Assembly: GCA_025980765.1 (NCBI GenBank)
Contig: JAICXB010000020.1
Location: 1 to 64,000, forward strand
Direction of reading: 5' to 3'
Source: Terriglobales bacterium
GTDB lineage: Bacteria > Acidobacteriota > Terriglobia > Terriglobales > Acidobacteriaceae
Length of the DNA: 64,000 nt
The translations under genes and the position numbers were made by a program. This document shows, in pieces, positions 1 to 64,000 of this stretch. Position 1 is the stretch's first letter, and every line of letters starts with the position of its first letter. Below the pieces are notes generated by a model, which was not told where the DNA came from, ran no database searches, and saw only the letters and a program-made list of their open reading frames with translations.

Positions 1-192
1 CTCGACTGCGAAACGTAAGTCGGGCATTCTGGTGAAGGTCCATTCCGCCTCCCGGATTGCTTTGGTTCGCACCTTCAGCTTCTCCGCTCAGGCTCGAATG
101 GACTATTCACTTGTTGGGAACAACGTCCTGAAATCTCACACTTAGAGCCAGCGGCCGGGAACTGGTGGGCGGCAGTCGGGAGCCATTTGCAG
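1..192. other. Left edge, no supportable gene
   Basis: One forward frame is open from base 2 to a stop near 142 (about 46 codons). It could be the tail of a gene that starts outside the window, but the peptide is not recognisable. No tRNA fold or promoter was seen. Confidence 0.3.
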
Positions 193-1095
193 CTACTTCA
201 AGACCACTTTTGGCTGGAACAGCGTTCCTGCGATTCTTGTCGCTATGGCCAAGAGCTGCTCCTGGGTGGCGAAGATTTTTATTTGCTTTGCTGGAGAAAA
301 TTCCGGCAGATTTACGGCGCGTCCGTTGCTGATGAGCCCGGCGGTTTCGTGATTCACGGTTACTGATGGAAATTGCGGCAGGATTTTGCGTGGGTGAATT
401 GCCACCTGCTGCACAAGCTCGGCTAGATTTTGTACATTGTTGTCGGATTGGGTGCGCAATTCCTGCAGCGCCTCCAGTGTAACGGCCTGCTCCAAGGTGA
501 AGTCGCCGGAAGCGATTCGGCGCAATTGGGCTAGATGCGCGCCGGTTCCGAGCTTGATTCCGAGCTCGTGGGCTAACGCGCGGACGTAGGTTCCGGCGCT
601 TACCTGCGCGGTAAATTGCACTTGATCGCCGTCGATCGCCTGGACATCGAACCGCTCGACGCGCACCTTTACCGGCTTCAACTCCACTTCTTTGTTCTTT
701 CGCGCCAGTTTGTAAGCCGGGATTCCGGCCACTTTCTTCGCTGAAAAGCGCGGTGGAAGCTGTTCAATTTCGCCTAAAAAGCTGCTTGCGGCGCGCTTAA
801 TTGCGCTTAAATCCACGTTCACAGGCGCGGTTGGACCGGTAGGATCCCCTTCAGAATCATAGGTATCGGTGGCAAATCCGAGGCGAATTGTGCCTTCATA
901 GCTCTTCTCGGCCGCGCTAAAGAATTGCGCCAGGCGGGTAAATCTTCCGATAAGCAGCGGTAAAACGCCGGTTGCGGATGGATCCAGTGTGCCTAAATGC
1001 CCGATAGAGCGCTCACTGAGGATGCGGCGGGCGCGCGCAACCGCGTCATGCGAGGTGATGCCGGCGGGTTTGTCGACGACTAACAGCGCGTCCAT
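193..1095 (-). CDS. truB: tRNA pseudouridine(55) synthase TruB
   Basis: This cytoplasmic enzyme isomerises U55 to pseudouridine in the T-loop of tRNAs. The 300-residue product starts MDALLVVDKPAGITSHD, the usual TruB opening, and carries the catalytic motif GHLGTLDPSATGVLP around residues 32-46, with the nucleophilic Asp at about residue 38. The frame stays open upstream to 1161, but that extension (MKSPNREITKS...) is translation of an intergenic palindromic repeat, so the internal ATG at 1095 is the sensible start. The gene is divergent from the rhomboid gene, with the repeat lying between their starts. Family and length fit TruB well. Confidence 0.93.
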   Translation of the reverse strand: MDALLVVDKPAGITSHDAVARARRILSERSIGHLGTLDPSATGVLPLLIGRFTRLAQFFSAAEKSYEGTIRLGFATDTYDSEGDPTGPTAPVNVDLSAIKRAASSFLGEIEQLPPRFSAKKVAGIPAYKLARKNKEVELKPVKVRVERFDVQAIDGDQVQFTAQVSAGTYVRALAHELGIKLGTGAHLAQLRRIASGDFTLEQAVTLEALQELRTQSDNNVQNLAELVQQVAIHPRKILPQFPSVTVNHETAGLISNGRAVNLPEFSPAKQIKIFATQEQLLAIATRIAGTLFQPKVVLK

Positions 1096-1120
1096 GGAGA
1101 GTGATATAGAGTTTGATATC

Positions 1121-1204
1121 AGATTGCCAGATTTCGTGATTTCGCGATTTGGCGATTTCATGATTTGAAATCACCCGATCACCCGATCACGAAATCACCC
1201 GATC
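1121..1204. repeat. Family A intergenic repeat (ATCGGGTGATTTCGTGATT type), copy 1
   Basis: Tandem GATTTCGTGATT-like units on the left face CACCCGATCACCCGATC-like units on the right, forming an extended imperfect palindrome. It fills the gap between the divergent truB and rhomboid genes and creates false in-frame N-terminal extensions for both. Further copies lie at 1923-1999, 6296-6382, 15321-15406, 27942-28013 and 61606-61686. Confidence 0.8.
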
Positions 1205-1209
1205 CTTCC

Positions 1210-1920
1210 ATGATTCCCATTCGCGACGACACTCCGCGCTACTCGACGCCCTATGTCAATTACTTCCTGATCGCACTGAATGTGCTGGTTTTCCTGTTTG
1301 AGATATCGCTGGCTCCGCCTACGCGGCAGGCTTTTATCTTCCAATTTGGCGTAACTCCGGTGCGGGTGCTGGGTGCGCTGGGGATGGCGAGCGTGAATGT
1401 GCCGCATGCGTCGGCGGTTCCGCTGCTTACGTCGATGTTTCTGCACGCGTCGTGGCTGCATTTGATCGGCAACATGTGGGTGCTTTGGATCTTCGGCGAC
1501 AATATTGAAGATTATCTTGGCCACTTTCCTTATCTGATCTTTTATCTGGTCAGCGGATTTGCCGCGTCGGCGCTGCATATCCTGCTGAATTCGAGCTCGA
1601 ATGTGCCCAGCGTTGGCGCCAGCGGAGCCATTGCCGGCATCATGGGCGCGTATTTTCTGCTGTTTCCTTCCGCGCGCGTGCTCACGCTGGTGCCGTTGAT
1701 CATCTTCTTCACCTTCATTTGGCTGCCGGCGTGGATCGTTCTGGGCTACTGGTTCGTGCTGCAGTTCCTCAGCGGCGCAGCTACGGCGATCGCTTATTCG
1801 AACAGCACCAGCGGCGGCGGCATCGCGTTTTGGGCGCATGTAGGCGGATTTGTCGCGGGCCTGGTGATGATCAAACTCATGCCGCAGCGACTGAATCGGC
1901 GCGCAAGATACATGTACTAG
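1210..1920 (+). CDS. Rhomboid family intramembrane serine protease
   Basis: This 236-residue integral membrane protein should cleave transmembrane substrates within the bilayer. Visible rhomboid signatures are HxxxxHxxxN (H79, H84, N88 in LHASWLHLIGNMW), the catalytic serine in GASGAIAG (S138), and the catalytic histidine in AHVGGFVAG (H210). About six hydrophobic segments are present. The ATG at 1210 was chosen because the upstream in-frame stretch from 1165 is a family A repeat. The gene stands alone, divergent from truB and followed by another repeat. The substrate cannot be told from sequence. Confidence 0.92.
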   Translation: MIPIRDDTPRYSTPYVNYFLIALNVLVFLFEISLAPPTRQAFIFQFGVTPVRVLGALGMASVNVPHASAVPLLTSMFLHASWLHLIGNMWVLWIFGDNIEDYLGHFPYLIFYLVSGFAASALHILLNSSSNVPSVGASGAIAGIMGAYFLLFPSARVLTLVPLIIFFTFIWLPAWIVLGYWFVLQFLSGAATAIAYSNSTSGGGIAFWAHVGGFVAGLVMIKLMPQRLNRRARYMY

Positions 1921-1922
1921 AA

Positions 1923-1999
1923 GATCGGATGATTTCGTGATCGGGTGATCAGATGATTTCAAATCACAGAATCGCGAAATCGTAAAATAACGAAATCTC
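1923..1999. repeat. Family A intergenic repeat, copy 2
   Basis: Alternating ATCGGGTGATC / GATTTCGTGATC units and their reverse complements lie directly after the rhomboid stop codon. They have the same sequence family and palindromic layout as the copy at 1121-1204. Confidence 0.75.
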
Positions 2000-2205
2000 T
2001 GGTGTTCGGAATCGCACAATGGGTTTCGGTTCTGAGCAGGCTTGCGTAAGAAATTCCTCATTAACGACCCTTAACTCCCTGCAAACAAAGCTGCCTGAGC
2101 GTGTTTCGCACGGAAATTGGCTTGCACTCGCCATGTAGTTACTTCCGAGGATTCGTTCAACTTTCCGACAGCGCTATTCAAAGGGCAACAAGCCGGAGCG
2201 AATGG

Positions 2206-2236
2206 AACCTGAAACCCGAAACCTGAAACTCGAAAC
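2206..2236. repeat. Family C repeat (GAAACCTGAAACTCGAAAC type)
   Basis: A short run of AACCTGAAACCCGAAACCTGAAAC-like units lies just upstream of the ADOP permease ribosome binding site. The same units recur inside the larger repeat at 44748-44826. The rest of the 1921-2257 gap contains nothing else recognisable. Confidence 0.6.
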
Positions 2237-2257
2237 GGCATTTCTCAGGAGCGTGGA

Positions 2258-4759
2258 ATGGACAAGCTGGTTCAGGATTTGCGGGTTGCCCTGCGGCAAC
2301 TTGGGCGTACTCCCGCGTTTGCGGCGATCGTGGTGCTGACGCTGGCGCTGGGAATTGGCGCGAATACCGCGATTTTCAGCGTGATGAATACCGTGATGCT
2401 GCGCTCGCTGCCGGTTCACGATGCGGGTCGGCTGGTATATCTGCACTACAGCAACCAGCCCCGACTCTCCTCCCAGACCGGTTACGACGACACTTCGCTG
2501 CCGGAAAATGCGTTCGAAGCGCTGCGCAAGGAGCATCAGGTCTTCTCCGACCTGATGGCGTTTGTGCCCGCGGAGGGCGGACCCGGCAAAACTGGCATTC
2601 GCTATGGCAACGATCTGCAGCAAGCGGAAGCAGACATGGTCAGCGGAAACTTCTTTTCCGGGCTGGGCGTACCCGCGGTGCTGGGGCGCACATTCACTGC
2701 CGAGGATGAGAGTAAGCACACGCAAAATGCAGTCCTGAGCTACTCGTACTGGAAGTCCCGGTTCCATAATGATCCCGAGATTCTCGGCCAGACGCTCTAC
2801 ATAAAAGGTATTCCGTTCACAATCATTGGGGTTGCGGCGCCCGGTTTTAATGGTCTGGAACGCCGAATCACCACTTCTGTGTGGGTTCCGCTACAGGCTC
2901 GCGACGATTTCAAGCCGTGGGGCAACTCCATTCAAGATCCGGAAAGGCTTTACGCCAGTCCTACATGGTTCTGTCTGATGATGATTGGGCGTTTGCAGCC
3001 GGGCGTCACCCAGAAGCAGGCGATCTCCGAAATTGATCCAGTCTTCCAGAACACGGTGTATTCGGCCATCGGCGCGCCCGGCAAAGATGAACCAAAGACT
3101 GGGTTATATCTCACCCCCGCGCGCGGAATTGAAGGCTACAACAGCGATTACAAGCAGCCTTTGTACGTCTTAATGGCGATGGTGGCCCTCGTTCTCATAA
3201 TTGCCTGCAGCAATGTGGCGATGCTTTTGGTCGCGCGCAACTCCAGCCGCGAGCGTGAATTCAGCGTGCGTATCGCTTTGGGCGGCAGCCGCGGGCGCAT
3301 CTTCCGTCAACTGCTGACGGAAAGTCTGCTGTTGGTGACTGCGGGAGCGCTTCTGGGATGGCTCTTCGCCATCTGGTCGACGCGCGCGCTGGCCTCGTGG
3401 TCGCAGATGGAGGCGAGTCTCGCCCCGGATCGCATGGTTCTGTTCTTCACTTTGGGAATTTCGATCGTTTCAGGGATATTCTTCGGCCTTGCTCCTCTGC
3501 GCGCCGCGACGAATGTTCCCGTGGGAATGGTGAAGAGCGCCGCATTCAGCGCGCAGCAAGACCGCAGCAAGGCCCGCACCAGCAAGGGTGTTGTGTCGCT
3601 CCAGATATCGCTTTGTCTGGTTCTGCTGGTCACCGCCGGCCTGCTGATTCGCACTTTAGGCAATCTCAGTCGAGCCAATTTGGGATTCCGCGCCTCAGGA
3701 TTACTGGTATTCGGCGTCAATTTGCCATCGAATATCACCACCACGCCTGCAGGCATTCATTTCTACGATTCCATTCTGCAACGGATGCGAGCTCTGCCCG
3801 ATGTGGAGTCGGCGACGGTGATGGTCAATCGCATTGGCGCAGGTTGGAGCAACAACACCGCAGTGGCAGTGGACGGCAAGAACCCACTGGGCAGCGGCAA
3901 GTTTGCGCCGATCCGCTGGAACATCGTCGGCTCCGATTTTCTTCGTGTTCTCGGTGTGACTCCCGTTCTGGGACGCGACTTCACAGATAGCGATACGGCA
4001 ACTGCGCCTAAGGTCGCGATCGTGAATCAGACCTTTGTAGACCGCTATTTGGCGCATCAGAATCCTATCGGGCACATCATTGCATTGGGGGAATATCAGG
4101 ATAAGTACAGCGACCCGTTCACCATTGTCGGCGTTGTGTCCTCCGAGATGCGCTACACCTCGGTGCGCGAGAAGCCGCGGCCGCTGGCTTATGTACCCTA
4201 CGCGCAGCTTCCAGAGATCGGAGACATGAACGTCGAGCTGCGCACGCGGGGAAATCCAATGGCGGCGGTCGACGAAGTCCGCCGCGTCATGCGCGATATC
4301 AATCCCGATCTGCCCCTGCTCGAGCCCACAACCCAGATGGAGCAACTGCAGGAATCGTACTCAGACGAGCGATTGTTCTCGCGCCTGGCCAGCTTTTTCG
4401 GAGCTCTGGCCGCGCTGCTCGTCGCTACCGGACTCTATGGAACGCTGGCATACCGCGTAAGCCGCCGCACCGCGGAGATTGGAGTACGAATGGCGCTGGG
4501 AGCGCAACGCAGCGGAGTGCTATGGATGATCCTGCGCGAGAGCCTGATCGTGGCAGCCATCGGCATCGCCGTGGGACTTCCTTTGGCATTCGCCAGCTCG
4601 CGGCTGATGAAATCGATGCTGTTTGGACTCAGCCCGGCAGATCCGCTGACGTTCTTGGCAGCGCTGGTGGGAGTCGCAGCCGTGGCACTGATCTCGGCCT
4701 TCCTGCCCGCGCGCCGGGCGTCGTCGGTGGAACCTATGGTGGCTCTGCGGTATGAATGA
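2258..4759 (+). CDS. ADOP-type ABC transporter permease (MacB/FtsX-like)
   Basis: This 833-residue permease has the duplicated architecture of the Acidobacterial Duplicated Orphan Permease family. An N-terminal membrane helix (about residues 20-42, LTLALGIGANTAIFSV) is followed by a MacB-like periplasmic core (about 50-240), an FtsX segment (about 290-400), a second helix and periplasmic core (about 440-650), and a C-terminal FtsX segment (about 710-825, with GxRMALGAQ and PARRASSVEPMVALRYE). No ATPase gene is adjacent, as is usual for this family. The start has a good AGGAG ribosome site. The substrate is unknown; lipoproteins, peptides or antimicrobial compounds are handled by MacB/Lol relatives. 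Confidence 0.9.
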   Translation: MDKLVQDLRVALRQLGRTPAFAAIVVLTLALGIGANTAIFSVMNTVMLRSLPVHDAGRLVYLHYSNQPRLSSQTGYDDTSLPENAFEALRKEHQVFSDLMAFVPAEGGPGKTGIRYGNDLQQAEADMVSGNFFSGLGVPAVLGRTFTAEDESKHTQNAVLSYSYWKSRFHNDPEILGQTLYIKGIPFTIIGVAAPGFNGLERRITTSVWVPLQARDDFKPWGNSIQDPERLYASPTWFCLMMIGRLQPGVTQKQAISEIDPVFQNTVYSAIGAPGKDEPKTGLYLTPARGIEGYNSDYKQPLYVLMAMVALVLIIACSNVAMLLVARNSSREREFSVRIALGGSRGRIFRQLLTESLLLVTAGALLGWLFAIWSTRALASWSQMEASLAPDRMVLFFTLGISIVSGIFFGLAPLRAATNVPVGMVKSAAFSAQQDRSKARTSKGVVSLQISLCLVLLVTAGLLIRTLGNLSRANLGFRASGLLVFGVNLPSNITTTPAGIHFYDSILQRMRALPDVESATVMVNRIGAGWSNNTAVAVDGKNPLGSGKFAPIRWNIVGSDFLRVLGVTPVLGRDFTDSDTATAPKVAIVNQTFVDRYLAHQNPIGHIIALGEYQDKYSDPFTIVGVVSSEMRYTSVREKPRPLAYVPYAQLPEIGDMNVELRTRGNPMAAVDEVRRVMRDINPDLPLLEPTTQMEQLQESYSDERLFSRLASFFGALAALLVATGLYGTLAYRVSRRTAEIGVRMALGAQRSGVLWMILRESLIVAAIGIAVGLPLAFASSRLMKSMLFGLSPADPLTFLAALVGVAAVALISAFLPARRASSVEPMVALRYE

Positions 4760-4828
4760 ATGAGATCGCGTGATTTTAGTGACCTTCCGCGCTCGATCTG
4801 ACGATTTGTCTTCTTGAAAAACCGACCG

Positions 4829-4847
4829 TGCACTACAATGTAGTGCA
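4829..4847. promoter_or_regulatory. Palindromic operator overlapping toxin-antitoxin start
   Basis: TGCACTAC-AAT-GTAGTGCA is a perfect 8-bp inverted repeat whose last base is the A of the antitoxin ATG. A TACAAT -10-like box (4834-4839) lies inside it, about 7 bp before the ATG, and no Shine-Dalgarno sequence is visible. The arrangement suggests autoregulation by the ribbon-helix-helix antitoxin and a leaderless transcript. Confidence 0.65.
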
Positions 4848-5122
4848 TGAAGACCGAAGTTTATAGCTGGCGCATAGCCCCGGAGGTCAAGTCCGACTTG
4901 GAACGAGAGGCCCGCCTGCGCGGAGTCTCGGTTTCCGCGATCCTCGACAGGGCAGTTCGAGATTGGCTGAATAAGAGTGGCTCCCTTGATGGCGAAGAGG
5001 AGCAGGCGAGGATCCATGCCGCCGCCGCAAAGTGCTTTGGGGCCCTCGCGGGTAGTCCTTCCCGCTCTGAAAATGTGCGAAAGTTGGTGCGGGAGCGGCT
5101 GGCGAAACGATATGGCCGCTAG
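4847..5122 (+). CDS. Ribbon-helix-helix antitoxin (VapB-like)
   Basis: This is a 91-residue DNA-binding antitoxin. The N-terminal 45 residues have the beta-strand plus two-helix pattern of RHH/CopG proteins (VYSWRIAPEVKSDLEREARLRGVSVSAILDRAV). The C-terminal half is charged and would bind the toxin. Its stop codon overlaps the PIN gene start by 11 nt, the normal translational coupling of type II systems. A perfect palindrome ends on its start codon (4829-4847). It is expected to neutralise the downstream toxin and repress its own promoter. Confidence 0.8.
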   Translation: MKTEVYSWRIAPEVKSDLEREARLRGVSVSAILDRAVRDWLNKSGSLDGEEEQARIHAAAAKCFGALAGSPSRSENVRKLVRERLAKRYGR

Positions 5123-5534
5123 CGCGCTGATTGATACCGGCGCAATTCTCGCAATGCTGGAGCAAAAGGATCGTTGGCATGAGGCATGCGTCGAAACATT
5201 CCAGCAGCTTCGGGTTCCGTTGCTAACCTCTGAAGCTGTCCTAACCGAATTATTCCACTTGCTCGGCAATAACCGGCGCGGAATAGAAGCGGCTTGGGAC
5301 TTCATTCACTCGGGTGCGGTTGCCTTGGGAACGATCGAGCACGCAGAACTCGGTCATGTGCATGCATTAATGTCCCGTTACTGGGATAGACCAATGGATT
5401 TTGCTGACGCTACTCTCGTTTATCTGGCGAAGCGAGAGTCTCTTTCAACGATTTTCACCGTGGATCAGGCTGATTTCGCGACTTACCGGATCGAAGGCAA
5501 GCTGGGCTTTCACGTAATCCCTTTGCATCCATAA
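5112..5534 (+). CDS. PIN-domain ribonuclease toxin (VapC-like)
   Basis: This 140-residue PIN-domain endoribonuclease is the likely toxin of the pair. Acidic catalytic positions are visible in ALIDTGAILAML (first Asp), SEAVLTELFHLL (Glu), PMDFADATLVYLA (Asp pair) and IFTVDQADFATY (last Asp). The ATG at 5112 lies inside the antitoxin reading frame, 11 nt before its stop; this start gives a normal PIN length. The open frame reaches further upstream, but only as a shadow of the antitoxin gene. The RNA target is unknown. Confidence 0.85.
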   Translation: MAASALIDTGAILAMLEQKDRWHEACVETFQQLRVPLLTSEAVLTELFHLLGNNRRGIEAAWDFIHSGAVALGTIEHAELGHVHALMSRYWDRPMDFADATLVYLAKRESLSTIFTVDQADFATYRIEGKLGFHVIPLHP

Positions 5535-5539
5535 TAGTC

Positions 5540-5557
5540 AGAACTCTTCAGAGTTCT
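5540..5557. terminator. Hairpin between convergent toxin and SDR genes
   Basis: AGAACTCT-TC-AGAGTTCT forms a perfect 8-bp stem with a 2-nt loop in the gap between the convergent genes. There is no T-tract, so intrinsic termination is uncertain. Confidence 0.35.
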
Positions 5558-5577
5558 CGGTGCAATTTGCCCCCGCG

Positions 5578-6294
5578 CTAGAGAGTGCCTGTAGCCGGAC
5601 CGATCCGAATCTCATCGACTGATGTGCCCCGAGGCATGCTCAACGCCAGCATGACTGCGCGTGCCACATCTTCTGCCGATATCATTTTTTCGCGCGGCGC
5701 TTCCGGCCAGAACTGGTTCCAGATCTCCGTGTCGACTGCGCCGGGAATCAATGCCAGCACGCGGATTCCCTTTTCGCGCAGTTCTTCACGCAGCGTATTC
5801 GTGAATGCCAGGGCTCCGGCCTTCGCCGCGCAATAGGCAGACATGCCGGCAAACACCTGCGTCGCGGCTACTGAGAGATTGTTGACGATCACCGCTCCGG
5901 CGCCCATCAGCGGAATCGCAGCGCGCGTGCAAAGAAAAGTTCCCGTCAGATTGGTGTCGACAACTCTGCGAAATTCCTCTGCCGAGAGCCGATCGACACT
6001 GGCCAGCGCGTGTGCCGTTCCGGCGTTATTGATCAGATAATCCAGCTTTCCAAACCGGTTCTTAATAGACGAGAAGAGGTTCTTGACTTCGCTCTCGCTG
6101 CCGACGTCGGATCGCTGTGCCTCGAGCGCAAATCCCTCGCTTCGGAATTGAGCGACCGCTCTCTCCAGCGTCTGCGGATCGCGTCCGGTGATGGTGACCG
6201 CGCATCCTACGGCAGCGAGTTGGCGGGCAATCGCCACACCGATGCCACGACTACCGCCGGTAACAACTGCAATTTTCCCTGCGAGTTGCTGCAT
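5578..6294 (-). CDS. Short-chain dehydrogenase/reductase (SDR)
   Basis: This 238-residue classical SDR is an NAD(P)-dependent oxidoreductase of unknown substrate. It shows the cofactor motif TGGSRGIG near residues 11-18, the NNAG motif, and the active-site YxxxK (SAYCAAKAGALAF). The start is taken at the ATG ending at 6294 (MQQLAGKIAVVTGG); the upstream in-frame residues are translation of a family A repeat. The gene converges on the toxin-antitoxin pair and has no operon partner. Confidence 0.88.
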   Translation of the reverse strand: MQQLAGKIAVVTGGSRGIGVAIARQLAAVGCAVTITGRDPQTLERAVAQFRSEGFALEAQRSDVGSESEVKNLFSSIKNRFGKLDYLINNAGTAHALASVDRLSAEEFRRVVDTNLTGTFLCTRAAIPLMGAGAVIVNNLSVAATQVFAGMSAYCAAKAGALAFTNTLREELREKGIRVLALIPGAVDTEIWNQFWPEAPREKMISAEDVARAVMLALSMPRGTSVDEIRIGPATGTL

Positions 6295-6295
6295 T

Positions 6296-6382
6296 TTAGA
6301 AATCGGGCGATCGAACCGTCGGGTCTTCGGGCGATTTGATTTCACTTCACCCGATGACCCGATGGCCCGATCACCCGATCTG
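6296..6382. repeat. Family A intergenic repeat, copy 3
   Basis: ATCGGGCGATCGAACCGTCGGG-like units on the left face CACCCGATGACCCGATGGCC-like units on the right, forming an imperfect palindrome directly upstream of the SDR gene. Confidence 0.75.
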
Positions 6383-6409
6383 GTAACTCTCGTGAACCCT
6401 GGGATCAGT

Positions 6410-6970
6410 CTATTGCCCGCTCTTCATCCGCCGTCTTTGACAACTGGTCACCACCGCGGTTGGATCGAGGGCTTCGGAATCCTTCTGCATCTCGACGACT
6501 TTTCCATCCTTATCGATCAGGTAGGTAACCCGCCGAGCGGCTTTGTACTTGGGCTCGTAGACCCCGTACTCCTTCGTGACCGCGCCTCCCATGTCGCTCA
6601 ACAGCGGGAAGGTCACGTTAATTTGTTGCGCCCAGGCTTTGTTGGCGAAAGGACTGTCCATGCTCACACCCAGAACCTGGGTGTCTGCGTCTTCCAGCGT
6701 TTTCAACTGCTGCTGGAAGGCCTGCATCTCCTTCGCTCAACCCCCAGTAAAGGCAAAAACGTAAAAGGCAAGCACGACATTCTTCTTGCCGCGAAAATCG
6801 GAAAGCTTCACCTGCTTCCCATTTTGGTCTGTGAGGGTGAAGTCGGGCGCGGTGGAGCCCACCTTGATAGTCGGCTCAGGAGCCGAACTCTGGTCCTTCG
6901 TGCCGGCAAACGCCGCCGATGTCAACAGGACTGCGCTCGCTAAAATCGAAGACAATAACGTTTTTCTCAT
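6410..6970 (-). CDS. Periplasmic peroxiredoxin, probable selenoprotein (Sec78)
   Basis: This AhpC/TSA-type peroxiredoxin should reduce peroxides outside the cytoplasm. A signal peptide (residues 1-22, ending AAFAG) precedes the thioredoxin-like fold: [15 protein letters not shown], then FYVFAFTGG, an in-frame TGA at 6739-6737, then [11 protein letters not shown]. Relatives carry cysteine (FTGGC.KEM) exactly where the TGA stands, which is the peroxidatic residue. Reading frame and homology continue unbroken for 108 more codons to TAA at 6410. With TGA read as selenocysteine the product has 186 residues. A stem-loop at 6691-6719 fits a bacterial SECIS. The start at 6970 follows GAGG and gives a clean signal peptide. 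The alternatives are a nonsense mutation or a sequencing error. Confidence 0.85.
6691..6719 (-). promoter_or_regulatory. Candidate bacterial SECIS element of the peroxiredoxin
   Basis: On the mRNA, CTTCCAGC pairs perfectly with GCTGGAAG (8 bp) around a 13-nt loop, AGCAGTTGAAAAC, with G at loop position 2. The stem begins 17 nt and the loop 25 nt after the in-frame UGA. This placement agrees with the usual SelB-binding hairpin. Confidence 0.65.
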
Positions 6971-7084
6971 CAGTTCCTCATTGGCGTAAAGAGAGTATGC
7001 GCGCCGGCCCGGTGCGTCAACCAATTCTTTGATCTTCGCCCTTGCAGGCTCGCGGTAAACTCAGTACGTTCAGGGTCTCACAGA

Positions 7085-7782
7085 ATGCTTCCAACCAAGC
7101 CGCCGGCAAAGGTGAAAAGCCGCTTGTCCGCTGAAAACAGGGGACAGGAGGGTGCCATTCCAGCCACGAACGGGAACAACCGCTCTACGGACAAATACCA
7201 GCGCATTCTGGACGCCGCCATCGCCGTCATTGCCGAAAAGGGATTTCACAACAGCCGGGTTGCGGAAATCGCCGAGCGCGCCGACGTGGCCAGCGGGACC
7301 GTCTATCTTTATTTTAAGTCGAAAGAACAAATATTGATGGCTGCGCTGGACGGCGCGTTTCAATCGTTTTTCCGCCGCGCCCAAAACGAGATTGCAGGAT
7401 CTCCTGACGCTGCCGAGCGCCTACGCATTCTTGCCCGCCTGCACCTGGAGGCCCTCGGCCGCAACCGCAGCATCGCCGTCGTGCTGCAGACCGAACTGCG
7501 ACAAAGCGCGAAATTCCTCGCGCAATTCTCGCAGCAGGAGATGAAGGCGTACTTCAACCTCATTCGGGAGATCATTCGCGAAGGCCAGCGAACCGGCAGC
7601 ATTCGTCAGGATGTCTCTGACAAAATTGCCGCCTCCTGTTTCTTCGGCGCGCTGGACGAGTTGGTCACCGCATGGGTATTAAGCGCGCGCGACTACGATC
7701 TGGCTGCAGCCGCCGATGAGGTCGTCAATCTGCTCCTGGCCGGAATGTCTTCGGCAAAGAAATCGGGAATGGAGGCGCGCTC

Positions 7783-7786
<4 letters not shown>
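7085..7786 (+). CDS. TetR family transcriptional regulator (FadR-like)
   Basis: This 233-residue regulator has a TetR helix-turn-helix at about residues 38-85 (QRILDAAIAVIAEKGFHNSRVAEIAERADVASGTVYLYFKSKEQIL) and an all-helical ligand domain. It lies immediately upstream of, and overlaps by a CTGA junction, an acyl-CoA ligase gene. It is therefore likely a fatty-acid or acyl-CoA responsive repressor of that operon. The first about 35 residues are charged and poorly conserved, so the true start may be internal. Confidence 0.85.
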
Positions 7787-9567
<1,781 letters not shown>

Positions 9568-9597
9568 AACAACATCAACGACAACACCAACAGCTTT

Positions 9598-9674
9598 ACC
9601 ACGGATGCCCACGGATCACACCGATAATTCTCAGGGAATCCGTGGCATCCGTGCTCATCCGTGAATCCGTGGTT
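9598..9674. repeat. Family B inverted repeat (ACCACGGAT ... ATCCGTGGTT)
   Basis: ACCACGGATGCCCACGGAT-like arm and its reverse complement ATCCGTG...ATCCGTGGTT flank a short spacer between the acyl-CoA ligase and thiG genes. Related elements are at 15655-15736, 44699-44860, 52073-52159, 61560-61710 and 63142-63297. Confidence 0.75.
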
Positions 9675-9709
9675 AGCTGTTGACTTTGTTTCGCAGCGTC
9701 GCAGGCGAT

Positions 9710-9715
9710 TAGAAT
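9710..9715 (+). promoter_or_regulatory. -10 box of thiG, probably leaderless
   Basis: TAGAAT ends 6 bp before the thiG ATG at 9722, and no Shine-Dalgarno sequence precedes the ATG. A transcript starting at or next to the ATG is therefore likely. No clear -35 box was found, and no TPP riboswitch motif lies in the 155-nt gap. Confidence 0.4.
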
Positions 9716-9721
9716 CTTTCC

Positions 9722-10492
9722 ATGGATGAACTGGTCATTGCCGGGCGGGCATTCACCTCCCGCCTGATTGTCGGAACCGGCAAGTACAAAAACGGAGAGC
9801 AGACGCGGCTAGCCATCGAAGCCTCGGGCTCCGAGATCGTCACGGTCGCCGTTCGCCGGGTAAACCTCGATCGCAGCAAGGAATCGTTGCTCGACTTCAT
9901 CGACCCACAGCGCTATTTCCTGTTACCGAATACGGCCGGCTGCTACAGCGCCGATGAGGCCGTGCGCGCGGCGTTGTTAGGGCGCGAAGTGGGGCTGTCC
10001 GATTGGGTGAAAGTGGAAGTGATTGGCGACCAGAAGACGCTCTTTCCCGACGTGCAAGCAACCATTGAAGCAACACGCATTCTGGTGAAGGAAGGCTTCA
10101 CTGTTCTTCCGTACACATCTGATGATGTGGTAGTTGCAAAAAGACTGCTCGATGCCGGCGCGAGCGCAATTATGCCATTGGGAGCACCCATCGGCAGCGG
10201 CCTGGGCATTCAGAATTCGGCCTCAATTCGCATTTTGCGGGAGATGATCACCGATGTTCCCCTGATCGTGGATGCCGGCGTGGGTACCGCCTCGGATGCA
10301 ACGGTCGCTATGGAACTCGGCGCCGATGCCGTCCTGATGAATACCGCAATCGCCAACGCTGAAGATCCCGTATTGATGGCCGAGGCCATGCATCATGCGG
10401 TCATCGCCGGACGCAGCGCCTATCTCGCCGGACGCATGCCGAAAAAGTTGTATGCTACTGCCAGTTCGCCGCTCGAAGGCGTGGTGCGCTAG
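9722..10492 (+). CDS. thiG: Thiazole synthase ThiG
   Basis: This 256-residue TIM-barrel enzyme forms the thiazole phosphate ring of thiamine from deoxyxylulose phosphate, a glycine imine and ThiS thiocarboxylate. The opening [24 protein letters not shown], the catalytic-lysine region WVKVEVIGD, the phosphate-binding region [14 protein letters not shown] and the [12 protein letters not shown] stretch are all typical. No thiS, thiF or other thiamine gene is nearby, so the gene is isolated here. It ends 16 nt before the DUF962 gene. Confidence 0.93.
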
Positions 10493-10508
10493 GCGCGCCG
10501 GAGACTAA

Positions 10509-10862
10509 ATGCCACAACAGCATTTCTCCAGCTACGACGAGTTCTTCGCATTTTATCTACAGCAACACAGCGAGCCCGGCAACCGCCTGCTTCATTGCTG
10601 CGGAACCATTTTGGGATTTGCCGTATTTCTGTGGGCGCTCCTGTTCTCACAACACCGTTGGCTCGCGTGGCTCTGGCTTCCGATCGGATACGGTTTCGCC
10701 TGGACTGGCCATTTCCTGATCGAGGGAAATAAACCGGCAACCTTCGGGCATCCCTGGTGGTCGTTCATCAGCGACTTCCGCATGTTAGGACTGATGCTGA
10801 CCGGGCGATTGAATCGCAGGCTTGGCCAAATGGCTGCCGGAAAAAGTTCAAGTTCAACGTGA
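10509..10862 (+). CDS. DUF962 / Mpo1-like membrane protein
   Basis: This 117-residue protein has the DUF962 pattern: FSSYDEFFAFYLQQHSEPGNRLLHCCGT followed by two hydrophobic segments and WTGHFLIEGNKPATFGHPWWSFISDFRM. The conserved histidines (H near residues 16 and 25, GH, GHP) match the family, whose yeast member Mpo1 is an iron-dependent dioxygenase in alpha-oxidation of 2-hydroxy fatty acids. Whether the bacterial protein does the same is not established. It follows thiG closely and may be cotranscribed. Confidence 0.8.
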   Translation: MPQQHFSSYDEFFAFYLQQHSEPGNRLLHCCGTILGFAVFLWALLFSQHRWLAWLWLPIGYGFAWTGHFLIEGNKPATFGHPWWSFISDFRMLGLMLTGRLNRRLGQMAAGKSSSST

Positions 10863-10987
10863 GACATCGAGCTCATAATCAACGCGGCAGCAGGTTACTT
10901 TCGCAGGCCTTCCCCCAAACGTAATCTAGCCAAATCACATGAATAATGATGATGTGAGCGGAGACCAACGTTCATGGAGGTGTCCGC

Positions 10988-11617
10988 ATGGCGCGTAAAA
11001 TCCTGCAACTATTTTTTTGGCTTTCGCTGGTTGTAACCCTCGTACTTTTACTCAAGAAGCCGCAACCGCTGGCCATGCCGCCGCAATCGCCGGCCGCGCT
11101 ATCGGATAATGCCAGCGCTTTTCAGACGAAGCTGGGCGATATTCAAGCCGCGCACGAGCGCGGCGAATCCGGCGCTGCGGCGCGCATTACCTCCGATGAG
11201 GTAAGCGCCGCGCTGGTGCTTGCGAACTCTCCAGCGCAAGCGACGCCGGAGCCTCAGATTCCGCCGAGCACCTCAGCATCTCTCAACAGTCCAACCACCC
11301 TTTCGCCCGACCAGGTGGCGACAAGCAACCAGCAGGTGATGTTTGAGGGCGATCAGGTAAAAGGGCAGTTCACCACCCGTATCGCCGGTCAGGACGTGGT
11401 GGTCAGCTTGAGTGGACACCTGGGCAGCAAAGACGGTTATGTGGAGTTTGTGCCGACCGGTTTTCAGGTCGGCAGCTTGCCAGTGCCGCTCTCCCTCGTA
11501 CAGGAAACCTTGCAGAAGAAGTTCAGCGACCCCGCAACGCGCGAAAAACTCAAATTGCCTGACTACATCGCTGACTTGAGAATTGAGAATGGCGAGTTGG
11601 TGGTCATAGGGAAATGA
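10988..11617 (+). CDS. Membrane-anchored protein of unknown function
   Basis: This 209-residue protein is not recognised. A strong ribosome site (GGAGGTG) precedes the ATG. An N-terminal hydrophobic segment (about residues 6-24, LQLFFWLSLVVTLVLLL) would anchor it, followed by a Pro/Ala/Ser-rich linker (about 30-110). The folded C-terminal part (about 110-209) contains MFEGDQVKGQFTTRIAGQDVVVSLSGHLGSKDGYVEFVPTGFQVGSLPVP. That region resembles generic lipid-bilayer-facing beta domains, but no family can be assigned. Confidence 0.7.
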   Translation: MARKILQLFFWLSLVVTLVLLLKKPQPLAMPPQSPAALSDNASAFQTKLGDIQAAHERGESGAAARITSDEVSAALVLANSPAQATPEPQIPPSTSASLNSPTTLSPDQVATSNQQVMFEGDQVKGQFTTRIAGQDVVVSLSGHLGSKDGYVEFVPTGFQVGSLPVPLSLVQETLQKKFSDPATREKLKLPDYIADLRIENGELVVIGK

Positions 11618-11628
11618 AGGACCCGAGG

Positions 11629-11651
11629 GCTAACACGAAGGGCCTTCGTGT
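11629..11651. terminator. Hairpin after membrane-anchored protein gene
   Basis: TAACACGAA-GGGCC-TTCGTGTTA forms a perfect 9-bp stem 12 nt after the stop codon. No T-tract follows, so it may be a repeat rather than a terminator. Confidence 0.4.
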
Positions 11652-11780
11652 TACCCCGGTCGGCTACAGCAATCGAGAGCGCCCGCACAGTAGGGTGGTA
11701 GCAGGCCACTTGCACAGATCGAAATTAGACTATGTGCGCGAGTCGCACACAGCACTCCAGAAATCGGTTCAACCTCAGGT

Positions 11781-11810
11781 TTGCCCCCTCTAAGACTTCT
11801 CTTATAGAAT
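11781..11810 (+). promoter_or_regulatory. Candidate sucC promoter
   Basis: TTGCCC (11781-11786) and TATAGA (11803-11808) are separated by 16 bp, about 65 bp upstream of the sucC start codon. This is consistent with a housekeeping sigma promoter, but the judgement is by eye only. Confidence 0.4.
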
Positions 11811-11872
11811 CGTGAGTTTTCTTCACCTGCGGGAACTGCCTCGGTAGCTCCTGCTTCCTGACTTACGTCTCA

Positions 11873-13042
11873 ATGAAAATCCACGAATATCAGGCCAAGG
11901 AAATCCTCGCACGCTACGGAGTCGCCGTGCCCCGCGGCGAGATGGCCAACAGCAAAGACGAGGCGCTGGAGATCGCGAAGCGGTTGCTCGCCTCCGGGGC
12001 AAAAGGCATCGTCGTCAAAGCCCAGATCCACGCCGGCGGTCGCGGCAAAGGCGGCGGGGTAAAGCTGGCCAAAACTGCCGACCAAGCCGCCGAACTGGCC
12101 GGCAAGATTTTGGGAATGCAGCTCATCACCCATCAGACCGGACCTCAAGGACAGAAGGTCCAGCGGCTTCTTATCGAAGAGACATTGCCGATCGAGCGCG
12201 AGCTCTACCTGGGCATCGTGCTGGATCGCGCCGCGGCGCGCCTGGTCTTCATGGCATCGGCGGCCGGCGGAATGGAGATCGAGGAAGTGGCCGCCCGCGA
12301 TCCCAAGGCCATTCTCAAGGAGACCATCGATCCGGCAATCGGACTTCAGCCATATCAGGCACGCAAGCTGGCTTTCGCACTTGGGCTGAAGCCGGAGCAG
12401 GTGAACCCGGCAGTGCAGCTCATGAGCGCGCTTTATCGTGCGACCTCAGAGACCGACGCTTCGCTGTGCGAAATCAATCCGTTTATCACCACCACCGACG
12501 GCCGGGTATTTGCCCTCGACGCGAAGATGAACTTCGACGACAACGCGCTCTTCCGCCACAAAGACATTAAGGAGTTGCGTGACACGGCGGAGGAAGATCC
12601 GCTTGAGGTGGAGGCTTCGAAGTACAGCCTGAATTACATTCGCCTCGACGGCAATATCGCTTGCATGGTGAACGGCGCCGGACTGGCGATGGCGACGATG
12701 GACATCATCCAGTACGCCGGCGGCATGCCCGCAAACTTCCTCGACGTAGGCGGAGGCGCCAACGCCGAGCAGGTAGAACGCGCATTCGAGATTCTGCTCA
12801 GCGACAAAAATGTGAAGGCAGTCCTGATCAACATCTTCGGCGGGATTTTGCGCGTCGATACGCTGGCGAAAGGGGTAGTCGAAGCCGCCAAGAAGACAAA
12901 GATCGGCATTCCGGTAGTGCTGCGTCTCGAAGGTACAAATGTCGAGCAGGGCCGCGAAATTCTGAAGCAGTCCGGATTGAATTTCATCGTTGCAGAAACA
13001 ATGAAAGATGCGGCAGAAAAAGTTGTTGCAGCGGCGAAATAA
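11873..13042 (+). CDS. sucC: Succinate-CoA ligase beta subunit (SucC)
   Basis: This 389-residue ATP-grasp subunit works in the TCA cycle, coupling succinyl-CoA cleavage to nucleotide triphosphate synthesis with SucD. It begins [22 protein letters not shown], carries [21 protein letters not shown] and ends with the CoA-ligase domain ([41 protein letters not shown]). Length is normal. sucD is normally directly downstream, but here the two are separated by about 770 bp holding a MITE-like repeat and a broken small gene. Confidence 0.95.
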
Positions 13043-13184
13043 GTTGCGCCGCGGAGCGGCGGTAGATGATTCGACGGAACAGAACAAGGCAGCTTCACAA
13101 GGCAGCTTCGGGCGAGACAAGCGTTAGGGCACGACGTCGCCTACTTCATCCCGCAACGAGTACCTTGCAAAGGTGAATTGCGCG

Positions 13185-13368
13185 CTGTCATCCTGAAGGA
13201 CATCTTTTGGCCGAAGGATCTCCTGCTACGCTTCGGAATTGAATGCACTTGCGAGGCTCCTCGGCCACGATTGATCGAGATTGCAGGTGGAAGAGCCGCG
13301 CACATCGAAGTTAGGTACGAAATATCGCAGCAGATCCTTCGCGCAAAAGAAGCGCTTCAGGATGACAG
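13185..13368. repeat. MITE-like element, family D (CTGTCATCCTGAAG), copy 1
   Basis: About 184 bp bounded by imperfect inverted repeats of about 42 bp that begin CTGTCATCCTGAAG and contain CGAAGGATCT. A second copy with nearly identical ends lies at 32824-33002. There is no coding potential. It occupies most of the gap between sucC and the four-helix-bundle gene. Confidence 0.8.
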
Positions 13369-13447
13369 GTTTGACAAAGTAGCGGCATCACCGGAGGTCG
13401 TGTCGTCACGGCGCACACGGGCGGATCCGAGTGAACGCGAGAACACG

Positions 13448-13815
13448 ATGAATTTTAGGAGGCTGCGAATATGGCAGGAAGCGCACTACTTGACTCTCGA
13501 AATTTATCGGCTGGCGCAGTCGTTTCCACCGCATGAGGTGGAGGGACTCTCGCTGGAAATGCGCAATTCGGCCCTTTGCATTGCTTCCCAAGTCGCTCGT
13601 GCTTCCGGGGTGCTGGACGCTCGCGACAGGGTCCGGAGTTGCAAGCAGCGCTGCGTTCGGCCAAGGAATTGAAAGTGAGAATCGAGATTGCGAAGGGCTT
13701 CAATTTCATCGATGTCTCCCCGGCTCAGGAGCTCAGTAATCAGGCAGACCGGATCGAGCTCATGTTGAAAAAATCATTGCTGAAGGTACGCACCGCGGCA
13801 CAGCACAAAAAATGA
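13448..13815 (+). pseudogene. Four-helix-bundle protein (S23-like), frameshifted
   Basis: The first part (MNFRRLRIWQEAHYLTLEIYRLAQSFPP..., through QVARASG) is in one frame. The rest (ELQAALRSAKELKVRIEIAKGF ... ELMLKKSL) continues in the -1 frame after about 13610-13630. Together they make one domain of about 122 residues of the four-helix-bundle / 23S intervening-sequence protein family. A single-base indel best explains the break. The reconstructed stop TGA overlaps the sucD ATG as ATGA, so the gene may once have been coupled to sucD. The function of this family is not known. Confidence 0.7.
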
Positions 13816-14684
13816 GCATTCTCATAGACAATTCCACCCGCCTCCTCGTCCAGGGCATCACCGGACGCGAAGGCACATTTCACGCCAAGGGCTGCGCCGA
13901 GTACGGTACCAACGTCGTCGGCGGAGTCACTCCCGGCAAGGGCGGTACCACGCACGAAGGCTGGCCGGTGTTCAACACCGTGGAAGAGGCGGTACGCGCG
14001 ACCGGCGCAAATGCGACCATGATCTTCGTTCCGCCCCCGTTCGCGGCCGACGCCATCATGGAAGCCGCCGATGCGGGGCTGCCGCTCATCGTGTGCATCA
14101 CCGAGGGCATTCCCACCATGGACATGGTGCGCGCCTGGGAGTTCCTGCAGGGGAAGCGCTCGCGACTGATCGGGCCGAATTGTCCCGGCATCATCTCGCC
14201 GGGAAAGTGCAAGATCGGCATCATGCCAGGCCGCATTCACAAGCAGGGAAAGATTGGCATTGTTTCCCGTTCCGGGACGCTGACCTACGAAGCCGTCTAT
14301 CAGCTTTCGCAGCGCGGCATCGGACAATCCACCGCGATCGGCATCGGCGGCGATCCCATTATCGGCACAAGTTTTGTCGATGCGCTCAAGCTCTTCAACG
14401 AAGATCCCGATACCGAGGCCATCATCATGATCGGCGAAATTGGCGGCAATGCCGAAGAGACCGCCGCCGAGTTCGTAAAGCAGCACGTGCGCAAGCCAGT
14501 GGTCTCGTTCATTGCCGGACAAACAGCCCCGCCGGGACGCCGCATGGGACACGCCGGAGCCATCATCTCCGGCGGCCACGGCACGGCCAGCGAAAAAATC
14601 AAAGCCCTGGAAGCCGCAGGCATTCGCGTGGCAAAGTCGCCGGCAGTGATCGGCGAAACGCTGGCGCAAGCTACTAGCTACTAG
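13812..14684 (+). CDS. sucD: Succinate-CoA ligase alpha subunit (SucD)
   Basis: This 290-residue subunit binds CoA and carries the phosphohistidine intermediate. It opens with [26 protein letters not shown] and has the CoA-binding region [21 protein letters not shown]. The active histidine is in [21 protein letters not shown] near residue 245. Length is standard. The start overlaps the stop of the interposed four-helix-bundle gene, so expression may depend on readthrough from sucC or on an unseen promoter. Confidence 0.95.
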
Positions 14685-14711
14685 CTGCTGGCTGCCAGGG
14701 CGCGGTTGGCA

Positions 14712-14733
14712 GAGACACGGCATGCCGCGTCTC
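14712..14733 (+). terminator. Candidate terminator of sucD
   Basis: GAGACACGGCA pairs with TGCCGCGTCTC with one internal mismatch to give an 11-bp hairpin, followed by GTTTTG. It is placed 28 nt after the sucD stop. Confidence 0.5.
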
Positions 14734-14759
14734 GTTTTGCGAATACGCAATTCTAAGAA

Positions 14760-14850
14760 TTGTCATTCCGAGGCGCTGGGTTTGGCGCGAGGAATCTGCT
14801 GTTCGCAGCAGACTAGGAAAGCAGATCCCTCGCTTCGCTCGGGATGACAA
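14760..14850. repeat. Family E palindromic repeat (TTGTCATTCCGAG ... CTCGGGATGACAA)
   Basis: About 90 bp with inverted ends TTGTCATTCCGAG and CTCGGGATGACAA and inner GCGAGGAATCTGCTG / CAGATCCCTCGC arms. There is a single copy in this window, between sucD and ndk. Confidence 0.75.
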
Positions 14851-14891
14851 TTTCTTGACAATTTCATGACCGGGATCGGAACTGAGCAATT

Positions 14892-15317
14892 ATGAAAACC
14901 CTGCAACGCACCTTCAGCATCATCAAACCGGACGCCGTAAAGAAAGGCGCAACCGGAGACATTCTCCACATGCTTGAACATGCCGGCTTTCACATTATCG
15001 GCATGAAGATGCTGGAGATCACCAAAGAGCAAGCCGAGGGCTTCTACGCCGTGCATGTGAATCGTCCATTCTTCGCATCGCTCACCAGCTTCATGTCATC
15101 GGGACCAATCGTGGCGCTGGCGCTGGAGAAGGAGAATGCGATTGCCGATCTGCGCAAACTGATGGGCGCCACCGATCCGGCCAAAGCCGAAGCGGGAACG
15201 GTCCGCAAGAAACACGCCGCCAGCATCGAAGCCAATGCCATCCACGGCTCCGACGCGGAAGACACCGCGCGCTTTGAATTGAGCTACTTTTTTGCGGGAT
15301 ACGAGCTGGCGAAATAA
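14892..15317 (+). CDS. ndk: Nucleoside-diphosphate kinase
   Basis: This 141-residue enzyme transfers the gamma-phosphate between nucleoside tri- and diphosphates through a phosphohistidine. The sequence begins [23 protein letters not shown] and contains the active-site stretch [20 protein letters not shown] with the catalytic His at about residue 119. Length matches bacterial Ndk. It lies downstream of sucD, past a repeat, so it probably has its own promoter. Confidence 0.95.
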
Positions 15318-15320
15318 CTG

Positions 15321-15406
15321 CAATTTCGAAATTTCGTAATCGGGTAATTTCGTAATTGAACTCCTTTTCAATTACCCGATTTCGAAATTACCCAATTTCG
15401 AAATCT
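15321..15406. repeat. Family A intergenic repeat, AATTACCCGATT variant
   Basis: CGAAATTTCGTAATCGGGTAATTTCG-like units and their reverse complement (CAATTACCCGATTTCGAAATTACCC-like) form a palindrome between ndk and the tautomerase gene. The heptamer periodicity is the same as in the other family A copies, but with TAAT/ATTA in place of TGAT/ATCA. Confidence 0.75.
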
Positions 15407-15430
15407 GTCCTGTTTTCAAAGGATGTCGAG

Positions 15431-15616
15431 ATGCCAGTTGTCCAAATCACTCTCCTGAAGGGCCGCAGCATCGAGCAGAAGCGCAAGGTTGCGGCGCGCG
15501 TGACCGATGCGCTCGTCGAAGATGCGGGAGCCAAGCGCGAGGCTATCACCGTAACATTTGTGGAAGTCACAAAAGAGGACTACGCGAGCGGCGGGACATT
15601 GCTGGCGGATCGCTAG
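15431..15616 (+). CDS. 4-oxalocrotonate tautomerase-like protein
   Basis: This 61-residue protein begins MPVVQITLLKGRSIEQKRKVAARVTDALVEDAG. The N-terminal proline (Pro2, the general base after Met removal) and the basic residue in GAKREAITVTFVEV match the 4-OT family, which acts on enol/keto acids as a hexamer. The true substrate is unknown because no aromatic catabolic genes lie nearby. The frame is open upstream through a repeat; the ATG at 15431 places Pro2 correctly. Confidence 0.85.
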   Translation: MPVVQITLLKGRSIEQKRKVAARVTDALVEDAGAKREAITVTFVEVTKEDYASGGTLLADR

Positions 15617-15654
15617 CTTTGATCCGTGGACGCCGGCGGCGTTGTAGAGGAGCT

Positions 15655-15736
15655 ACCACAGAGGACACGGAGGTCAGAGAGGAACACCGATTTCAATTTC
15701 GTTTTTCCTCTGTGTTCCTCAATGTCCTCCGTGGTG
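15655..15736. repeat. Family B inverted repeat, copy 2
   Basis: ACCACAGAGGACACGGAGG-like left arm and CCTCTGTG...CCTCCGTGGTGG-like right arm around an AT-rich spacer, between the tautomerase and transketolase genes. Confidence 0.75.
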
Positions 15737-15780
15737 GAAGAAGTTTTTTGCAAAGCGCGAGGATGCCTGCACCTACGTCA

Positions 15781-17646
15781 TTATCGCGCCCCGACTGGCA
15801 TCACAGCGTGCACCTGCTCCACGATTGCCTGGGCATCGATCTTGTACTTCGCCAGCAGTTCTTCCGGCTTTCCGCTGTGCGGCACTTCGCGCACTGCCAG
15901 CCGAAACACCCGCACTCCTTCGGGAGTCACCGCTTCGGAAACTGCGTCGCCGATACCGCCGGAAGCGTAGTGGTCTTCGACGGTGATGATGGTGTTGTTG
16001 GTCTCAGAAGCGGCGCGCAATAATCCCTCCGCATCCACCGGCCGCACACTGAAGATGTCGATCACGCGAATTGACGTGCCCTGCCGCCGCAATTGTTCAT
16101 AGGCTTTGATCGCCTCATTAATCGTCACGCCGCCGGCAACGACGGTCACGGCGTCCTCAGGGCTTCTGCGCAGGATCTTTGCCTTCCCGATTTCGAACTT
16201 CTCATCATTTGAGTAGAGCACCGGCTGCTTCGGCCTTCCGGCGCGAATGTAGCAAAGTCCCTTGCGCGCAGAAACCAGATCGACCGCGTACCAGGCGCTC
16301 ACCGCGTCGCTGGGATAGAGCACGACGGATTCGGGAAGAGCGCGGAAGAGGCTCATGTCTTCGAGTCCCATCTGCGAAGAGCCGTCTTCTCCGATGGAAA
16401 CGCCAACATGGGTTCCCAGGAACTTGACGTTCGAGTGCGCCAGGCCGGCGAGGCGAATGAAGTCGGCGGCGCGCGTCAGAAAGCAGGCGAACGTGGAGGC
16501 GAAGGCGATTTTGCCGGTTGCAGCCAGTCCCATCGACATTCCCACCATGTTCTGCTCGGCGATGTAGCCTTCGAAGAAGCGGTTGGGCGCGGCTTTCTGG
16601 AAGAATTCCGTGTGGGTAGAGTTCTCGACGTCGCCGTCGGTGCAGACCACGTTCTCGTTCAGTTTTCCCACTTCCGCTAAGGCATGGGCCGCAGCCTCCC
16701 GGGTCGCGACTTCCTTGCCTATTTCGTATTGCGGCGCCGCGATGTGTTTGTACGCACCATATTGTTTGGGAGCGCCGTTGGGTTTGCCTGGCGTCGGCTG
16801 AGCGGCGCTGGTCTTGACGAACTGTCTGTCCAGTTCGGCGATGGCTTTCTCGGCTTCATCTTTCTTCAGCGCCTTGCCGTGCCAGCCTTCTTTGTCTTCT
16901 ACGAAGGAGACGCCTTTGCCTTTGAGCGTGCGCGCCAGAATCACTGTCGGCTTGCCTTTGGTTTGCTTGGCGTTGTCAAAGGCTTGCAGAAGTTGCTGCA
17001 CGTCGTGACCATCGACGACCAGCGCGTTCCATCCGAATGCCGACCAGCGCGCCTGGTAGGTTTCCATGTGATGCTGCAGCATGGTGGGCTGGCTTTGCCC
17101 GAGGCGGTTCACGTCAACGATCGCGCAGAGATTATCGACGTCGTGATGGCACGCAACTTCGGCCGCTTCCCAAACCGAACCTTCTGCATTTTCGCCATCG
17201 CCAAGCAGCGCGTAAGCCCGGTAATTGCTGCCGTCGACACGCGCGTCCAGCGCCATGCCCAGGGCCACGCAAATGCCTTGTCCCAGAGAGCCGGTGGGGA
17301 CGGAGACAAATTTCAGAATCGGCGTCGGATGGCCTTCCAAGTCAGAATCGATGCGGCGCAAGGTGAGCAGGTGCTCGCGTTTGATGTATCCCAATTCTGC
17401 CCAAGTCGCATAAAGCACCGGAGCAGCGTGACCTTTCGAGAGAACGAATTTGTCATTGGCCGGGTTCTCAGGGTGCTCGGGATCGAAATTCATGACCGAG
17501 AAGAACAATGTCGCCATGATTTCGGCGGCCGACATTGAGCTGGTGGGATGTCCGCTACCCGCGGCCGTGGTGGCGCGAATCGAGTCGATTCTGAGCTGGG
17601 TGGCGATGTTGTGCAGGGAATCCAGAAGGTCTTTCGAGTAAGGCAC
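15781..17646 (-). CDS. tkt: Transketolase
   Basis: This 621-residue ThDP enzyme of the non-oxidative pentose phosphate pathway transfers two-carbon ketol units between sugar phosphates. Visible are the substrate-region SKGHAAPVLYATWAELG, the ThDP/Mg motif (GDGENAEGSVWEAAEVACHHDVDNLCAIVDVNRLGQ) and the pyrimidine domain (TDGDVENSTHTEFF ... RFFEGYIAEQNMVGMSMGLAATGKIAF). The length resembles the shorter, animal-like transketolase type. The start is a GTG preceded by GGAG. Phosphoketolase, which also uses xylulose 5-phosphate, is encoded 40 kb away. Confidence 0.93.
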   Translation of the reverse strand: MPYSKDLLDSLHNIATQLRIDSIRATTAAGSGHPTSSMSAAEIMATLFFSVMNFDPEHPENPANDKFVLSKGHAAPVLYATWAELGYIKREHLLTLRRIDSDLEGHPTPILKFVSVPTGSLGQGICVALGMALDARVDGSNYRAYALLGDGENAEGSVWEAAEVACHHDVDNLCAIVDVNRLGQSQPTMLQHHMETYQARWSAFGWNALVVDGHDVQQLLQAFDNAKQTKGKPTVILARTLKGKGVSFVEDKEGWHGKALKKDEAEKAIAELDRQFVKTSAAQPTPGKPNGAPKQYGAYKHIAAPQYEIGKEVATREAAAHALAEVGKLNENVVCTDGDVENSTHTEFFQKAAPNRFFEGYIAEQNMVGMSMGLAATGKIAFASTFACFLTRAADFIRLAGLAHSNVKFLGTHVGVSIGEDGSSQMGLEDMSLFRALPESVVLYPSDAVSAWYAVDLVSARKGLCYIRAGRPKQPVLYSNDEKFEIGKAKILRRSPEDAVTVVAGGVTINEAIKAYEQLRRQGTSIRVIDIFSVRPVDAEGLLRAASETNNTIITVEDHYASGGIGDAVSEAVTPEGVRVFRLAVREVPHSGKPEELLAKYKIDAQAIVEQVHAVMPVGAR

Positions 17647-17830
17647 AGGGCGAACTCCGCTTACCTAGATTTGGATGCGGAAACCGACAAGTGTAACGGT
17701 GCCTTTCCGGAGGGTCAATTGAGGGTAGTTGAAGGGCGGGGCAGATCGTTTCCAAGACCGTATTCTCCGCGACAACGAGGTGAATTACAATTCCTGCGCT
17801 TTCAACTTTCTCATCCCAGGAGAAATAGTC

Positions 17831-19690
17831 TTGCGCAGAATTTCGTTGTTTGTCTTCGTTATTTTCTCGGCCGCTTGCGTTGCCCAGGCTGGGCCGGCTT
17901 TCAAGCTGGAAGAAGTAATGGTCCCGGTGCGGGACGGGGTTCATCTGCAGACGGTGATTATGCGGCCGGTGACTCAATGGGCGCCGTTGCCGATTCTGCT
18001 GCTGCGCACGCCTTACGGAGTTCTCTCAAAAGTTCCGGATCCTTTGCCGCCCAATCTGCGCGAATTCGCGAAAGATGGATACATTTTTGTTTTCCAGAAC
18101 CTGCGCGGACGCTTCAAGTCAGAGGGAACGTTCAATCTTTCCTTTCAGGTCGATCTTGCGAATCCGCAGGCCACAAACGAAACCACTGACGCGTATGACA
18201 CCATCGACTGGCTGGTAAAGAACGTACCAAATAACAACGGCAAGGTTGGAATCTGGGGCGTGTCGTACAGCGGCCTCACCTCAGCGATAACGCTGCTGCA
18301 TCCGCATCCGGCGTTGAAGGCGGTCAGCGAGCAGGCTTCCCCGGCAGACCAGTGGATGAATGACGATATGCATCGCTACGGCGCGCTGCGCGAGAGCTAC
18401 GCCGTCGAGTACTCGATCATGGAGCAGGCCGACAAGAACTCCAATACCCACTTCAACTTCGATAAGTACGACACCTATACCTGGTACCTCGACCTGGGGC
18501 CGCTCGGGAACGTGAACTTAAAATACATTCACGGCTCAATCCCATATTGGAACGAGATGATGGAACATCCCGATTACGATTCGTTTTGGCTGAAGGAGGC
18601 GTGGGTAAACCAGCTTCACAGCTCGCCGGTGCCGAACCTGAATGTCTCCGGCTTCTGGGACCAGGAAGACCCGTGGGGGCCATGGAAGATCTGGCGCAAC
18701 TCGGAGGAGCATGATCCCGACAACATCAATTTCATGGTTGTAGGACCTTGGAACCACGGCGGCTGGCAAGGGCCGGAGGGCAGTCATCTGGGGCAGATTC
18801 CCTTCGGCGGGCACAAGACCTCACTGGAATTCCGCGAGAACATCGAAGCGCCTTTCTTCCGCTACTACCTGCATGGCGAGGGAAGCAAGCCCGACTTCAA
18901 GGTGACGACTTTCGAAACTGGATCGAACACCTGGCACAAATACGCAGCATGGCCTCCCAAGGAAGCCAAGGCAACGAACCTCTATTTGCACTCCGATGGA
19001 ACTCTGTCGTTCGACGCTCCCGGGGCGGAATCGGACGAGGAGTACAAGCAGTACGTCTCCGATCCATCAGATCCAGTTCCATATCGGCACCGGCCGATTT
19101 CGCCTACTTATCCGGGGGGAGACTGGCCGGCTTGGGAGGTGCAGGATCAGCGCTTTGTCAGCGATCGCCCCGATGTCGCGACTTTCATCAGCACGCCGCT
19201 TGATCATGATGTGCAGATTACCGGCGAACTGGCTGCTGATCTGTTCGCCTCGACCAGCGGCACCGATAGCGATTTTGTGGTGAAGCTGATCGACGTGTAT
19301 CCGCAGCACGCGCAAAAAGATGACTGGAAACCGGAATCCGGCCCGGAGCCGGGTGAGTATCGCGAGTCACTCAATGGCTACGAGCTGCCCATCGCCATGG
19401 AGGTGCGTCGCGGGCGCTACAACCACAGCTACACCACGCCTGCTCCGCTCACGCCGAACCAGCCAACGGAATATTCCATTCCGCTGCGCGACCACGATCA
19501 TGTTTTCCTCAAAGGACACCGCATCATGGTGCAGGTGCAGTCCACCTGGTTCCCGCTGATCGATCGCAATCCGCAGAAATTCGTGCCCAGCATCTATCAG
19601 GCGAAAGCGTCAGATTACGTGCCGGCCACGCAACGAATCTACTGCAGCGCGCAAACGCCATCGCACATCGTGCTGCCGGTGATGCCATAA
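17831..19690 (+). CDS. Secreted CocE/NonD family hydrolase (X-Pro peptidase-like)
   Basis: This is a 619-residue alpha/beta hydrolase. A TTG start at 17831, 8 nt after AGGAG, gives a signal peptide (LRRISLFVFVIFSAACVAQAG). The catalytic domain shows the nucleophile elbow GIWGVSYSGLTSAITLLHPHPALKAVSEQASPADQW. The C-terminal jelly-roll domain of the CocE/X-Pro dipeptidyl-peptidase family follows from about residue 370 (STPLDHDVQITGELAADLFASTSGTDSDFVVKLIDVYP). Family members cleave peptides, glutaryl-7-ACA or cocaine esters. It is probably periplasmic, acting on peptides or esters of unknown identity. Confidence 0.88.
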   Translation: MRRISLFVFVIFSAACVAQAGPAFKLEEVMVPVRDGVHLQTVIMRPVTQWAPLPILLLRTPYGVLSKVPDPLPPNLREFAKDGYIFVFQNLRGRFKSEGTFNLSFQVDLANPQATNETTDAYDTIDWLVKNVPNNNGKVGIWGVSYSGLTSAITLLHPHPALKAVSEQASPADQWMNDDMHRYGALRESYAVEYSIMEQADKNSNTHFNFDKYDTYTWYLDLGPLGNVNLKYIHGSIPYWNEMMEHPDYDSFWLKEAWVNQLHSSPVPNLNVSGFWDQEDPWGPWKIWRNSEEHDPDNINFMVVGPWNHGGWQGPEGSHLGQIPFGGHKTSLEFRENIEAPFFRYYLHGEGSKPDFKVTTFETGSNTWHKYAAWPPKEAKATNLYLHSDGTLSFDAPGAESDEEYKQYVSDPSDPVPYRHRPISPTYPGGDWPAWEVQDQRFVSDRPDVATFISTPLDHDVQITGELAADLFASTSGTDSDFVVKLIDVYPQHAQKDDWKPESGPEPGEYRESLNGYELPIAMEVRRGRYNHSYTTPAPLTPNQPTEYSIPLRDHDHVFLKGHRIMVQVQSTWFPLIDRNPQKFVPSIYQAKASDYVPATQRIYCSAQTPSHIVLPVMP

Positions 19691-19715
19691 AGGCCGAGTT
19701 TCACCACGGAAATGT

Positions 19716-19778
19716 CAGTACCATCCGCGGCAGCGGATGGGTGATGCCGACGCGACCCATCCCTAATGACTCAGTACA
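19716..19778. repeat. Family F repeat (AGTACCATCCGC ... GCGGATGG)
   Basis: CCATCCGC and GCGGATGG arms with an adjacent CCCATCCC and terminal AGTAC/GTAC motifs. Related units are at 28566-28585 and inside the 3' end of the large oxidoreductase gene (38105-38168). Confidence 0.6.
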
Positions 19779-19787
19779 CTAGGGGCG

Positions 19788-21416
19788 ATGTCGGAAACGA
19801 GCGTTCATGCCACAGAAGTGGTTCTACTGCTTCTTCTGCTGCTGGTGGTAATTTTTGCCGCGCTGGCGCAGAGGCTCAAAACTCCATATCCGATTGTGTT
19901 GGTAGTGGCCGGATTGCTGCTGGGGTTTGTTCCCGGCATTCCTAGAATTACGCTGAATCCCGAACTGGTATTCCTGGTCGTGCTACCGCCGTTGTTGTAC
20001 GGCGCGGCCTGGACTATTTCCTGGCGGGGATTCGCAGACAACCTCGTGACCATATGCCTGCTGGGTGTGGGACTGGTTGCGTTCACTGTGTTCGGAGTTG
20101 CCGCGGGCGCGCCGCTGTTATTTTCCGGCGTCGACTGGCGCAGCGGCTTCGTTCTGGGTGCGGTGGTGTCCACGACTGACGCCATCGCGGCGACTTCGAT
20201 CGCGAGGCGAATCGGGCTGCCCCGCCACGTTACCAATGTGCTCGAGGGCGAGAGCCTGGTGAACGATGCCAGCGGGCTTCTTGCCCTGGAGTTTGCTACG
20301 GCAATGGTGGTATATGGGCAGGTACCCACGGTTTCTGCCGGTATCCTGCGCTTTGCTTATCTTGCGATTGGCGGGTTGGCCGTGGGTCTGGTAGTGGCAC
20401 GAATAGTGGAATGGTTCGAGCATCGGATCGACGATGGCCCCATCGAGATCGCGATCAGCATCTTTGTTCCATATACCACTTATCTGGCGGCCGAAGCGAT
20501 CCACGCTTCCGGAGTGCTGGCGGTAGTCGGCAGCGGACTCTATCTCAGTCGCCGCAACCCACAATTCTTCTCTCCGAGCGTGCGCCTGCAGGCCAATGCA
20601 GTTTGGAACTCGCTGACATTCATATTGAATGGAGTGGTATTCGTACTGATCGGCCTGCAGTTGCCGTACGTGATGGCGGGAATCAAAGAGTCATCCTTAA
20701 CTCGCCTCTTCAGCTATGGCGCGCTGTTTAGCGTCTTCATCATTGTGTTGCGCCTGCTCTGGACTTTTCCCAGCGCTTATCTGGCCTACCTGCTGCGAAC
20801 GCGTATGTTTCACCAGAAGCTGGAGCGGCCGCGCGCTCGCCAGCTCTTTGTAATCGGTTGGACGGGAATGCGAGGAGTCATCGCACTGGCTGCGGCTATA
20901 TCGCTGCCAGTAACGCTTGAGAATGGCGCGGCGTTTCCGCATCGCAACCTGATTCTCTTTCTTACGTTCTTCGTGATTCTCGTGACCCTCGTATTGCAGG
21001 GGCTCACGCTTCCATCAGTGATTCGTTTACTCGGCTTGGCGGGAGGGTCTGCGCCTCATGGCGAGGAGAGCGAAGCGCGCCGTCTGGTACTGCAAGCGGC
21101 ACTGGAGTATCTGGAACAACGACGCCTGAGTGACACCACGGCGTGGGCGGGATTATACGAGGACATGGAGAGGCACTATCGCCATCGCATAGCGAATGCA
21201 GAAGCAGAAGCCGGTGAGGAGAACCGCGTGATTCGCGAGCACTACGGGCGCTATCTTGATCTCTCTCACGAACTCCTGAACATTGAACGTCGCACCACTT
21301 TGAGTCTGGTGGATGAAGGCCGCATCGATGATGAAATAGCTCGCGAACTCGAACAGGAGCAGGATTTAAGCGAGATTCGCCTGAACGCGGCCATCGACCA
21401 TCAGCAAAAACGATAA
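19788..21416 (+). CDS. Na+/H+ antiporter (CPA1/NhaP type)
   Basis: This 542-residue cation:proton antiporter has 11-13 hydrophobic segments in residues 1-410. The ion-binding region STTDAIAATSIARRIGLPRHVTNVLEGESLVNDASGLLALEFA shows the two conserved Asp-containing motifs of the NhaP/NHE family, and GWTGMRGVIALAAAISLP is the typical late helix. A cytoplasmic, charged, helical tail (about residues 415-542) likely regulates activity. It exports Na+ (or K+) in exchange for H+ at the inner membrane. The gene stands alone. Confidence 0.92.
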   Translation: MSETSVHATEVVLLLLLLLVVIFAALAQRLKTPYPIVLVVAGLLLGFVPGIPRITLNPELVFLVVLPPLLYGAAWTISWRGFADNLVTICLLGVGLVAFTVFGVAAGAPLLFSGVDWRSGFVLGAVVSTTDAIAATSIARRIGLPRHVTNVLEGESLVNDASGLLALEFATAMVVYGQVPTVSAGILRFAYLAIGGLAVGLVVARIVEWFEHRIDDGPIEIAISIFVPYTTYLAAEAIHASGVLAVVGSGLYLSRRNPQFFSPSVRLQANAVWNSLTFILNGVVFVLIGLQLPYVMAGIKESSLTRLFSYGALFSVFIIVLRLLWTFPSAYLAYLLRTRMFHQKLERPRARQLFVIGWTGMRGVIALAAAISLPVTLENGAAFPHRNLILFLTFFVILVTLVLQGLTLPSVIRLLGLAGGSAPHGEESEARRLVLQAALEYLEQRRLSDTTAWAGLYEDMERHYRHRIANAEAEAGEENRVIREHYGRYLDLSHELLNIERRTTLSLVDEGRIDDEIARELEQEQDLSEIRLNAAIDHQQKR

Positions 21417-21478
21417 CAGCATGTAAAATTTGCAATTCTGGATGCCCGGCGTATATGTCAAGGAAGCAAAAGTGAATC

Positions 21479-21512
21479 GCAGGGTGAAACCCCGCAATCT
21501 GAGTTTCAGATT
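21479..21512 (+). promoter_or_regulatory. Tandem hairpins in the leader of the DinB-like gene
   Basis: GCAGGG-TGAAA-CCCCGC (one mismatch) is followed directly by AATCTGA-GTT-TCAGATT (perfect 7 bp), ending 19 nt before the ATG and just upstream of its GGAG ribosome site. This could be a cis-regulatory leader or an attenuator-like structure; no known riboswitch class was recognised. Confidence 0.35.
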
Positions 21513-21530
21513 CCTGAGGATTGGAGCAAT

Positions 21531-22070
21531 ATGAAACACGATCTGCAGCAGACGATAGCGCTTCTCGCTCGCACTCCAGCGGCCCTCGATGCCCTGGTGC
21601 GCGACCTGCCGGAGGAGTGGACTTCGAGAAATGAGGGCGAAAAAACCTGGAGCGTGTTCGACGTGATCGGCCATCTCATTCATGGGGAACGCACGGACTG
21701 GATTCCGCGTGCCAAGATGGTGCTGCAATTTGGTGAAAGTCGGCCATTTGAGCGGTTTGACCGCTGGGCACAGGAGCGAGAAAGTCGCGGCAAGTCGCTG
21801 GGCCAATTGCTGGATGAATTTGCTCGTCTGCGCGCAGAAAATCTCGACCAACTCCGGGGAATGAACCTGCGCCAGGAGGACCTGGAGAAGCGCGGAAATC
21901 ATCCAGCGTTGGGAGTGGTTACCCTCTCGCAGTTGATAGCCACATGGGCAGCTCACGATTTGACGCATCTGCATCAGATCTCACGGATAATGGCGCATCA
22001 GTATCGAGAGGCCGTAGGTCCGTGGACCAAGTATCTTGGGGTGATGCAGTGCGCCGGCCACAGCTCTTGA
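21531..22070 (+). CDS. DinB-like / YfiT family protein
   Basis: This 179-residue four-helix-bundle protein belongs to the DinB/YfiT-like group of metal-dependent enzymes. The metal-binding histidines typical of the fold appear at VIGHLIHGERTDW (residues about 46-58) and ATWAAHDLTHLHQI (about 142-155). These proteins include thiol-dependent transferases, but most are uncharacterised. The start follows GGAG. A leader with two hairpins precedes it. Confidence 0.85.
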   Translation: MKHDLQQTIALLARTPAALDALVRDLPEEWTSRNEGEKTWSVFDVIGHLIHGERTDWIPRAKMVLQFGESRPFERFDRWAQERESRGKSLGQLLDEFARLRAENLDQLRGMNLRQEDLEKRGNHPALGVVTLSQLIATWAAHDLTHLHQISRIMAHQYREAVGPWTKYLGVMQCAGHSS

Positions 22071-22152
22071 CAGCATGCCGTTAACGGTTGGGAATACCAA
22101 ATCACGCCGGCTAAAAGCGTGGAAGCCGGTCAGCAGCTATTTCGGAGTTCAT

Positions 22153-22629
22153 ATGCCATTTCGATTCAAAAGCCGATATCTTCCCGTACTTCTATTGGGC
22201 GCATTCGCGCTGGCTCAAGGGCAAAGCCGTTTCGACAGCGGCAATGCTACTGGCTTGCCGGTTTACCCCCGCGCAAAAGTACGCGAGGGCGGTGAACGGG
22301 GCACCGTATCGCTGGCGGCCAAGGGTACCGCCCGCCGCCTCGCGGCGACGAAATATGTGTCGCAGGACGCGCCGGAGAAGGTGCTTCAGTTCTACCGCGC
22401 GCGGCTCAAAGCTCTCGGCTCGCCAGTTGAATGTGCCGGGGGCAAAAACACCCAGGTTGATGTGCAGCTTACAGACGCTTCTCTGGACAAGGCCGCAGAG
22501 TGCAACGCCGACGATTTTGCCGTTGGAGGAATGGAACTGAAGGTGGTAACCGACGGTGAGCAGCGCATCGTAGTGCTGACCCCGGTCGCACACGGCACCG
22601 AGATCGCGCTGGTCAGCGTCAGACCATAG
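22153..22629 (+). CDS. Secreted protein of unknown function
   Basis: This 158-residue product has a signal peptide (MPFRFKSRYLPVLLLGAFALAQG). The mature part contains LPVYPRAKVREGGERGTVSLAAKG and SQDAPEKVLQFYRARLKALG, then a C-terminal beta-rich stretch. The YPGA-like opening and the helix with FYRxxLxxLG resemble small periplasmic proteins common in Acidobacteria, but no function is known. The ATG at 22153 gives the signal peptide; an upstream in-frame start does not. Confidence 0.75.
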   Translation: MPFRFKSRYLPVLLLGAFALAQGQSRFDSGNATGLPVYPRAKVREGGERGTVSLAAKGTARRLAATKYVSQDAPEKVLQFYRARLKALGSPVECAGGKNTQVDVQLTDASLDKAAECNADDFAVGGMELKVVTDGEQRIVVLTPVAHGTEIALVSVRP

Positions 22630-22871
22630 CCTGCGCACGAAATTTCCAGCGCTGTGCTCGACAAGTTCCATCAAAGCTGAAACACTTTGCCACACCCCAA
22701 CTCGTCCCTGGAGTTACAGCAATACATCTAGTACTTTAGCCCTTCATTTACAAAAGCTTACAAAACTAAGATAAAGTGCGAGTTTGGACTGGTATGTGCA
22801 GCTATGGCCAGCAACTTCGGAGTATAGTGATCAACTAACAAAATTTGTTCCTTTCAGGAGAATCAAATCGC

Positions 22872-24230
22872 ATGAGGAAATTCGCTCCCTGGTTCATGCT
22901 GCTGGCGCTGTGCAGCTTTAGCTTTGCGGCTTTTGCGCAGGACAGTGATGCGCTTTCACGTAACGCTCTGTCTGGCAAGCACCCGATACACGCCAACAAC
23001 TCGGCTAACGCGCACAAAAACGGCAACATCCCCACACCCCACGGATTCCCGCTGGGCGTGGACACAATCACCAACTTCACTGGGCACTTTGAAAATCAAG
23101 GCATCCTCTTTGACGGCACCGCACACCATGTTTGGGAATACAGCATGGTCGGAAACCCGCCGGAGCGCGGTGGAACCACAGTTTTCAATGCTCCAATCGT
23201 TCCAGTTTCGCTGGATTTGCGGAACGCCGATGGCACTCGGCGTTACGTTAAGGTGGTCAATGGCGTTATTGTTACCTGCGCTGATGATCCAACTGACGAT
23301 ACAATTACCCCTCCTGGCTGCCAACGCCTGTTCTCAGATGTCACTCCGTTTATTCAGCCTTTCATAAACGGTCCGGTCTTTAACGGTCTGTCCACTTACA
23401 GCAGCAGCCCGGTTCCAACCCAGATCACTGATGCCGTGCAGCGTGCTGAGTTCGGCAACCATGCTCGCGCGGATTGGCACACTTTGCTGTCGGCAAACCT
23501 CAAGGCTCCAGAGGTAATGACGCTGCTCAGAGGCACCTATCAGTTCGCTCTCAATGCTGACGGAAGCTGCTGTTTCTTCGTGTTAATTGCGGAAAACGTC
23601 TTCAACAACAAGCTATTTCCGCAAAGCCCGGCAGGACCGGATAACAATTCCGTCATCGGCCAGGCCGAGGTAGCCGGCAATGTCACCACCAAGGACATTT
23701 CTACCTTCCTGTTCCCGAACGCCTACCTGTTCGATCCCAACACCGGAGGCTGCTGCGTGCTGGGCTTCCATACGTTCGATTTCGAGCCCGGTAATGCGAC
23801 AAACCTTCCCGCAAATGGCAATCAGCCACGGTTCTTCGTGCTGAACTACTCGAGCTGGATCAGCCCAGGTATCTTCGGTGGCGGATTCCAGGACGTGACC
23901 GCCAACAGCCACGAAATTGCCGAGACCTTCAACGATCCGTTTGTCGGCTTTGACGGCATCCACAACATCGTCCCGTTCTGGAAGAATCCGGCAGGACAGT
24001 GCCAGGACCTGATGGAAGACGGCGATGTGATTGAAGACTTGGATCAGTTCGGCAGCGTCACGTTCCCGGTCACAGTCAATAACTTCACCTATCACCCGCA
24101 GAACGAAGCGCTGTTGCCGTGGTTCGAATTCGAGCAGAATTCGAGCGCCATCGACAACGCGTACAGCTATCCCAATGAAGCCATACTGCCGCACCTGTCG
24201 GCTCCGCAGCCTCTCAACTGCGGCCAGTAG
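22872..24230 (+). CDS. Secreted protein with a zincin-like SHEIAE motif
   Basis: This 452-residue secreted protein starts with a signal peptide (MRKFAPWFMLLALCSFSFAAFAQ). Near residue 350 lies TANSHEIAETFNDPF, an HExxE-containing motif like that of EXORDIUM/PHI-1-type and related zincin-like proteins (SHELAE...DP). Downstream WKNPAGQCQDLMEDGD may add ligands. Paired cysteines (SCC, GCC) suggest disulfides in the periplasm or medium. Proteolytic activity is an inference; the family is poorly studied. An intrinsic terminator follows the stop. Confidence 0.75.
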   Translation: MRKFAPWFMLLALCSFSFAAFAQDSDALSRNALSGKHPIHANNSANAHKNGNIPTPHGFPLGVDTITNFTGHFENQGILFDGTAHHVWEYSMVGNPPERGGTTVFNAPIVPVSLDLRNADGTRRYVKVVNGVIVTCADDPTDDTITPPGCQRLFSDVTPFIQPFINGPVFNGLSTYSSSPVPTQITDAVQRAEFGNHARADWHTLLSANLKAPEVMTLLRGTYQFALNADGSCCFFVLIAENVFNNKLFPQSPAGPDNNSVIGQAEVAGNVTTKDISTFLFPNAYLFDPNTGGCCVLGFHTFDFEPGNATNLPANGNQPRFFVLNYSSWISPGIFGGGFQDVTANSHEIAETFNDPFVGFDGIHNIVPFWKNPAGQCQDLMEDGDVIEDLDQFGSVTFPVTVNNFTYHPQNEALLPWFEFEQNSSAIDNAYSYPNEAILPHLSAPQPLNCGQ

Positions 24231-24255
24231 ACAGTCACTCTGTTACAACAGAATG

Positions 24256-24290
24256 AAAAGGGCTCCGGTTTGCCGGGGCCTTTTTCCTTT
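24256..24290 (+). terminator. Intrinsic terminator
   Basis: AAAGGGCTCCGG-TTTG-CCGGGGCCTTT forms a strong hairpin followed by TTTCCTTTT, 26 nt after the stop of the secreted zincin-like protein gene. Confidence 0.85.
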
Positions 24291-24373
24291 TCTGAGGTCT
24301 GGCGGCGGTCCCCCCGATTTTTAACCGTGGCCCATCGTAAGTGTCACAGGGAGAAATCCCTGCTCCGGCAAAT

Positions 24374-24402
24374 AACAGGGAATTTTGCAGGGAATTTTTT
24401 CG
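24374..24402. repeat. Left direct repeat of the island
   Basis: AACAGGGAATTTTGCAGGG followed by AATTTTTTCG; matches 27328-27356 with one difference. The 24231-24600 interval otherwise holds only the terminator and AT-rich sequence. Confidence 0.7.
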
Positions 24403-24600
24403 CCGCAGCCGGCTTTGCCCAAAATCGCGTCTTTGAGCTGATTTGTTAGGCAGGTTGTTGAATTTTTGGGCAACTTGGCTGCCTAACGTTAATGCTCGAC
24501 AACATCACCCAAATGTGCTGTCAATGTACCTACAACCCATTTATTTTCATTGACTTATAGGGTTGATTGTAGTACAGTATTTGTAGTCTCTGGATACTCG

Positions 24601-25041
24601 TCACTTTGCCGCCCCGCAGAAGTGCGACCCGTCGTCGTGCCACATGGAGTTGTCCGCAAACTTAACAGTCTCCGTCCATACATGAAGCTGAACTCGCATG
24701 TCAGGTGTTCGCTGCTGGAACTTCGCAGTCTTTTCTTCTCCTGGTTTCACTTTGCGGTCGTCTAGTAAATCATGATGGAAAGTTGTAATACCTAGAAGGC
24801 CATTACTCGGGGTAACTTCATCTCCAACGGCGTCGGTGAATTTGTCTATGAATTTGACCGCAGTGATCTCTTTGTCGCTTGCATTTTGGTATTTCACTTT
24901 GACCCCGTAGTCGCTCCAAAACTCCGATTTCACGATCTTCACAGGGCAGGTTTCAGCGACCTTCTCTGTGCTGTTTACTGCATTGGGTTGCTGGGCGAAT
25001 GCGACTGCACTGAAGAGCAGTGCAATAATTAGCGACTTCAT
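24601..25041 (-). CDS. Small secreted protein of unknown function
   Basis: This 146-residue product has a signal peptide (MKSLIIALLFSAVAFAQQ). The mature part contains VKIVKSEFWSDYGVKVKYQNASDKEITAVKFIDKFTDAVGDE, an immunoglobulin-like beta pattern. No family is recognised, and its codons are AT-richer than neighbouring core genes, consistent with the island. It has no clear operon partner. Confidence 0.6.
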   Translation of the reverse strand: MKSLIIALLFSAVAFAQQPNAVNSTEKVAETCPVKIVKSEFWSDYGVKVKYQNASDKEITAVKFIDKFTDAVGDEVTPSNGLLGITTFHHDLLDDRKVKPGEEKTAKFQQRTPDMRVQLHVWTETVKFADNSMWHDDGSHFCGAAK

Positions 25042-25309
25042 TTTGTTCCCCTCATAACTAGAAAGTGGTCAGCGGGAAAGGGCTGTCGTTGGCAGCCCAT
25101 CTCCGCATCGCCTCAGTATAAAGGGGAACTATGTTGTCCCCTAGGAAGGTTTTGGTATTCACAAGCAGATTCTGACAGTGTTTGTGCTCGTGCTTGTTTC
25201 GGACGACTCAATCACTCTCATCGTGCTCATATAAGCACGACCTCGGTTAACAGAGCAGCGATTCCGTTCGTAGCGGGGTCGCTGACTCGCTGCATAGCAG
25301 CACACGCAT

Positions 25310-25468
25310 TCAACCCCGTTTTGTCTTTTTGCCAGACTTGCGGGGAGTGTTCCAGTACGGCGATTTGCACTTCGGGCACACCTTCGGCTCCTCGTCACTA
25401 TCCTGACGCGGCACCCAAGTGTGGCCGCATCGCTCACACTGAAACCCTTGCAACGTAACCCTTGCCAT
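25310..25468 (-). CDS. 52-residue zinc-ribbon protein
   Basis: This small gene encodes MARVTLQGFQCERCGHTWVP..., with two CxxC knuckles: CERC (residues 11-14) and CPKC (31-34). The tail SPYWNTPRKSGKKTKRG is basic. The CxRCGHxWxPR ... CPKCKSPYW pattern recurs in small uncharacterised bacterial zinc ribbons, often in accessory regions. The basic tail suggests nucleic-acid binding. It is divergent from the transposase gene, with two palindromes between them that could be operators. No function can be given. Confidence 0.7.
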   Translation of the reverse strand: MARVTLQGFQCERCGHTWVPRQDSDEEPKVCPKCKSPYWNTPRKSGKKTKRG

Positions 25469-25476
25469 ACCACAGA

Positions 25477-25516
25477 GAATATACCACAGGTGTATTCTGT
25501 CAAGTATTTTACTTGA
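25477..25516. promoter_or_regulatory. Two palindromes between zinc-ribbon and transposase genes
   Basis: GAATATACC-ACA-GGTGTATTC (25477-25497, one mismatch) and TCAAGTA-TTT-TACTTGA (25500-25516, perfect) lie side by side in the AT-rich divergent gap. They are plausible operators for a regulator, possibly the zinc-ribbon protein itself. Confidence 0.45.
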
Positions 25517-25563
25517 TTTAATATATACCTAATAGTAATATACCAGTCATAGAGAGGCTGGCT

Positions 25564-26792
25564 ATGGACGCAAGGCAACAACGGGGCATGGAACTGGCGG
25601 CAACAAGACCAATCACTAAAAGCAAGAGGAACAATGGCGTTTGGCTCGTACCCTCCCAAAGCGGCCCCGGCAAATATACCGTCAACATTGCCAGTAAACA
25701 ACCAACCTGCACCTGCCCTGATTTTGAAATTCGCAATCAGAAGTGCAAACACATCTTCGCGGTCAGTTACGCAATGATACGGGAAGAACATTCGGATGGA
25801 AGCACCACGGTCACGGAAACCCTCACCATGACCGCCGTGCGGAAAACCTATCCGCAGAACTGGCCAGCCTATAACGCTGCCCAACCACTGAGCAGGACAG
25901 ATTTCAGGAACTCTTGCACAACCTGTGCGCTGGGGTTCCGCAGCCTATTTACCAGCGTCGCGGTAGACCTAGTTTGCCGCTGTCGGATGCTATCTTCTCG
26001 GCTGCGTTCAAGGTCTATTCCACTGTGTCTGGCCGTCGCTTTATGAGCGATCTTCGTCAGTCTCACGCGAGAGGCTTTATCTCCCGCGTTCCGCATTACA
26101 ATTCCATCTTCAATTACCTTGAGGATGACGGCCTTACTCCAATCCTGCGCGATCTCATCACGCAGAGCAGTCTGCCGTTGAAGTCCGTTGAAGTGGATTT
26201 CGCGGTGGACTCGTCTGGATTCACCACGTCCCGTTTTGTTCGCTGGTTTGACGTTAAATACGGCAGAGAGCGAGCAGAGCATCACTGGGTCAAATGTCAC
26301 CTGATGTGCGGCGTGAAAACCAACATTGTGACTGCAATTGAAATTGGTGACAAACACGCTCACGACGTTCCATTTTTTGCGCCGATGGTTAGCACTACGG
26401 CGCAGAATTTTCGCATCGAAGAAGTATCGGCGGATAAGGGTTACGGGAGCCTTGGAAACGCCAAAGCTGTTACTGATGCGGGCGGAACTCCGTTCATCGC
26501 ATTCAAGTCCAACGCAACTGGTGAAGTCGGCGGGGCATGGAAGCAAATGTTTCACTACTTCATGTTCAGACGCGATGAGTTCGTGCAGCACTACCACAAG
26601 CGTTCCAACGTTGAATCGACCTTCTCCATGATGAAGCGGAAGTTTGGAGACTCGCTTCGGAGCAAGACCGATACCGCTATGGTCAATGAAACGCTTTGTA
26701 AAGTGCTCTGTCATAATCTCGTCGTCTTGATTCACGAACTGCACGAACTTGGAATTGAACCTGTGTTCTGGAAATCCACTCACGTCTGCTGA
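25564..26792 (+). pseudogene. SWIM-finger DDE transposase, frameshifted
   Basis: The N-terminal part (25564 to about 25884) carries a SWIM zinc finger CTC...CKH at about residues 51-65 (CTCPDFEIRNQKCKHIFAV) and runs to WPAYNAAQ. The homology then continues in the -1 frame as TTEQDRFQELLHNLCAGVPQP to 26792. The C-terminal part has DDE-type motifs: VDSSGF, SADKGYGS and HKRSNVESTFSMMKRKFGD. Reconstructed, it is about 409 residues, the normal size for the SWIM-containing IS transposases seen in Acidobacteria and Planctomycetes. No slippery heptamer is visible, so a one-base loss or an assembly error is likelier than programmed frameshifting. No terminal inverted repeats were identified. Confidence 0.8.
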
Positions 26793-27076
26793 TTTAAGGC
26801 GTTTTACCTGCCTGCTCTGAGGCAATCACTGCGACAACCGAAGCAGATGCCGCATTACGATTGACCTCAGATGTATGCTCATGTGATTTACCTTGCATGG
26901 CGTGTATTCAGCACGATTCTTACAACCGCTGTAACGGTTACAAAGATTGAGGCTCTATACCACCGATTTAGACGCGGGGTAGGTCTTAACAACAGAACAC
27001 AAAGACTATCCAGCATTATGGTGATGGTCGTCGTAAGAGACTATCAGCGCCTCTGGCACTGACGGTTTATGTGAAT
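26793..27076. other. Gap with a possible unassigned transcript
   Basis: No convincing protein is present. A TTGACC box (26861) and a strong terminator at 27077-27115 bracket about 220 nt of non-coding-looking sequence, including a small hairpin near CCGCTGTAACGG. A small RNA is possible but unproven. Confidence 0.25.
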
Positions 27077-27115
27077 GGGCTGCTCTTGGCAACAGGAGCA
27101 GCCCTTTCTTTTTTC
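27077..27115 (+). terminator. Intrinsic terminator
   Basis: GGGCTGCTC-TTGGCAACAG-GAGCAGCCC forms a perfect 9-bp stem followed by TTTCTTTTTTCTT. The nearest forward gene ends 285 nt upstream. Confidence 0.8.
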
Positions 27116-27236
27116 TTAGCCGCTGCTGATTTATTGGGCAACAGCAACATTTTTAGGGCAAGGTTCCGTTCTTAGGCAAAGCCGCCGCAGCCCAGAAATC
27201 CTCAAATTCTGCCCAAAATCCGCGAATTCCTCCGAT

Positions 27237-27359
27237 GAGCAGGGAATTAGCAGGGAATTTTGCTATTTTCGCCTAAGTCTTTGCTTTGCTATCAGCTAGC
27301 AGCCAGAAGCCAGCAGCTTCTTCTGAGAACAGGGAATTTAGCAGGGAATTTTTTCGGCC
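27237..27359. repeat. Right direct repeats of the island
   Basis: GAGCAGGGAATTAGCAGGG (27237-27255) and AACAGGGAATTTAGCAGGG plus AATTTTTTCGGCC (27328-27359). The second is nearly identical to 24374-24402. Between them lies a CTAGCAGCCAGAAGCCAGCAG segment like the one after sucD. Confidence 0.65.
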
Positions 27360-27526
27360 AACTTTTCCACAGCCACTTTTCGCTTGACCTCGGCACAAAA
27401 ACCGGGGTAGCACGAAAACTGGGTAGTGAAATCGACTCAGTCGCCGACGCGGGCGCCCCGCCCGGGATTTGGACTGCAGTTTAACGTGGCATTGAGAATC
27501 GAAGCAACGGGCGAGGGCCCACGTCC

Positions 27527-27946
27527 ATGCTGCAGTCCGCAGCCGGCGAGAGCGCCGAAGGAGCAAATCGAGTGCCTGATCGTGCAATTGGATACGGCAA
27601 GCCTCCGAAGCACGCGCAATTCAAGCGCGGCGCCTCGGGCAATCCCAGGGGACGCCGCAAAGGTTCGCTCAATCTGGCGACCGTCCTGCAAAACGCCTTA
27701 AACGACACCGTGGTTGTGGTGGAGAACGGAAAAGAAAAGACCATCAGCAAGATGGAAGTGGCAGTCAAGCGGCTGGTGGACAAAGCCATGGCCGGCGACC
27801 TGAGCGCCTTCCGCGTGCTGTCTGACCTGACCCGCGTTCTCGAGGATTCTCCCGGCGTAGCCAGCAGCGAGGAGCTGGAGGCCGCCGACCAGAAGCTGCT
27901 GGAGAGCCTGCTCAGCCGATTTACGGCTCCCCAGACTATCGGGTGA
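27527..27946 (+). CDS. DUF5681-type small protein
   Basis: This 139-residue protein carries IGYGKPPKHAQFKRGASGNPRGRRKGSLN near residues 23-51, the hallmark of the DUF5681 family found in mobile and phage-associated contexts. A helical, Leu-rich remainder follows (MEVAVKRLVDKAMAGDLSAFRVLSDL). The function is unknown; the basic Gly/Pro-rich motif suggests nucleic-acid contact. It lies just outside the right edge of the AT-rich island. The start is uncertain, with a GTG further in as an alternative. Confidence 0.65.
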   Translation: MLQSAAGESAEGANRVPDRAIGYGKPPKHAQFKRGASGNPRGRRKGSLNLATVLQNALNDTVVVVENGKEKTISKMEVAVKRLVDKAMAGDLSAFRVLSDLTRVLEDSPGVASSEELEAADQKLLESLLSRFTAPQTIG

Positions 27947-28013
27947 TTTCGCGATCGGCTGATCGGGTGATTTGACAATCACAAATCACGAAATCGCGAA
28001 ATCACGAAATCGG
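27942..28013. repeat. Family A intergenic repeat, copy 5
   Basis: ATCGGGTGATTTCGCGATCGG-like and AATCACGAAATCGCGAAATC-like units form a palindrome after the DUF5681 gene, between convergent genes. Confidence 0.75.
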
Positions 28014-28032
28014 ACGGGCGACTTCGCTGTCC

Positions 28033-28524
28033 CTACTGTGAGCCGCTCATTAACGGCGCCAGCAGTGCCTGTACTTTGTCATAGTTCTGCTCGAGGAAGG
28101 CGGCGTTCTCTGGCGAGATCGTGTCTGGATACTGCTTGATCGCGCCTTGCTTCTTCATCTGCACCGCCATAACGTCGCCGACGAGGGCTCCGGTCATGAC
28201 CATAAAATCGTGTGGCTTGAGGCCGGCGCCGCGAATGTCGGCGGCCGCGTGGCCACAGTTGGCGATGATTTTGTCGCCTTCAGCGAGGGTCTTGGCGTTT
28301 CCTGGGGGATTGTCCTTGAGGCAAGTGGCAGTGGGATCGTTGCTCAGCGCCTTAAAGGCAGCGACGTACTTCTGAATGTTGTCCATGCTCAGGCGATAGT
28401 CGCGCATTTCTTTCAGATCCGGATCGTTCTCGGCTGTTTGCGCGTGCCGGCTTGCCTGCTGTGCTGCGGTAAAGGAAGCGCCGGCAAAGGCCAGCGCCAG
28501 TGCTAAACCAGCAATCTTCTTCAT
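28033..28524 (-). CDS. Secreted protein of unknown function
   Basis: This 163-residue product has a signal peptide (MKKIAGLALALAFAGASFTAAQQ). The helical mature part contains EMRDYRLSMDNIQKYVAAFKAL, a Cys pair (ATCLKDN, IANCGHA) and HDFMVMTGALVGDVMAVQMKKQGAIKQYPDTISPENAAFLEQNYDKV. The pattern is common in Acidobacterial periplasmic proteins, but no family function is known. The ATG at 28524 gives the clean signal peptide. Confidence 0.75.
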   Translation of the reverse strand: MKKIAGLALALAFAGASFTAAQQASRHAQTAENDPDLKEMRDYRLSMDNIQKYVAAFKALSNDPTATCLKDNPPGNAKTLAEGDKIIANCGHAAADIRGAGLKPHDFMVMTGALVGDVMAVQMKKQGAIKQYPDTISPENAAFLEQNYDKVQALLAPLMSGSQ

Positions 28525-28565
28525 GGGAGTTCTCCGTGTACGGCCTGGGCTAATGAGTCGCCAAC

Positions 28566-28585
28566 CCATCCGCTATCGCGGATGG
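28566..28585. repeat. Family F hairpin (CCATCCGC-TATC-GCGGATGG)
   Basis: Perfect 8-bp arms around TATC, located between the secreted protein gene and the TlpA gene. It belongs to the same family as 19716-19778 and 38105-38168. Confidence 0.6.
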
Positions 28586-28653
28586 AACTGACGCCGGCAA
28601 CAGGACTAATGGAGCGGCACTCTACACCGTATCCGCGATGCTATGCAAGCGGA

Positions 28654-29187
28654 TCATCTCGCTTCGAGGAGCTTTTTCACCTCGTCTTCAACCGTTTTTG
28701 TGTATTCGAAGCCAATGACCTTCTTGCGCAGTATTCCGCGCCGATCATAGAGCAGCGTCGTTGGCAAGCCTTCAATGCCGCCAAACTTCTTGATCAGCCC
28801 GTCGGTTGCCACGACCAGCGGATAATGAACGCCGATCTTCCTCGCAAAGCTGCGCGGGTCCTCGGTGTCTGCCATGGTGTTGAGCTTCAGACCGACCACA
28901 GCGAAGCCGCGCCTTCCATATTGCTCTGCCAGCCTCTGATAACCAGGCATTTCCTGCTTACAGGGCTGACACCAGGTGGCCCAGAAGTCGATGAGGACTA
29001 CTTTTCCCCGGAGATTGGCTGAGGAAATTCGAGCGCCGTCAAGATCCTCGGCGGAAAACGACGGCAGCCGCGAGCCGATCTCTCCCGCAGCGACCCTCGT
29101 CTTTTTTTCAGGAGAACTTAATCGGGACTGGCAGGCTCCTGCCAGCGCGACAGTGATGCACAACAGCAGAACAAATCGGCTGAACAT
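28654..29187 (-). CDS. TlpA/ResA-type thioredoxin, envelope-anchored
   Basis: This 177-residue thiol-disulfide oxidoreductase has an N-terminal hydrophobic segment ending LAGAC, which could be a lipobox. The redoxin fold shows GKVVLIDFWATWCQPCKQEMPGYQRLAEQYG, with active-site CxxC (WCQPC) near residue 75, and the cis-Pro loop GLPTTLLYDRRG. Its ATG directly follows the TAA of the HMA protein gene with no gap, so the two are translated from one mRNA. By position it could reduce the selenenyl or disulfide form of that protein; this is inference. It is the last gene of the operon starting at 31105. Confidence 0.9.
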   Translation of the reverse strand: MFSRFVLLLCITVALAGACQSRLSSPEKKTRVAAGEIGSRLPSFSAEDLDGARISSANLRGKVVLIDFWATWCQPCKQEMPGYQRLAEQYGRRGFAVVGLKLNTMADTEDPRSFARKIGVHYPLVVATDGLIKKFGGIEGLPTTLLYDRRGILRKKVIGFEYTKTVEDEVKKLLEAR

Positions 29188-29730
29188 TTATTCCTTTTTC
29201 TGCACTTCCTTGTTTTCCACCTGTAAGACCAGCAGTTGAAAAGTATTCGGAGGCTTCGGTTTCTTTTGCCCCGGTGGTTTTTTGTATAGCTGTCCTCGCA
29301 CGGTAACTTCAGTGGGCGTTCCGGCAAGAGATTCCAGTCCTTTGGACAAGTCGTTGGGCGCGAACGCAAACGACTGGCTCGGAGTCACCTGCAACGCCAA
29401 AGCGCCGGTCTGATCCTTTACGATCTTGCCGCGGGCGGTGATGTCCATCTCCGCCGCGGTGACACCGCTGTCATAGGTGGCCTTCAGAAGCTGGGCCGGA
29501 TCGATCTGCCCATCTTCCTTCGGTGTAATGTCTACTTTGCCGTCGATCAAGCTGACTTCTACATTTTGAACGCCAGACTGGCGCCCGAGGTGCTGCTTCA
29601 CCCCGTAGGCTCAAAAGTTTCAGGTCATGCCTTCGACGCGCATTTCGATGTGCTTGATCTGCGCGGTCGCGACCGGCACCACCACCGACGAGCCGAGCAG
29701 GACCAGCATTGCGAGTGCTTTGAATTTCAT
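29188..29730 (-). CDS. Secreted HMA-domain protein, probable double selenoprotein (Sec37, Sec40; UxxU)
   Basis: A signal peptide (MKFKALAMLVLLGSSVVVPVATAQ) precedes a heavy-metal-associated fold: IEMRVEGMT, TGA, N, F, TGA, AYGVKQHLGRQSGVQNVEVSLIDGKVDI. In HMA domains this motif is GMTCxxC...V; both cysteines are TGA codons here (29622-29620 and 29613-29611), in one uninterrupted frame. A C-terminal region follows (about residues 100-180, with AEMDITARGKIVKDQ and TEVTVRGQLYKKP). The reconstructed length is 180 residues. AAGGAG precedes the ATG. A SECIS-like hairpin lies at 29568-29586. Stop-codon usage elsewhere argues against a changed genetic code. The likely role is binding a soft metal or acting as a diselenol redox site in the envelope. 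Confidence 0.85.
29568..29586 (-). promoter_or_regulatory. Candidate bacterial SECIS element of the HMA protein
   Basis: On the mRNA, GGGCGCCA pairs with TGGCGTTC (8 bp including two G-U pairs) around the loop GUC, whose first base is G. The stem begins 24 nt and the loop 32 nt after the second UGA. The first UGA lies 9 nt further upstream. One hairpin serving both UGAs is conceivable. Confidence 0.6.
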
Positions 29731-29743
29731 TGCTTCTCCTTTG

Positions 29744-30682
29744 CTAACGATGAAGACGAAACTGTTGTGTAATTCCAAAACTGACGTGCCGGCGCACCGG
29801 CATGAAAGTTGCGCCGGTCGTATGCGCCACATCCCAATCCACGCCCAGCCAAACGTGCATGCCGGGCCGCACGCCGACATAACTGGCGATTCCCGCCAGC
29901 AACGCGTCACCACCACTTCCGGGCTGAGTGACTCCTGTAATGCGATCATCCTGAGAGTATCGCCATGTGAGCACAGGACCGATAAACCACTCTCGCACTG
30001 CATCCTTCGATTCATACGGACGGTAGGACAGCCAAAAGCGCGATTCCACATCATCGCCGAGGCGCATCGCGCGTGTGCCCTGCGAGCGCAAGAACGAATG
30101 CAAATCTTCGTCGGCTACCAGGCGCCTGAGGTTGAACAGGCCGGTGTACGTAAAGTTGCCGGATAAATACAAATCGGTTGATCCGGAGCCTGGCTGCAAA
30201 CCTGCGGGCAAACGATTTCCTCTGTTATCGCTGAAGTGAGTCTGACCGGTCGGAAGTTTCGGGCCTACTGTAACCGATGCCTGAGTAGTGCCTCGCGGTG
30301 AGTCATGCCGAAGAAATCGGTACTTCATGAGCACCATTGCGTCGCCCAGGCCGGTTCCGCCGATCGTCGTTCCTGCCGAGTCGAAGTGATTCGTGACGAT
30401 CGGAACCAGGACAGTTAAATCGAAGTCCGGATGAAAGCCCCAGGTGAAATTGAAATAGCCCTCATGCGACAGCGACGGGCGAGCTGTAGGCGCGATATTG
30501 CCCGACGTTGTTCCATTCATCTCCCCACGAGTGTTGATTACCGAGTTGTAGGAAATGAATGCGCCGCCCGGAAACAGCGGTGGAGCAGTTTCCGGAGCAG
30601 CGCCTTGTGCTTTGGCCGCGCTTATGAAACCAAACAGCAGCACGAACGTAAGCGACGCAATGGTGAAGCAGAAACTTCGCAT
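29744..30682 (-). CDS. Outer-membrane beta-barrel transporter-like protein
   Basis: This 312-residue secreted protein has a signal peptide (RSFCFTIASLTFVLLFGFISAAKAQ). The rest alternates aromatic and Gly-rich beta strands (HEGYFNFTWGFHPDFDLTVLVPIVTNHF, GLGDAMVLMKYRFL, GPKLPTGQTHFS, LYLSGNFTYTGLFNLRR) and ends HVSFGITQQFRLHR with a terminal basic residue. This resembles the MetA-pathway phenol-degradation/transporter barrel group. It sits 13 nt upstream of the HMA selenoprotein gene in the same operon, suggesting an outer-membrane channel for the same substrate. The ATG at 30682 was chosen for its signal peptide and GGAA site. Confidence 0.75.
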   Translation of the reverse strand: MRSFCFTIASLTFVLLFGFISAAKAQGAAPETAPPLFPGGAFISYNSVINTRGEMNGTTSGNIAPTARPSLSHEGYFNFTWGFHPDFDLTVLVPIVTNHFDSAGTTIGGTGLGDAMVLMKYRFLRHDSPRGTTQASVTVGPKLPTGQTHFSDNRGNRLPAGLQPGSGSTDLYLSGNFTYTGLFNLRRLVADEDLHSFLRSQGTRAMRLGDDVESRFWLSYRPYESKDAVREWFIGPVLTWRYSQDDRITGVTQPGSGGDALLAGIASYVGVRPGMHVWLGVDWDVAHTTGATFMPVRRHVSFGITQQFRLHR

Positions 30683-30748
30683 GAATCCGTTCCTTTCCCG
30701 GAAAACACAAATACGCATTGCCGTGAGGCGGGCGAGAAAGGGAAAGAA

Positions 30749-31105
30749 TCAGATTCTTAGGACAGTGGTGGAAGCACTCGGTGGCACAGGTGGAGAAGCC
30801 GCGATGACGGTATTGTTTGTGAACTGCAGTTGCCTTCCGAGGTCGGCAGCGGTGAAAGCAAGCGCTTCAGTAGCAACAAAGTTTTGTTCGCTCACGCTGG
30901 CGGTAAGCACCGCAGGTTGTGTACCAGACTGGATCTTCTCGCAGCAGGAGTGATTGCTCATATTGCTGCAAGCGCCGGCCATGGCTTTGCAACAGGCTTG
31001 CTCTGCCGCGGTTAGAGATTGGCTGAAACAACGCAAGGCAGGAGCAGCCGTCCACAGGAGCAACATCAGGACCACGAGTGTGGAGCGCGCCTTCACTTCC
31101 GCCAT
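30749..31105 (-). CDS. Cys-rich secreted protein, first gene of the selenoprotein operon
   Basis: This 118-residue product has a hydrophobic N-terminus (VKARSTLVVLMLLLWTAAPALRCFSQ). A cysteine/methionine/histidine cluster follows: EQACCKAMAGACSNMSNHSCCEKIQ (about residues 35-58). The tail is Ser/Pro-rich. Such CCxxM..C..M...CC clusters appear in small proteins beside copper-handling genes, so metal binding is plausible. It starts the leftward operon, 66 nt upstream of the barrel gene. The ATG at 31105 was chosen because the longer open frame lacks any signal peptide. Confidence 0.65.
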   Translation of the reverse strand: MAEVKARSTLVVLMLLLWTAAPALRCFSQSLTAAEQACCKAMAGACSNMSNHSCCEKIQSGTQPAVLTASVSEQNFVATEALAFTAADLGRQLQFTNNTVIAASPPVPPSASTTVLRI

Positions 31106-31255
31106 AGTATCAAAATCGATGAAAGAGCGATGGGTTCGGCCCAACCGCTGTTCCGCGCCACTACTTCCGCGTAGCAACCATCTGGCATCTCCACGACTTA
31201 TGCGAGCGTCTTGCCAAATAGACGAATTTTTTGCACAAGTTTGAAGGAGAAACAG

Positions 31256-31834
31256 ATGGCCCTGCCACAACGACGCGATGAGTTTGAGAACAATGAAGCA
31301 CAGCTTCGAGAACTGAATCGGGAACGGCTGATTGAGGCGCGCCGCAGTGCTGGCTTCGGCTGGATGTGGCTGTGGTGGCTGTTCTTTATCGTGATCATCT
31401 TTGGATGGTTCGGCGGTTGGGGCTACGGCGGATATGGCGGCTGGTGGGGTTGGGGTGGACAACGCGCCGTCCCGGTACAATCTGCGAACACAAATTCAAA
31501 CGCTATTCTCGGAGCTACTAACCGGCAGGCCTTCTTAGGAAAGAACATTGAACTTACCAACTCCCAGGTTCTACATGGAGTGAGTGACAACGTGCTCTGG
31601 GTGGGGCCGCGCGACGAGCAATCGCTTCTGGTGGTACTCAGTGGGGCCGCCAATACGACAAAGAACGCCGGAGTGGGAAATGGCGACCAGGTCAATGTGA
31701 CTGGAACGGTAGAGAAGGCGCCCTCGGCCGAGCAGGCAAAGCAGCAATGGCATCTTAATGACGATGGAGCGAAAAGGCTGGAGCAGCAGGGCGTTTACCT
31801 ATCGGCTTCGCAAGTGGAGAAGGTGAACCGCTGA
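31256..31834 (+). CDS. Single-pass membrane protein of unknown function
   Basis: This is a 192-residue product preceded by GAAGGAG. A charged N-terminus (about residues 1-33) leads into one strongly hydrophobic Trp-rich helix (WMWLWWLFFIVIIFGWFGGW) and a Gly/Trp/Tyr-rich linker. A soluble domain follows (about 95-180): GKNIELTNSQVLHGVSDNVLWVGPRDEQSLLVVLSG ... NVTGTVEKAPSAEQAKQQWHL, resembling an OB-like fold. It is divergent from the selenoprotein operon, about 150 bp away. Its function is unknown. Confidence 0.75.
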   Translation: MALPQRRDEFENNEAQLRELNRERLIEARRSAGFGWMWLWWLFFIVIIFGWFGGWGYGGYGGWWGWGGQRAVPVQSANTNSNAILGATNRQAFLGKNIELTNSQVLHGVSDNVLWVGPRDEQSLLVVLSGAANTTKNAGVGNGDQVNVTGTVEKAPSAEQAKQQWHLNDDGAKRLEQQGVYLSASQVEKVNR

Positions 31835-31894
31835 GTCTTTAGTTGCCGGCAAATTGTACTGCTCCAATTACGAGCAATCTATTGGAGGCAAAAA

Positions 31895-31928
31895 GTGTGA
31901 GGGCACGACCTCGGTCGTGCCCTCACAC
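31895..31928. terminator. 16-bp perfect hairpin
   Basis: GTGTGAGGGCACGACC pairs completely with GGTCGTGCCCTCACAC around a 2-nt loop. It lies 60 nt after the membrane protein gene. It may act as a terminator or be a dispersed palindrome; no long T-tract follows. Confidence 0.5.
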
Positions 31929-32107
31929 TTGTCTCGGCTCAAATGTAGATCTTCTAAGCTCCTGGAAACCTTCTTCGCGAGCATCTTCAAGTCCGCCGAA
32001 AGACGCCCGAGGGCGGACAACGGTCCTTAAAGTCGCGATCAAGCCTGCTGAGCACTGTCTTTGATTTGCTCGGCGCCATCTAATCAGGAAATCGATCGCG
32101 AGGCAGA

Positions 32108-32746
32108 ATGCACTGGCTCTATCACACCATTCGATACACGCTTGCTCACTGGGGATATTGGGCCGTTTTGGGCGGACTGCTTGGCGAAAATGCCGGGCTG
32201 CCAGTTCCCGGTGAAACCATTCTCATGTTTGCCAGCTTTCTCGCCCACAAAGCAACTCACCTTCGCCTGGCTTGGGTAATTGCCATCGGCATTGGCGCTG
32301 CGGTAATGGGAGACAACCTGGGTTTCCTGTTGGGACGCAAGCTGGGCAAACGCCTGATCCGGTGGATCCAGCATGTGTTTCGTCTGGATGACGATGACAT
32401 CGGCGCGGCCAGGGACCAGTTTAAGCGTCACGGCGCAGCCACTGTTTTCTGGGCCCGCTATATCTTTGGTCTGCGTACGGTCGCCGGACCTCTTGCGGGA
32501 GTAATGGGCATGGAATGGAAGGAATTTGCGATCTATAACGCGCTCGGCGGCGCTACCTGGGTCACTTCGATGGCATTGATTGGCTATGCTTTTGCCAATC
32601 AGTTCGAGACCCTGCTGGGCTACTTCGAGAAGGCCTCGTGGGCCCTGGCGGCCGGGCTCTTCACCTTCGGATATTTCCTGTGGCGGCGCCAGAAGAAACA
32701 TTTCAAGCAGCACAAGCGGAGCGAAGCTCACCAACCGGCCGCATGA
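32108..32746 (+). CDS. DedA family membrane protein
   Basis: This 212-residue inner-membrane protein belongs to the DedA/SNARE-associated family. It has GENAGLPVPGETILMFASFLAHK near residues 25-47, the re-entrant-loop region GDNLGFLLGRKLGKRLI, and FWARYIFGLRTVAGPLAGVMGMEWKEFAIYNALGGATWV with the conserved arginine. Five to six hydrophobic segments are present. Characterised DedA proteins flip undecaprenyl phosphate or phospholipids; which lipid is handled here is unknown. The C-terminal tail is Lys/His-rich. Confidence 0.9.
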   Translation: MHWLYHTIRYTLAHWGYWAVLGGLLGENAGLPVPGETILMFASFLAHKATHLRLAWVIAIGIGAAVMGDNLGFLLGRKLGKRLIRWIQHVFRLDDDDIGAARDQFKRHGAATVFWARYIFGLRTVAGPLAGVMGMEWKEFAIYNALGGATWVTSMALIGYAFANQFETLLGYFEKASWALAAGLFTFGYFLWRRQKKHFKQHKRSEAHQPAA

Positions 32747-32823
32747 GCTCGCTATTCATTATGACCTGAACGGTTATTCTGCACCATTCATGAAGTATGG
32801 AGACCTTGTGCAAACCGTATGCT

Positions 32824-33002
32824 CTGTCATCCTGAAGCGCTTCTTTTGCGCGAAGGATCTCGTGATGTGTTTCCGACGGAACTGGGGTGTGTGACTCTTC
32901 GGCCCATGCTGCTTGATCATTGCCGAGGAGCCACGCAGCAGCAACTAAGTCCGACATATCGCGGGAGATCCTTCGCGCAAAAGCAGCGCTTCAGGATGAC
33001 AG
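32824..33002. repeat. MITE-like element, family D (CTGTCATCCTGAAG), copy 2
   Basis: About 179 bp with near-perfect terminal inverted repeats of about 37 bp (one or two mismatches), starting CTGTCATCCTGAAGCGCT and containing TTTTGCGCGAAGGATCT. It fills much of the 32747-33191 gap, which shows no gene. Confidence 0.8.
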
Positions 33003-33191
33003 TTTTTGCAAAGCTCAGCTAACCGTGATTGGTGCGCCAGAGATCAGCAGCACTCATTCGTAGTCAACCCGCTCACCGTGCCCGCTATCTACTCAATAGT
33101 GAGACATCATCCATTTCTTTACCGAACAACCAAATCCTCCATTCACCTGTGTTGAGCCCGGTGCGCGGAGCGCCCGGCTCAAGGAGAGCTC

Positions 33192-35063
33192 ATGACGATC
33201 TCAGATGCGGTAGTACACACGTTAATCGATTGGGGCGTAGAAGTCGTTTTCGGCCTGCCTGGCGACGGAATCAACGGATTCATGGAAGCGTTGCGCAAGG
33301 CGCAAGGAAAAATTCGCTACGTCCACATGCGGCATGAAGAGGCTGCGGCGATGGCGGCATCGGGATATGCGAAGTTCACAGGCAAACTGGGAGTGTGCTT
33401 CTCAACCGCTGCACCCGGCGCGATCCACATGTTGAACGGCCTTTATGACGCGAAGATCGATCAGGCGCCGGTGCTGGCCATCACCGGCATGACCTATCAC
33501 GACCTGATCGGTACGCACTATCTCCAGGACATGAACCAGGACTACCTGTTTCAGGACGTGGCTATCTACAACCAGCGCATCATGGGTCCGGCGCATGTGG
33601 AGAATGTGGTGAACCTTGCCTGCCGCGCATCCCTTAGTCATCGTGCGGTTTCCCATATCTGCATTCCCATCGACTATCAAATTGCGGAGATGTCGGAGCA
33701 GAAGCGCTCGCATCGCAATCTGTCCGGACATGAATCGGAAGCCTTTACTGTGCCCAAGCGCATTCCGGAGCGCGCGCAATTGGAAAAGGCAGCGGCGATG
33801 TTTCGCGGCAAAAGAAAGATTGCCATCCTGGCGGGCGCCGGCGCGCGCGGCGCGCGCGAAGAACTGGAGCAGACGGCAGAGCGTCTCGGGGCGCCGGTGG
33901 TCAAGGCGCTGCTGGGGAAAGACTGCCTCCCCGATGACAGTCCGTACTGTGTCGGCGGCACCGGCGTAGTGGGCACACGGCCCTCCTGGAACGCATTCAA
34001 GGAATGCGACGCGCTGCTGATCGTCGGCAGCTCGTTTCCCTATATCGAATTTCTTCCCAAACCGGGACAAGCTGCAGGGGTGCAGATTGACGATAAGCCG
34101 GAGCGGATTGGACTGCGCTATCCCGTCGATGTCGGCCTGGTTGGCGACGCGAAGTCTACCCTGCGCGAGTTGCTGGCTTTCCTGCCGCGCAACAAAGATC
34201 GCGGATTCCTGAAGAAAGCGCAGAAGGAGGCGCGAGAGTGGTGGTCGCTGATGGAAGAGCGCGGCACGCGCCGCGACCAGCCGATGAAGCCGCAGGTGAT
34301 TACCTGGAATTTGTCGAAGCTGCTCAAAGATGATGCCATCGTCTGCGGAGACTCGGGCACCGTGACTACCTGGATCGCGCGCATGATGCTGCGCAAGAAC
34401 CAGAAGTTCTCCTTCAGTGGAACACTGTGCAGCATGGCTGCTGGGTTGCCTTACGCCATCGGAGCGCAGATCGCCTACCCGCGGCGGCAAGTGGTCGCCT
34501 TCACTGGAGATGGTTCGCTGAGCATGATGATGGGCGATCTTGCCACGCTCGCTCAGCACAAGCTGCCGGTAAAGCTAATCGTGGTGAAGAACAACACGCT
34601 GGGGCTAATCAAGTGGGAGCAGATGGTCTTCCTTGGCAATCCCGAATACGGCGTTGAACTCGCGCCCATCGATTTCGTCAAAGTCGCGGAGGCCTGCGGA
34701 GTGAAGGCTTTCCATATCGAAGAAGCCAAACATTGTCACGATCAGCTTAGAGAGGCCCTCAACATGGATGGTCCGGCGGTGATCGAGTGCGTGGTCGATC
34801 CGCATGAGCCGCCACTGCCGCCGGTGATTACCAGCCGCCAGGCAAAGCATCTGGGTGAGGCGCTGGCGCGCGGCGATCGCAATCGCGTACCGATTGGGCT
34901 CACCATCGGCCGCGACATGCTGGATGAATCCACCTTCGAGGCAAGTCCATACGGCGCCGGCGCGCGCGTGCTTGGTATCCACCACGAGAAAGAAGGAGAG
35001 AAGGAGCTGGAACACGCAAGAAAGGGCGGACGCAATGGCGACACTCGTCACAATAAATCCTAG
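33192..35063 (+). CDS. ThDP-dependent enzyme, pyruvate oxidase/acetolactate synthase-like
   Basis: This 623-residue three-domain ThDP enzyme is preceded by AAGGAGAGCTC. The pyrimidine domain shows VHTLIDWGVEVVFGLPGDGINGFMEAL with the catalytic Glu in HMRHEEAAAMAASGYAKFTGKLGVCF. The PP domain shows GDGSLSMMMGDLATLAQHKLPVKLIVVKNNTLGLIKWEQ. Overall it is closest to the PoxB-like group, which converts pyruvate to acetate/acetyl phosphate. Its C-terminus overlaps the FAD/Fe-S oxidoreductase gene by 29 nt, so they are likely coexpressed and may pass electrons or products between them. The substrate is not certain. Confidence 0.85.
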   Translation: MTISDAVVHTLIDWGVEVVFGLPGDGINGFMEALRKAQGKIRYVHMRHEEAAAMAASGYAKFTGKLGVCFSTAAPGAIHMLNGLYDAKIDQAPVLAITGMTYHDLIGTHYLQDMNQDYLFQDVAIYNQRIMGPAHVENVVNLACRASLSHRAVSHICIPIDYQIAEMSEQKRSHRNLSGHESEAFTVPKRIPERAQLEKAAAMFRGKRKIAILAGAGARGAREELEQTAERLGAPVVKALLGKDCLPDDSPYCVGGTGVVGTRPSWNAFKECDALLIVGSSFPYIEFLPKPGQAAGVQIDDKPERIGLRYPVDVGLVGDAKSTLRELLAFLPRNKDRGFLKKAQKEAREWWSLMEERGTRRDQPMKPQVITWNLSKLLKDDAIVCGDSGTVTTWIARMMLRKNQKFSFSGTLCSMAAGLPYAIGAQIAYPRRQVVAFTGDGSLSMMMGDLATLAQHKLPVKLIVVKNNTLGLIKWEQMVFLGNPEYGVELAPIDFVKVAEACGVKAFHIEEAKHCHDQLREALNMDGPAVIECVVDPHEPPLPPVITSRQAKHLGEALARGDRNRVPIGLTIGRDMLDESTFEASPYGAGARVLGIHHEKEGEKELEHARKGGRNGDTRHNKS

Positions 35064-38000
35064 CCCTCGCGTGAGCACCGATGACTGGTCGAAGGAAGCG
35101 CATGCCCTCGAGTCTGAGCTGAAGAAGAAAATCGCGGGCGAAGTGCGCTTCGATATCGGCAGTCGCGCCCTGTATGCGTCCGATCTTTCGATCTACCGCC
35201 AGGTGCCCATCGGCGTGGTGGTCCCTCGTGAGATGGAAGACGTGTTTGCGACGGTGGAGGCCTGCCGCAGATGCGATGTTCCCATTTTGGGCCGAGGATG
35301 CGGAACCAGTCTTGCCGGGCAGACGTGCAATGTTGCGGTAGTGATCGATTTCTCCAAATACCTCAATCGGCTGCTCGAACTAGATCCATATCGCCGCTAC
35401 GCGCGCGTACAGCCCGGCATCATCTGTGACCAGCTTCGCGATGCCGCCGAGCGGTTCCATCTCACCTTCGGACCCGATCCGGCGACACACAAGTACTGCA
35501 CGCTGGGGGGAATGCTGGGCAACAACTCCTGTGGCGCGCACTCGGTGATGGCGGGAAAGACGGTCGAGAACGTCGAAGAGATGGAGATACTCACCTACGA
35601 AGGCCTGCACATGACTGTGGGCAAGACTCCAGAGTTCGAGCTTGCGCGCCACATACGAGGAGGAGGAAAAGTTGGAGACATCTACAAAAAGCTCAAGAAG
35701 CTGAGCGACCATTATGGGAATGAAGTTCGCGAGCGTTATCCGCGCATTCCACGTCGGGTCTCTGGATACAACCTGGATGAGCTGCTGCCGGAAAACGGCT
35801 TTCACGTGGCCCGCGCGCTCGTCGGCTCAGAGAGCACATGCGCACTGGTTCTCTCGGCAAAACTGAAGCTGGTGCCCAGCCCGGTGAAACGCGCGCTGCT
35901 GGTGATTGCCTATCCCGACATGTTTACCGCGGCCGATCATGCAGCGGATTTGCGCGAGCTGAATCCCATCGCGCTCGAAGCCTTCCAGAAACACGTAATC
36001 GAAAATATGCGGAGAAAAGGGAAGATCGTCGGCCGAATCGATCTGCTTCCCAAAGCCGACACATGGGTTCTGATCGAGTTCGGAGGCGAGACCCAGGCTG
36101 AGGCCGCCGCCGAAGCCGAGCACGCCAAGCGCAAAGTCGAACGCAGTTTGCATGGACATCTCGAGATGAAGGTCTTTTCCGACGAGGAGCAGCAGGAGGC
36201 TATTTGGAAGACGCGCGAGGACGGTGTCGGCGCCAGCCGGGTTCCGGGCGAAGAGGACGCCTGGCCCTCCTGGGAAGACACTGCTGTAGCGCCGCAAAAG
36301 CTCGGCGACTATCTTCGCGACTTCTACAAACTTGTGGAGAAGCACGGCTACAAGATGACAATCTTCGGCCACTTCGGTGATGGATGCATGCACACGCGGC
36401 TCACCTTCAATCTGAAAACGGCGGCAGGAGTGCAGAATTTTCGCAACTTCATGCAGGAAGCTGCGGACCTGGTCGTCAATTATGGGGGATCGCTCTCCGG
36501 TGAGCATGGCGATGGTCAGGCTAAAGGCGAACTGCTTCCCAGCATGTTTGGGCCGGAGCTGATGCAGGCATTTCGCGAGTTCAAGTCAATTTGGGATCCG
36601 CACTGGCGGATGAATCCGGGCAAGCTCATCGATGCCGATCCGCTCGATTCCAATCTGCGCGCTGGCCCCGACTATCGTCCGCAACCGGTGTTCACCCATT
36701 TCAAATTTCCCGAGGACCATGGCAGCTTTGCCGAAGCCACCGAGCGCTGCTTCGGAGTAGGAAAGTGCCGCTCGCTCGACAGTGGAACTATGTGCCCGAG
36801 TTTTCGCGTAACGCGCGATGAGATGCATACCACGCGCGGTCGTACGCGCCTGCTCTTCGAGATGCTGCGCGGCGACTCCATCCAGCAGGGCTGGCAAGAC
36901 GAGCACGTGAAAGAAGCGCTGGACCTGTGCCTCTCGTGCAAGGGATGCAAAGGTGATTGTCCCGTTTCGGTAGATGTGGCTACGTACAAGGCCGAGTTTC
37001 TCTCACACTACTACGAGCATAGGTCCCGGCCGCGGTCAGCTTATGCACTGGGGCTGATTAACGAATGGGCGGGCCTGGCGTCGCTCATGCCGGGCGCTTT
37101 CAACATCATCACGCAGACGCCTGCGCTGGCAGAGATTGCAAAGCAGGCAGCCGGCATCTCTCCACATCGCACGCTGCCGCCGATCGCGCCGGTTACCTTT
37201 CGCTCCTGGTTTCAGAAACGCAAGAAGAAGATCGGCGACGGCGAGGCAAAGGTCATCCTTTGGGCTGACACCTTCAATAACTACTTTCATCCTGACATTG
37301 CCCAAGCCGCGGTAGAGGTGCTCGAAGCGGCTGGATTCCAGGTCAGTGTTCCGGAAAAGCCGCTCTGTTGTGGCCGCCCGTTGTTCGATTTCGGAATGCT
37401 GGATCGCGCGAAACAATATCTCGCCAACATTCTTTCGGCTATGCGCGACGAGCTGAGCGCCGGCGTTCCCATTGTGGTACTCGAGCCCAGTTGCGCGGCA
37501 GTCTTCCGCGATGAGTTGTGCGGACTTCTGCCGGCCGACGAGGATGCCGCCCGCCTGCGCAGCCAGACCTTTCTGCTCAGCGAATTTCTGCAAAAGAAAG
37601 CCACCGACTTCACCATTCCGAAACTCCAACGGCGGGCGACGGTGCACGGGCACTGTCATCACAAGGCCATCATGCAGATGGACGATGAGGTCGCTTTATT
37701 GAAGCGGTTGGGTCTCGACTTCGAGCTTCTCGATGACGGATGCCGCGGCATGGCTGGCTCGTTCGGCTTCGAAGAAGAAAAATACGAGGTGTCAGTCGGC
37801 TGCGCTCGACATGGTTTGCTGCCGGCCATCGAGAAGACCGAAGCGGACGCCTTCATCATTGCCAACGGATTCAGTTGTCAGGAGCAGATCCGGCAGCTAA
37901 CCAATCGCGAAGCATTGCACATTGCGCAGGTAATCCAATTCGCGCTGCGGAGTGGTGAGGGCTTGAACGGTGGACGTCCCGAGCAGAGCATGATCGAGCG

Positions 38001-38169
38001 ACGGCAAAAGGAAGTCAGAGCCTCGATGCTGAAGACCAGCGGCGCGCTGGTGAGCGCGGCCATCGCGGCGGGCACCCTCTGGTATGCGGCTAAAAGAAAA
38101 GAAGCGGTACCATCCGCAGTGGCGGATGGGTCAGGCGATCTAACCACTCCCTATCGCGGGCGGTACTGA
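35035..38169 (+). CDS. FAD-linked oxidase / Fe-S / CCG-domain oxidoreductase (D-lactate dehydrogenase-like)
   Basis: This 1044-residue fusion has an FAD-binding PCMH domain (about residues 40-270: VPILGRGCGTSLAGQTCNVAVVIDFSKYL, LGGMLGNNSCGAHSV). It continues with the FAD-oxidase C-domain (about 280-540), a 4Fe-4S segment (CLSCKGCKGDCPVSVD near 633), and CCG/GlpC-like cysteine motifs (EKPLCCGRPLFDFGMLD, HGHCHHKA, DDGCRGMAGSFGFE). Such proteins oxidise D-2-hydroxy acids (lactate, glycolate) into the quinone pool. The start is the ATG at 35035 inside the previous gene. The last about 20 residues are encoded by a family F repeat. A membrane helix may lie just before them (LKTSGALVSAAIAAGTLWYAA). 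Confidence 0.9.
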   Translation: MATLVTINPSPRVSTDDWSKEAHALESELKKKIAGEVRFDIGSRALYASDLSIYRQVPIGVVVPREMEDVFATVEACRRCDVPILGRGCGTSLAGQTCNVAVVIDFSKYLNRLLELDPYRRYARVQPGIICDQLRDAAERFHLTFGPDPATHKYCTLGGMLGNNSCGAHSVMAGKTVENVEEMEILTYEGLHMTVGKTPEFELARHIRGGGKVGDIYKKLKKLSDHYGNEVRERYPRIPRRVSGYNLDELLPENGFHVARALVGSESTCALVLSAKLKLVPSPVKRALLVIAYPDMFTAADHAADLRELNPIALEAFQKHVIENMRRKGKIVGRIDLLPKADTWVLIEFGGETQAEAAAEAEHAKRKVERSLHGHLEMKVFSDEEQQEAIWKTREDGVGASRVPGEEDAWPSWEDTAVAPQKLGDYLRDFYKLVEKHGYKMTIFGHFGDGCMHTRLTFNLKTAAGVQNFRNFMQEAADLVVNYGGSLSGEHGDGQAKGELLPSMFGPELMQAFREFKSIWDPHWRMNPGKLIDADPLDSNLRAGPDYRPQPVFTHFKFPEDHGSFAEATERCFGVGKCRSLDSGTMCPSFRVTRDEMHTTRGRTRLLFEMLRGDSIQQGWQDEHVKEALDLCLSCKGCKGDCPVSVDVATYKAEFLSHYYEHRSRPRSAYALGLINEWAGLASLMPGAFNIITQTPALAEIAKQAAGISPHRTLPPIAPVTFRSWFQKRKKKIGDGEAKVILWADTFNNYFHPDIAQAAVEVLEAAGFQVSVPEKPLCCGRPLFDFGMLDRAKQYLANILSAMRDELSAGVPIVVLEPSCAAVFRDELCGLLPADEDAARLRSQTFLLSEFLQKKATDFTIPKLQRRATVHGHCHHKAIMQMDDEVALLKRLGLDFELLDDGCRGMAGSFGFEEEKYEVSVGCARHGLLPAIEKTEADAFIIANGFSCQEQIRQLTNREALHIAQVIQFALRSGEGLNGGRPEQSMIERRQKEVRASMLKTSGALVSAAIAAGTLWYAAKRKEAVPSAVADGSGDLTTPYRGRY
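38105..38168. repeat. Family F repeat forming the 3' end of the oxidoreductase gene
   Basis: GGTACCATCCGCAGTGGCGG and ATCGCGGGCGGTACTG units, related to 19716-19778, are in frame at the end of the large oxidoreductase gene and supply its stop codon. Confidence 0.6.
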
Positions 38170-38194
38170 GTTCAACGCCGTACTGGAGGAGCAC

Positions 38195-38635
38195 TTGAAA
38201 TCCAAACTTCTGTTTGAGGAGAACCAGCTCAAGACCTTCGCCCTGGTGTTCGACAAAAATGACGACGTGGTGCCGCTGCTTTTGCAATTTGCCGAAGACA
38301 ATCATCTCGGCGGCGCGCGCCTGAGCGGCATTGGCGGCTTCCATCGCGCGCGGGTTGGGTATTTTGATCGCGACACGCGGCAATATCTGCCCATCGATAT
38401 CAATGAGCAAGTCGAGCTGCTGTCCCTGGTCGGCAATTTTGCTCGTAAGGATGGCAAGCCGGCGCTGCACGCCCATGTTGTACTGGGCAAACGCGATGGC
38501 AGCGCTCACGGCGGACATCTGCTGGAAGGTCGGGTCTGGCCGACAATGGAAATCATGGTGGTCGAAACTCCCGCTCAACTGCAGCGCACCATCGATCAAG
38601 TCACCGGACTGCCTCTGCTGGATCTCGCGGCCTGA
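38195..38635 (+). CDS. PPC-domain (DUF296) DNA-binding-like protein
   Basis: This 146-residue protein has the PPC/DUF296 pattern: FALVFDKNDDVVPLLLQFAEDNHLGGARLSGIGGFHRARVGYFD, ELLSLVGNFA, and the histidine set HAHVVLGKRDGSAHGGHLLEGRVWPTMEIMVVE. Plant AHL proteins use this domain for DNA-linked assembly; bacterial members form trimers of unknown role. The start is a TTG preceded by GGAGGA, 25 nt after the oxidoreductase stop, and the gene ends 9 nt before the phosphatase-like gene, so all three are probably one operon. Confidence 0.85.
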   Translation: MKSKLLFEENQLKTFALVFDKNDDVVPLLLQFAEDNHLGGARLSGIGGFHRARVGYFDRDTRQYLPIDINEQVELLSLVGNFARKDGKPALHAHVVLGKRDGSAHGGHLLEGRVWPTMEIMVVETPAQLQRTIDQVTGLPLLDLAA

Positions 38636-38644
38636 CTTGCTCTT

Positions 38645-39460
38645 ATGCGAATCCGTTGCGCCACACTCAATCTTCAAGGACTGGAACACGAATGGTTCGA
38701 AAAACGCTTTCAGGTAGTGGTCGAGGGCTTGCGCAAGCTGCGTCCGGAGATAGTGTGCCTGCAGGAATGCACGGTGCGCTACGCCGGAGCCGTGTACAAC
38801 CAGGCAGCAGAAATCGGACGCGGTATTGGTTTGAAGGCGGTGGCGTTCAGCCCATACGGAAATCCCATCGAGGTGATGAGTCCGAATCAAGGCGGAATTG
38901 CGGTGATTTCCCGCTGGCCCATTATGGGAGTACGCCACCGCCCGCTACCCATCGGGCACGATCGTCCGCCGGACGCTCGCGTTGCGCTGCTGGTCACGCT
39001 GCAATCGCCTGACCGCGCAATCGACGTTGTGACCACGCACCTGTCATGGATGCCGCCCGAATCTCCGCTACGCATTGCGCAACTGGGAATGGTGCTCGAT
39101 GAATTTTCCGCCGCAGATTGGGTGAATCCGAGATCGCGGGCCTTGCTGATGGGGGACTTCAACGCAAGCGATGATGAACCTGCAATCGAACTTGCCTGTG
39201 AACGTCTGCAGGATGCGTATCGGGCGCTTCACCCCACCGAGCCTGGATATACCTGGCTCAGAACGAATCCAATGAACAGAAGCTGGAAAGACATGCCCAA
39301 CCGGCGCCTCGACTACATCTTCTGTCCCAAAGGCGTAAAGGTACGCCGAGTAGAGGTAATCCTGGACAAGCCGGCGCCAGTCTTTGCGTCGGACCATTTC
39401 GGTCTCTTTGCCGAATTGGAATGGCCACAAAAAAGGAGATCACGAAAAAATGAGTCTTAA
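38645..39460 (+). CDS. Endonuclease/exonuclease/phosphatase family protein
   Basis: This 271-residue EEP-fold hydrolase shows RCATLNLQGLE at the start, CLQECTV (metal-binding Glu near 41), VVTTHLSWMPPESPLRIAQL, LLMGDFNASDDEPAI (Asp/Asn pair) and the final SDHFGLFAELE. The family includes sphingomyelinases, inositol phosphatases, DNA-repair nucleases and others. There is no signal peptide. It is the last gene of the 33.2-39.5 kb unit. The substrate is unknown. Confidence 0.85.
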   Translation: MRIRCATLNLQGLEHEWFEKRFQVVVEGLRKLRPEIVCLQECTVRYAGAVYNQAAEIGRGIGLKAVAFSPYGNPIEVMSPNQGGIAVISRWPIMGVRHRPLPIGHDRPPDARVALLVTLQSPDRAIDVVTTHLSWMPPESPLRIAQLGMVLDEFSAADWVNPRSRALLMGDFNASDDEPAIELACERLQDAYRALHPTEPGYTWLRTNPMNRSWKDMPNRRLDYIFCPKGVKVRRVEVILDKPAPVFASDHFGLFAELEWPQKRRSRKNES

Positions 39461-39509
39461 GTCTGAAGGCGAAGCCGCGCCTGTTGGAGTAATGAGAAAG
39501 GCACGACTT

Positions 39510-39710
39510 TTACAGCTTGGCAGGTTTGATCCAAACAACCTTGCAGAGGTGCACAATTAGGAACGCAACGGCGAAGGCCAATAAAATCCACATGCCTTCT
39601 GTGATGGTCCTAGCCACTGCCAAGGAAACTAACCAGATTATGAACAATATTATTGCAATTCTCAGGAGCCACATAACGCACCAGATGCAAAGGAAAAATA
39701 ACCGCCACAC
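39510..39710 (-). CDS. Possible small membrane protein
   Basis: This short frame encodes two hydrophobic helices (LLRIAIILFIIWLVSLAVA and MWILLAFAVAFLIVHLCKVVW). The start is unclear: a GTG at 39710 or an ATG at 39674. No ribosome site or homology was recognised, but hydrophobic runs of this kind are less likely by chance. It lies in the otherwise poorly coding 39461-40222 interval. Confidence 0.35.
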   Translation of the reverse strand: MWRLFFLCIWCVMWLLRIAIILFIIWLVSLAVARTITEGMWILLAFAVAFLIVHLCKVVWIKPAKL

Positions 39711-39917
39711 TCTTCCCGCGTTCTGATTGGTTTTGATGCCGCTTCCTGCTGGCCCGTTTACCCTGGACGACAGCACTCTCGGCTCGATTCTCTTTGTGGC
39801 TACGTTGGCACGCAAAAATTGCGTGATTTACCCCATGATCCGGTCCGGTTCTTTCGTCCAGATCGACCCAGACAGACGAGCATCTCTGGCGATTGGCAAA
39901 ACGATTTTGAACGTCCG

Positions 39918-40061
39918 ATGTATTTTGTAGAACTCCGTGGCGGCTATGTGTGCAGCTGGTGCGAATTGCACGGCAAGAACTTGATTAATATCCCAACGCC
40001 TCAATCGATGGACAAGCAAGGCCTCATGATCCACATTTCCGCAAACTGCTGTTCATTTTAG
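39918..40061 (+). CDS. Possible small Cys-containing protein
   Basis: About 47 residues starting MYFVELRGGYVCSWCELHGKNLINIPTP, with a CxxC pair. No ribosome site is seen and no family is assigned. The frame is open further upstream. Listed only as a candidate; the rest of the 39461-40222 interval holds the receptor leader and nothing else recognisable. Confidence 0.3.
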   Translation: MYFVELRGGYVCSWCELHGKNLINIPTPQSMDKQGLMIHISANCCSF

Positions 40062-40222
40062 GTAAATCTCGCTATGGAAAACTCACCCAAGCAGTGGTAG
40101 AGTTCCTCCGCTTCAGAGACTCAGGATCGAAGCTCCGCCCGGCTCCGTACCGTTTTACCGGCGCGCAGCACCGACCTGCGATCTTGCGAGAAGCCTTATT
40201 CGAACCCCAGGAGCCTAGAGCC

Positions 40223-43200
40223 ATGTCTTTGCCTGTCGTGAAAACTTTCGGGAAACCTTGTTCCGGCTGGTTTTCAATCCTGCGCTGTTTTTGCCTCATC
40301 ACCATCACCATGATGCTTTGCCTGAGCGGATTCTCGCAGTCCACTACCGGTGGCGCAATCGGAGGCGTTGTCTATGACGTGAACAGCGCGGTGGTGCCGG
40401 GCGCCACCATCGTTGTCCATAACAACGGGACCAATGCGGAACAGAAGATTCAAAGCGATGGGACCGGCAATTATCGTTTGACCGGTCTGCAGCCGGCCAC
40501 CTATACAGTCATAATCAGCTCACCGGGCTTCGCGCCGTATAGGGCCACGAACGTGATCGTGAATGTCGGCAGCCTCACCGAGCTTTCACCCAAGTTGAAC
40601 GTTGGCAGCGCGGGCGAGACCGTCAATGTGAGCGCGGAAGAGCCGCAGGTGAACACCACTAGTCAGGATTTCGCTCCCACGATCGATCAAGTGCAGATCG
40701 ACCAGCTGCCAATCAATGGCGGACGCTGGTCTGATTTTGCCCTGCTCACGCCGGGCGTCGTGAACGACGGGAACGGATTCGGCCTGATCAGCTTTCGCGG
40801 CACCAGCGTTCTCCTGAACAACAACACCGTCGATGGCGCCGACAACAACCAGGCGTACTTTTCCGAGGAGCGCGGACGTACCCGCGCCGGCTACTCAACC
40901 CCGCGAGTTGCCATTGACGAGTTCCAGGTCAACACCTCGAACTATTCTTCTGAATACGGTCGTTCCGCCGGCGGCGTGATCAATACCGTCACCAAGAGCG
41001 GCACCAACAAGCTTCACGGCGAAGCCTACTTTCTCGATCGCGACAATGATTGGGGCGCGAAGAACCCCTTCGTGACGCTCACGCAGCAGACTTCCCCCGG
41101 AGTGTTCACCTCCAGCGTGATTAAGCCGAAAGACTGGCGCAAGATTTGGGGGATGGGCGTAGGCGGTCCGGTAATCAAAGACAAGCTTTTCTTCTACTTT
41201 TCTTTTGATCGCTACCTGCGGAACTTCCCCGGCGTTGCCATCGCGCGATCTCCAGCCGCCTTCTTTGCATCTCCGCTGGGCGCTTTGGGGACATCGTTCG
41301 ATAATTCCTCGTTTCCCGGCGCTTCATGTTCCAAGTTGCCGAGCACTAAGGGCCAGCCGGCCGGCACAGCGAACCTCATCAACGCTACCAGCAACGTCTG
41401 CGAATTGCAGACCAATCTGAAACTGCCCACGTATGGCGCGGCGCTGGCCGACTACAACAGCCAGCTTGCCGGCCTGCTGGGAGAACTTGGGACCGTCCCG
41501 CGTCAGGGAGAGCAGCTTATTCTTCTGCCGAAAGTCGACTGGATCGTCAACTCCAAGAACCATGTCTCACTGGAACTGAATCGCATGCGCTGGTCATCGC
41601 CGGCTGGCATTCAGACGCAGGCCAGCGTCACCGACGGTATCGCCAGCTTCGGTAATGATTTCGTGAAGGACACCTGGGGCGTGGGCAAACTCGATACTAC
41701 GATCAGCAACACGGCCACTAACGAAGTTCGCTACCAATATGGTCGCGATTTTGAATTCGAGCATCCGCAGCAGGCGACAGCCTACGAAAGCAGCACCCTG
41801 CTGCACACCCCATTCGGCTATAACAACCCGCTGGGTTTCCCGCCGGATGTTTTTGTGACCAATGGCTTCGATTTCGGCGCACCGACATTTCTCGATCGCG
41901 CCGCTCTTCCTGACGAACGTCGGCAGCAGTTTGCCGATACCGTCTCGCTCATCCGCGGCAAGCACAACTTTAAATTCGGCGGCGACTACAGCCATGTCAA
42001 TGACCTGATCCAAAACCTCTTCCAGGAATTCGGAACATATAGTTACAACGATCTGGGCGCGTATTTTTCCGATGTGATGCAGCAGAACAGCTGTACCGCC
42101 AAGGTTTCAGGGAAGACCGTCAATGTTCCCTGCTATTCGAGCTTCGCCCAGGGACTTGGTCCGGCAGGACTAGCTTTCAGCACCAACGACTTTGCCTTTT
42201 TCGGACAGGACGACTGGAAGCTCTTCCCCCGCCTAACCGTGAACCTCGGCCTGCGTTGGGAATATGAGCGCTTGCCCAATGTCGTTCCCGGGTTGGTCAA
42301 TCCCGCAATTCCACAGAGCGGTAGAATGCCTAGCGACAGCAACAACTACGGTCCGCGAGTTGGCTTTGCATGGGACATTTTCGGTGATGGCAAGACCGCG
42401 CTGCGCGGCGGCTATGGGATTTACTACGGTCGCATCATCAACTCGACGATCTTCAACACGCTCATTGATACCGGGTCTCCCAACGGTCAGTTGGGCTTCT
42501 CGCTTACGCAGGCAACCGGGCCGGTATTCCCGCAGGTCCTGACTGGCCCTCCCGCTGGCGCTGCCAGCGGTAAGCCGAATGTCCAGTTCTTCGATCCGCA
42601 CTTCCAGGCGCCGCAGATTCACGAAACCGATCTGAGCCTGGAGCGCGATCTGGGATGGAACACGGTGGTTTCGGCTAGCTATCTTGGCAGCTACGGTCGC
42701 GAGCTTCCAGGCTTCGCTGACACCAATGTCGCGCCCGCGGGAACGCCGGTAAATGGCGTCACGCCACCGGCAACCATCACCTACAACATCGTGGGTGGCG
42801 GCCCGCTGACCGGCAGTACCTATACCACTCCGTTTTTCGCCGCCCGTCTGAATCCCAGCTTCGGCTTTATGACTGACGTCTTCAGCGGAATCAACTCCAG
42901 CTACAACGCCCTGGCCTTGCAGGTGAACCATCGCATGAGCCATTCGGTTCAGTTCAGCGCTAATTACACTTGGGCGCATGCGATTGACTTCGGCCAGAAC
43001 CAGCAGACAGGCACCAACAACAGCGCCCTGCTGATACCGGGCAACGTAGCTGCCGAGAAAGGGAATTCCATCTACAACATTCCCAATCGCTTCGTATTAA
43101 ACATGGTTGCCGATTCACCGTGGCACCTACATGGATGGCTCGGATACCTGGTCAATGACTTCGAAATCTCTCCCATCTTCCAGGCGCAGAATGGTCTGCC

Positions 43201-43600
43201 ATTTTCGCTCACCACATCGGGCACTGCTTCCGAAGTTGTGAACGGGACCACGGTACGTGGGCTGTCTGGAGGCGTCAACGGCTCTGGCGGACGCAGCGGA
43301 ATCGATGCTATCGGTCGCAACACCTTCACCCAATCTGGCACGGAAGTCGTGGATCTCCGCCTGTCCAAGAGCTTCACCTTCCGGGAGAATTACCGCTTGG
43401 AGTTCCTGGGAGAAGGGTTCAACCTCTTCAACCATCAAAACGTAACTTCGGTAGGCACCAGCGGATACTCTGTGAGCCTGCCGACCGGAGGGGTCCCAAC
43501 GCTCACATTCAATCCCACATTCAGCACGGTGCAAAATGTGAACAGCAACTTCGCTTACACTCCGCGCCAGGTCGAACTGGGAATTCGGCTCCACTTCTAG
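40223..43600 (+). CDS. Oar-like TonB-dependent outer-membrane receptor
   Basis: This 1125-residue protein has a signal peptide (FSILRCFCLITITMMLCLSGFSQS). A carboxypeptidase-regulatory-like beta domain follows (about 36-120: TGGAIGGVVYDVNSAVVPGATIVVHNNGT ... LQPATYTVIISSPGFAPY), then a plug (about 130-260: IDQLPINGGRWSDFALLTPGV, SSEYGRSAGGVINTVTKSGTNKLHGEAYFLDR) and a long barrel ending ...AYTPRQVELGIRLHF with C-terminal Phe. The architecture is the Oar/SusC-like type abundant in Acidobacteria. It imports large or rare nutrients, probably oligosaccharides or peptides. AGGAG precedes the ATG. A terminator follows. Confidence 0.92.
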   Translation: MSLPVVKTFGKPCSGWFSILRCFCLITITMMLCLSGFSQSTTGGAIGGVVYDVNSAVVPGATIVVHNNGTNAEQKIQSDGTGNYRLTGLQPATYTVIISSPGFAPYRATNVIVNVGSLTELSPKLNVGSAGETVNVSAEEPQVNTTSQDFAPTIDQVQIDQLPINGGRWSDFALLTPGVVNDGNGFGLISFRGTSVLLNNNTVDGADNNQAYFSEERGRTRAGYSTPRVAIDEFQVNTSNYSSEYGRSAGGVINTVTKSGTNKLHGEAYFLDRDNDWGAKNPFVTLTQQTSPGVFTSSVIKPKDWRKIWGMGVGGPVIKDKLFFYFSFDRYLRNFPGVAIARSPAAFFASPLGALGTSFDNSSFPGASCSKLPSTKGQPAGTANLINATSNVCELQTNLKLPTYGAALADYNSQLAGLLGELGTVPRQGEQLILLPKVDWIVNSKNHVSLELNRMRWSSPAGIQTQASVTDGIASFGNDFVKDTWGVGKLDTTISNTATNEVRYQYGRDFEFEHPQQATAYESSTLLHTPFGYNNPLGFPPDVFVTNGFDFGAPTFLDRAALPDERRQQFADTVSLIRGKHNFKFGGDYSHVNDLIQNLFQEFGTYSYNDLGAYFSDVMQQNSCTAKVSGKTVNVPCYSSFAQGLGPAGLAFSTNDFAFFGQDDWKLFPRLTVNLGLRWEYERLPNVVPGLVNPAIPQSGRMPSDSNNYGPRVGFAWDIFGDGKTALRGGYGIYYGRIINSTIFNTLIDTGSPNGQLGFSLTQATGPVFPQVLTGPPAGAASGKPNVQFFDPHFQAPQIHETDLSLERDLGWNTVVSASYLGSYGRELPGFADTNVAPAGTPVNGVTPPATITYNIVGGGPLTGSTYTTPFFAARLNPSFGFMTDVFSGINSSYNALALQVNHRMSHSVQFSANYTWAHAIDFGQNQQTGTNNSALLIPGNVAAEKGNSIYNIPNRFVLNMVADSPWHLHGWLGYLVNDFEISPIFQAQNGLPFSLTTSGTASEVVNGTTVRGLSGGVNGSGGRSGIDAIGRNTFTQSGTEVVDLRLSKSFTFRENYRLEFLGEGFNLFNHQNVTSVGTSGYSVSLPTGGVPTLTFNPTFSTVQNVNSNFAYTPRQVELGIRLHF

Positions 43601-43613
43601 ACGAAAATGCACT

Positions 43614-43648
43614 GCAAAAAGGCAGCCTGAGAGATGGCTGCCTTTTCT
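43614..43648 (+). terminator. Intrinsic terminator of the TonB-dependent receptor gene
   Basis: AAAGGCAGCC-TGAGAGAT-GGCTGCCTTTT gives a 7-bp GC stem extended by A-T pairs and a T-tract, 14 nt after the stop. Confidence 0.85.
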
Positions 43649-43795
43649 GTTTGCACACGCCGTGCTAAGAACTCGGGTACAGCTTGCTAGCGCAGTGCCA
43701 AATGGCTAGTCTCGCTTTCCTTATTGGCTTTTTTGCTGCATCCGCCGAGTCCAGCGTTATATATTGATTTCCTTTAGCATTTATCGAGGTAGAAC

Positions 43796-44692
43796 ATGTC
43801 TCGCAGTGTTCGTTGCGGCCTTATTCAGGCCCACAATTCTTTAGGCCCGGACCATGGCCTAACTCAGATCAAGAAAGCCATGATCGACAAGCACTTGAAG
43901 CTGATTGAGCAGGCGGCCAAGCAGCAGGTGGAGGTGCTTTGCCTTCAGGAACTCTTTTACGGCCCGTATTTCTGTGCCGAGCAAGACCAGAAGTGGTACG
44001 AGATGACGGAGCGCGTTCCCGATGGCCCGACGACCAAGCTCATGCAGAAGGTCGCCGCCAAACACAAGATGGTGATCGTCGTACCGGTGTATGAAGAGGA
44101 GATGACCGGGCTCTATTTCAACACCGCGGCCGTAATCGATGCCGACGGCCAATATCTGGGCAAGTATCGCAAGCATCACATCCCGCAGGTTGCGCCTGGG
44201 TTCTGGGAAAAGTTCTACTTCACTCCCGGAGATACCGGCTACCCCGTTTTTCAGACCCGCTACGCGAAGGTCGGAGTGTACATCTGCTATGACCGTCATT
44301 TTCCGGAAGGGGCGCGCATTCTGGGATTGAATGGAGCGGAAGTGGTTTTTAATCCCTCGGCGACTGTCGCAGGTTTGTCCGAGTATCTGTGGGAGCTCGA
44401 GCAGCCGGCGCACGCCGTCGCCAATGGATATTTTGTTGGGGCGATCAATCGTGTCGGCGTGGAGAAGCCGTGGGCCATCGGCGAGTTCTATGGCAAGAGC
44501 TACTTCTGCAATCCGCGCGGTAAGATTATCGCGCAGGCCAGCCGCGACAAAGATGAAGTCGTGGTCGCGGACCTCAATTTCGATATGATCGCCGAAGTGC
44601 GCAAGACCTGGCAGTTCTTTCGTGACCGTCGTCCGGATTCCTACGAACCACTGGTCGCCCAAGCGGGAAAGACCACCGGAGCTGGGAAGTAA
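43796..44692 (+). CDS. Beta-ureidopropionase / N-carbamoyl amidohydrolase
   Basis: This 298-residue nitrilase-superfamily (C-N hydrolase) enzyme shows the Glu-Lys-Cys triad in LCLQELFYGPYFC, GKYRKHHIPQV and VGVYICYDRHFPEGARIL. N-carbamoylputrescine amidases and beta-ureidopropionases share this pattern. The neighbouring dihydropyrimidinase, PreAT and aminotransferase genes favour hydrolysis of N-carbamoyl-beta-alanine (from uracil) or its methyl analogue (from thymine) to the beta-amino acid, CO2 and ammonia. It has no signal peptide, so it is cytoplasmic. Confidence 0.88.
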   Translation: MSRSVRCGLIQAHNSLGPDHGLTQIKKAMIDKHLKLIEQAAKQQVEVLCLQELFYGPYFCAEQDQKWYEMTERVPDGPTTKLMQKVAAKHKMVIVVPVYEEEMTGLYFNTAAVIDADGQYLGKYRKHHIPQVAPGFWEKFYFTPGDTGYPVFQTRYAKVGVYICYDRHFPEGARILGLNGAEVVFNPSATVAGLSEYLWELEQPAHAVANGYFVGAINRVGVEKPWAIGEFYGKSYFCNPRGKIIAQASRDKDEVVVADLNFDMIAEVRKTWQFFRDRRPDSYEPLVAQAGKTTGAGK

Positions 44693-44698
44693 GAATTA

Positions 44699-44860
44699 AC
44701 CACGGAGACACTGAGGACACGGAGAAAAGACATATGGCGTTGCGAGATTCGGGTTTCAAGTTTCGGCAAAGCCAGTCGAAACCAGAGTTGGCCGGAAGTT
44801 GAAACCTGAAACTCGAAACTTGAAACGCTTTTCCTCTGTGCTCTCTGTGTCTCCGTGGTG
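44699..44860. repeat. Family B inverted repeat with nested family C repeat
   Basis: Outer arms ACCACGGAGACACTGAGG-like and CTGTGTCTCCGTGGTG-like enclose, at 44748-44826, an inner inverted repeat of GTTTCAAGTTTCGG / GAAACTCGAAACTTGAAAC type. It lies between the ureidopropionase and aminotransferase genes. Confidence 0.8.
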
Positions 44861-44884
44861 AAATGATTTGTTGCAGGCGAGACC

Positions 44885-46195
44885 ATGACCAAAGACGAAA
44901 TCATCCGCAAACATAAGCAATACCTCTTTCCTTCAGTCGGCACCTACTATGCCGAACCGCTGGTCACCGATCATGCCTCGATGCAGTACGTGTGGGACAT
45001 CGAGGGCAAGAAGTATCTCGATTTCTTCGGTGGCATCGTGACGATCTCAGTCGGGCACGCGAACCCGCGCGTCACTTCGAAAATCAAGGCGCAGATCGAC
45101 AAGCTTCAGCACGCATCGACGTTGTTTCCAAACGAAGCCGTCGTCGCGCTCGCCGAGAAGATCGCGCAGATCACGCCTAGTGACATCTCTCAGAGCTTCT
45201 TCACCAACAGTGGCACCGAGGCCAACGAGACGGCCGTCCAACTTGCGCGCGTACACACGGGCAGCTACGAGATCGTCGCGCTCCGCCACGGATACAGCGG
45301 GCGCTCGCAACTGGCGCAATCGCTCACTGGCCACAGTCCCTGGCGCAAGTCGCTGCCCGGAGCGCACGGCGTGGTCCATGCGATGAATCCATATTGCTAT
45401 CGCTGTCCATTCGGCAGCACGCCTTCGACATGCGGGATTGAGTGCGCGAAGGATGTCGAGTCCGTGATCCAGACCACGACCTCTGGACAGATCGCAGCCT
45501 ACATCGCCGAGCCGATTCAAGGCGTAGGCGGCTTCATCACGCCGCCGAAGGAGTACTTCAAGATCGTCTTCAATATCGTCAAGCAGTACGGCGGCCTTTT
45601 CATTTCCGACGAGGTCCAAACCGGCTGGGGGCGCACCGGCAAAAAATGGTTTGGCATCGAGCACTGGGAAGTCGTTCCCGACATGATGACCGCGGCCAAA
45701 GGCATGGCCAACGGCATGCCTGTGGGCGCGACTATGACCACGCCCGAGATCGCCGCCAGCTTCAAGGGTCTGCAAATTTCGACCTTTGGCGGCAATCCGG
45801 TGGTGAGTGTCGCCGCCAAGGCCACCATCGACTTAATCGAAGAAGATCGGCTGATGGACAATGCCGATGTTGTGGGCGGCTATTTCCGCCAAGGTTTGGA
45901 ATCGCTGAAAGAGAAACACCATCTCATCGGCGACGTCCGCGGCATGGGTCTGATGCAGGCGATGGAACTGGTGAAAGACCGCAAAACTAAAGAACCGGCC
46001 CCACAGGAGACAGTGCAGTTCATGGAGGAATGCCGCCGCGTTGGCTTGCTGGTCGGCAAAGGTGGACTCTTCAACAATGTGATTCGCATGTCGCCGCCCA
46101 TGAATATCGCCAAAGCAGATGTTGATGAAGCCATCCGCAGGATGGACGAAGCCTTCACGGCCGTTCGCCGGCCGGCCGCGGCAATGGCGCGATAG
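44885..46195 (+). CDS. Class III aminotransferase (beta-alanine / 3-aminoisobutyrate type)
   Basis: This 436-residue PLP enzyme shows FFTNSGTEANETAVQLAR, the pocket motif FISDEVQTGWGRTGKKWFGIEHW and the PLP lysine in MMTAAKGMANGMPVGA. Four cysteines around residues 165-182 (CYRCPFGSTPSTCGIEC) are an AGXT2-like feature. In this cluster it would convert beta-alanine or 3-aminoisobutyrate plus pyruvate into malonate or methylmalonate semialdehyde. It ends 3 nt before the NCS1 permease gene, so they are coupled. Confidence 0.88.
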   Translation: MTKDEIIRKHKQYLFPSVGTYYAEPLVTDHASMQYVWDIEGKKYLDFFGGIVTISVGHANPRVTSKIKAQIDKLQHASTLFPNEAVVALAEKIAQITPSDISQSFFTNSGTEANETAVQLARVHTGSYEIVALRHGYSGRSQLAQSLTGHSPWRKSLPGAHGVVHAMNPYCYRCPFGSTPSTCGIECAKDVESVIQTTTSGQIAAYIAEPIQGVGGFITPPKEYFKIVFNIVKQYGGLFISDEVQTGWGRTGKKWFGIEHWEVVPDMMTAAKGMANGMPVGATMTTPEIAASFKGLQISTFGGNPVVSVAAKATIDLIEEDRLMDNADVVGGYFRQGLESLKEKHHLIGDVRGMGLMQAMELVKDRKTKEPAPQETVQFMEECRRVGLLVGKGGLFNNVIRMSPPMNIAKADVDEAIRRMDEAFTAVRRPAAAMAR

Positions 46196-46198
46196 CCC

Positions 46199-47623
46199 AT
46201 GGCGATAGCCGCGACTGAGATCAAAGGCGGGTCCCAGCGCATCGAATCCAGCCCGCTCTACAACCACGACCTGGCTCCTGCCGGGCCGCAGCGGCGCACT
46301 TGGGGGACATACAACTTCGCGGCGCTGTGGGTATCGATGTCGGTGAACATCCTCACCTACATGCTGGCCGCGAGCCTGATCCAGGGAGGCATGGACTGGA
46401 AGCAGGCGGTGCTCACCGTCTTCCTCGGCAACACCATCGTGCTCGCCCCCATGCTGCTGAACTCCCATCCGGGCGCGCGTTATGGCATTCCATTTCCCGT
46501 TTTGGCACGCGCGTCCTTCGGACTGCTTGGAGCGAACATCGCCGCCGTACTGCGCGCGCTCGTCGCGTGCGGTTGGTTCGGGATCCAGAGCTGGATCGGC
46601 GGAGAAGCGATCAACACGCTATTGGCAACGCTGTGGCCGGCATGGGCCAAGAACCCGCATGGAGTTGCGATCTGCTTCGCCATCTTCTGGGCCATTAATC
46701 TGGTTGTGGTCCTCAAAGGCATTGAGTACATCCGCTTTCTTCAAGGAATAAGCGCGCCGATCTTGCTTGGCGTAGGCCTGCTGTTGCTGGGATGGGCGTA
46801 CACCAATGCTGGCGGATTCGGTCCTATGCTTTCGGCACCGTCGAAATTTCACAGCACCTCGGAGTTCCTGAAATTCTTGATTCCCGCTCTCAACGGGACG
46901 GTTGGATTCTGGTCCACGGTGTCGCTCAACATTCCCGATTTCACCCGCTTTGCCCGCAACCAGCGCGAGCAGGCCATCGGACAAGCAATTGCCCTTCCCA
47001 CCACCATGACGCTCTACTCCTTCATCGGCGTGGCCGTCACCTCGGCGACGGTCGTGATTTACGGCGCTGCCATCTGGGACCCGGTGCAACTGCTCAGCCG
47101 CTTCCACTCGCCGGTTGCAGTCGTGATCTCGCTGCTCGCGATCTTACTGGCCACGCTTAATGTGAACATCGGCGCGAATGTGGTTTCGCCGGCGAATGAT
47201 TTTTCCAATCTCTGGCCGAAAAGAATTTCGTTCAAGATCGGCGGCGTAATTACCTGCTTTATGGGCGTCGCCATGATGCCATGGAAGCTGCTCGCCAATC
47301 ATCGCACCTTCATCTTCGGATGGCTGGGCGGATACGCCGCCGTCCTCGGCCCAGTCGCCGGCATCATGATTTGCGACTACTTCATCGTGCGCAGGAAGGT
47401 TCTGCTGGTGGACGATCTGTATTTGCGCGGATCGGCTTACGAATATTCTGGCGGGTTCAATTGGAAGGGCGTAGCCGCGCTGGTGATCGGAACCGCAGTC
47501 GCGCTGGTTGGGCTCGTGTTTCCCTCCGTGCGCGTCTTGTATGACTATTCTTGGTTTGTGGGTTTCGCGGTCGCGTTTGTGGTGTATTGGGCGTTAATGT
47601 TTGGCCGAGTCAGCCGATCATAA
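46199..47623 (+). CDS. NCS1 family nucleobase:cation symporter
   Basis: This 474-residue inner-membrane transporter of the nucleobase:cation symporter-1 family has about 12 hydrophobic segments. The N-terminal motif LAPAGPQRRTWGTYNFAALWVSMSVN and the regions GARYGIPFPVLARASFGLLGANIAAVLRALVACGWFGIQSW and SLNIPDFTRFARNQREQAIGQAIALP match uracil/allantoin/hydantoin permeases. The context points to uptake of uracil, thymine or dihydropyrimidines. It is converging with preA, whose stop lies 15 nt away. Confidence 0.92.
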   Translation: MAIAATEIKGGSQRIESSPLYNHDLAPAGPQRRTWGTYNFAALWVSMSVNILTYMLAASLIQGGMDWKQAVLTVFLGNTIVLAPMLLNSHPGARYGIPFPVLARASFGLLGANIAAVLRALVACGWFGIQSWIGGEAINTLLATLWPAWAKNPHGVAICFAIFWAINLVVVLKGIEYIRFLQGISAPILLGVGLLLLGWAYTNAGGFGPMLSAPSKFHSTSEFLKFLIPALNGTVGFWSTVSLNIPDFTRFARNQREQAIGQAIALPTTMTLYSFIGVAVTSATVVIYGAAIWDPVQLLSRFHSPVAVVISLLAILLATLNVNIGANVVSPANDFSNLWPKRISFKIGGVITCFMGVAMMPWKLLANHRTFIFGWLGGYAAVLGPVAGIMICDYFIVRRKVLLVDDLYLRGSAYEYSGGFNWKGVAALVIGTAVALVGLVFPSVRVLYDYSWFVGFAVAFVVYWALMFGRVSRS

Positions 47624-47638
47624 AGCGACTGTACTGTT

Positions 47639-48973
47639 CTATTCACCAACAGCCGTGCGTCTCCCCAGCAACTCTTCCGCGCTGCATTGAGGGCTCCTGC
47701 CACGCATTTCCTGCAACTGCCGCCAGCTTATCGCCGGGCGTTGACTGTCGATTCGTTCCATGCTGATGCACCCGGGCACTGGGCACACCAACGCGCATAG
47801 ATTGCAACCCACGCACTCGTCTTCCATAATTTGGGGAACATGTTTCGGAATGGCTCCGGCGCGAAGGTCGCCACTGGGCCGGGGGGCGGCTGTAATGCAC
47901 TGGTGCGCGCCATCTTCGCACGCGATGTAGCACAGGTTGCAGCCGATGCACTTCTCCTTATCGATTCTGGCTACGATTTTGTAATTCAGATCGAGATCGC
48001 CCCAGTCTCGGATTCGGCCGACCGACTTACCCACCAGGTCCATTGCCGAAGCGAAGCCTTTCTCGTCGAGATACTGGTTCAGCCCGTCGATCATGTCTTC
48101 CACAATGCGAAAGCCATAGTGCATGGCCGCGGTGCAGACCTGAATAGAGGTTGCGCCCAGCAGCATGAACTCAACCGCATCCTGCCAGTTGGCAATGCCT
48201 CCAATGCCCGAAATGGGAATACCAACTTCCGGATGCCGTGCCACCGACGACACCATGTGCAGCGCGATGGGTTTTACCGCGGGCCCGCAGTATCCGCCAT
48301 GGCTTGCATATCCGCCGACGCTGGGACGCGGAGCGAAGCTGTCAAGGTCGACGCCGACCAGGCTGTTGAAGGTGTTGACCAACGAGACCGCATTCGCGCC
48401 GCCCTGCCGCGCCGCCCAGGCCATCTGCGCGATATCGGTCACGTTGGGCGTAAGCTTCACGATCACAGGAATGCGCGCGACCTCTGCCACCCAGCTTGTG
48501 ATCAATGTGGTGTACTCCGGCACTTGACCAACCGCGGCCCCCATACCTCGTTCCGACATTCCGTGCGGACATCCGAAGTTGAGCTCAAACAGATCGGCGC
48601 CGGTATCTTGCGTGCGCTTCACAATGTCGTGCCAGGTCTCGCGCTTTGATTCCATCATCAGCGACGCGATCACGGTGTTCCGCGGATACCGCTTCTTCAC
48701 CTCCGCGATCTCACGCAGATTGGTCTCGACGGACCTATCGCTGATCAGCTCGATGTTATTCAACCCGATCATGCGCTCGTGCTTGTAGTCGATTGAACCA
48801 TAGCGCGATGCGGTGTTAACGATGGGCTCGCCGATGGTCTTCCATACCGCTCCACCCCAGCCCGCATCGAATGCCCGCATCACCTGATACGCAGTATTGC
48901 TCGGTGGCCCGGACGCGAGCCAAAACGGATTTGGAGAACGAACTCCGCAGAAATCAATGCTCAGATCAGGCAT
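47639..48973 (-). CDS. preA: Dihydropyrimidine dehydrogenase subunit PreA
   Basis: This 444-residue FMN/Fe-S subunit reduces uracil or thymine to the 5,6-dihydro forms. The TIM-barrel part begins MPDLSIDFCGVRSPNPFWLASGPPSNT and contains NFGCPHGMSERGMGAAVGQ and KLTPNVTDI. The C-terminus has two ferredoxin motifs, CIGCNLCYIACED and CVGCNLCALVCPVPGC. The start at 48973 overlaps the preT stop by 8 nt, so the two subunits are translationally coupled. The upstream in-frame extension is a shadow of preT. Confidence 0.93.
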   Translation of the reverse strand: MPDLSIDFCGVRSPNPFWLASGPPSNTAYQVMRAFDAGWGGAVWKTIGEPIVNTASRYGSIDYKHERMIGLNNIELISDRSVETNLREIAEVKKRYPRNTVIASLMMESKRETWHDIVKRTQDTGADLFELNFGCPHGMSERGMGAAVGQVPEYTTLITSWVAEVARIPVIVKLTPNVTDIAQMAWAARQGGANAVSLVNTFNSLVGVDLDSFAPRPSVGGYASHGGYCGPAVKPIALHMVSSVARHPEVGIPISGIGGIANWQDAVEFMLLGATSIQVCTAAMHYGFRIVEDMIDGLNQYLDEKGFASAMDLVGKSVGRIRDWGDLDLNYKIVARIDKEKCIGCNLCYIACEDGAHQCITAAPRPSGDLRAGAIPKHVPQIMEDECVGCNLCALVCPVPGCISMERIDSQRPAISWRQLQEMRGRSPQCSAEELLGRRTAVGE

Positions 48974-50333
48974 GCGCCACCCCTTTCTGCCGCGAAGAAA
49001 TCGTTGCGTGGATTCCTCGCGCCGCTCGTTTTCCGTGCGCCACCGCGTCCACCACTTCACCGCCGCCGTTCACGCAATCTCCACCAGCGAAGTACTTTGG
49101 ATTCGCTGTCTGCATCGTCGCCGAGTTCACCGTGATCCTGCCGTTCTCAAGTCGCAATCCGGGAACAGAGCGCAAAAACTCATGCTTTTTCTTCTGTCCG
49201 AGCGCCTTCACTACCATGTCTACGTTCAGGCGAAACTCGGTGCCGGGAATTGTCTGGGAAGAGGGGCGACCCGAGGAATCCGGCGCGCCCGGTTGCGTGC
49301 GCACGCATTCGAGCGCCTGAACTTTGCCATCAGTTCCCGCGATCACTCGCAATGGCGCTGCTCGCCACACAAAGCGGACGGCGTCGCCCACAGCCAACTC
49401 GTATTCGTAATCGAATGCCGACATTTCTTCGCGGCTACGGCGATATACCATGTACACCTCTTCCGCTCCTAGCCGCCGTGCGGCGGTAGCCGCGTCGATC
49501 GCAGTGTTGCCACCACCAATTACCGCCACCCGAGCGCCGACGCACAGCTCGGCGAAGTCGTGATTTTTGGTGTCCTCAATGAATGAAAGTGCATCGCCGC
49601 AGCCCTCGACCTCTTCGCCGGCGATGTCGAGATCTTCAGTTTCGCCCAAGCCAATGCCGATGAAGATTGCCTCAAACTCACGCTCGAGCTGCGCGAGAGA
49701 AATGTCGCGGCCCACTTCGACATCGTTACGAATCTCGACCCCAAGGCCACGGATCATCTCCACCTCGCGCACCGCGTCGGCAGCGCGCATTTTGTAGGCG
49801 GCGATTCCGTAGGTATTCAGGCCTCCGGGCTCGCGCCTGGCGTCGAAGATCACTGTCTCATATCCGAACTGGCGCAACTCAGCCGCGCACGACAGGCTCG
49901 CTGGACCCGCTCCGATCAGGGCCACTCGCCGGCCATTTGCCTCACCCGCCTTCAAAACCTGAATGCCGCGATCGAGTACGTGATCTACGGCATATCGTTG
50001 CAGCCTCCCAATCTCCACCGGCTTTTTGCCTTCGGAGTTCAAAACGCACGCGCCTTCGCACAGCACTGAGGTTGGGCAGACGCGGCCGCAGCTATGGCCG
50101 AGAACGTTGGCGGAAAGGATGGTGCGAGCAGATCCAGTGAGATTGTTCGTTAAGATTTGCCGGATAAACTGGGGAACATCGATACGGGTGGGACACGCCT
50201 TGATGCACGGCGCGTCATAGCAGAAAAGACAGCGCGAGCCTGCTTCCAGCGCCATCGAGGACGTCAGCGGCGGATTGATTTCGGCAAAATTTTCTTCGAG
50301 CTGCTCAGGCGTGAGCTTTGGGCCCGTATGCAT
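48966..50333 (-). CDS. preT: NAD(P)-dependent dihydropyrimidine dehydrogenase subunit PreT
   Basis: This 455-residue FAD/Fe-S subunit passes electrons from NAD(P)H to PreA. It resembles glutamate synthase small subunits: an N-terminal Fe-S region (CLFCYDAPCIKACPTRIDVPQFI, GRVCPTSVLCEGACV), an FAD-binding VALIGAGPASLSCAAELRQFGY and an NAD(P)-binding VAVIGGGNTAIDAATAARRLGA. It is first in the leftward preT-preA operon and divergent from the dihydropyrimidinase gene, about 180 bp away. Confidence 0.93.
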   Translation of the reverse strand: MHTGPKLTPEQLEENFAEINPPLTSSMALEAGSRCLFCYDAPCIKACPTRIDVPQFIRQILTNNLTGSARTILSANVLGHSCGRVCPTSVLCEGACVLNSEGKKPVEIGRLQRYAVDHVLDRGIQVLKAGEANGRRVALIGAGPASLSCAAELRQFGYETVIFDARREPGGLNTYGIAAYKMRAADAVREVEMIRGLGVEIRNDVEVGRDISLAQLEREFEAIFIGIGLGETEDLDIAGEEVEGCGDALSFIEDTKNHDFAELCVGARVAVIGGGNTAIDAATAARRLGAEEVYMVYRRSREEMSAFDYEYELAVGDAVRFVWRAAPLRVIAGTDGKVQALECVRTQPGAPDSSGRPSSQTIPGTEFRLNVDMVVKALGQKKKHEFLRSVPGLRLENGRITVNSATMQTANPKYFAGGDCVNGGGEVVDAVAHGKRAARGIHATISSRQKGVAHA

Positions 50334-50511
50334 GAATCACCGATGTGGCTCCCTGCCGCCAGCTTCCGGCTTGTCTGGGCCGGCACCAGATGGGTGGAAT
50401 TTTTGGAGCATAGCATAGAATCTGCTACCTGCTTCCATCTGCTGGCTTCCAAGCTTAAGAATAGAATCGTAGCCGCTCTTGCCGGAAGCCGATAGCCACT
50501 CTGGAGATCCA

Positions 50512-51903
50512 ATGTCATTTGACGTCATCATCAAGAACGGAACCGTTGTCACTGCCACCGACACTTACCCTGCTGATGTGGCAGTGGTTGATGGCAAGAT
50601 CCACTCTATCGCCAAAACGCTGCCGCAGGAGAATGCGAAGCGAGTCTTCGACGCCACCGGGAAGTACGTATTGCCCGGCGGCATCGACGTACATACGCAT
50701 CTCGATATGCCCTTTGGAGGCACCACCTCTGCCGACGACTTCGAGACCGGCACGCGCGCCGCGGCCTTCGGCGGCACCACTACCATTATCGATTTCGCCA
50801 TCCAGTACAAGGGCCAGACCCTGCGCACAGCCTTTGACGCCTGGATGCAAAAAGCCGAATCGCGGGCCGTCGGCGATTACGGCTTTCATTGCATCATCAC
50901 CGACCTGCCCGACGCGCGTATCGAGGAGATGCCGGCACTCATTCGCGATGGCGTGACCAGCTTCAAGCTATTTATGGCTTATCCCGGCGTCTTCATGCTT
51001 GACGATGCCAGCATTTTCCGCGCACTTCGCGCCACTACCAGGAATGGCGCCATAGTTTGCATGCACGCGGAAAATGGCGGCGCCATCGATGTGATCGTGA
51101 AGCAGGCGCTGGCCGAAGGCAAGACCGCGCCGAAATATCACGCGCTCACGCGCCCCACCACTGCCGAGGCTGAGGCCACCGGACGCGCCATCGCGCTGGC
51201 CGAGATGGCCGGCGCTCCCGTGTACATCGTCCACCTCAGTTGCAATGACGCGCTGGAAAAAGTGCGCGAGGCCCGCGATCGCGGACTGCCGGTCTATGCG
51301 GAAACTTGTCCGCAATATCTTTATCTCTCACTGGAACAGATGGATGCGCCAGGCTTTGAAGGCGCCAAGTACGTTTTCACCCCACCACTCCGCGAGAAGT
51401 GGCACCAGGAAAAGTTGTGGAATGGACTCAAGCACGATCATCTGCAATGCGTCTCCACCGACCACTGTCCGTTCTGCTTCAAGGAGCAGAAAGAGATGGG
51501 CAAGAATGACTTCACGAAAATTCCCAACGGCGGTCCCGGCATCGAGCACCGCATGAGCCTGGTGTACTCAGGTGGCGTAGGTAAAGGACGATTCAGCGTG
51601 AACCGCTTTGTAGAACTGGTCTCGACTACCCCGGCGAAAATCTTTGGCATTTATCCACGCAAGGGCACAATATCGGTCGGCAGCGATGCCGATCTGGTGA
51701 TCTTTGACCCAAATCGGGAACACACCATCAGCGCGAAGACCCATCACATGCGCGTCGACTACTCCATGTTCGAAGGGGTGAAAGTGAAAGGCATGCCCGA
51801 TATGGTGATGTCGCGCGGACGCGTGTTGGTGCACGACGAGAAATTTCTGGGGAAAGCAGGCGGCGGTAATTTCCTGAAACGGGCAACGTACGCTGGCGTG
51901 TAG
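50512..51903 (+). CDS. Dihydropyrimidinase (D-hydantoinase)
   Basis: This 463-residue cyclic amidohydrolase opens dihydrouracil or dihydrothymine to the N-carbamoyl-beta-amino acid. The metal-binding motif GIDVHTHLDMPFGGTTSADDFETGTRAAAFGGTT is near residues 57-90. The carbamylated-lysine region is DGVTSFKLFMAYPGVFMLDD, followed by MHAENGGAIDV, YIVHLSCNDAL and VSTDHCPFCFKEQK. All metal ligands expected of the family appear present. The upstream in-frame stretch from 50479 lacks support; GGAGA precedes the ATG at 50512. Confidence 0.93.
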   Translation: MSFDVIIKNGTVVTATDTYPADVAVVDGKIHSIAKTLPQENAKRVFDATGKYVLPGGIDVHTHLDMPFGGTTSADDFETGTRAAAFGGTTTIIDFAIQYKGQTLRTAFDAWMQKAESRAVGDYGFHCIITDLPDARIEEMPALIRDGVTSFKLFMAYPGVFMLDDASIFRALRATTRNGAIVCMHAENGGAIDVIVKQALAEGKTAPKYHALTRPTTAEAEATGRAIALAEMAGAPVYIVHLSCNDALEKVREARDRGLPVYAETCPQYLYLSLEQMDAPGFEGAKYVFTPPLREKWHQEKLWNGLKHDHLQCVSTDHCPFCFKEQKEMGKNDFTKIPNGGPGIEHRMSLVYSGGVGKGRFSVNRFVELVSTTPAKIFGIYPRKGTISVGSDADLVIFDPNREHTISAKTHHMRVDYSMFEGVKVKGMPDMVMSRGRVLVHDEKFLGKAGGGNFLKRATYAGV

Positions 51904-52072
51904 CAAGCATACCCACAAGAGAATCGGCCGCCGCTACGACTACTGGAAGTTGTCGAGCGAAGGCGCCCGACTCTCCACGGTCAAAAAGCGCAGAACCGCT
52001 TCTCGACATCAAATCCTCTGTACTACTATTTCGCCAATTCTTGTTGTACTGAGCAAATTTCAACAACAATTT

Positions 52073-52159
52073 TCACCACGGAGGCACGGAGTCCACGGAG
52101 TAAGAAAACTTCAGAAAGGTCCTTTTGATTTCTCCGTGTTCTCTGTGCCTCCGTGGTGA
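52073..52159. repeat. Family B inverted repeat (CACCACGGAGGCACGGAG ... CTCCGTGGTG)
   Basis: Near-perfect inverted arms around a short spacer lie in the 51904-52219 gap between convergent genes, which holds nothing else recognisable. Confidence 0.8.
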
Positions 52160-52219
52160 GAAAGGCTTTTTGTTGCGGCTCTGCCGCGCTGTGTGACCTC
52201 TATGCCCCTGTGTGAAGCT

Positions 52220-53689
52220 TTATACCCAGCGGCACGTCATCACCTTGGTTTCCGTATAGAACTTCACGCCATCTTTCCCCAAGGCATGCAGATCGCCGAA
52301 AAACGATCCCTTCCATCCGGCAAACGGGAAGATTGCCACTGGCGCAGGCACGCCGACATTCACGCCGACCATTCCAGTTTGCGCCTTCGCGCTCCACTCC
52401 TGCGCAACCTTTCCTGAGCGCGTGAAGATCGATGATGCATTGCCGTACTCCGAGCCATTCACCACCTCGAGGGCCTCATCAAGGTTCTTGACTCGGACGA
52501 CCGAGAGCACCGGGCCGAAAATTTCTTCGCGAGCGATTCGCATGGAGGGCTGCACGTTGTCGAAGATCGTCGGACCAACATAATAGCCGGCATTCTTGCA
52601 GACTGGGTCCTTGCGGCCGTCGCGCGCCAGCTGCGCGCCTTCTTTCTGGCCGATGTCGATGTAGTCGAGAATGCGCTTTCGGGCTTCGCTGTTGATGATA
52701 GGTCCCATAATGGTATCGGGGGAGCAACCGTCGCCGACCTTCATCTCATCGGCAGCCTGCTTTAGCGCATGCAGCAGTGGCTCGGCGGCATCTCCAACGG
52801 CGACTACCACGCTGGTTGCCACACAACGCTCTCCGGCACACCCGAACGAAGACGCCATGATGGTGCTTGCCGAGTGCTTCATGTCCGCGTCGGCCATCAC
52901 GACCGAATGATTCTTCGCTCCGCCCAATGCTTGCACGCGTTTTCCATTCGCCGCAGCGGTGCTGTAAATGTACTTTGCCACCGCGCTCGAGCCGACGAAT
53001 GACACAGCTTTTACGCGCGCATCACTCAAGAGTTGATCGACGACGGCCTTAGTTCCATGCACCAGGTTAAGCACTCCGGCGGGAAGTCCCGCTTCGTGAA
53101 AGAGTTCCACAATGCGCACCGACGATCGCGGCACCCGCTCCGATGGCTTGAGGATGAACGTATTACCGCAAGCAATCGCCACCGGAAACATCCACAATGG
53201 GACCATCAGCGGAAAATTAAATGGAGTGATGCCTACGCATACGCCCAACGGATGGCGAGTGGACCATCCGTCCACGCCGATCCCGACATGCTCGACGGTC
53301 TCGCCCATCATCATGCTGGAGACGCCCGCAGCGAACTCCACGCACTCGAGCCCACGCTGGAACGAGCCTCGCGCCTCTTCGCGCGTTTTCCCGTTCTCTT
53401 CCGTGATCAGCGCTCTCAGCTCGTCGGCATGTTTCTCCATCAACTGGTGAACGTGGAAGAGCACGCGGCAGCGATTGAGAACCGGCGTAGCCGCCCAGGC
53501 GGGAAACGCGGCCTGTGCCGCAGCAATCGCGGCGGAGACTTCCTCACGGGTAGAAAGCGGAATCTCGGCTACGGGTTCTCCGGTTGCCGGATTGTATTGC
53601 GTCAGGATCTCCCCGCGTGAGATCTGAGGTTTGCCGTTGATGATCAGCGGGCAAGACTTGAGTTGATTGGCGGCTGCGACAGTGGACAT
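52220..53689 (-). CDS. mmsA: CoA-acylating methylmalonate-semialdehyde dehydrogenase
   Basis: This 489-residue aldehyde dehydrogenase converts (methyl)malonate semialdehyde, NAD+ and CoA into propionyl- or acetyl-CoA with CO2. It shows ITPFNFPLMVPLWMFPVAIACGNTFILKPSERVPRSS, the NAD region SFVGSSAVAKYIYSTAAANGKRVQALGGAKNH and the catalytic cysteine in SSFGCAGERCVA. The pattern matches MmsA/IolA rather than generic ALDHs. It would complete the pyrimidine-degradation route encoded just to the left. The start follows AAGGAG. Confidence 0.92.
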   Translation of the reverse strand: MSTVAAANQLKSCPLIINGKPQISRGEILTQYNPATGEPVAEIPLSTREEVSAAIAAAQAAFPAWAATPVLNRCRVLFHVHQLMEKHADELRALITEENGKTREEARGSFQRGLECVEFAAGVSSMMMGETVEHVGIGVDGWSTRHPLGVCVGITPFNFPLMVPLWMFPVAIACGNTFILKPSERVPRSSVRIVELFHEAGLPAGVLNLVHGTKAVVDQLLSDARVKAVSFVGSSAVAKYIYSTAAANGKRVQALGGAKNHSVVMADADMKHSASTIMASSFGCAGERCVATSVVVAVGDAAEPLLHALKQAADEMKVGDGCSPDTIMGPIINSEARKRILDYIDIGQKEGAQLARDGRKDPVCKNAGYYVGPTIFDNVQPSMRIAREEIFGPVLSVVRVKNLDEALEVVNGSEYGNASSIFTRSGKVAQEWSAKAQTGMVGVNVGVPAPVAIFPFAGWKGSFFGDLHALGKDGVKFYTETKVMTCRWV

Positions 53690-54147
53690 GGAGACTCCTT
53701 GTTAGGGAATGGTAGGGCGAAGCGCACATCAGAATCAAATCTCGATGCACGCAGAACACCTGGGCCACGGCGATCTGCTGCTTTGCTTTCGCTGCAGCGG
53801 TGACTGGCTCGATAATGCAGATCCAGGCCGTAAAACTTCTTCAGCTCACGGATGCGTTGCAGGTCCGCTGGACAAACGGCAGCTTGCCATCGTACGCGTG
53901 CAGGACAGTGCCCTCCAGCAAATCGCCGAGATTGAGATCGTGATGGTCAACCAAGGCGCGCAGCATCCTCAACAATTGTTTTTCCATGCGGACCCGGTCT
54001 GCCCCCGTTCAACTGCATACTTCCGTTGTGAAGTTGTCATGGTGGTACCAAGGCACCAAAGTACACGGTTCCCACGCAACTGCAGATTCCGGCTCCGCAC
54101 AGCTTTCGAGGGACTTCCAACATGCCCTAGTAAAATTGTGTCCGAAT
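53690..54147. other. Gap before Crp/Fnr gene, no confident gene
   Basis: Several short frames are open here, one starting MQIQAVKLLQLTDALQVRWTNG at 53815, faintly like a DUF971 protein start but stopping after 43 codons. It could be a degraded remnant. A -10-like TAAAAT (54131) lies close to the regulator start. Confidence 0.3.
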
Positions 54148-54861
54148 ATGCCCGCCCGCAAGCTCGCCTCAACGCCGATGTCTGAATCGCTGCTTAAGGC
54201 GCAGTTATTTTCAGGACTGACGCGGAGTGAAGGCGAGTCGCTGCAAGAACGAGCTGTGCACAAACGCTACTCTGACGGAGAGCGGTTGTTCACCGAAGGC
54301 GATGCCTGCGAGGGTTTGTTCATCGTCTCCTCGGGGGCGGTGCGCATCTTCAAATCGGCTCCGAGTGGGCGCGAGCAAGTGCTGGCTGTGGAAGGACCGG
54401 GCAGCTCCATCGCCGAACTTCCCGTGTTCGACGGTGGAACTTATCCAGCTTCCGCCAATGCTATGGGCCCTACCGAAGTGGTCTTCATCTCCCGCGTGGC
54501 CTTTCAGGCGTTCTGTCTGGAGCATCCGCAGGTTGCGCTCAAGGTGCTGGCGGTTGTGGGATCGCGTCTTCGACGATTGGTGGGAATCGTCGAAGAGTTG
54601 TCGTTCACGACAGTCCGCCAACGGGTTATTGCTCTGCTGGTACGAGCGGCGGAGGCATCGGGCAGACGAACTGCTCGTGGCGTGCAGTTCTCCTTGCCCT
54701 CAGGGCACCAGGAGATTGCATTCGAAATCGGCACCGTACGGGAACTCGTCTCCCGCAATCTCGCTCGTCTTCAGGCGGAAGGCCTTATTGAGATCGATGG
54801 CCGCGAGGTCCTGATTAAAGATCTTGCCGCTTTGAACGTGCAGCAGAAGCTCTCGTCCTGA
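54148..54861 (+). CDS. Crp/Fnr family transcriptional regulator
   Basis: This 237-residue regulator has a cyclic-nucleotide-binding-like domain (about residues 20-135: LFSGLTRSEGESLQERAVHKRYSDGERLFTEGDACEGLFIVSSGAVRIF). A dimerisation helix follows, and then a winged HTH (about 170-225) with SLPSGHQEIAFEIGTVRELVSRNLARLQAEGLIEI. It lacks an Fnr-type N-terminal cysteine cluster, so oxygen sensing by Fe-S is unlikely; Dnr/NnrR-type heme sensing of NO is possible. Directly downstream lie ric and nnrS with a CRP/FNR-like palindrome. The start could also be the ATG at 54178. Confidence 0.87.
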   Translation: MPARKLASTPMSESLLKAQLFSGLTRSEGESLQERAVHKRYSDGERLFTEGDACEGLFIVSSGAVRIFKSAPSGREQVLAVEGPGSSIAELPVFDGGTYPASANAMGPTEVVFISRVAFQAFCLEHPQVALKVLAVVGSRLRRLVGIVEELSFTTVRQRVIALLVRAAEASGRRTARGVQFSLPSGHQEIAFEIGTVRELVSRNLARLQAEGLIEIDGREVLIKDLAALNVQQKLSS

Positions 54862-54895
54862 GGTGCTGACAACTAACAAAACCTAATTTCTAGGC

Positions 54896-54911
54896 TGTGA
54901 CACAAGTCACT
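54896..54911. promoter_or_regulatory. CRP/FNR-family binding site upstream of ric-nnrS
   Basis: TGTGA-CACAAG-TCACT is a near-perfect palindrome with the spacing of CRP/FNR-class operators, 49 nt upstream of the ric ATG and 34 nt after the regulator stop. It is the probable target of the adjacent regulator. Confidence 0.6.
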
Positions 54912-54959
54912 GACGGGTTCCTTGCCTGCTACTACATTGGTGGCATCAGGAGCCATCAT

Positions 54960-55694
54960 ATGACTTTCACATCGTCCAGTACCGTCCGCGAGATCGCGCT
55001 GCAGCTACCTTCCTCGATCCGCATTTTTGAAGCTTTCGGAATTGACTACTGCTGCGGGGGAAACAAATCGCTGATGCAGGCCTCCCAACAAGCCGGCGTT
55101 TCTCCCGAGCGATTGTTAGAGAAATTGAGTGAGTTGGACGTGCAGTCCGCCGATCCCGACTTCTCTCCCTGGCAGCAAGCCTCGCTCAGCAGTCTGACGC
55201 AGCACATCGCGGAGAGACATCACGAGTTCGTACGCAATGAGGTTCCCCGGCTGAATTCGCTGTTCGAGAAGGTGCGATCCCGGCACGGAAGCGCTCATCC
55301 GGAGCTCACGCCTATGTCGCTGCTCTTCGGCTTTCTTGGCGAGGACATGTTGAACCACATGCAAAAGGAAGAACAGGTGCTCTTTCCATATATCCAACGC
55401 CTGGAGCAAGACAGCGAACAGGGAACGCTGCCGCCGGCAACTCCGTTCGGCAGCGTCGATCGTCCCGTCGAGTGCATGATGCGCGATCATGAGAAAACAG
55501 GAAGGGAAATACAGCAAATCAGAGAATGGAGCAACGGCTTCACCCTCCCAGAAGGAGCTTGCCTCACTTATCGTGCTTTATATGACGGTCTGAGAGAGTT
55601 CGAGCAAGACCTGCATCGACATGTGCACCTGGAGAACAACATTCTGTTTCCCCGGGCAATTGGACTGGAAGCGAAAGCGTGTGCCCTGGCATGA
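54960..55694 (+). CDS. ric: Di-iron Fe-S cluster repair protein (Ric/YtfE/ScdA)
   Basis: This 244-residue protein repairs Fe-S clusters damaged by nitric oxide or peroxide. The N-terminal ScdA_N domain shows FEAFGIDYCCGGNKSLMQA (residues about 25-43). A hemerythrin-like di-iron domain follows, with histidines and glutamates in ERHHEFVRNEVPRL, HMQKEEQVLFPYI, MMRDHEKTGREI and HVHLENNILFPRA. GGAG precedes the ATG at 54960. Its stop overlaps the NnrS start as ATGA. Regulation by the neighbouring Crp/Fnr protein is likely. Confidence 0.93.
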   Translation: MTFTSSSTVREIALQLPSSIRIFEAFGIDYCCGGNKSLMQASQQAGVSPERLLEKLSELDVQSADPDFSPWQQASLSSLTQHIAERHHEFVRNEVPRLNSLFEKVRSRHGSAHPELTPMSLLFGFLGEDMLNHMQKEEQVLFPYIQRLEQDSEQGTLPPATPFGSVDRPVECMMRDHEKTGREIQQIREWSNGFTLPEGACLTYRALYDGLREFEQDLHRHVHLENNILFPRAIGLEAKACALA

Positions 55695-57001
55695 GCCCGG
55701 TTCTGATGCACGCTGAAGAAATCTCGCAAGCCTCGCGAGCACAAAGCGCGATTGAACGCGAACGGGGCGCGCAAAGGCTGGTGACCACATTCGTGCTTAC
55801 TGGCCTGGCTTTCATGCTGCTTCCCGGCACGTTTCTGGGCGTCTGGAACCTGATCTCGATCAGCGAATCACGGTCCGTAACGACGTTATCACCGGCCTGG
55901 ATTCAGGCGCACGGGCACGCGCAAATCTTCGGCTGGATCGGCACCTTCATTCTCGGCATTAGTCTGTACTCACTGCAGAAGATGCAGCGCAGTGCTCCGT
56001 TTCCCCTGAGCCGCGGCTGGATTTGCTGGGTGCTATGGAGCACCGGCGTGCTGCTCCGATGGATAGCCAACATTTATGCGTGGCACTGGCGTGTGCTGTT
56101 ACCCGTCTCAGCGATATTGGAGATTGTCGCTTTCCTGCTGTTTCAGCGTTCCGTGAGAAGGCACCGCAAGCCGGCGCAGGACGGAAAGCGAGAAGCCTGG
56201 ATGGTAATGGTCAGCGCATCGACAATCGGATTCCTGGGCGCGTTGTTGGCGAACGCGGCGCTGGCGTTTGCTGCGGCCGTGCGCGATACCGGACCAGCAT
56301 TTCCGCATCAACTAGATCAGCGTCTGCTGGTGCTCTCTACCTGGGGTTTCATCGTTCTGGCGATCTGGGGCTTCAACGCCAAGTGGCTGCCTGTTTTCGT
56401 TGGCCTACGCTCTCCATCGCAGAGAGGACTGATCCTCGGATTTGCGGTGAACGCATTAGGCGTTTTGGCGGCAATGGTAGACGCAATGAGAGTTTCGGCA
56501 TTGCTGCTTCTCATCTCGGCAGTTGTGATTGGATTGTCACTGCACATATTCGAACGTGCGCAGCAACGCGCAAAAATTCTGAACGTGCATGCGTCGTTTC
56601 CCATATTTGTCCGCCTAGCTTACGTTTGGCTGGGAATCGCCGCGCTGCTCACGGTCTGGGCAACGGGAGCGGATCGCTTTGGAGGAATCTGGGGCGCATC
56701 CCGCCACGCGCTTACTGTGGGGTTCATCGCCGCCATGGTATTTGCGATTGGACAAAGAGTGTTGCCGGCGTTCTGTGGAATGAAGATTCTTTTCAGTCCG
56801 GGGCTGATGCTTTGGTCGCTGCTGCTGCTGAACGCCGGCTGTCTGCTGCGCGTCGCTTCGGAAATTCCCGCATATGAAGGCTACTGGCCACAGGCGTGGC
56901 GCGTATTGCCTATCTCCGCGGTGACGGAGCTGGTGGCGGTGACGCTTTTTGCAATCAATATCGGAGCATCAATTCTGGCTAGAGGAGATCAGTCGGCGTG
57001 A
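55691..57001 (+). CDS. nnrS: NnrS family protein
   Basis: This 436-residue polytopic membrane protein belongs to the NnrS family, heme- and copper-containing proteins that protect against nitrosative stress. About 12 hydrophobic segments are visible. The conserved histidines occur in WIQAHGHAQIFGWIGTFILG and GASRHALTVGFIAAMVFAIGQRVLPAF. The gene is translationally coupled to ric. Its 3' end overlaps the convergent acetate kinase gene by 33 nt. Confidence 0.88.
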   Translation: MSPVLMHAEEISQASRAQSAIERERGAQRLVTTFVLTGLAFMLLPGTFLGVWNLISISESRSVTTLSPAWIQAHGHAQIFGWIGTFILGISLYSLQKMQRSAPFPLSRGWICWVLWSTGVLLRWIANIYAWHWRVLLPVSAILEIVAFLLFQRSVRRHRKPAQDGKREAWMVMVSASTIGFLGALLANAALAFAAAVRDTGPAFPHQLDQRLLVLSTWGFIVLAIWGFNAKWLPVFVGLRSPSQRGLILGFAVNALGVLAAMVDAMRVSALLLLISAVVIGLSLHIFERAQQRAKILNVHASFPIFVRLAYVWLGIAALLTVWATGADRFGGIWGASRHALTVGFIAAMVFAIGQRVLPAFCGMKILFSPGLMLWSLLLLNAGCLLRVASEIPAYEGYWPQAWRVLPISAVTELVAVTLFAINIGASILARGDQSA

Positions 57002-58156
57002 ATGCAGCGCAATCTCGAGGTCTTCATCTGCTGGAATGATGCGAACATCACATTTGCCGGTCGAGAGTGCCACATTGGCTGCATTCCCCTCATTGGCCGC
57101 ATCGTTCAGCAAGACTCCCAGGTGTTGCAGGCCGGCGCAGATTTCGACGCGAACGGTGGATGAATGTTCGCCAATGCCGCCGGTGAACACTAGCATGGCC
57201 ATGCCGCCAAGCACGGCCGCCATAGCTCCGATGGCTTTGCGAACCTGGTAGCAAAACATCTCGATTGCCAGACGAGCGCTGGCACTCTGCTCCCGCAATT
57301 CAAGCAATCTGCGCATATCGCTGCCGGCCCCCGACACTCCGGATAGTCCGGAGTTGTGATTCACGAGAGAATCTATCTGTTCCTGGTCATATCCCCGTCG
57401 CAGAAGATTCAACAGCACTCCCGGGTCAAGATTGCCACTGCGGGTCCCCATCATCACACCGCCAGTGGGAGTCATTCCCATTGTGGTCTCTATCGATTTC
57501 CCATTCTCGATTGCGGTGATGCTACAGCCGTTGCCGAGATGAGCAATTACCGTTTGCGGCGGCAGCGCTGCGGCGAGCGCGCGGACCACCGATTCGCAGG
57601 AGAGACCGTGAAAGCCGTAGCGTTGCAGGCCAGCCTGGAAGAATTCAGGGCCAAATGGGAGGCGCGCCGCATACTGTGGCATGGTGCGATGGAACGCGGT
57701 GTCGAAGCAGGCAATATGAGGCACATTGGGGAAAGTAGCCATCGCACGCCGCACCACTTCGAGCGCCGGCGGTAAATGTACGGGAGCGAACGCGGTAGCG
57801 TCTGTGAGCTGCGCCAGCACTTGAGGAGTGATCAGTTGGTGCTCACGCAACGCTGGGCCGCCATGAACGATTCGATGGCCAACGGCGCGCGGAGCGGGTA
57901 ATGAACTGCTTCGCACTCTGCCGATCAGATAGTGCGCTGCTTCTGCGTCATCGGCGAAGGGGTGGGTTCCGTTGCAAGCGATCTCGGCGTTTTTCCCGCG
58001 CAGCCAAAATTTAGCGTTCTTGCTTCCAATTTCTTCAGCCTCGCCCCATACCAGCTTTTCGACCTTGTCATTCTGGAACGAGTAAAGAGCCAGCTTAAGA
58101 GAGGACGACCCACTGTTGAGGGCCAGAATTACCGTTTCCTCATGGCTGCCTGTCAT
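56969..58156 (-). CDS. ackA: Acetate kinase
   Basis: This 395-residue ASKHA-fold kinase interconverts acetyl phosphate/ADP and acetate/ATP. It starts VILALNSGSSSLKLALYSF and contains GHRIVHGGP, CFDTAFHRTMP, RYGFHGLSCESV, IAHLGNGCSITAIENGKSIETTMGMTPTGGVMMGTRSGNLDPGV and FTGGIGEHSS, all family signatures. It lies 6 nt after phosphoketolase, which makes acetyl phosphate. Together they form a bifid-shunt-like route to acetate and ATP. Confidence 0.94.
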   Translation of the reverse strand: MTGSHEETVILALNSGSSSLKLALYSFQNDKVEKLVWGEAEEIGSKNAKFWLRGKNAEIACNGTHPFADDAEAAHYLIGRVRSSSLPAPRAVGHRIVHGGPALREHQLITPQVLAQLTDATAFAPVHLPPALEVVRRAMATFPNVPHIACFDTAFHRTMPQYAARLPFGPEFFQAGLQRYGFHGLSCESVVRALAAALPPQTVIAHLGNGCSITAIENGKSIETTMGMTPTGGVMMGTRSGNLDPGVLLNLLRRGYDQEQIDSLVNHNSGLSGVSGAGSDMRRLLELREQSASARLAIEMFCYQVRKAIGAMAAVLGGMAMLVFTGGIGEHSSTVRVEICAGLQHLGVLLNDAANEGNAANVALSTGKCDVRIIPADEDLEIALHSRRLISSSQN

Positions 58157-58162
58157 GGACTC

Positions 58163-60559
58163 TCAGAACGGCCATCTCCAGTTCTTTACTTCCGGCAGGT
58201 CCTCGCCATTTTCCGAGACATAGATTTTGTGGCGTTGCATCGATTCATAAAATCTTTCGATGGCCTTGTCGCTGATGTTCTTCAAGCGTGAAATGCGCCG
58301 GATGGCATCCAAGGAGAGCTGGAACCGGTCCATGTTGTTGAGTACCACCATGTCAAAGGGGGTAGTGGTAGTGCCTTCCTCTTTATAGCCGCGAACGTGG
58401 ATGTTGTTGTGGTTTCGTCTGCGATACGTCAGCCGGTGTATCAATGTCGGATAGCCATGGAAGGCAAATATCACCGGCCGATCTGCGGTGAAGATGCCGT
58501 CGAAGTCCTCATCCGCCAAACCATGGGGGTGCTCGCTTGCAGGCTGCAGCGTCATTAGATCCACGACATTTACGACGCGAATGCGAATGTCGGGAACATG
58601 TTCTCGCAGGAGTGACACGGCCGCGAGTGTTTCCAACGTGGGCACGTCGCCGGCACAGGCCATCACGACGTCGGGATCGCCGTTGTCGTTGCTGGCCCAA
58701 TCCCAAATGCCCAATCCCGCGGTGCAATGCCGCACCGCGGCTTCCATATTGAGCCACTGCAATGCCGGCTGCTTTCCCGCAATGATGAGGTTGACGTAGT
58801 GCCGGCTGCGCAGGCAGTGGTCTGTAACGGACAGCAACGTGTTTGCATCCGGCGGAAGATAAATTCGCACAACGTCAGCCTTTTTGTTGGCCACGTGGTC
58901 TATGAATCCCGGATCCTGGTGTGAAAACCCGTTATGGTCCTGCCTCCAGACATGCGAACTCAACAGGTAATTCAGCGACGCGATCGGCTAACGCCAGGGC
59001 AGTTGGCGAGTAGTCTTCAGCCATTTTGCGTGCTGATTGAACATCGAATCCACGATATGAATGAATGCTTCGTAGCAGTTGAAAAAACCGTGACGTCCGG
59101 TAAGCAAGTAACCTTCCAGCCAACCCTGGCAGAGGTGCTCACTGAGCACTTCCATCACTCGGCCGTCGGTGCTGAGGTTTATGTCTACATCGGCGATCCG
59201 CGCCATCCATTCCTTGCTGGTGGCCTCGTAAACCGCGTCAAGCCGATTGGAAGCCGTTTCATCCGGGCCCATCAGACGGAAGTTTCTATTTTCCGCGTTC
59301 AGCTTGATCACATCGCGCAAAAAGCCCCCGAGAATCCGGGTAGCTTCTATTTCGCTTGTGCCTGGCTTGTCTACCTTCACGGCATAGTCGCGAAAATGAG
59401 GAATCACCAGCGGTTCCAACAGCAGTCCACCATTTGCATGTGGGTTCATGCCCATGCGGCGGCGTCCACGCGGCGCGATCGCCGCCAGTTCTTTTTTGAA
59501 ACTGCCGTGCTGATCGAACAACTCCTCTGGCTTATAACTGTGCATCCATTGTTCAAGAATCCGCAGATGATCGGGATTGTTCCGTACATCGTCGACTGGA
59601 ACCTGATGCGCTCTCCACGTCCCCTCCACCGGTTTGCCGTCAACTTCCTTCGGCCCAGTCCAGCCTTTTGGCGTGCGCAGAATCAACAGGGGCCAGCGCG
59701 GGCGCTCGACCGCGGCCTCTCTGCCCGCGCGTTCCTGGATCGTGCGGATCTCGACGAGAATCTTGTCCAGTGTCGCTGCCATGAGCTGATGCATCTGATC
59801 GGGGTCACTTCCCCCGATCACGATTGGGCTGTAGCCATAGCCGCGGAAGAGGTCAATCAGTTCGTCGTCTTCAATGCGGGCCAGCAGCGTAGGATTCGCG
59901 ATCTTGTAGCCATTCAGGTGCAGGATGGGCAGCACCGCGCCGTCCTTGGAGGGATTGAGAAACTTGTTGGAATGCCAACTTGCCGCGCAGGCGCCGGTCT
60001 CAGCTTCTCCATCACCGACGATGCAGGCTACGATCAGGTCGGGATTGTCGAAGGCCGCTCCGTATGCATGGAGAAGGGAATATCCCAATTCACCGCCCTC
60101 ATGAATGGATCCAGGAGTCTCGGGAGCCACATGGCTGGGAATGCCATAGGGCCAGGAAAACTGGCGGAAGAGCTGGCGCAGCCCATTCTTGTTCTGCTCA
60201 ATGTGCGGATAAATCTCCGTGTAAGAGCCCTCTAGATATGTGTGCGCCACCAGTCCCGGGCCGCCATGACCAGGGCCGATGATGTAGATCATATTCAGGT
60301 CGTGTTCTACGATCAGGCGATTCAAATGGGTGTAGATGAAATTCAATCCCGAAGTCGTGCCCCAATGGCCAAGCAGACGTGGCTTGACGTCATCTCGGGT
60401 GAGGGGACGCTCGAGCAGTGGGTTGTCTTTCAAATAGATTTGCCCTACCGTGAGGTAGTTTGCGGCGCGCCAGTAGGAATGCATTTTCCGGAGTTGCTCG
60501 GCTGATAGAGGATTCGCTTGCGCGTTTGAGACTTCCTCAATGGCTTGCAGGTTCGTCAT
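58163..60559 (-). pseudogene. xfp: Xylulose-5-phosphate/fructose-6-phosphate phosphoketolase with in-frame amber codon
   Basis: The reading frame encodes a full-length (798-codon) phosphoketolase: [77 protein letters not shown] and, after the break, [22 protein letters not shown]. Codon 524, between LPWR and PIASLNYL, is TAG (58990-58988) where homologues have lysine (AAG). Frame and homology continue unchanged on both sides. A single A-to-T change or base error explains this; suppression or pyrrolysine is far less likely. The enzyme splits xylulose 5-P or fructose 6-P with phosphate into acetyl phosphate and a shorter sugar phosphate. Confidence 0.88.
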
Positions 60560-60668
60560 CGCGACAATACCCCCAGTGAATCAGGATACTGCGTTTCAGA
60601 GAGGCACAAGAGGTTTGCGCTAAATTCCCGCGCAATGTTTTGTAGAGTCCTGATGTCTTTCCGTTCGC

Positions 60669-61523
60669 TCAGCCCACCTTCATGCGTTTTTCAATCATTC
60701 CTTCCCACGTGTTCCAGGGAATGAGTGCGCGCAAAAAGTGTCCCATTTTGGCGTCGCGGCCGGCGAGATAACGCAGCCGCGGCTTGGGGTCCTGTGCGAT
60801 ACGGGTAATCAGGCGCGCGACTTCGAGGGGATCGGCGTGGCGGCTGCTCTGCTCTTTCACTCCCTGGACAAAGCGGCGATTCCGTTCCGAATTGGGAGAC
60901 TCTCCACTGGTTGCCACCCGACTGATTACGACGTTGCGCGTCCAGATATCGGTCGCATAGGCGCCGGGTTCCACCAGCACGACTTTGACTCCCAGCGAGC
61001 GCATCTCGATGCGCAAGGATTCCGCCCAGCCTTCCAACGCGTGTTTGGAAGCGCAGTAGCTGCTCACTACCGGCTGGCTCATCAGTCCCAAAATGGAAGA
61101 AACGATGATGACGTGTCCGGAGCGTTGCGCTCGCATGGTAGGCAGCACGGCTTTGGTGACAGGGACCTGTCCAAAGAAATTGGTGTCCATTTGCAATCGG
61201 AGTTCGTCCAACTGAACGTCTTCGGCGAAGCCACCGACAGCGAATCCAGCATTGTTTACCAGAACGTCGATGCGTCCATGGTCTCGAACAATGTCGGCGA
61301 CGATCCCGGGAATGCTGTCAAACGCAGTAACGTCAAGCTGCCGCACTTCAACCCGAGAGGAAAGCTCTGGGTTGGCGGCAGCCAAAGCTTGATCCAGCCG
61401 TGTCCGGCGCTCCGGCTGCCTCATGGTGGCAACGACAAAAAAGCCGGCTTTAGCCAATTCGACCACTGTAAGCAGGCCGAAGCCGCTGGAGCTGCCGGTA
61501 ACCACCGCAACTTTGTTGGACAT
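60669..61523 (-). CDS. Short-chain dehydrogenase/reductase (SDR)
   Basis: This 284-residue classical SDR has VTGSSSGFGLLTVVELAKAG (cofactor motif TGxxxGxG, residues about 8-15), NNAG in VLVNNAGFAVGG, the catalytic Ser in IIVSSILGL and YxxxK in SSYCASKHALEGWAESLR. The longer C-terminus resembles retinol/steroid-dehydrogenase-like SDRs. The substrate is unknown. The ATG at 61523 was chosen (MSNKVAVVTG); the upstream frame runs into repeat sequence. Confidence 0.88.
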   Translation of the reverse strand: MSNKVAVVTGSSSGFGLLTVVELAKAGFFVVATMRQPERRTRLDQALAAANPELSSRVEVRQLDVTAFDSIPGIVADIVRDHGRIDVLVNNAGFAVGGFAEDVQLDELRLQMDTNFFGQVPVTKAVLPTMRAQRSGHVIIVSSILGLMSQPVVSSYCASKHALEGWAESLRIEMRSLGVKVVLVEPGAYATDIWTRNVVISRVATSGESPNSERNRRFVQGVKEQSSRHADPLEVARLITRIAQDPKPRLRYLAGRDAKMGHFLRALIPWNTWEGMIEKRMKVG

Positions 61524-61559
61524 GGTTGGGCATTGTATTAGAAGTTGCGCTTCGGATTT

Positions 61560-61710
61560 ACCACGGAGACACCGAAGAGCGGAGAGGGGGCATTTGGCAA
61601 TTGTGCAGTTTCGTAATCGGGTAATTGAGACCGCCAATGAAACCAAATTACGAAATTACCCGATTACCCAATTACCCGATTTTTCCGTGTTCTCCGTGCC
61701 TCCGTGGTGA
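61560..61710. repeat. Family B inverted repeat with nested family A repeat
   Basis: Outer arms ACCACGGAGACACCGAAG-like and CTCCGTGCCTCCGTGGTG-like enclose a complete family A element (61606-61686, AATCGGGTAATT ... AATTACCCGATT). It lies between divergent SDR and inositol-phosphate synthase genes. Confidence 0.8.
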
Positions 61711-61760
61711 ATGCGGTTTGCAAATACCTTCTCGATACGAGAACATAGTCGTTTTGCGCA

Positions 61761-63137
61761 ATGGCTCAGAAAATCATCAGGGGTGATCACTCGCGGATGG
61801 CGAAAAAACTGAAGAATACTGCTGGCAATGGGATTGGGGCGGCAAAGGGCAAGTTGGGCATCATGATCCCCGGAATGGGAGCGGTCGCGACCACGTTCGT
61901 GGCCGGAGTGGAAGCAGTGCGAAAAGGGCATGCCAAACCGATCGGCTCAATGACGCAGATGGGGACGGTGAGGCTGGGGAAGCGCACCGAAGGACGCGCG
62001 CCCAAGGTGAAGGAATTCGTGCCGCTGGCAGGATTAAACGATCTGGTCTTCACCGGTTGGGACATCTTCGAAGATGACATGTACACTGCGGCCAGCAAGG
62101 CCGGGGTACTCGACAAAGAACTGCTGGACAAAGTGAAACCGTTCTTGAAATCGGTGAAGCCGCGTAAGGCAGTGTTCGATCGCCACTATGTAAAGAAGCT
62201 GGATGGGCATCACGTCAAATCCGGCAAGTCCAAGATGGATTTGGCCGAGCAGGTGCGAGCGGACATTCGCGACTTCCACAAAACTTCGGGCGCCGATCGC
62301 CTGGTGATGATCTGGTGCGGTTCGACTGAAATCTTCATGCAGCAAACGGCTGCGCACGCATCCCTCGACAGCTTTGAGAAAGCGTTGCAGAAGAGCAGCC
62401 CGGAGATCGCGCCGTCGATGATTTACGCTTACGCGGCACTGATGGAAGGCGTGCCCTTCGCCAACGGCGCGCCGAATCTCACCGTCGATATTCCGGTGAT
62501 GCACGAGCTCTCGCGGCGAAACGAAGCTCCCATCTGCGGGAAGGATTTCAAAACGGGACAAACACTGCTCAAGACGGTGCTCGCGCCAACATTCAAAGCC
62601 CGCATGCTGGGAGTGAGCGGATGGTATTCCACCAACATTCTCGGCAATCGCGACGGTGAAGTGCTCGACGATCCTGAATCGTTCAAGACTAAAGAAGAGT
62701 CGAAGCTCAGCGTGTTGGAGCATATCCTGCAGCCGGAGCTTTATCCGGAACTTTACGGCAACATCTTCCATAAGGTGCGAATCAACTACTATCCGCCGCG
62801 CGGCGACAATAAAGAAGGCTGGGACAACATCGATATCTTCGGATGGCTGAACTATCCCATGCAGATCAAGGTGGATTTCCTGTGCCGCGATTCAATCCTG
62901 GCAGCACCGATTGTCCTGGATTTGGTTCTGTTCCTCGATCTCGCACACCGCAGCGCGGAATTGAGGGACATCGGGATCCAGGAATGGCTGAGCTTCTATT
63001 TCAAATCGCCGATGACCGCGCCCGGACTTTATCCCGAGCATGACCTGTTCATTCAATCGATGAAGTTGAAGAACACGCTTCGCCATCTACGCGGCGAGGA
63101 GATGATCACGCACCTTGGCTTAGAGTATTACGACTAA
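61761..63137 (+). CDS. ino1: Myo-inositol-1-phosphate synthase
   Basis: This 458-residue enzyme makes 1L-myo-inositol 1-phosphate from glucose 6-phosphate with bound NAD. It shows an N-terminal Rossmann motif IMIPGMGAVATTFVAGVEAV (near residues 31-50), GSMTQMGTVRLG, VFTGWDIFEDDMYTAASKAGVL, and the catalytic-core stretch APICGKDFKTGQTLLKTVLAPTFKARMLGVSGWYSTNILGNRDGEVL. Eukaryote-like length suggests the type used for inositol lipids or compatible solutes. An alternative ATG lies at 61797, 12 residues in. It is divergent from the SDR gene. Confidence 0.93.
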   Translation: MAQKIIRGDHSRMAKKLKNTAGNGIGAAKGKLGIMIPGMGAVATTFVAGVEAVRKGHAKPIGSMTQMGTVRLGKRTEGRAPKVKEFVPLAGLNDLVFTGWDIFEDDMYTAASKAGVLDKELLDKVKPFLKSVKPRKAVFDRHYVKKLDGHHVKSGKSKMDLAEQVRADIRDFHKTSGADRLVMIWCGSTEIFMQQTAAHASLDSFEKALQKSSPEIAPSMIYAYAALMEGVPFANGAPNLTVDIPVMHELSRRNEAPICGKDFKTGQTLLKTVLAPTFKARMLGVSGWYSTNILGNRDGEVLDDPESFKTKEESKLSVLEHILQPELYPELYGNIFHKVRINYYPPRGDNKEGWDNIDIFGWLNYPMQIKVDFLCRDSILAAPIVLDLVLFLDLAHRSAELRDIGIQEWLSFYFKSPMTAPGLYPEHDLFIQSMKLKNTLRHLRGEEMITHLGLEYYD

Positions 63138-63141
63138 AAAG

Positions 63142-63297
63142 AAAACCTGACGCGGATTCCGCGGATGCGACGCGGATTTCTAGAAAGAATTTCGGCTGAT
63201 TTCCAACCTCGAAGGTTGCGGACAATTTGCATCACCACCTGAGAAAATCAATCCTTGCGTGATCCGCGTCCCATCCGCGGAATCCGCGTCAGGTTTT
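63142..63297. repeat. MITE-like element with perfect 26-bp terminal inverted repeats
   Basis: Left arm 63142-63167 and right arm 63272-63297 are exact reverse complements (AAAACCTGACGCGGATTC and so on), separated by about 104 bp of non-coding sequence. It is related to family B by its CGCGGATTCCGCGGATG core. Confidence 0.85.
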
Positions 63298-63347
63298 CAG
63301 CTTTTAATTGCCCTCTCCACCAGGCCCAACCAGCATCTCAATCAGAG

Positions 63348-63710
63348 ATGCGCGCGCGTGTTGTCTCTTCCATCGGATTGCTGGTTATCGGGCTGACGTG
63401 CCTTCCTGGCTTTGCTACCAAGGGTATTTTCCAAGGGCGTGTGGTGGAAGGAACCGAGCACGAAGCGGGAAAATATATCTACGTTGAAGCCCAGCGCGGA
63501 TACCTTCGGCGGGTGAACATCGAAAAATGCCGTGTAGTTTTTGATCATGGCGTAGCTGCTTCTCAGCGAGTGCGAAACGCTGCAAAAGCCCTTCGCGACG
63601 GGGCTGAGGTCCGCGTGATTGCCGAGCAGCGTGAGCAGGGGGACTGGGTGGCAAGCGAAATTGTGATCCTCAAGCTGGCGGCGATCGATCAAGTACAGTT
63701 GCGGACCTGA
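63348..63710 (+). CDS. Small secreted protein of unknown function
   Basis: This 120-residue product has a signal peptide (MRARVVSSIGLLVIGLTCLPGFA). The mature part is GIFQGRVVEGTEHEAGKYIYVEAQRGYLRRVNIEKCRVVFDHGV followed by RVRNAAKALRDGAEVRVIAEQ, with a small beta-barrel-like strand pattern. No family was recognised. The ATG at 63348 gives the signal peptide; the longer frame runs into the repeat. Confidence 0.7.
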   Translation: MRARVVSSIGLLVIGLTCLPGFATKGIFQGRVVEGTEHEAGKYIYVEAQRGYLRRVNIEKCRVVFDHGVAASQRVRNAAKALRDGAEVRVIAEQREQGDWVASEIVILKLAAIDQVQLRT

Positions 63711-63880
63711 TTTTGCCTGCTTTCGGCTTCCATATGGGCGTACACTGGGGCAAGGTGACGTCTCCCACCCGGCCCAAATTTCGTGAAAACTCGGCGAAAC
63801 TTCGCTGCTGAAAACTACGTCTAATCCGTTAAGGGCCTCAGTGTGTCGGAACGCCACGCGTGGATTGGAGTAAAAGCGCT

Positions 63881-64000
63881 ATGAAACACCTACCAAAGTG
63901 GATGCTGGCCTTAGTTCTTGCCGGTTCCATGACTCTCCCCGTCGTCGCTCAACCCAAAGGCAATTCCAAAGATGAACCGAAAGATGAGCCCATTCCAACC
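63881..64000 (+). CDS. Secreted protein, truncated by the window edge
   Basis: Only the first 40 codons are present: MKHLPKWMLALVLAGSMTLPVVAQPKGN, then a Lys/Asp/Glu/Pro-rich stretch. The signal peptide is clear. Nothing can be said about the rest. The start lies 6 nt after a TAAAAGC stretch and has a GGAG at about -13. Confidence 0.6.
   Translation, partial: MKHLPKWMLALVLAGSMTLPVVAQPKGNSKDEPKDEPIPT

Follow-up and report, generated by a model that had tools for sequence, protein, structure and literature searches.

The locus considered here raises the question of whether a gene interrupted by two TGA codons, both at the positions of metal-binding cysteines, could encode a protein containing two selenocysteine (Sec) residues, and if so what such a protein would do. 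The gene lies on the minus strand of the window (the whole stretch of 64,000 nucleotides that was analysed), as the complement of 29188..29730. The minus-strand frame from 29730 to 29188 reads MKFKALAMLVLLG...VEGMT-TGA-N-F-TGA-AYGVKQHL... over 180 codons. The sole in-frame TGAs are codons 37 and 40, and the gene is terminated by TAA. The TGAs replace both ligand cysteines of the GMTCxxC loop of a heavy-metal-associated (HMA) domain. The elements of the gene are:

29188..29730, minus strand: gene of the predicted double-selenocysteine HMA protein, 180 aa; ATG at 29730, TAA at 29190-29188
29620..29622, minus strand: first TGA (putative Sec37, first metal-ligand column of GMTUxxU)
29611..29613, minus strand: second TGA (putative Sec40, second metal-ligand column)
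29736..29741, minus strand: ribosome binding site AAGGAG, 5 nt 5′ of the ATG of the HMA gene

The N-terminus of the protein resembles a signal peptide ending in ATA-Q, as judged by eye without the use of a predictor. An earlier, sequence-only reading had described the frame with its two TGAs on the ligand cysteines, the signal peptide, the ribosome binding site and the use of TGA as a normal stop elsewhere in the window. All of this held, the signal peptide by eye only; TGA is an ordinary terminator in the window, where it ends 17 of the 42 ORFs that were picked. That reading named no strand; 29188-29730 gives a nonsense translation from the plus strand, and it is the minus strand that carries the gene.

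With cysteine in place of Sec, HMA (PF00403) is the sole Pfam domain, covering residues 30-84 with an E value of 4.6e-8 and 33.8 bits against a gathering threshold of 24.8. AlphaFold2, run on the alignment of 49 rows described below, gave a mean pLDDT of 84.9 and predicts an HMA fold with a domain rich in strands after it. Reading the predicted strands by eye, we consider that this C-terminal domain is likely to be OB-like. The nearest solved folds are MerP (1osd, the first match), CopZ and related HMA domains. Searches of the PDB by sequence and by fold gave HMA proteins, and the best sequence matches span the HMA part.

Conservation of the TGA codons

Two hundred genomes of the window's own family were searched with the HMA protein, and a match at E <= 0.001 was found in 52 of them. 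Thirty loci were fetched from this search and sorted by hand, giving close UxxU forms in nine genomes (own included), UxxC forms in nine and CxxC forms in five. The remaining matches were weaker; those read are other HMA proteins, and most were left unread. Scanning the contigs of named genomes gave 18 loci, all from Acidobacteriota metagenome-assembled genomes (MAGs), of which four repeat genomes already in the set. A profile search of the phylum (396 genomes, E <= 1e-15) matched 22 genomes. It contributed six more UxxU loci, which are divergent and belong to other families of Acidobacteriota (L097, L099, L100, L101, L102 and L108), and four UxxC loci (L094, L095, L111 and L113). The totals are 29 UxxU and 13 UxxC loci, with 10 CxxC rows in the 49-row alignment that have cysteine at the same two columns. 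On plasmids there was a single partial HMA match, with 34% identity across 51% of the query.

In the close subfamily GMT-TGA-N-F-TGA-AYGV is present in all 23 distinct UxxU loci (window included), and none of the 23 has another in-frame stop in a block of 119 codons (that of L053 is shorter, being cut by the end of its contig). Five columns of the 49-protein alignment are invariant. Two of these are the Sec/Cys columns, which in the 49 aligned rows hold TGA or Cys codons and nothing else. The sequence-only reading had suggested aligning homologues to see if TGA alternates with Cys codons at exactly these two columns. This held for the wider relatives, where Cys/Sec exchange is seen, and not within the close UxxU subfamily, where no Cys form was found. 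The frame after both TGAs is under purifying selection; 3′ of the second TGA the mean dN is 0.12 and the mean dS 1.14 for 22 full-length rows (231 pairs, nine of them saturated), i.e. a dN/dS of ~0.11.

Some loci were excluded from these counts. L066-L069 are duplicates (of L047, L048, L046 and L049) and were dropped from the subfamily, neighbourhood and selection counts, while L061 falls outside the motif pattern and so is missing from the subfamily TGA comparison and from the clustering of neighbours. L053 was left out of dN/dS and of the counts of synonymous sites. The 49-row alignment omits L051, L053, L058, L093, L104, L107, L110 and L024. Two kinds of candidate were rejected on inspection. 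A weak match in genome G012 (L032) with one TGA and one TAA is an ordinary CPMC protein, the stops lying beyond its end. The terminal TGA of two MerA-like sequences (L131 and L132) at first resembled a C-terminal Sec, and reads as an ordinary stop.

A maximum-likelihood tree built from the 49 proteins has a branch that separates the 27 UxxU rows from all the others (support 79/80, present in 82% of bootstrap trees). On the same tree UxxC requires three changes and CxxC four. The deep placements are unsure owing to long branches.

Selenocysteine machinery and RNA hairpins

The source genome is a MAG of 95 contigs that is 83.8% complete. The sequence-only reading had called for a search for the Sec machinery, and most of this was found: SelB and SelD are over cut-off, and there is a tRNA-Sec with anticodon TCA. 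selA was not found in this incomplete MAG. A tRNA search of the window alone gave no match. Within the family sample, all eight of the other UxxU genomes have selA over cut-off, and so do eight of the nine UxxC genomes (the one without, G073, is 68% complete), as against none of the seven CxxC genomes, where five genomes of a single genus gave no match and two gave weak matches. With the source genome included this amounts to 16/18 Sec-form genomes versus 0/7 CxxC genomes (one-sided hypergeometric ~7.5e-5, uncorrected for kinship, which is strong). Among genomes outside the family, five of the six with UxxU have selA (the exception, G444, is 72% complete), as do all three with UxxC. The gene is also present there in five of six genomes with TGA-less matches (G438, G427, G426, G534 and G284; G273 has a fragment only), so TGA-less HMA proteins also occur in genomes that use Sec.

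We note that the selD gene of the source genome (L083, G000:C90:13166-14089, minus strand) itself carries an in-frame TGA, followed by a hairpin. We take this TGA to be at the usual catalytic Cys/Sec position. SelD here is probably itself a selenoprotein, although this is inferred from sequence alone.

Two potential hairpins follow the second TGA of the HMA gene:

29587..29604, minus strand: hairpin I (GGGGUG AAGCAG CACCUC), separated from the second TGA by 6 nt; no SECIS G in the loop
29568..29586, minus strand: hairpin II, the SECIS candidate (GGGCGCC AGUCU GGCGUUC)

Hairpin I directly precedes hairpin II, which starts 24 nt after the second TGA. From the loop of hairpin II the distance is 31 nt to the second UGA and 40 nt to the first. 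In a published model the bacterial SECIS has a loop of 3-9 nt, a stem of 4-16 bp and an MFE <= -7.5, a G in the first two positions of the loop (pattern N1 G[G/U] N N2), and a distance from UGA to loop of 16-37 nt (PMC13188914). Applying these rules without bSECISearch, hairpin II meets those for loop and stem, with 7-8 bp and -11.3 kcal/mol in the window. The distance from the second UGA is inside the range, and that from the first is outside. By its fit to this model, hairpin II is likely to be a bacterial SECIS for the second UGA at least. To this extent the earlier proposal, that a hairpin 24 nt after the second TGA has the form of a bacterial SECIS, held; the first UGA is out of range.

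The loop of hairpin II is AGUCU; three rows have AGGCU instead, and the distant rows UGGAA or UGGAU. Of 27 distinct rows, 22 have A-U as the N1-N2 pair and three have U-A, and in two these positions are unpaired. Covariation in the stem is weak, with a two-sided change in one of eight pairs and four of the eight invariable. The synonymous sites of codons +13..+18 are frozen, with an identity of 1.0 compared with 0.565 expected over five conserved codons; none of 20,000 resamplings was as high. Codons -14..-1, which precede the TGAs, likewise show raised synonymous conservation (p 0.005), as do codons +4..+12 to a weak degree (p 0.036), with no rise further downstream. Compared with codon-preserving shuffles, hairpin II alone shows no excess stability in the subfamily (median p 0.08, with 0/23 rows below 0.05), and in the distant UxxU rows p is below 0.05 in four of six.

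Hairpin I is far more stable than its codon-preserving shuffles, with a mean z of -3.9 in the subfamily and p < 0.05 in 23/23 subfamily rows and in 5/6 distant rows. Where GGG is replaced by GGT, as in four rows, the pairing is shifted by one, and in all four the third position of the partner codon is A or G. This position is C in 18 of the 19 GGG rows (Fisher 5.6e-4 versus the GGT rows, kinship uncorrected). Hairpin I is poorly resolved by RNAalifold in the mixed alignment, where its register is one base apart in the subfamily and the distant rows; we judged it by the codon-preserving shuffles instead.

The UxxC rows have a different hairpin, CACGC-CGUGC-GCGUG, with G at position 2 of the loop and lying 17 nt after the sole UGA. 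Its sequence is present in 12 of 13 rows (L113 is the exception), and the hairpin was found in the minimum-energy fold of six of the eight rows of the first set that were folded. The sequence is lost in both of the CxxC rows compared. Rfam gave no match in the window at gathering thresholds. With both the Rfam and tRNA searches of the window empty, the case for a SECIS rests on comparison.

How might a single element direct recoding at both UGAs? In a bolder reading, hairpin I would act as a collapsible spacer. With the first UGA in the ribosomal A site hairpin I would be folded, removing 18 nt, so that the SECIS loop would effectively be ~22 nt away and not 40. When the second UGA is decoded the ribosome would have melted hairpin I, and the loop would then be 31 nt away, again within the accepted range. 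The idea fits the extra hairpin in the UxxU genes and its absence from the UxxC genes, but it remains an inference with no experimental data. Taken jointly, one SECIS serving both UGAs through a collapsible spacer and a periplasmic diselenolate trap, in an unrecognised CxxC/UxxC/UxxU family of Acidobacteriota, is no more than a possibility. The arrangement of two hairpins after closely spaced UGAs makes the recoding of two neighbouring stops testable by a simple reporter.

The operon and the possible metal ligand

The HMA gene is flanked on the same strand by three others:

28654..29187, minus strand: TlpA/ResA-like thioredoxin-fold protein (WCQPC); its ATG directly follows the HMA stop codon
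29744..30718, minus strand: outer-membrane beta-barrel-like protein; no Pfam match, assigned by eye
30749..31480, minus strand: ORF of a small Cys-rich secreted protein; the likely true ATG is at 31105 (by eye); C-terminal LRI

The order Cys-rich secreted protein, outer-membrane-like protein, HMA protein and TlpA constitutes a conserved operon. The outer-membrane-like gene is upstream of the HMA gene in 33/33 clustered loci, and the gene of the small Cys-rich protein is found further upstream in 27 of the 33. The TlpA/ResA-like gene follows the HMA gene in 22 of the 23 subfamily UxxU loci, the remaining one being cut by the end of its contig; in L097 and L099 it is upstream. In the UxxC and CxxC loci a small LCCALP membrane protein takes the place of TlpA (9/10 clustered).

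Several further features of these neighbourhoods were observed. The Cys-rich secreted protein ends in L/I-R-I in 27/27 copies (window and 26 relatives) with varied codons. This is a conserved C-terminal tripeptide of unknown purpose, and only its conservation is shown. Of the LCCALP family encoded downstream of the HMA gene (L054-L064), none of the three members run reached a Pfam cut-off; the sole member run against NCBIfam matched MerT-type models weakly (E 6.5e-4). In G549 (L123, G549:C87:46100-47640) tandem HMA paralogues, one UxxC and one CxxC, flank an LCCALP membrane-protein gene.

The best explanation that we can offer is that the gene encodes a double-Sec protein for the capture of soft metals within an envelope module, and we regard this as likely. 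The frame, the TGA columns, the Cys/Sec exchange, the selection, most of the Sec machinery, the hairpins and the operon are shown by sequence alone, while the insertion of Sec, the export of the protein, its metal, the relay and what TlpA does are inferred, without protein or metal data. In this model two Sec residues would be inserted at the in-frame UGAs by SelA, SelB, SelD and tRNA-Sec, directed by a SECIS hairpin within the coding sequence downstream. The exported, presumably periplasmic, HMA-plus-OB-like protein would capture a soft, thiophilic metal ion at a diselenolate site. The metal would then be passed within the envelope module comprising the Cys-rich secreted protein, the outer-membrane-like protein and TlpA, and the TlpA thioredoxin may keep the selenols reduced. 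The sequence-only reading had listed Hg, Cu and Ag as candidate metals, and held that a diselenol would change both metal affinity and redox behaviour; the latter claim remains an inference with no experimental data.

The metal itself is not shown, and the window is uninformative on this point. Handling of a soft metal is likely; we place mercury first by a small margin, with copper or silver next. The UxxC locus L095 is followed by a MerR whose score of 150.6 bits is the best among metal-regulator models and falls just below the cut-off of 150.85 for mercury MerR, and the CxxC locus L112 is followed by MerT (PF02411, E 6.3e-18). The MerR-type gene adjoining L094 does not discriminate between metals. 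MerA is over cut-off in two of the 32 genomes tested, neither of them of the window's family, and in 0/23 of the genomes tested from that family. No MerT match was found among the neighbours scanned in the window, and no member of the LCCALP/MerT-like cluster lies near the 23 UxxU loci. The locus in the window does not meet the criterion for a mer operon (MerT and MerA with a MerP-like gene).

In genome G286 a UxxU HMA gene lies in an apparent mercury island (L121, L122 and L118; G286:C16:54000-65200). This stretch contains genes of MerR type and genes resembling MerT and MerC, none of which reaches an NCBIfam cut-off, with a MerA over cut-off ~6.5 kb from the UxxU gene. Its regulator scores 135.6 with MerR and 128.3 with CueR, a less clear preference than that of L095.

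Alternative explanations and previously predicted selenoproteins

The most serious alternative concerns the metal. Copper or silver, rather than mercury, could be the natural ligand of a periplasmic Cu(I)-handling module, and we consider the balance to lie slightly against this. In its favour, the window protein scores higher with CopZ models than with MerP (47.2 and 40.9 versus 33.4 bits, all below cut-off), and when the family profile is compared with PDB chains CopZ is slightly above MerP, the multi-domain copper ATPases being highest. In fold, CopZ and MerP are about equally near. Additionally, by eye, L108 is downstream of the apparent end of a P-type ATPase with an HMA domain, and there is an RND efflux-like block near the G549 locus. 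Against it, the L095 regulator fits mercury MerR best, and that of G286 prefers MerR over CueR, if less clearly, with MerA in the same region. A different function is proposed in the redox alternative, where a double selenoprotein would use an HMA scaffold as an oxidoreductase or a sensor of oxidants, its UxxU cycling with TlpA between the diselenide and diselenol states. The position of TlpA, directly downstream in 22/23 subfamily UxxU loci and upstream in L097 and L099, would be consistent with this, and a redox role is assumed for most families of prokaryotic selenoproteins (PMC9312934). However, the HMA fold is nearest to those of MerP and CopZ, some relatives are near MerT, MerR or MerA genes, and in nine of ten UxxC and CxxC loci TlpA is replaced by the small membrane protein. 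We therefore regard a redox function as unlikely.

The remaining alternatives dispute the presence of Sec. If the TGAs were true stops, the gene would give a truncated leader peptide or be in decay. The failure to find selA in a MAG that is 84% complete and the normal use of TGA as a stop in the window could be cited in support. But both TGAs are kept in 29 loci, homologues have Cys codons, and Sec machinery is present. A decaying gene, a sequencing error or a short leader peptide is very unlikely, because the TGAs are conserved across loci at invariant columns, with a dN/dS of 0.11 after the second TGA and no further stop in the 23 subfamily blocks. Finally, UGA might be read as some other amino acid, through a changed code or a suppressor tRNA, and the frame would indeed be open under any code in which UGA is a sense codon. 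This is all but excluded by the 17 of 42 picked ORFs that end in UGA, the presence of tRNA-Sec (TCA), SelB and SelD, and the restriction of both columns to TGA or Cys codons in the 49 aligned rows. The earlier view that code reassignment is unlikely thus held. There is good support for reading the protein as a double selenoprotein of UxxU type, and the observation behind this reading is confirmed, with the insertion of Sec being inferred.

The sequence-only reading knew of no characterised example, and this requires correction, since UxxU HMA selenoproteins have already been predicted and named as a kind (NF041115 and NF045683). A UxxU metal-binding protein (putative mercuric reductase) with two Sec residues is tabulated in PMC13188914, and corresponds to NF041115, UxxU_metal_bind. 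Like the window protein this has an HMA domain with UxxU for CxxC and two Sec. However, its model has 74 positions, of which the window protein matches only 1-47, scoring 35.5 bits against a curated cut-off of 95. Among 17 relatives the best E value with this model was 1.2e-14; a score of 47.4 bits corresponds to an E value of 1.6e-12, so none can reach 95. Beyond what NF041115 covers, the window protein has a putative signal peptide, a probable OB-like domain at its C-terminus and an operon of its own. NF045683 (MerT_CopZ_Se) is also a selenoprotein of heavy-metal-transport type with an HMA part, but it is a MerT/CopZ fusion model of 235 positions, and the window protein matches only the C-terminal part (31.4 bits versus 375). 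A Sec-containing MerP, and thus a MerP-type protein predicted to contain Sec like that of the window, was reported for the Global Ocean Sampling set as a table row with no motif given (PMC2398784); the sequences were not compared.

Among the proteins with cysteine ligands, periplasmic Hg-binding MerP (TIGR02052) provides the first fold match of the window protein, which misses its curated cut-off with 33.4 bits against 92.55. MerP is exported and consists of one HMA domain, after which the protein ends; its GMTCxxC loop provides Cys ligands. The CopZ and TIGR00003 copper chaperones share the HMA fold and ligand loop, but the window protein is below all of their cut-offs. These chaperones have neither a signal peptide nor a second domain, and their ligands are cysteine. 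Within the library of papers that we searched, none was found to name an HMA-plus-OB-like family with UxxU, UxxC and CxxC forms.

The window protein reaches no curated NCBIfam selenoprotein cut-off, so genes of this kind are probably annotated as truncated, although that is an inference. The locus adds a probable family of double selenoproteins to soil Acidobacteriota. The predicted metal-binding protein of this operon occurs with no, one or two Sec ligands, which constitutes a natural series, and because this CxxC/UxxC/UxxU series exists, the benefit of selenium in the capture of metals is measurable on native sequences.
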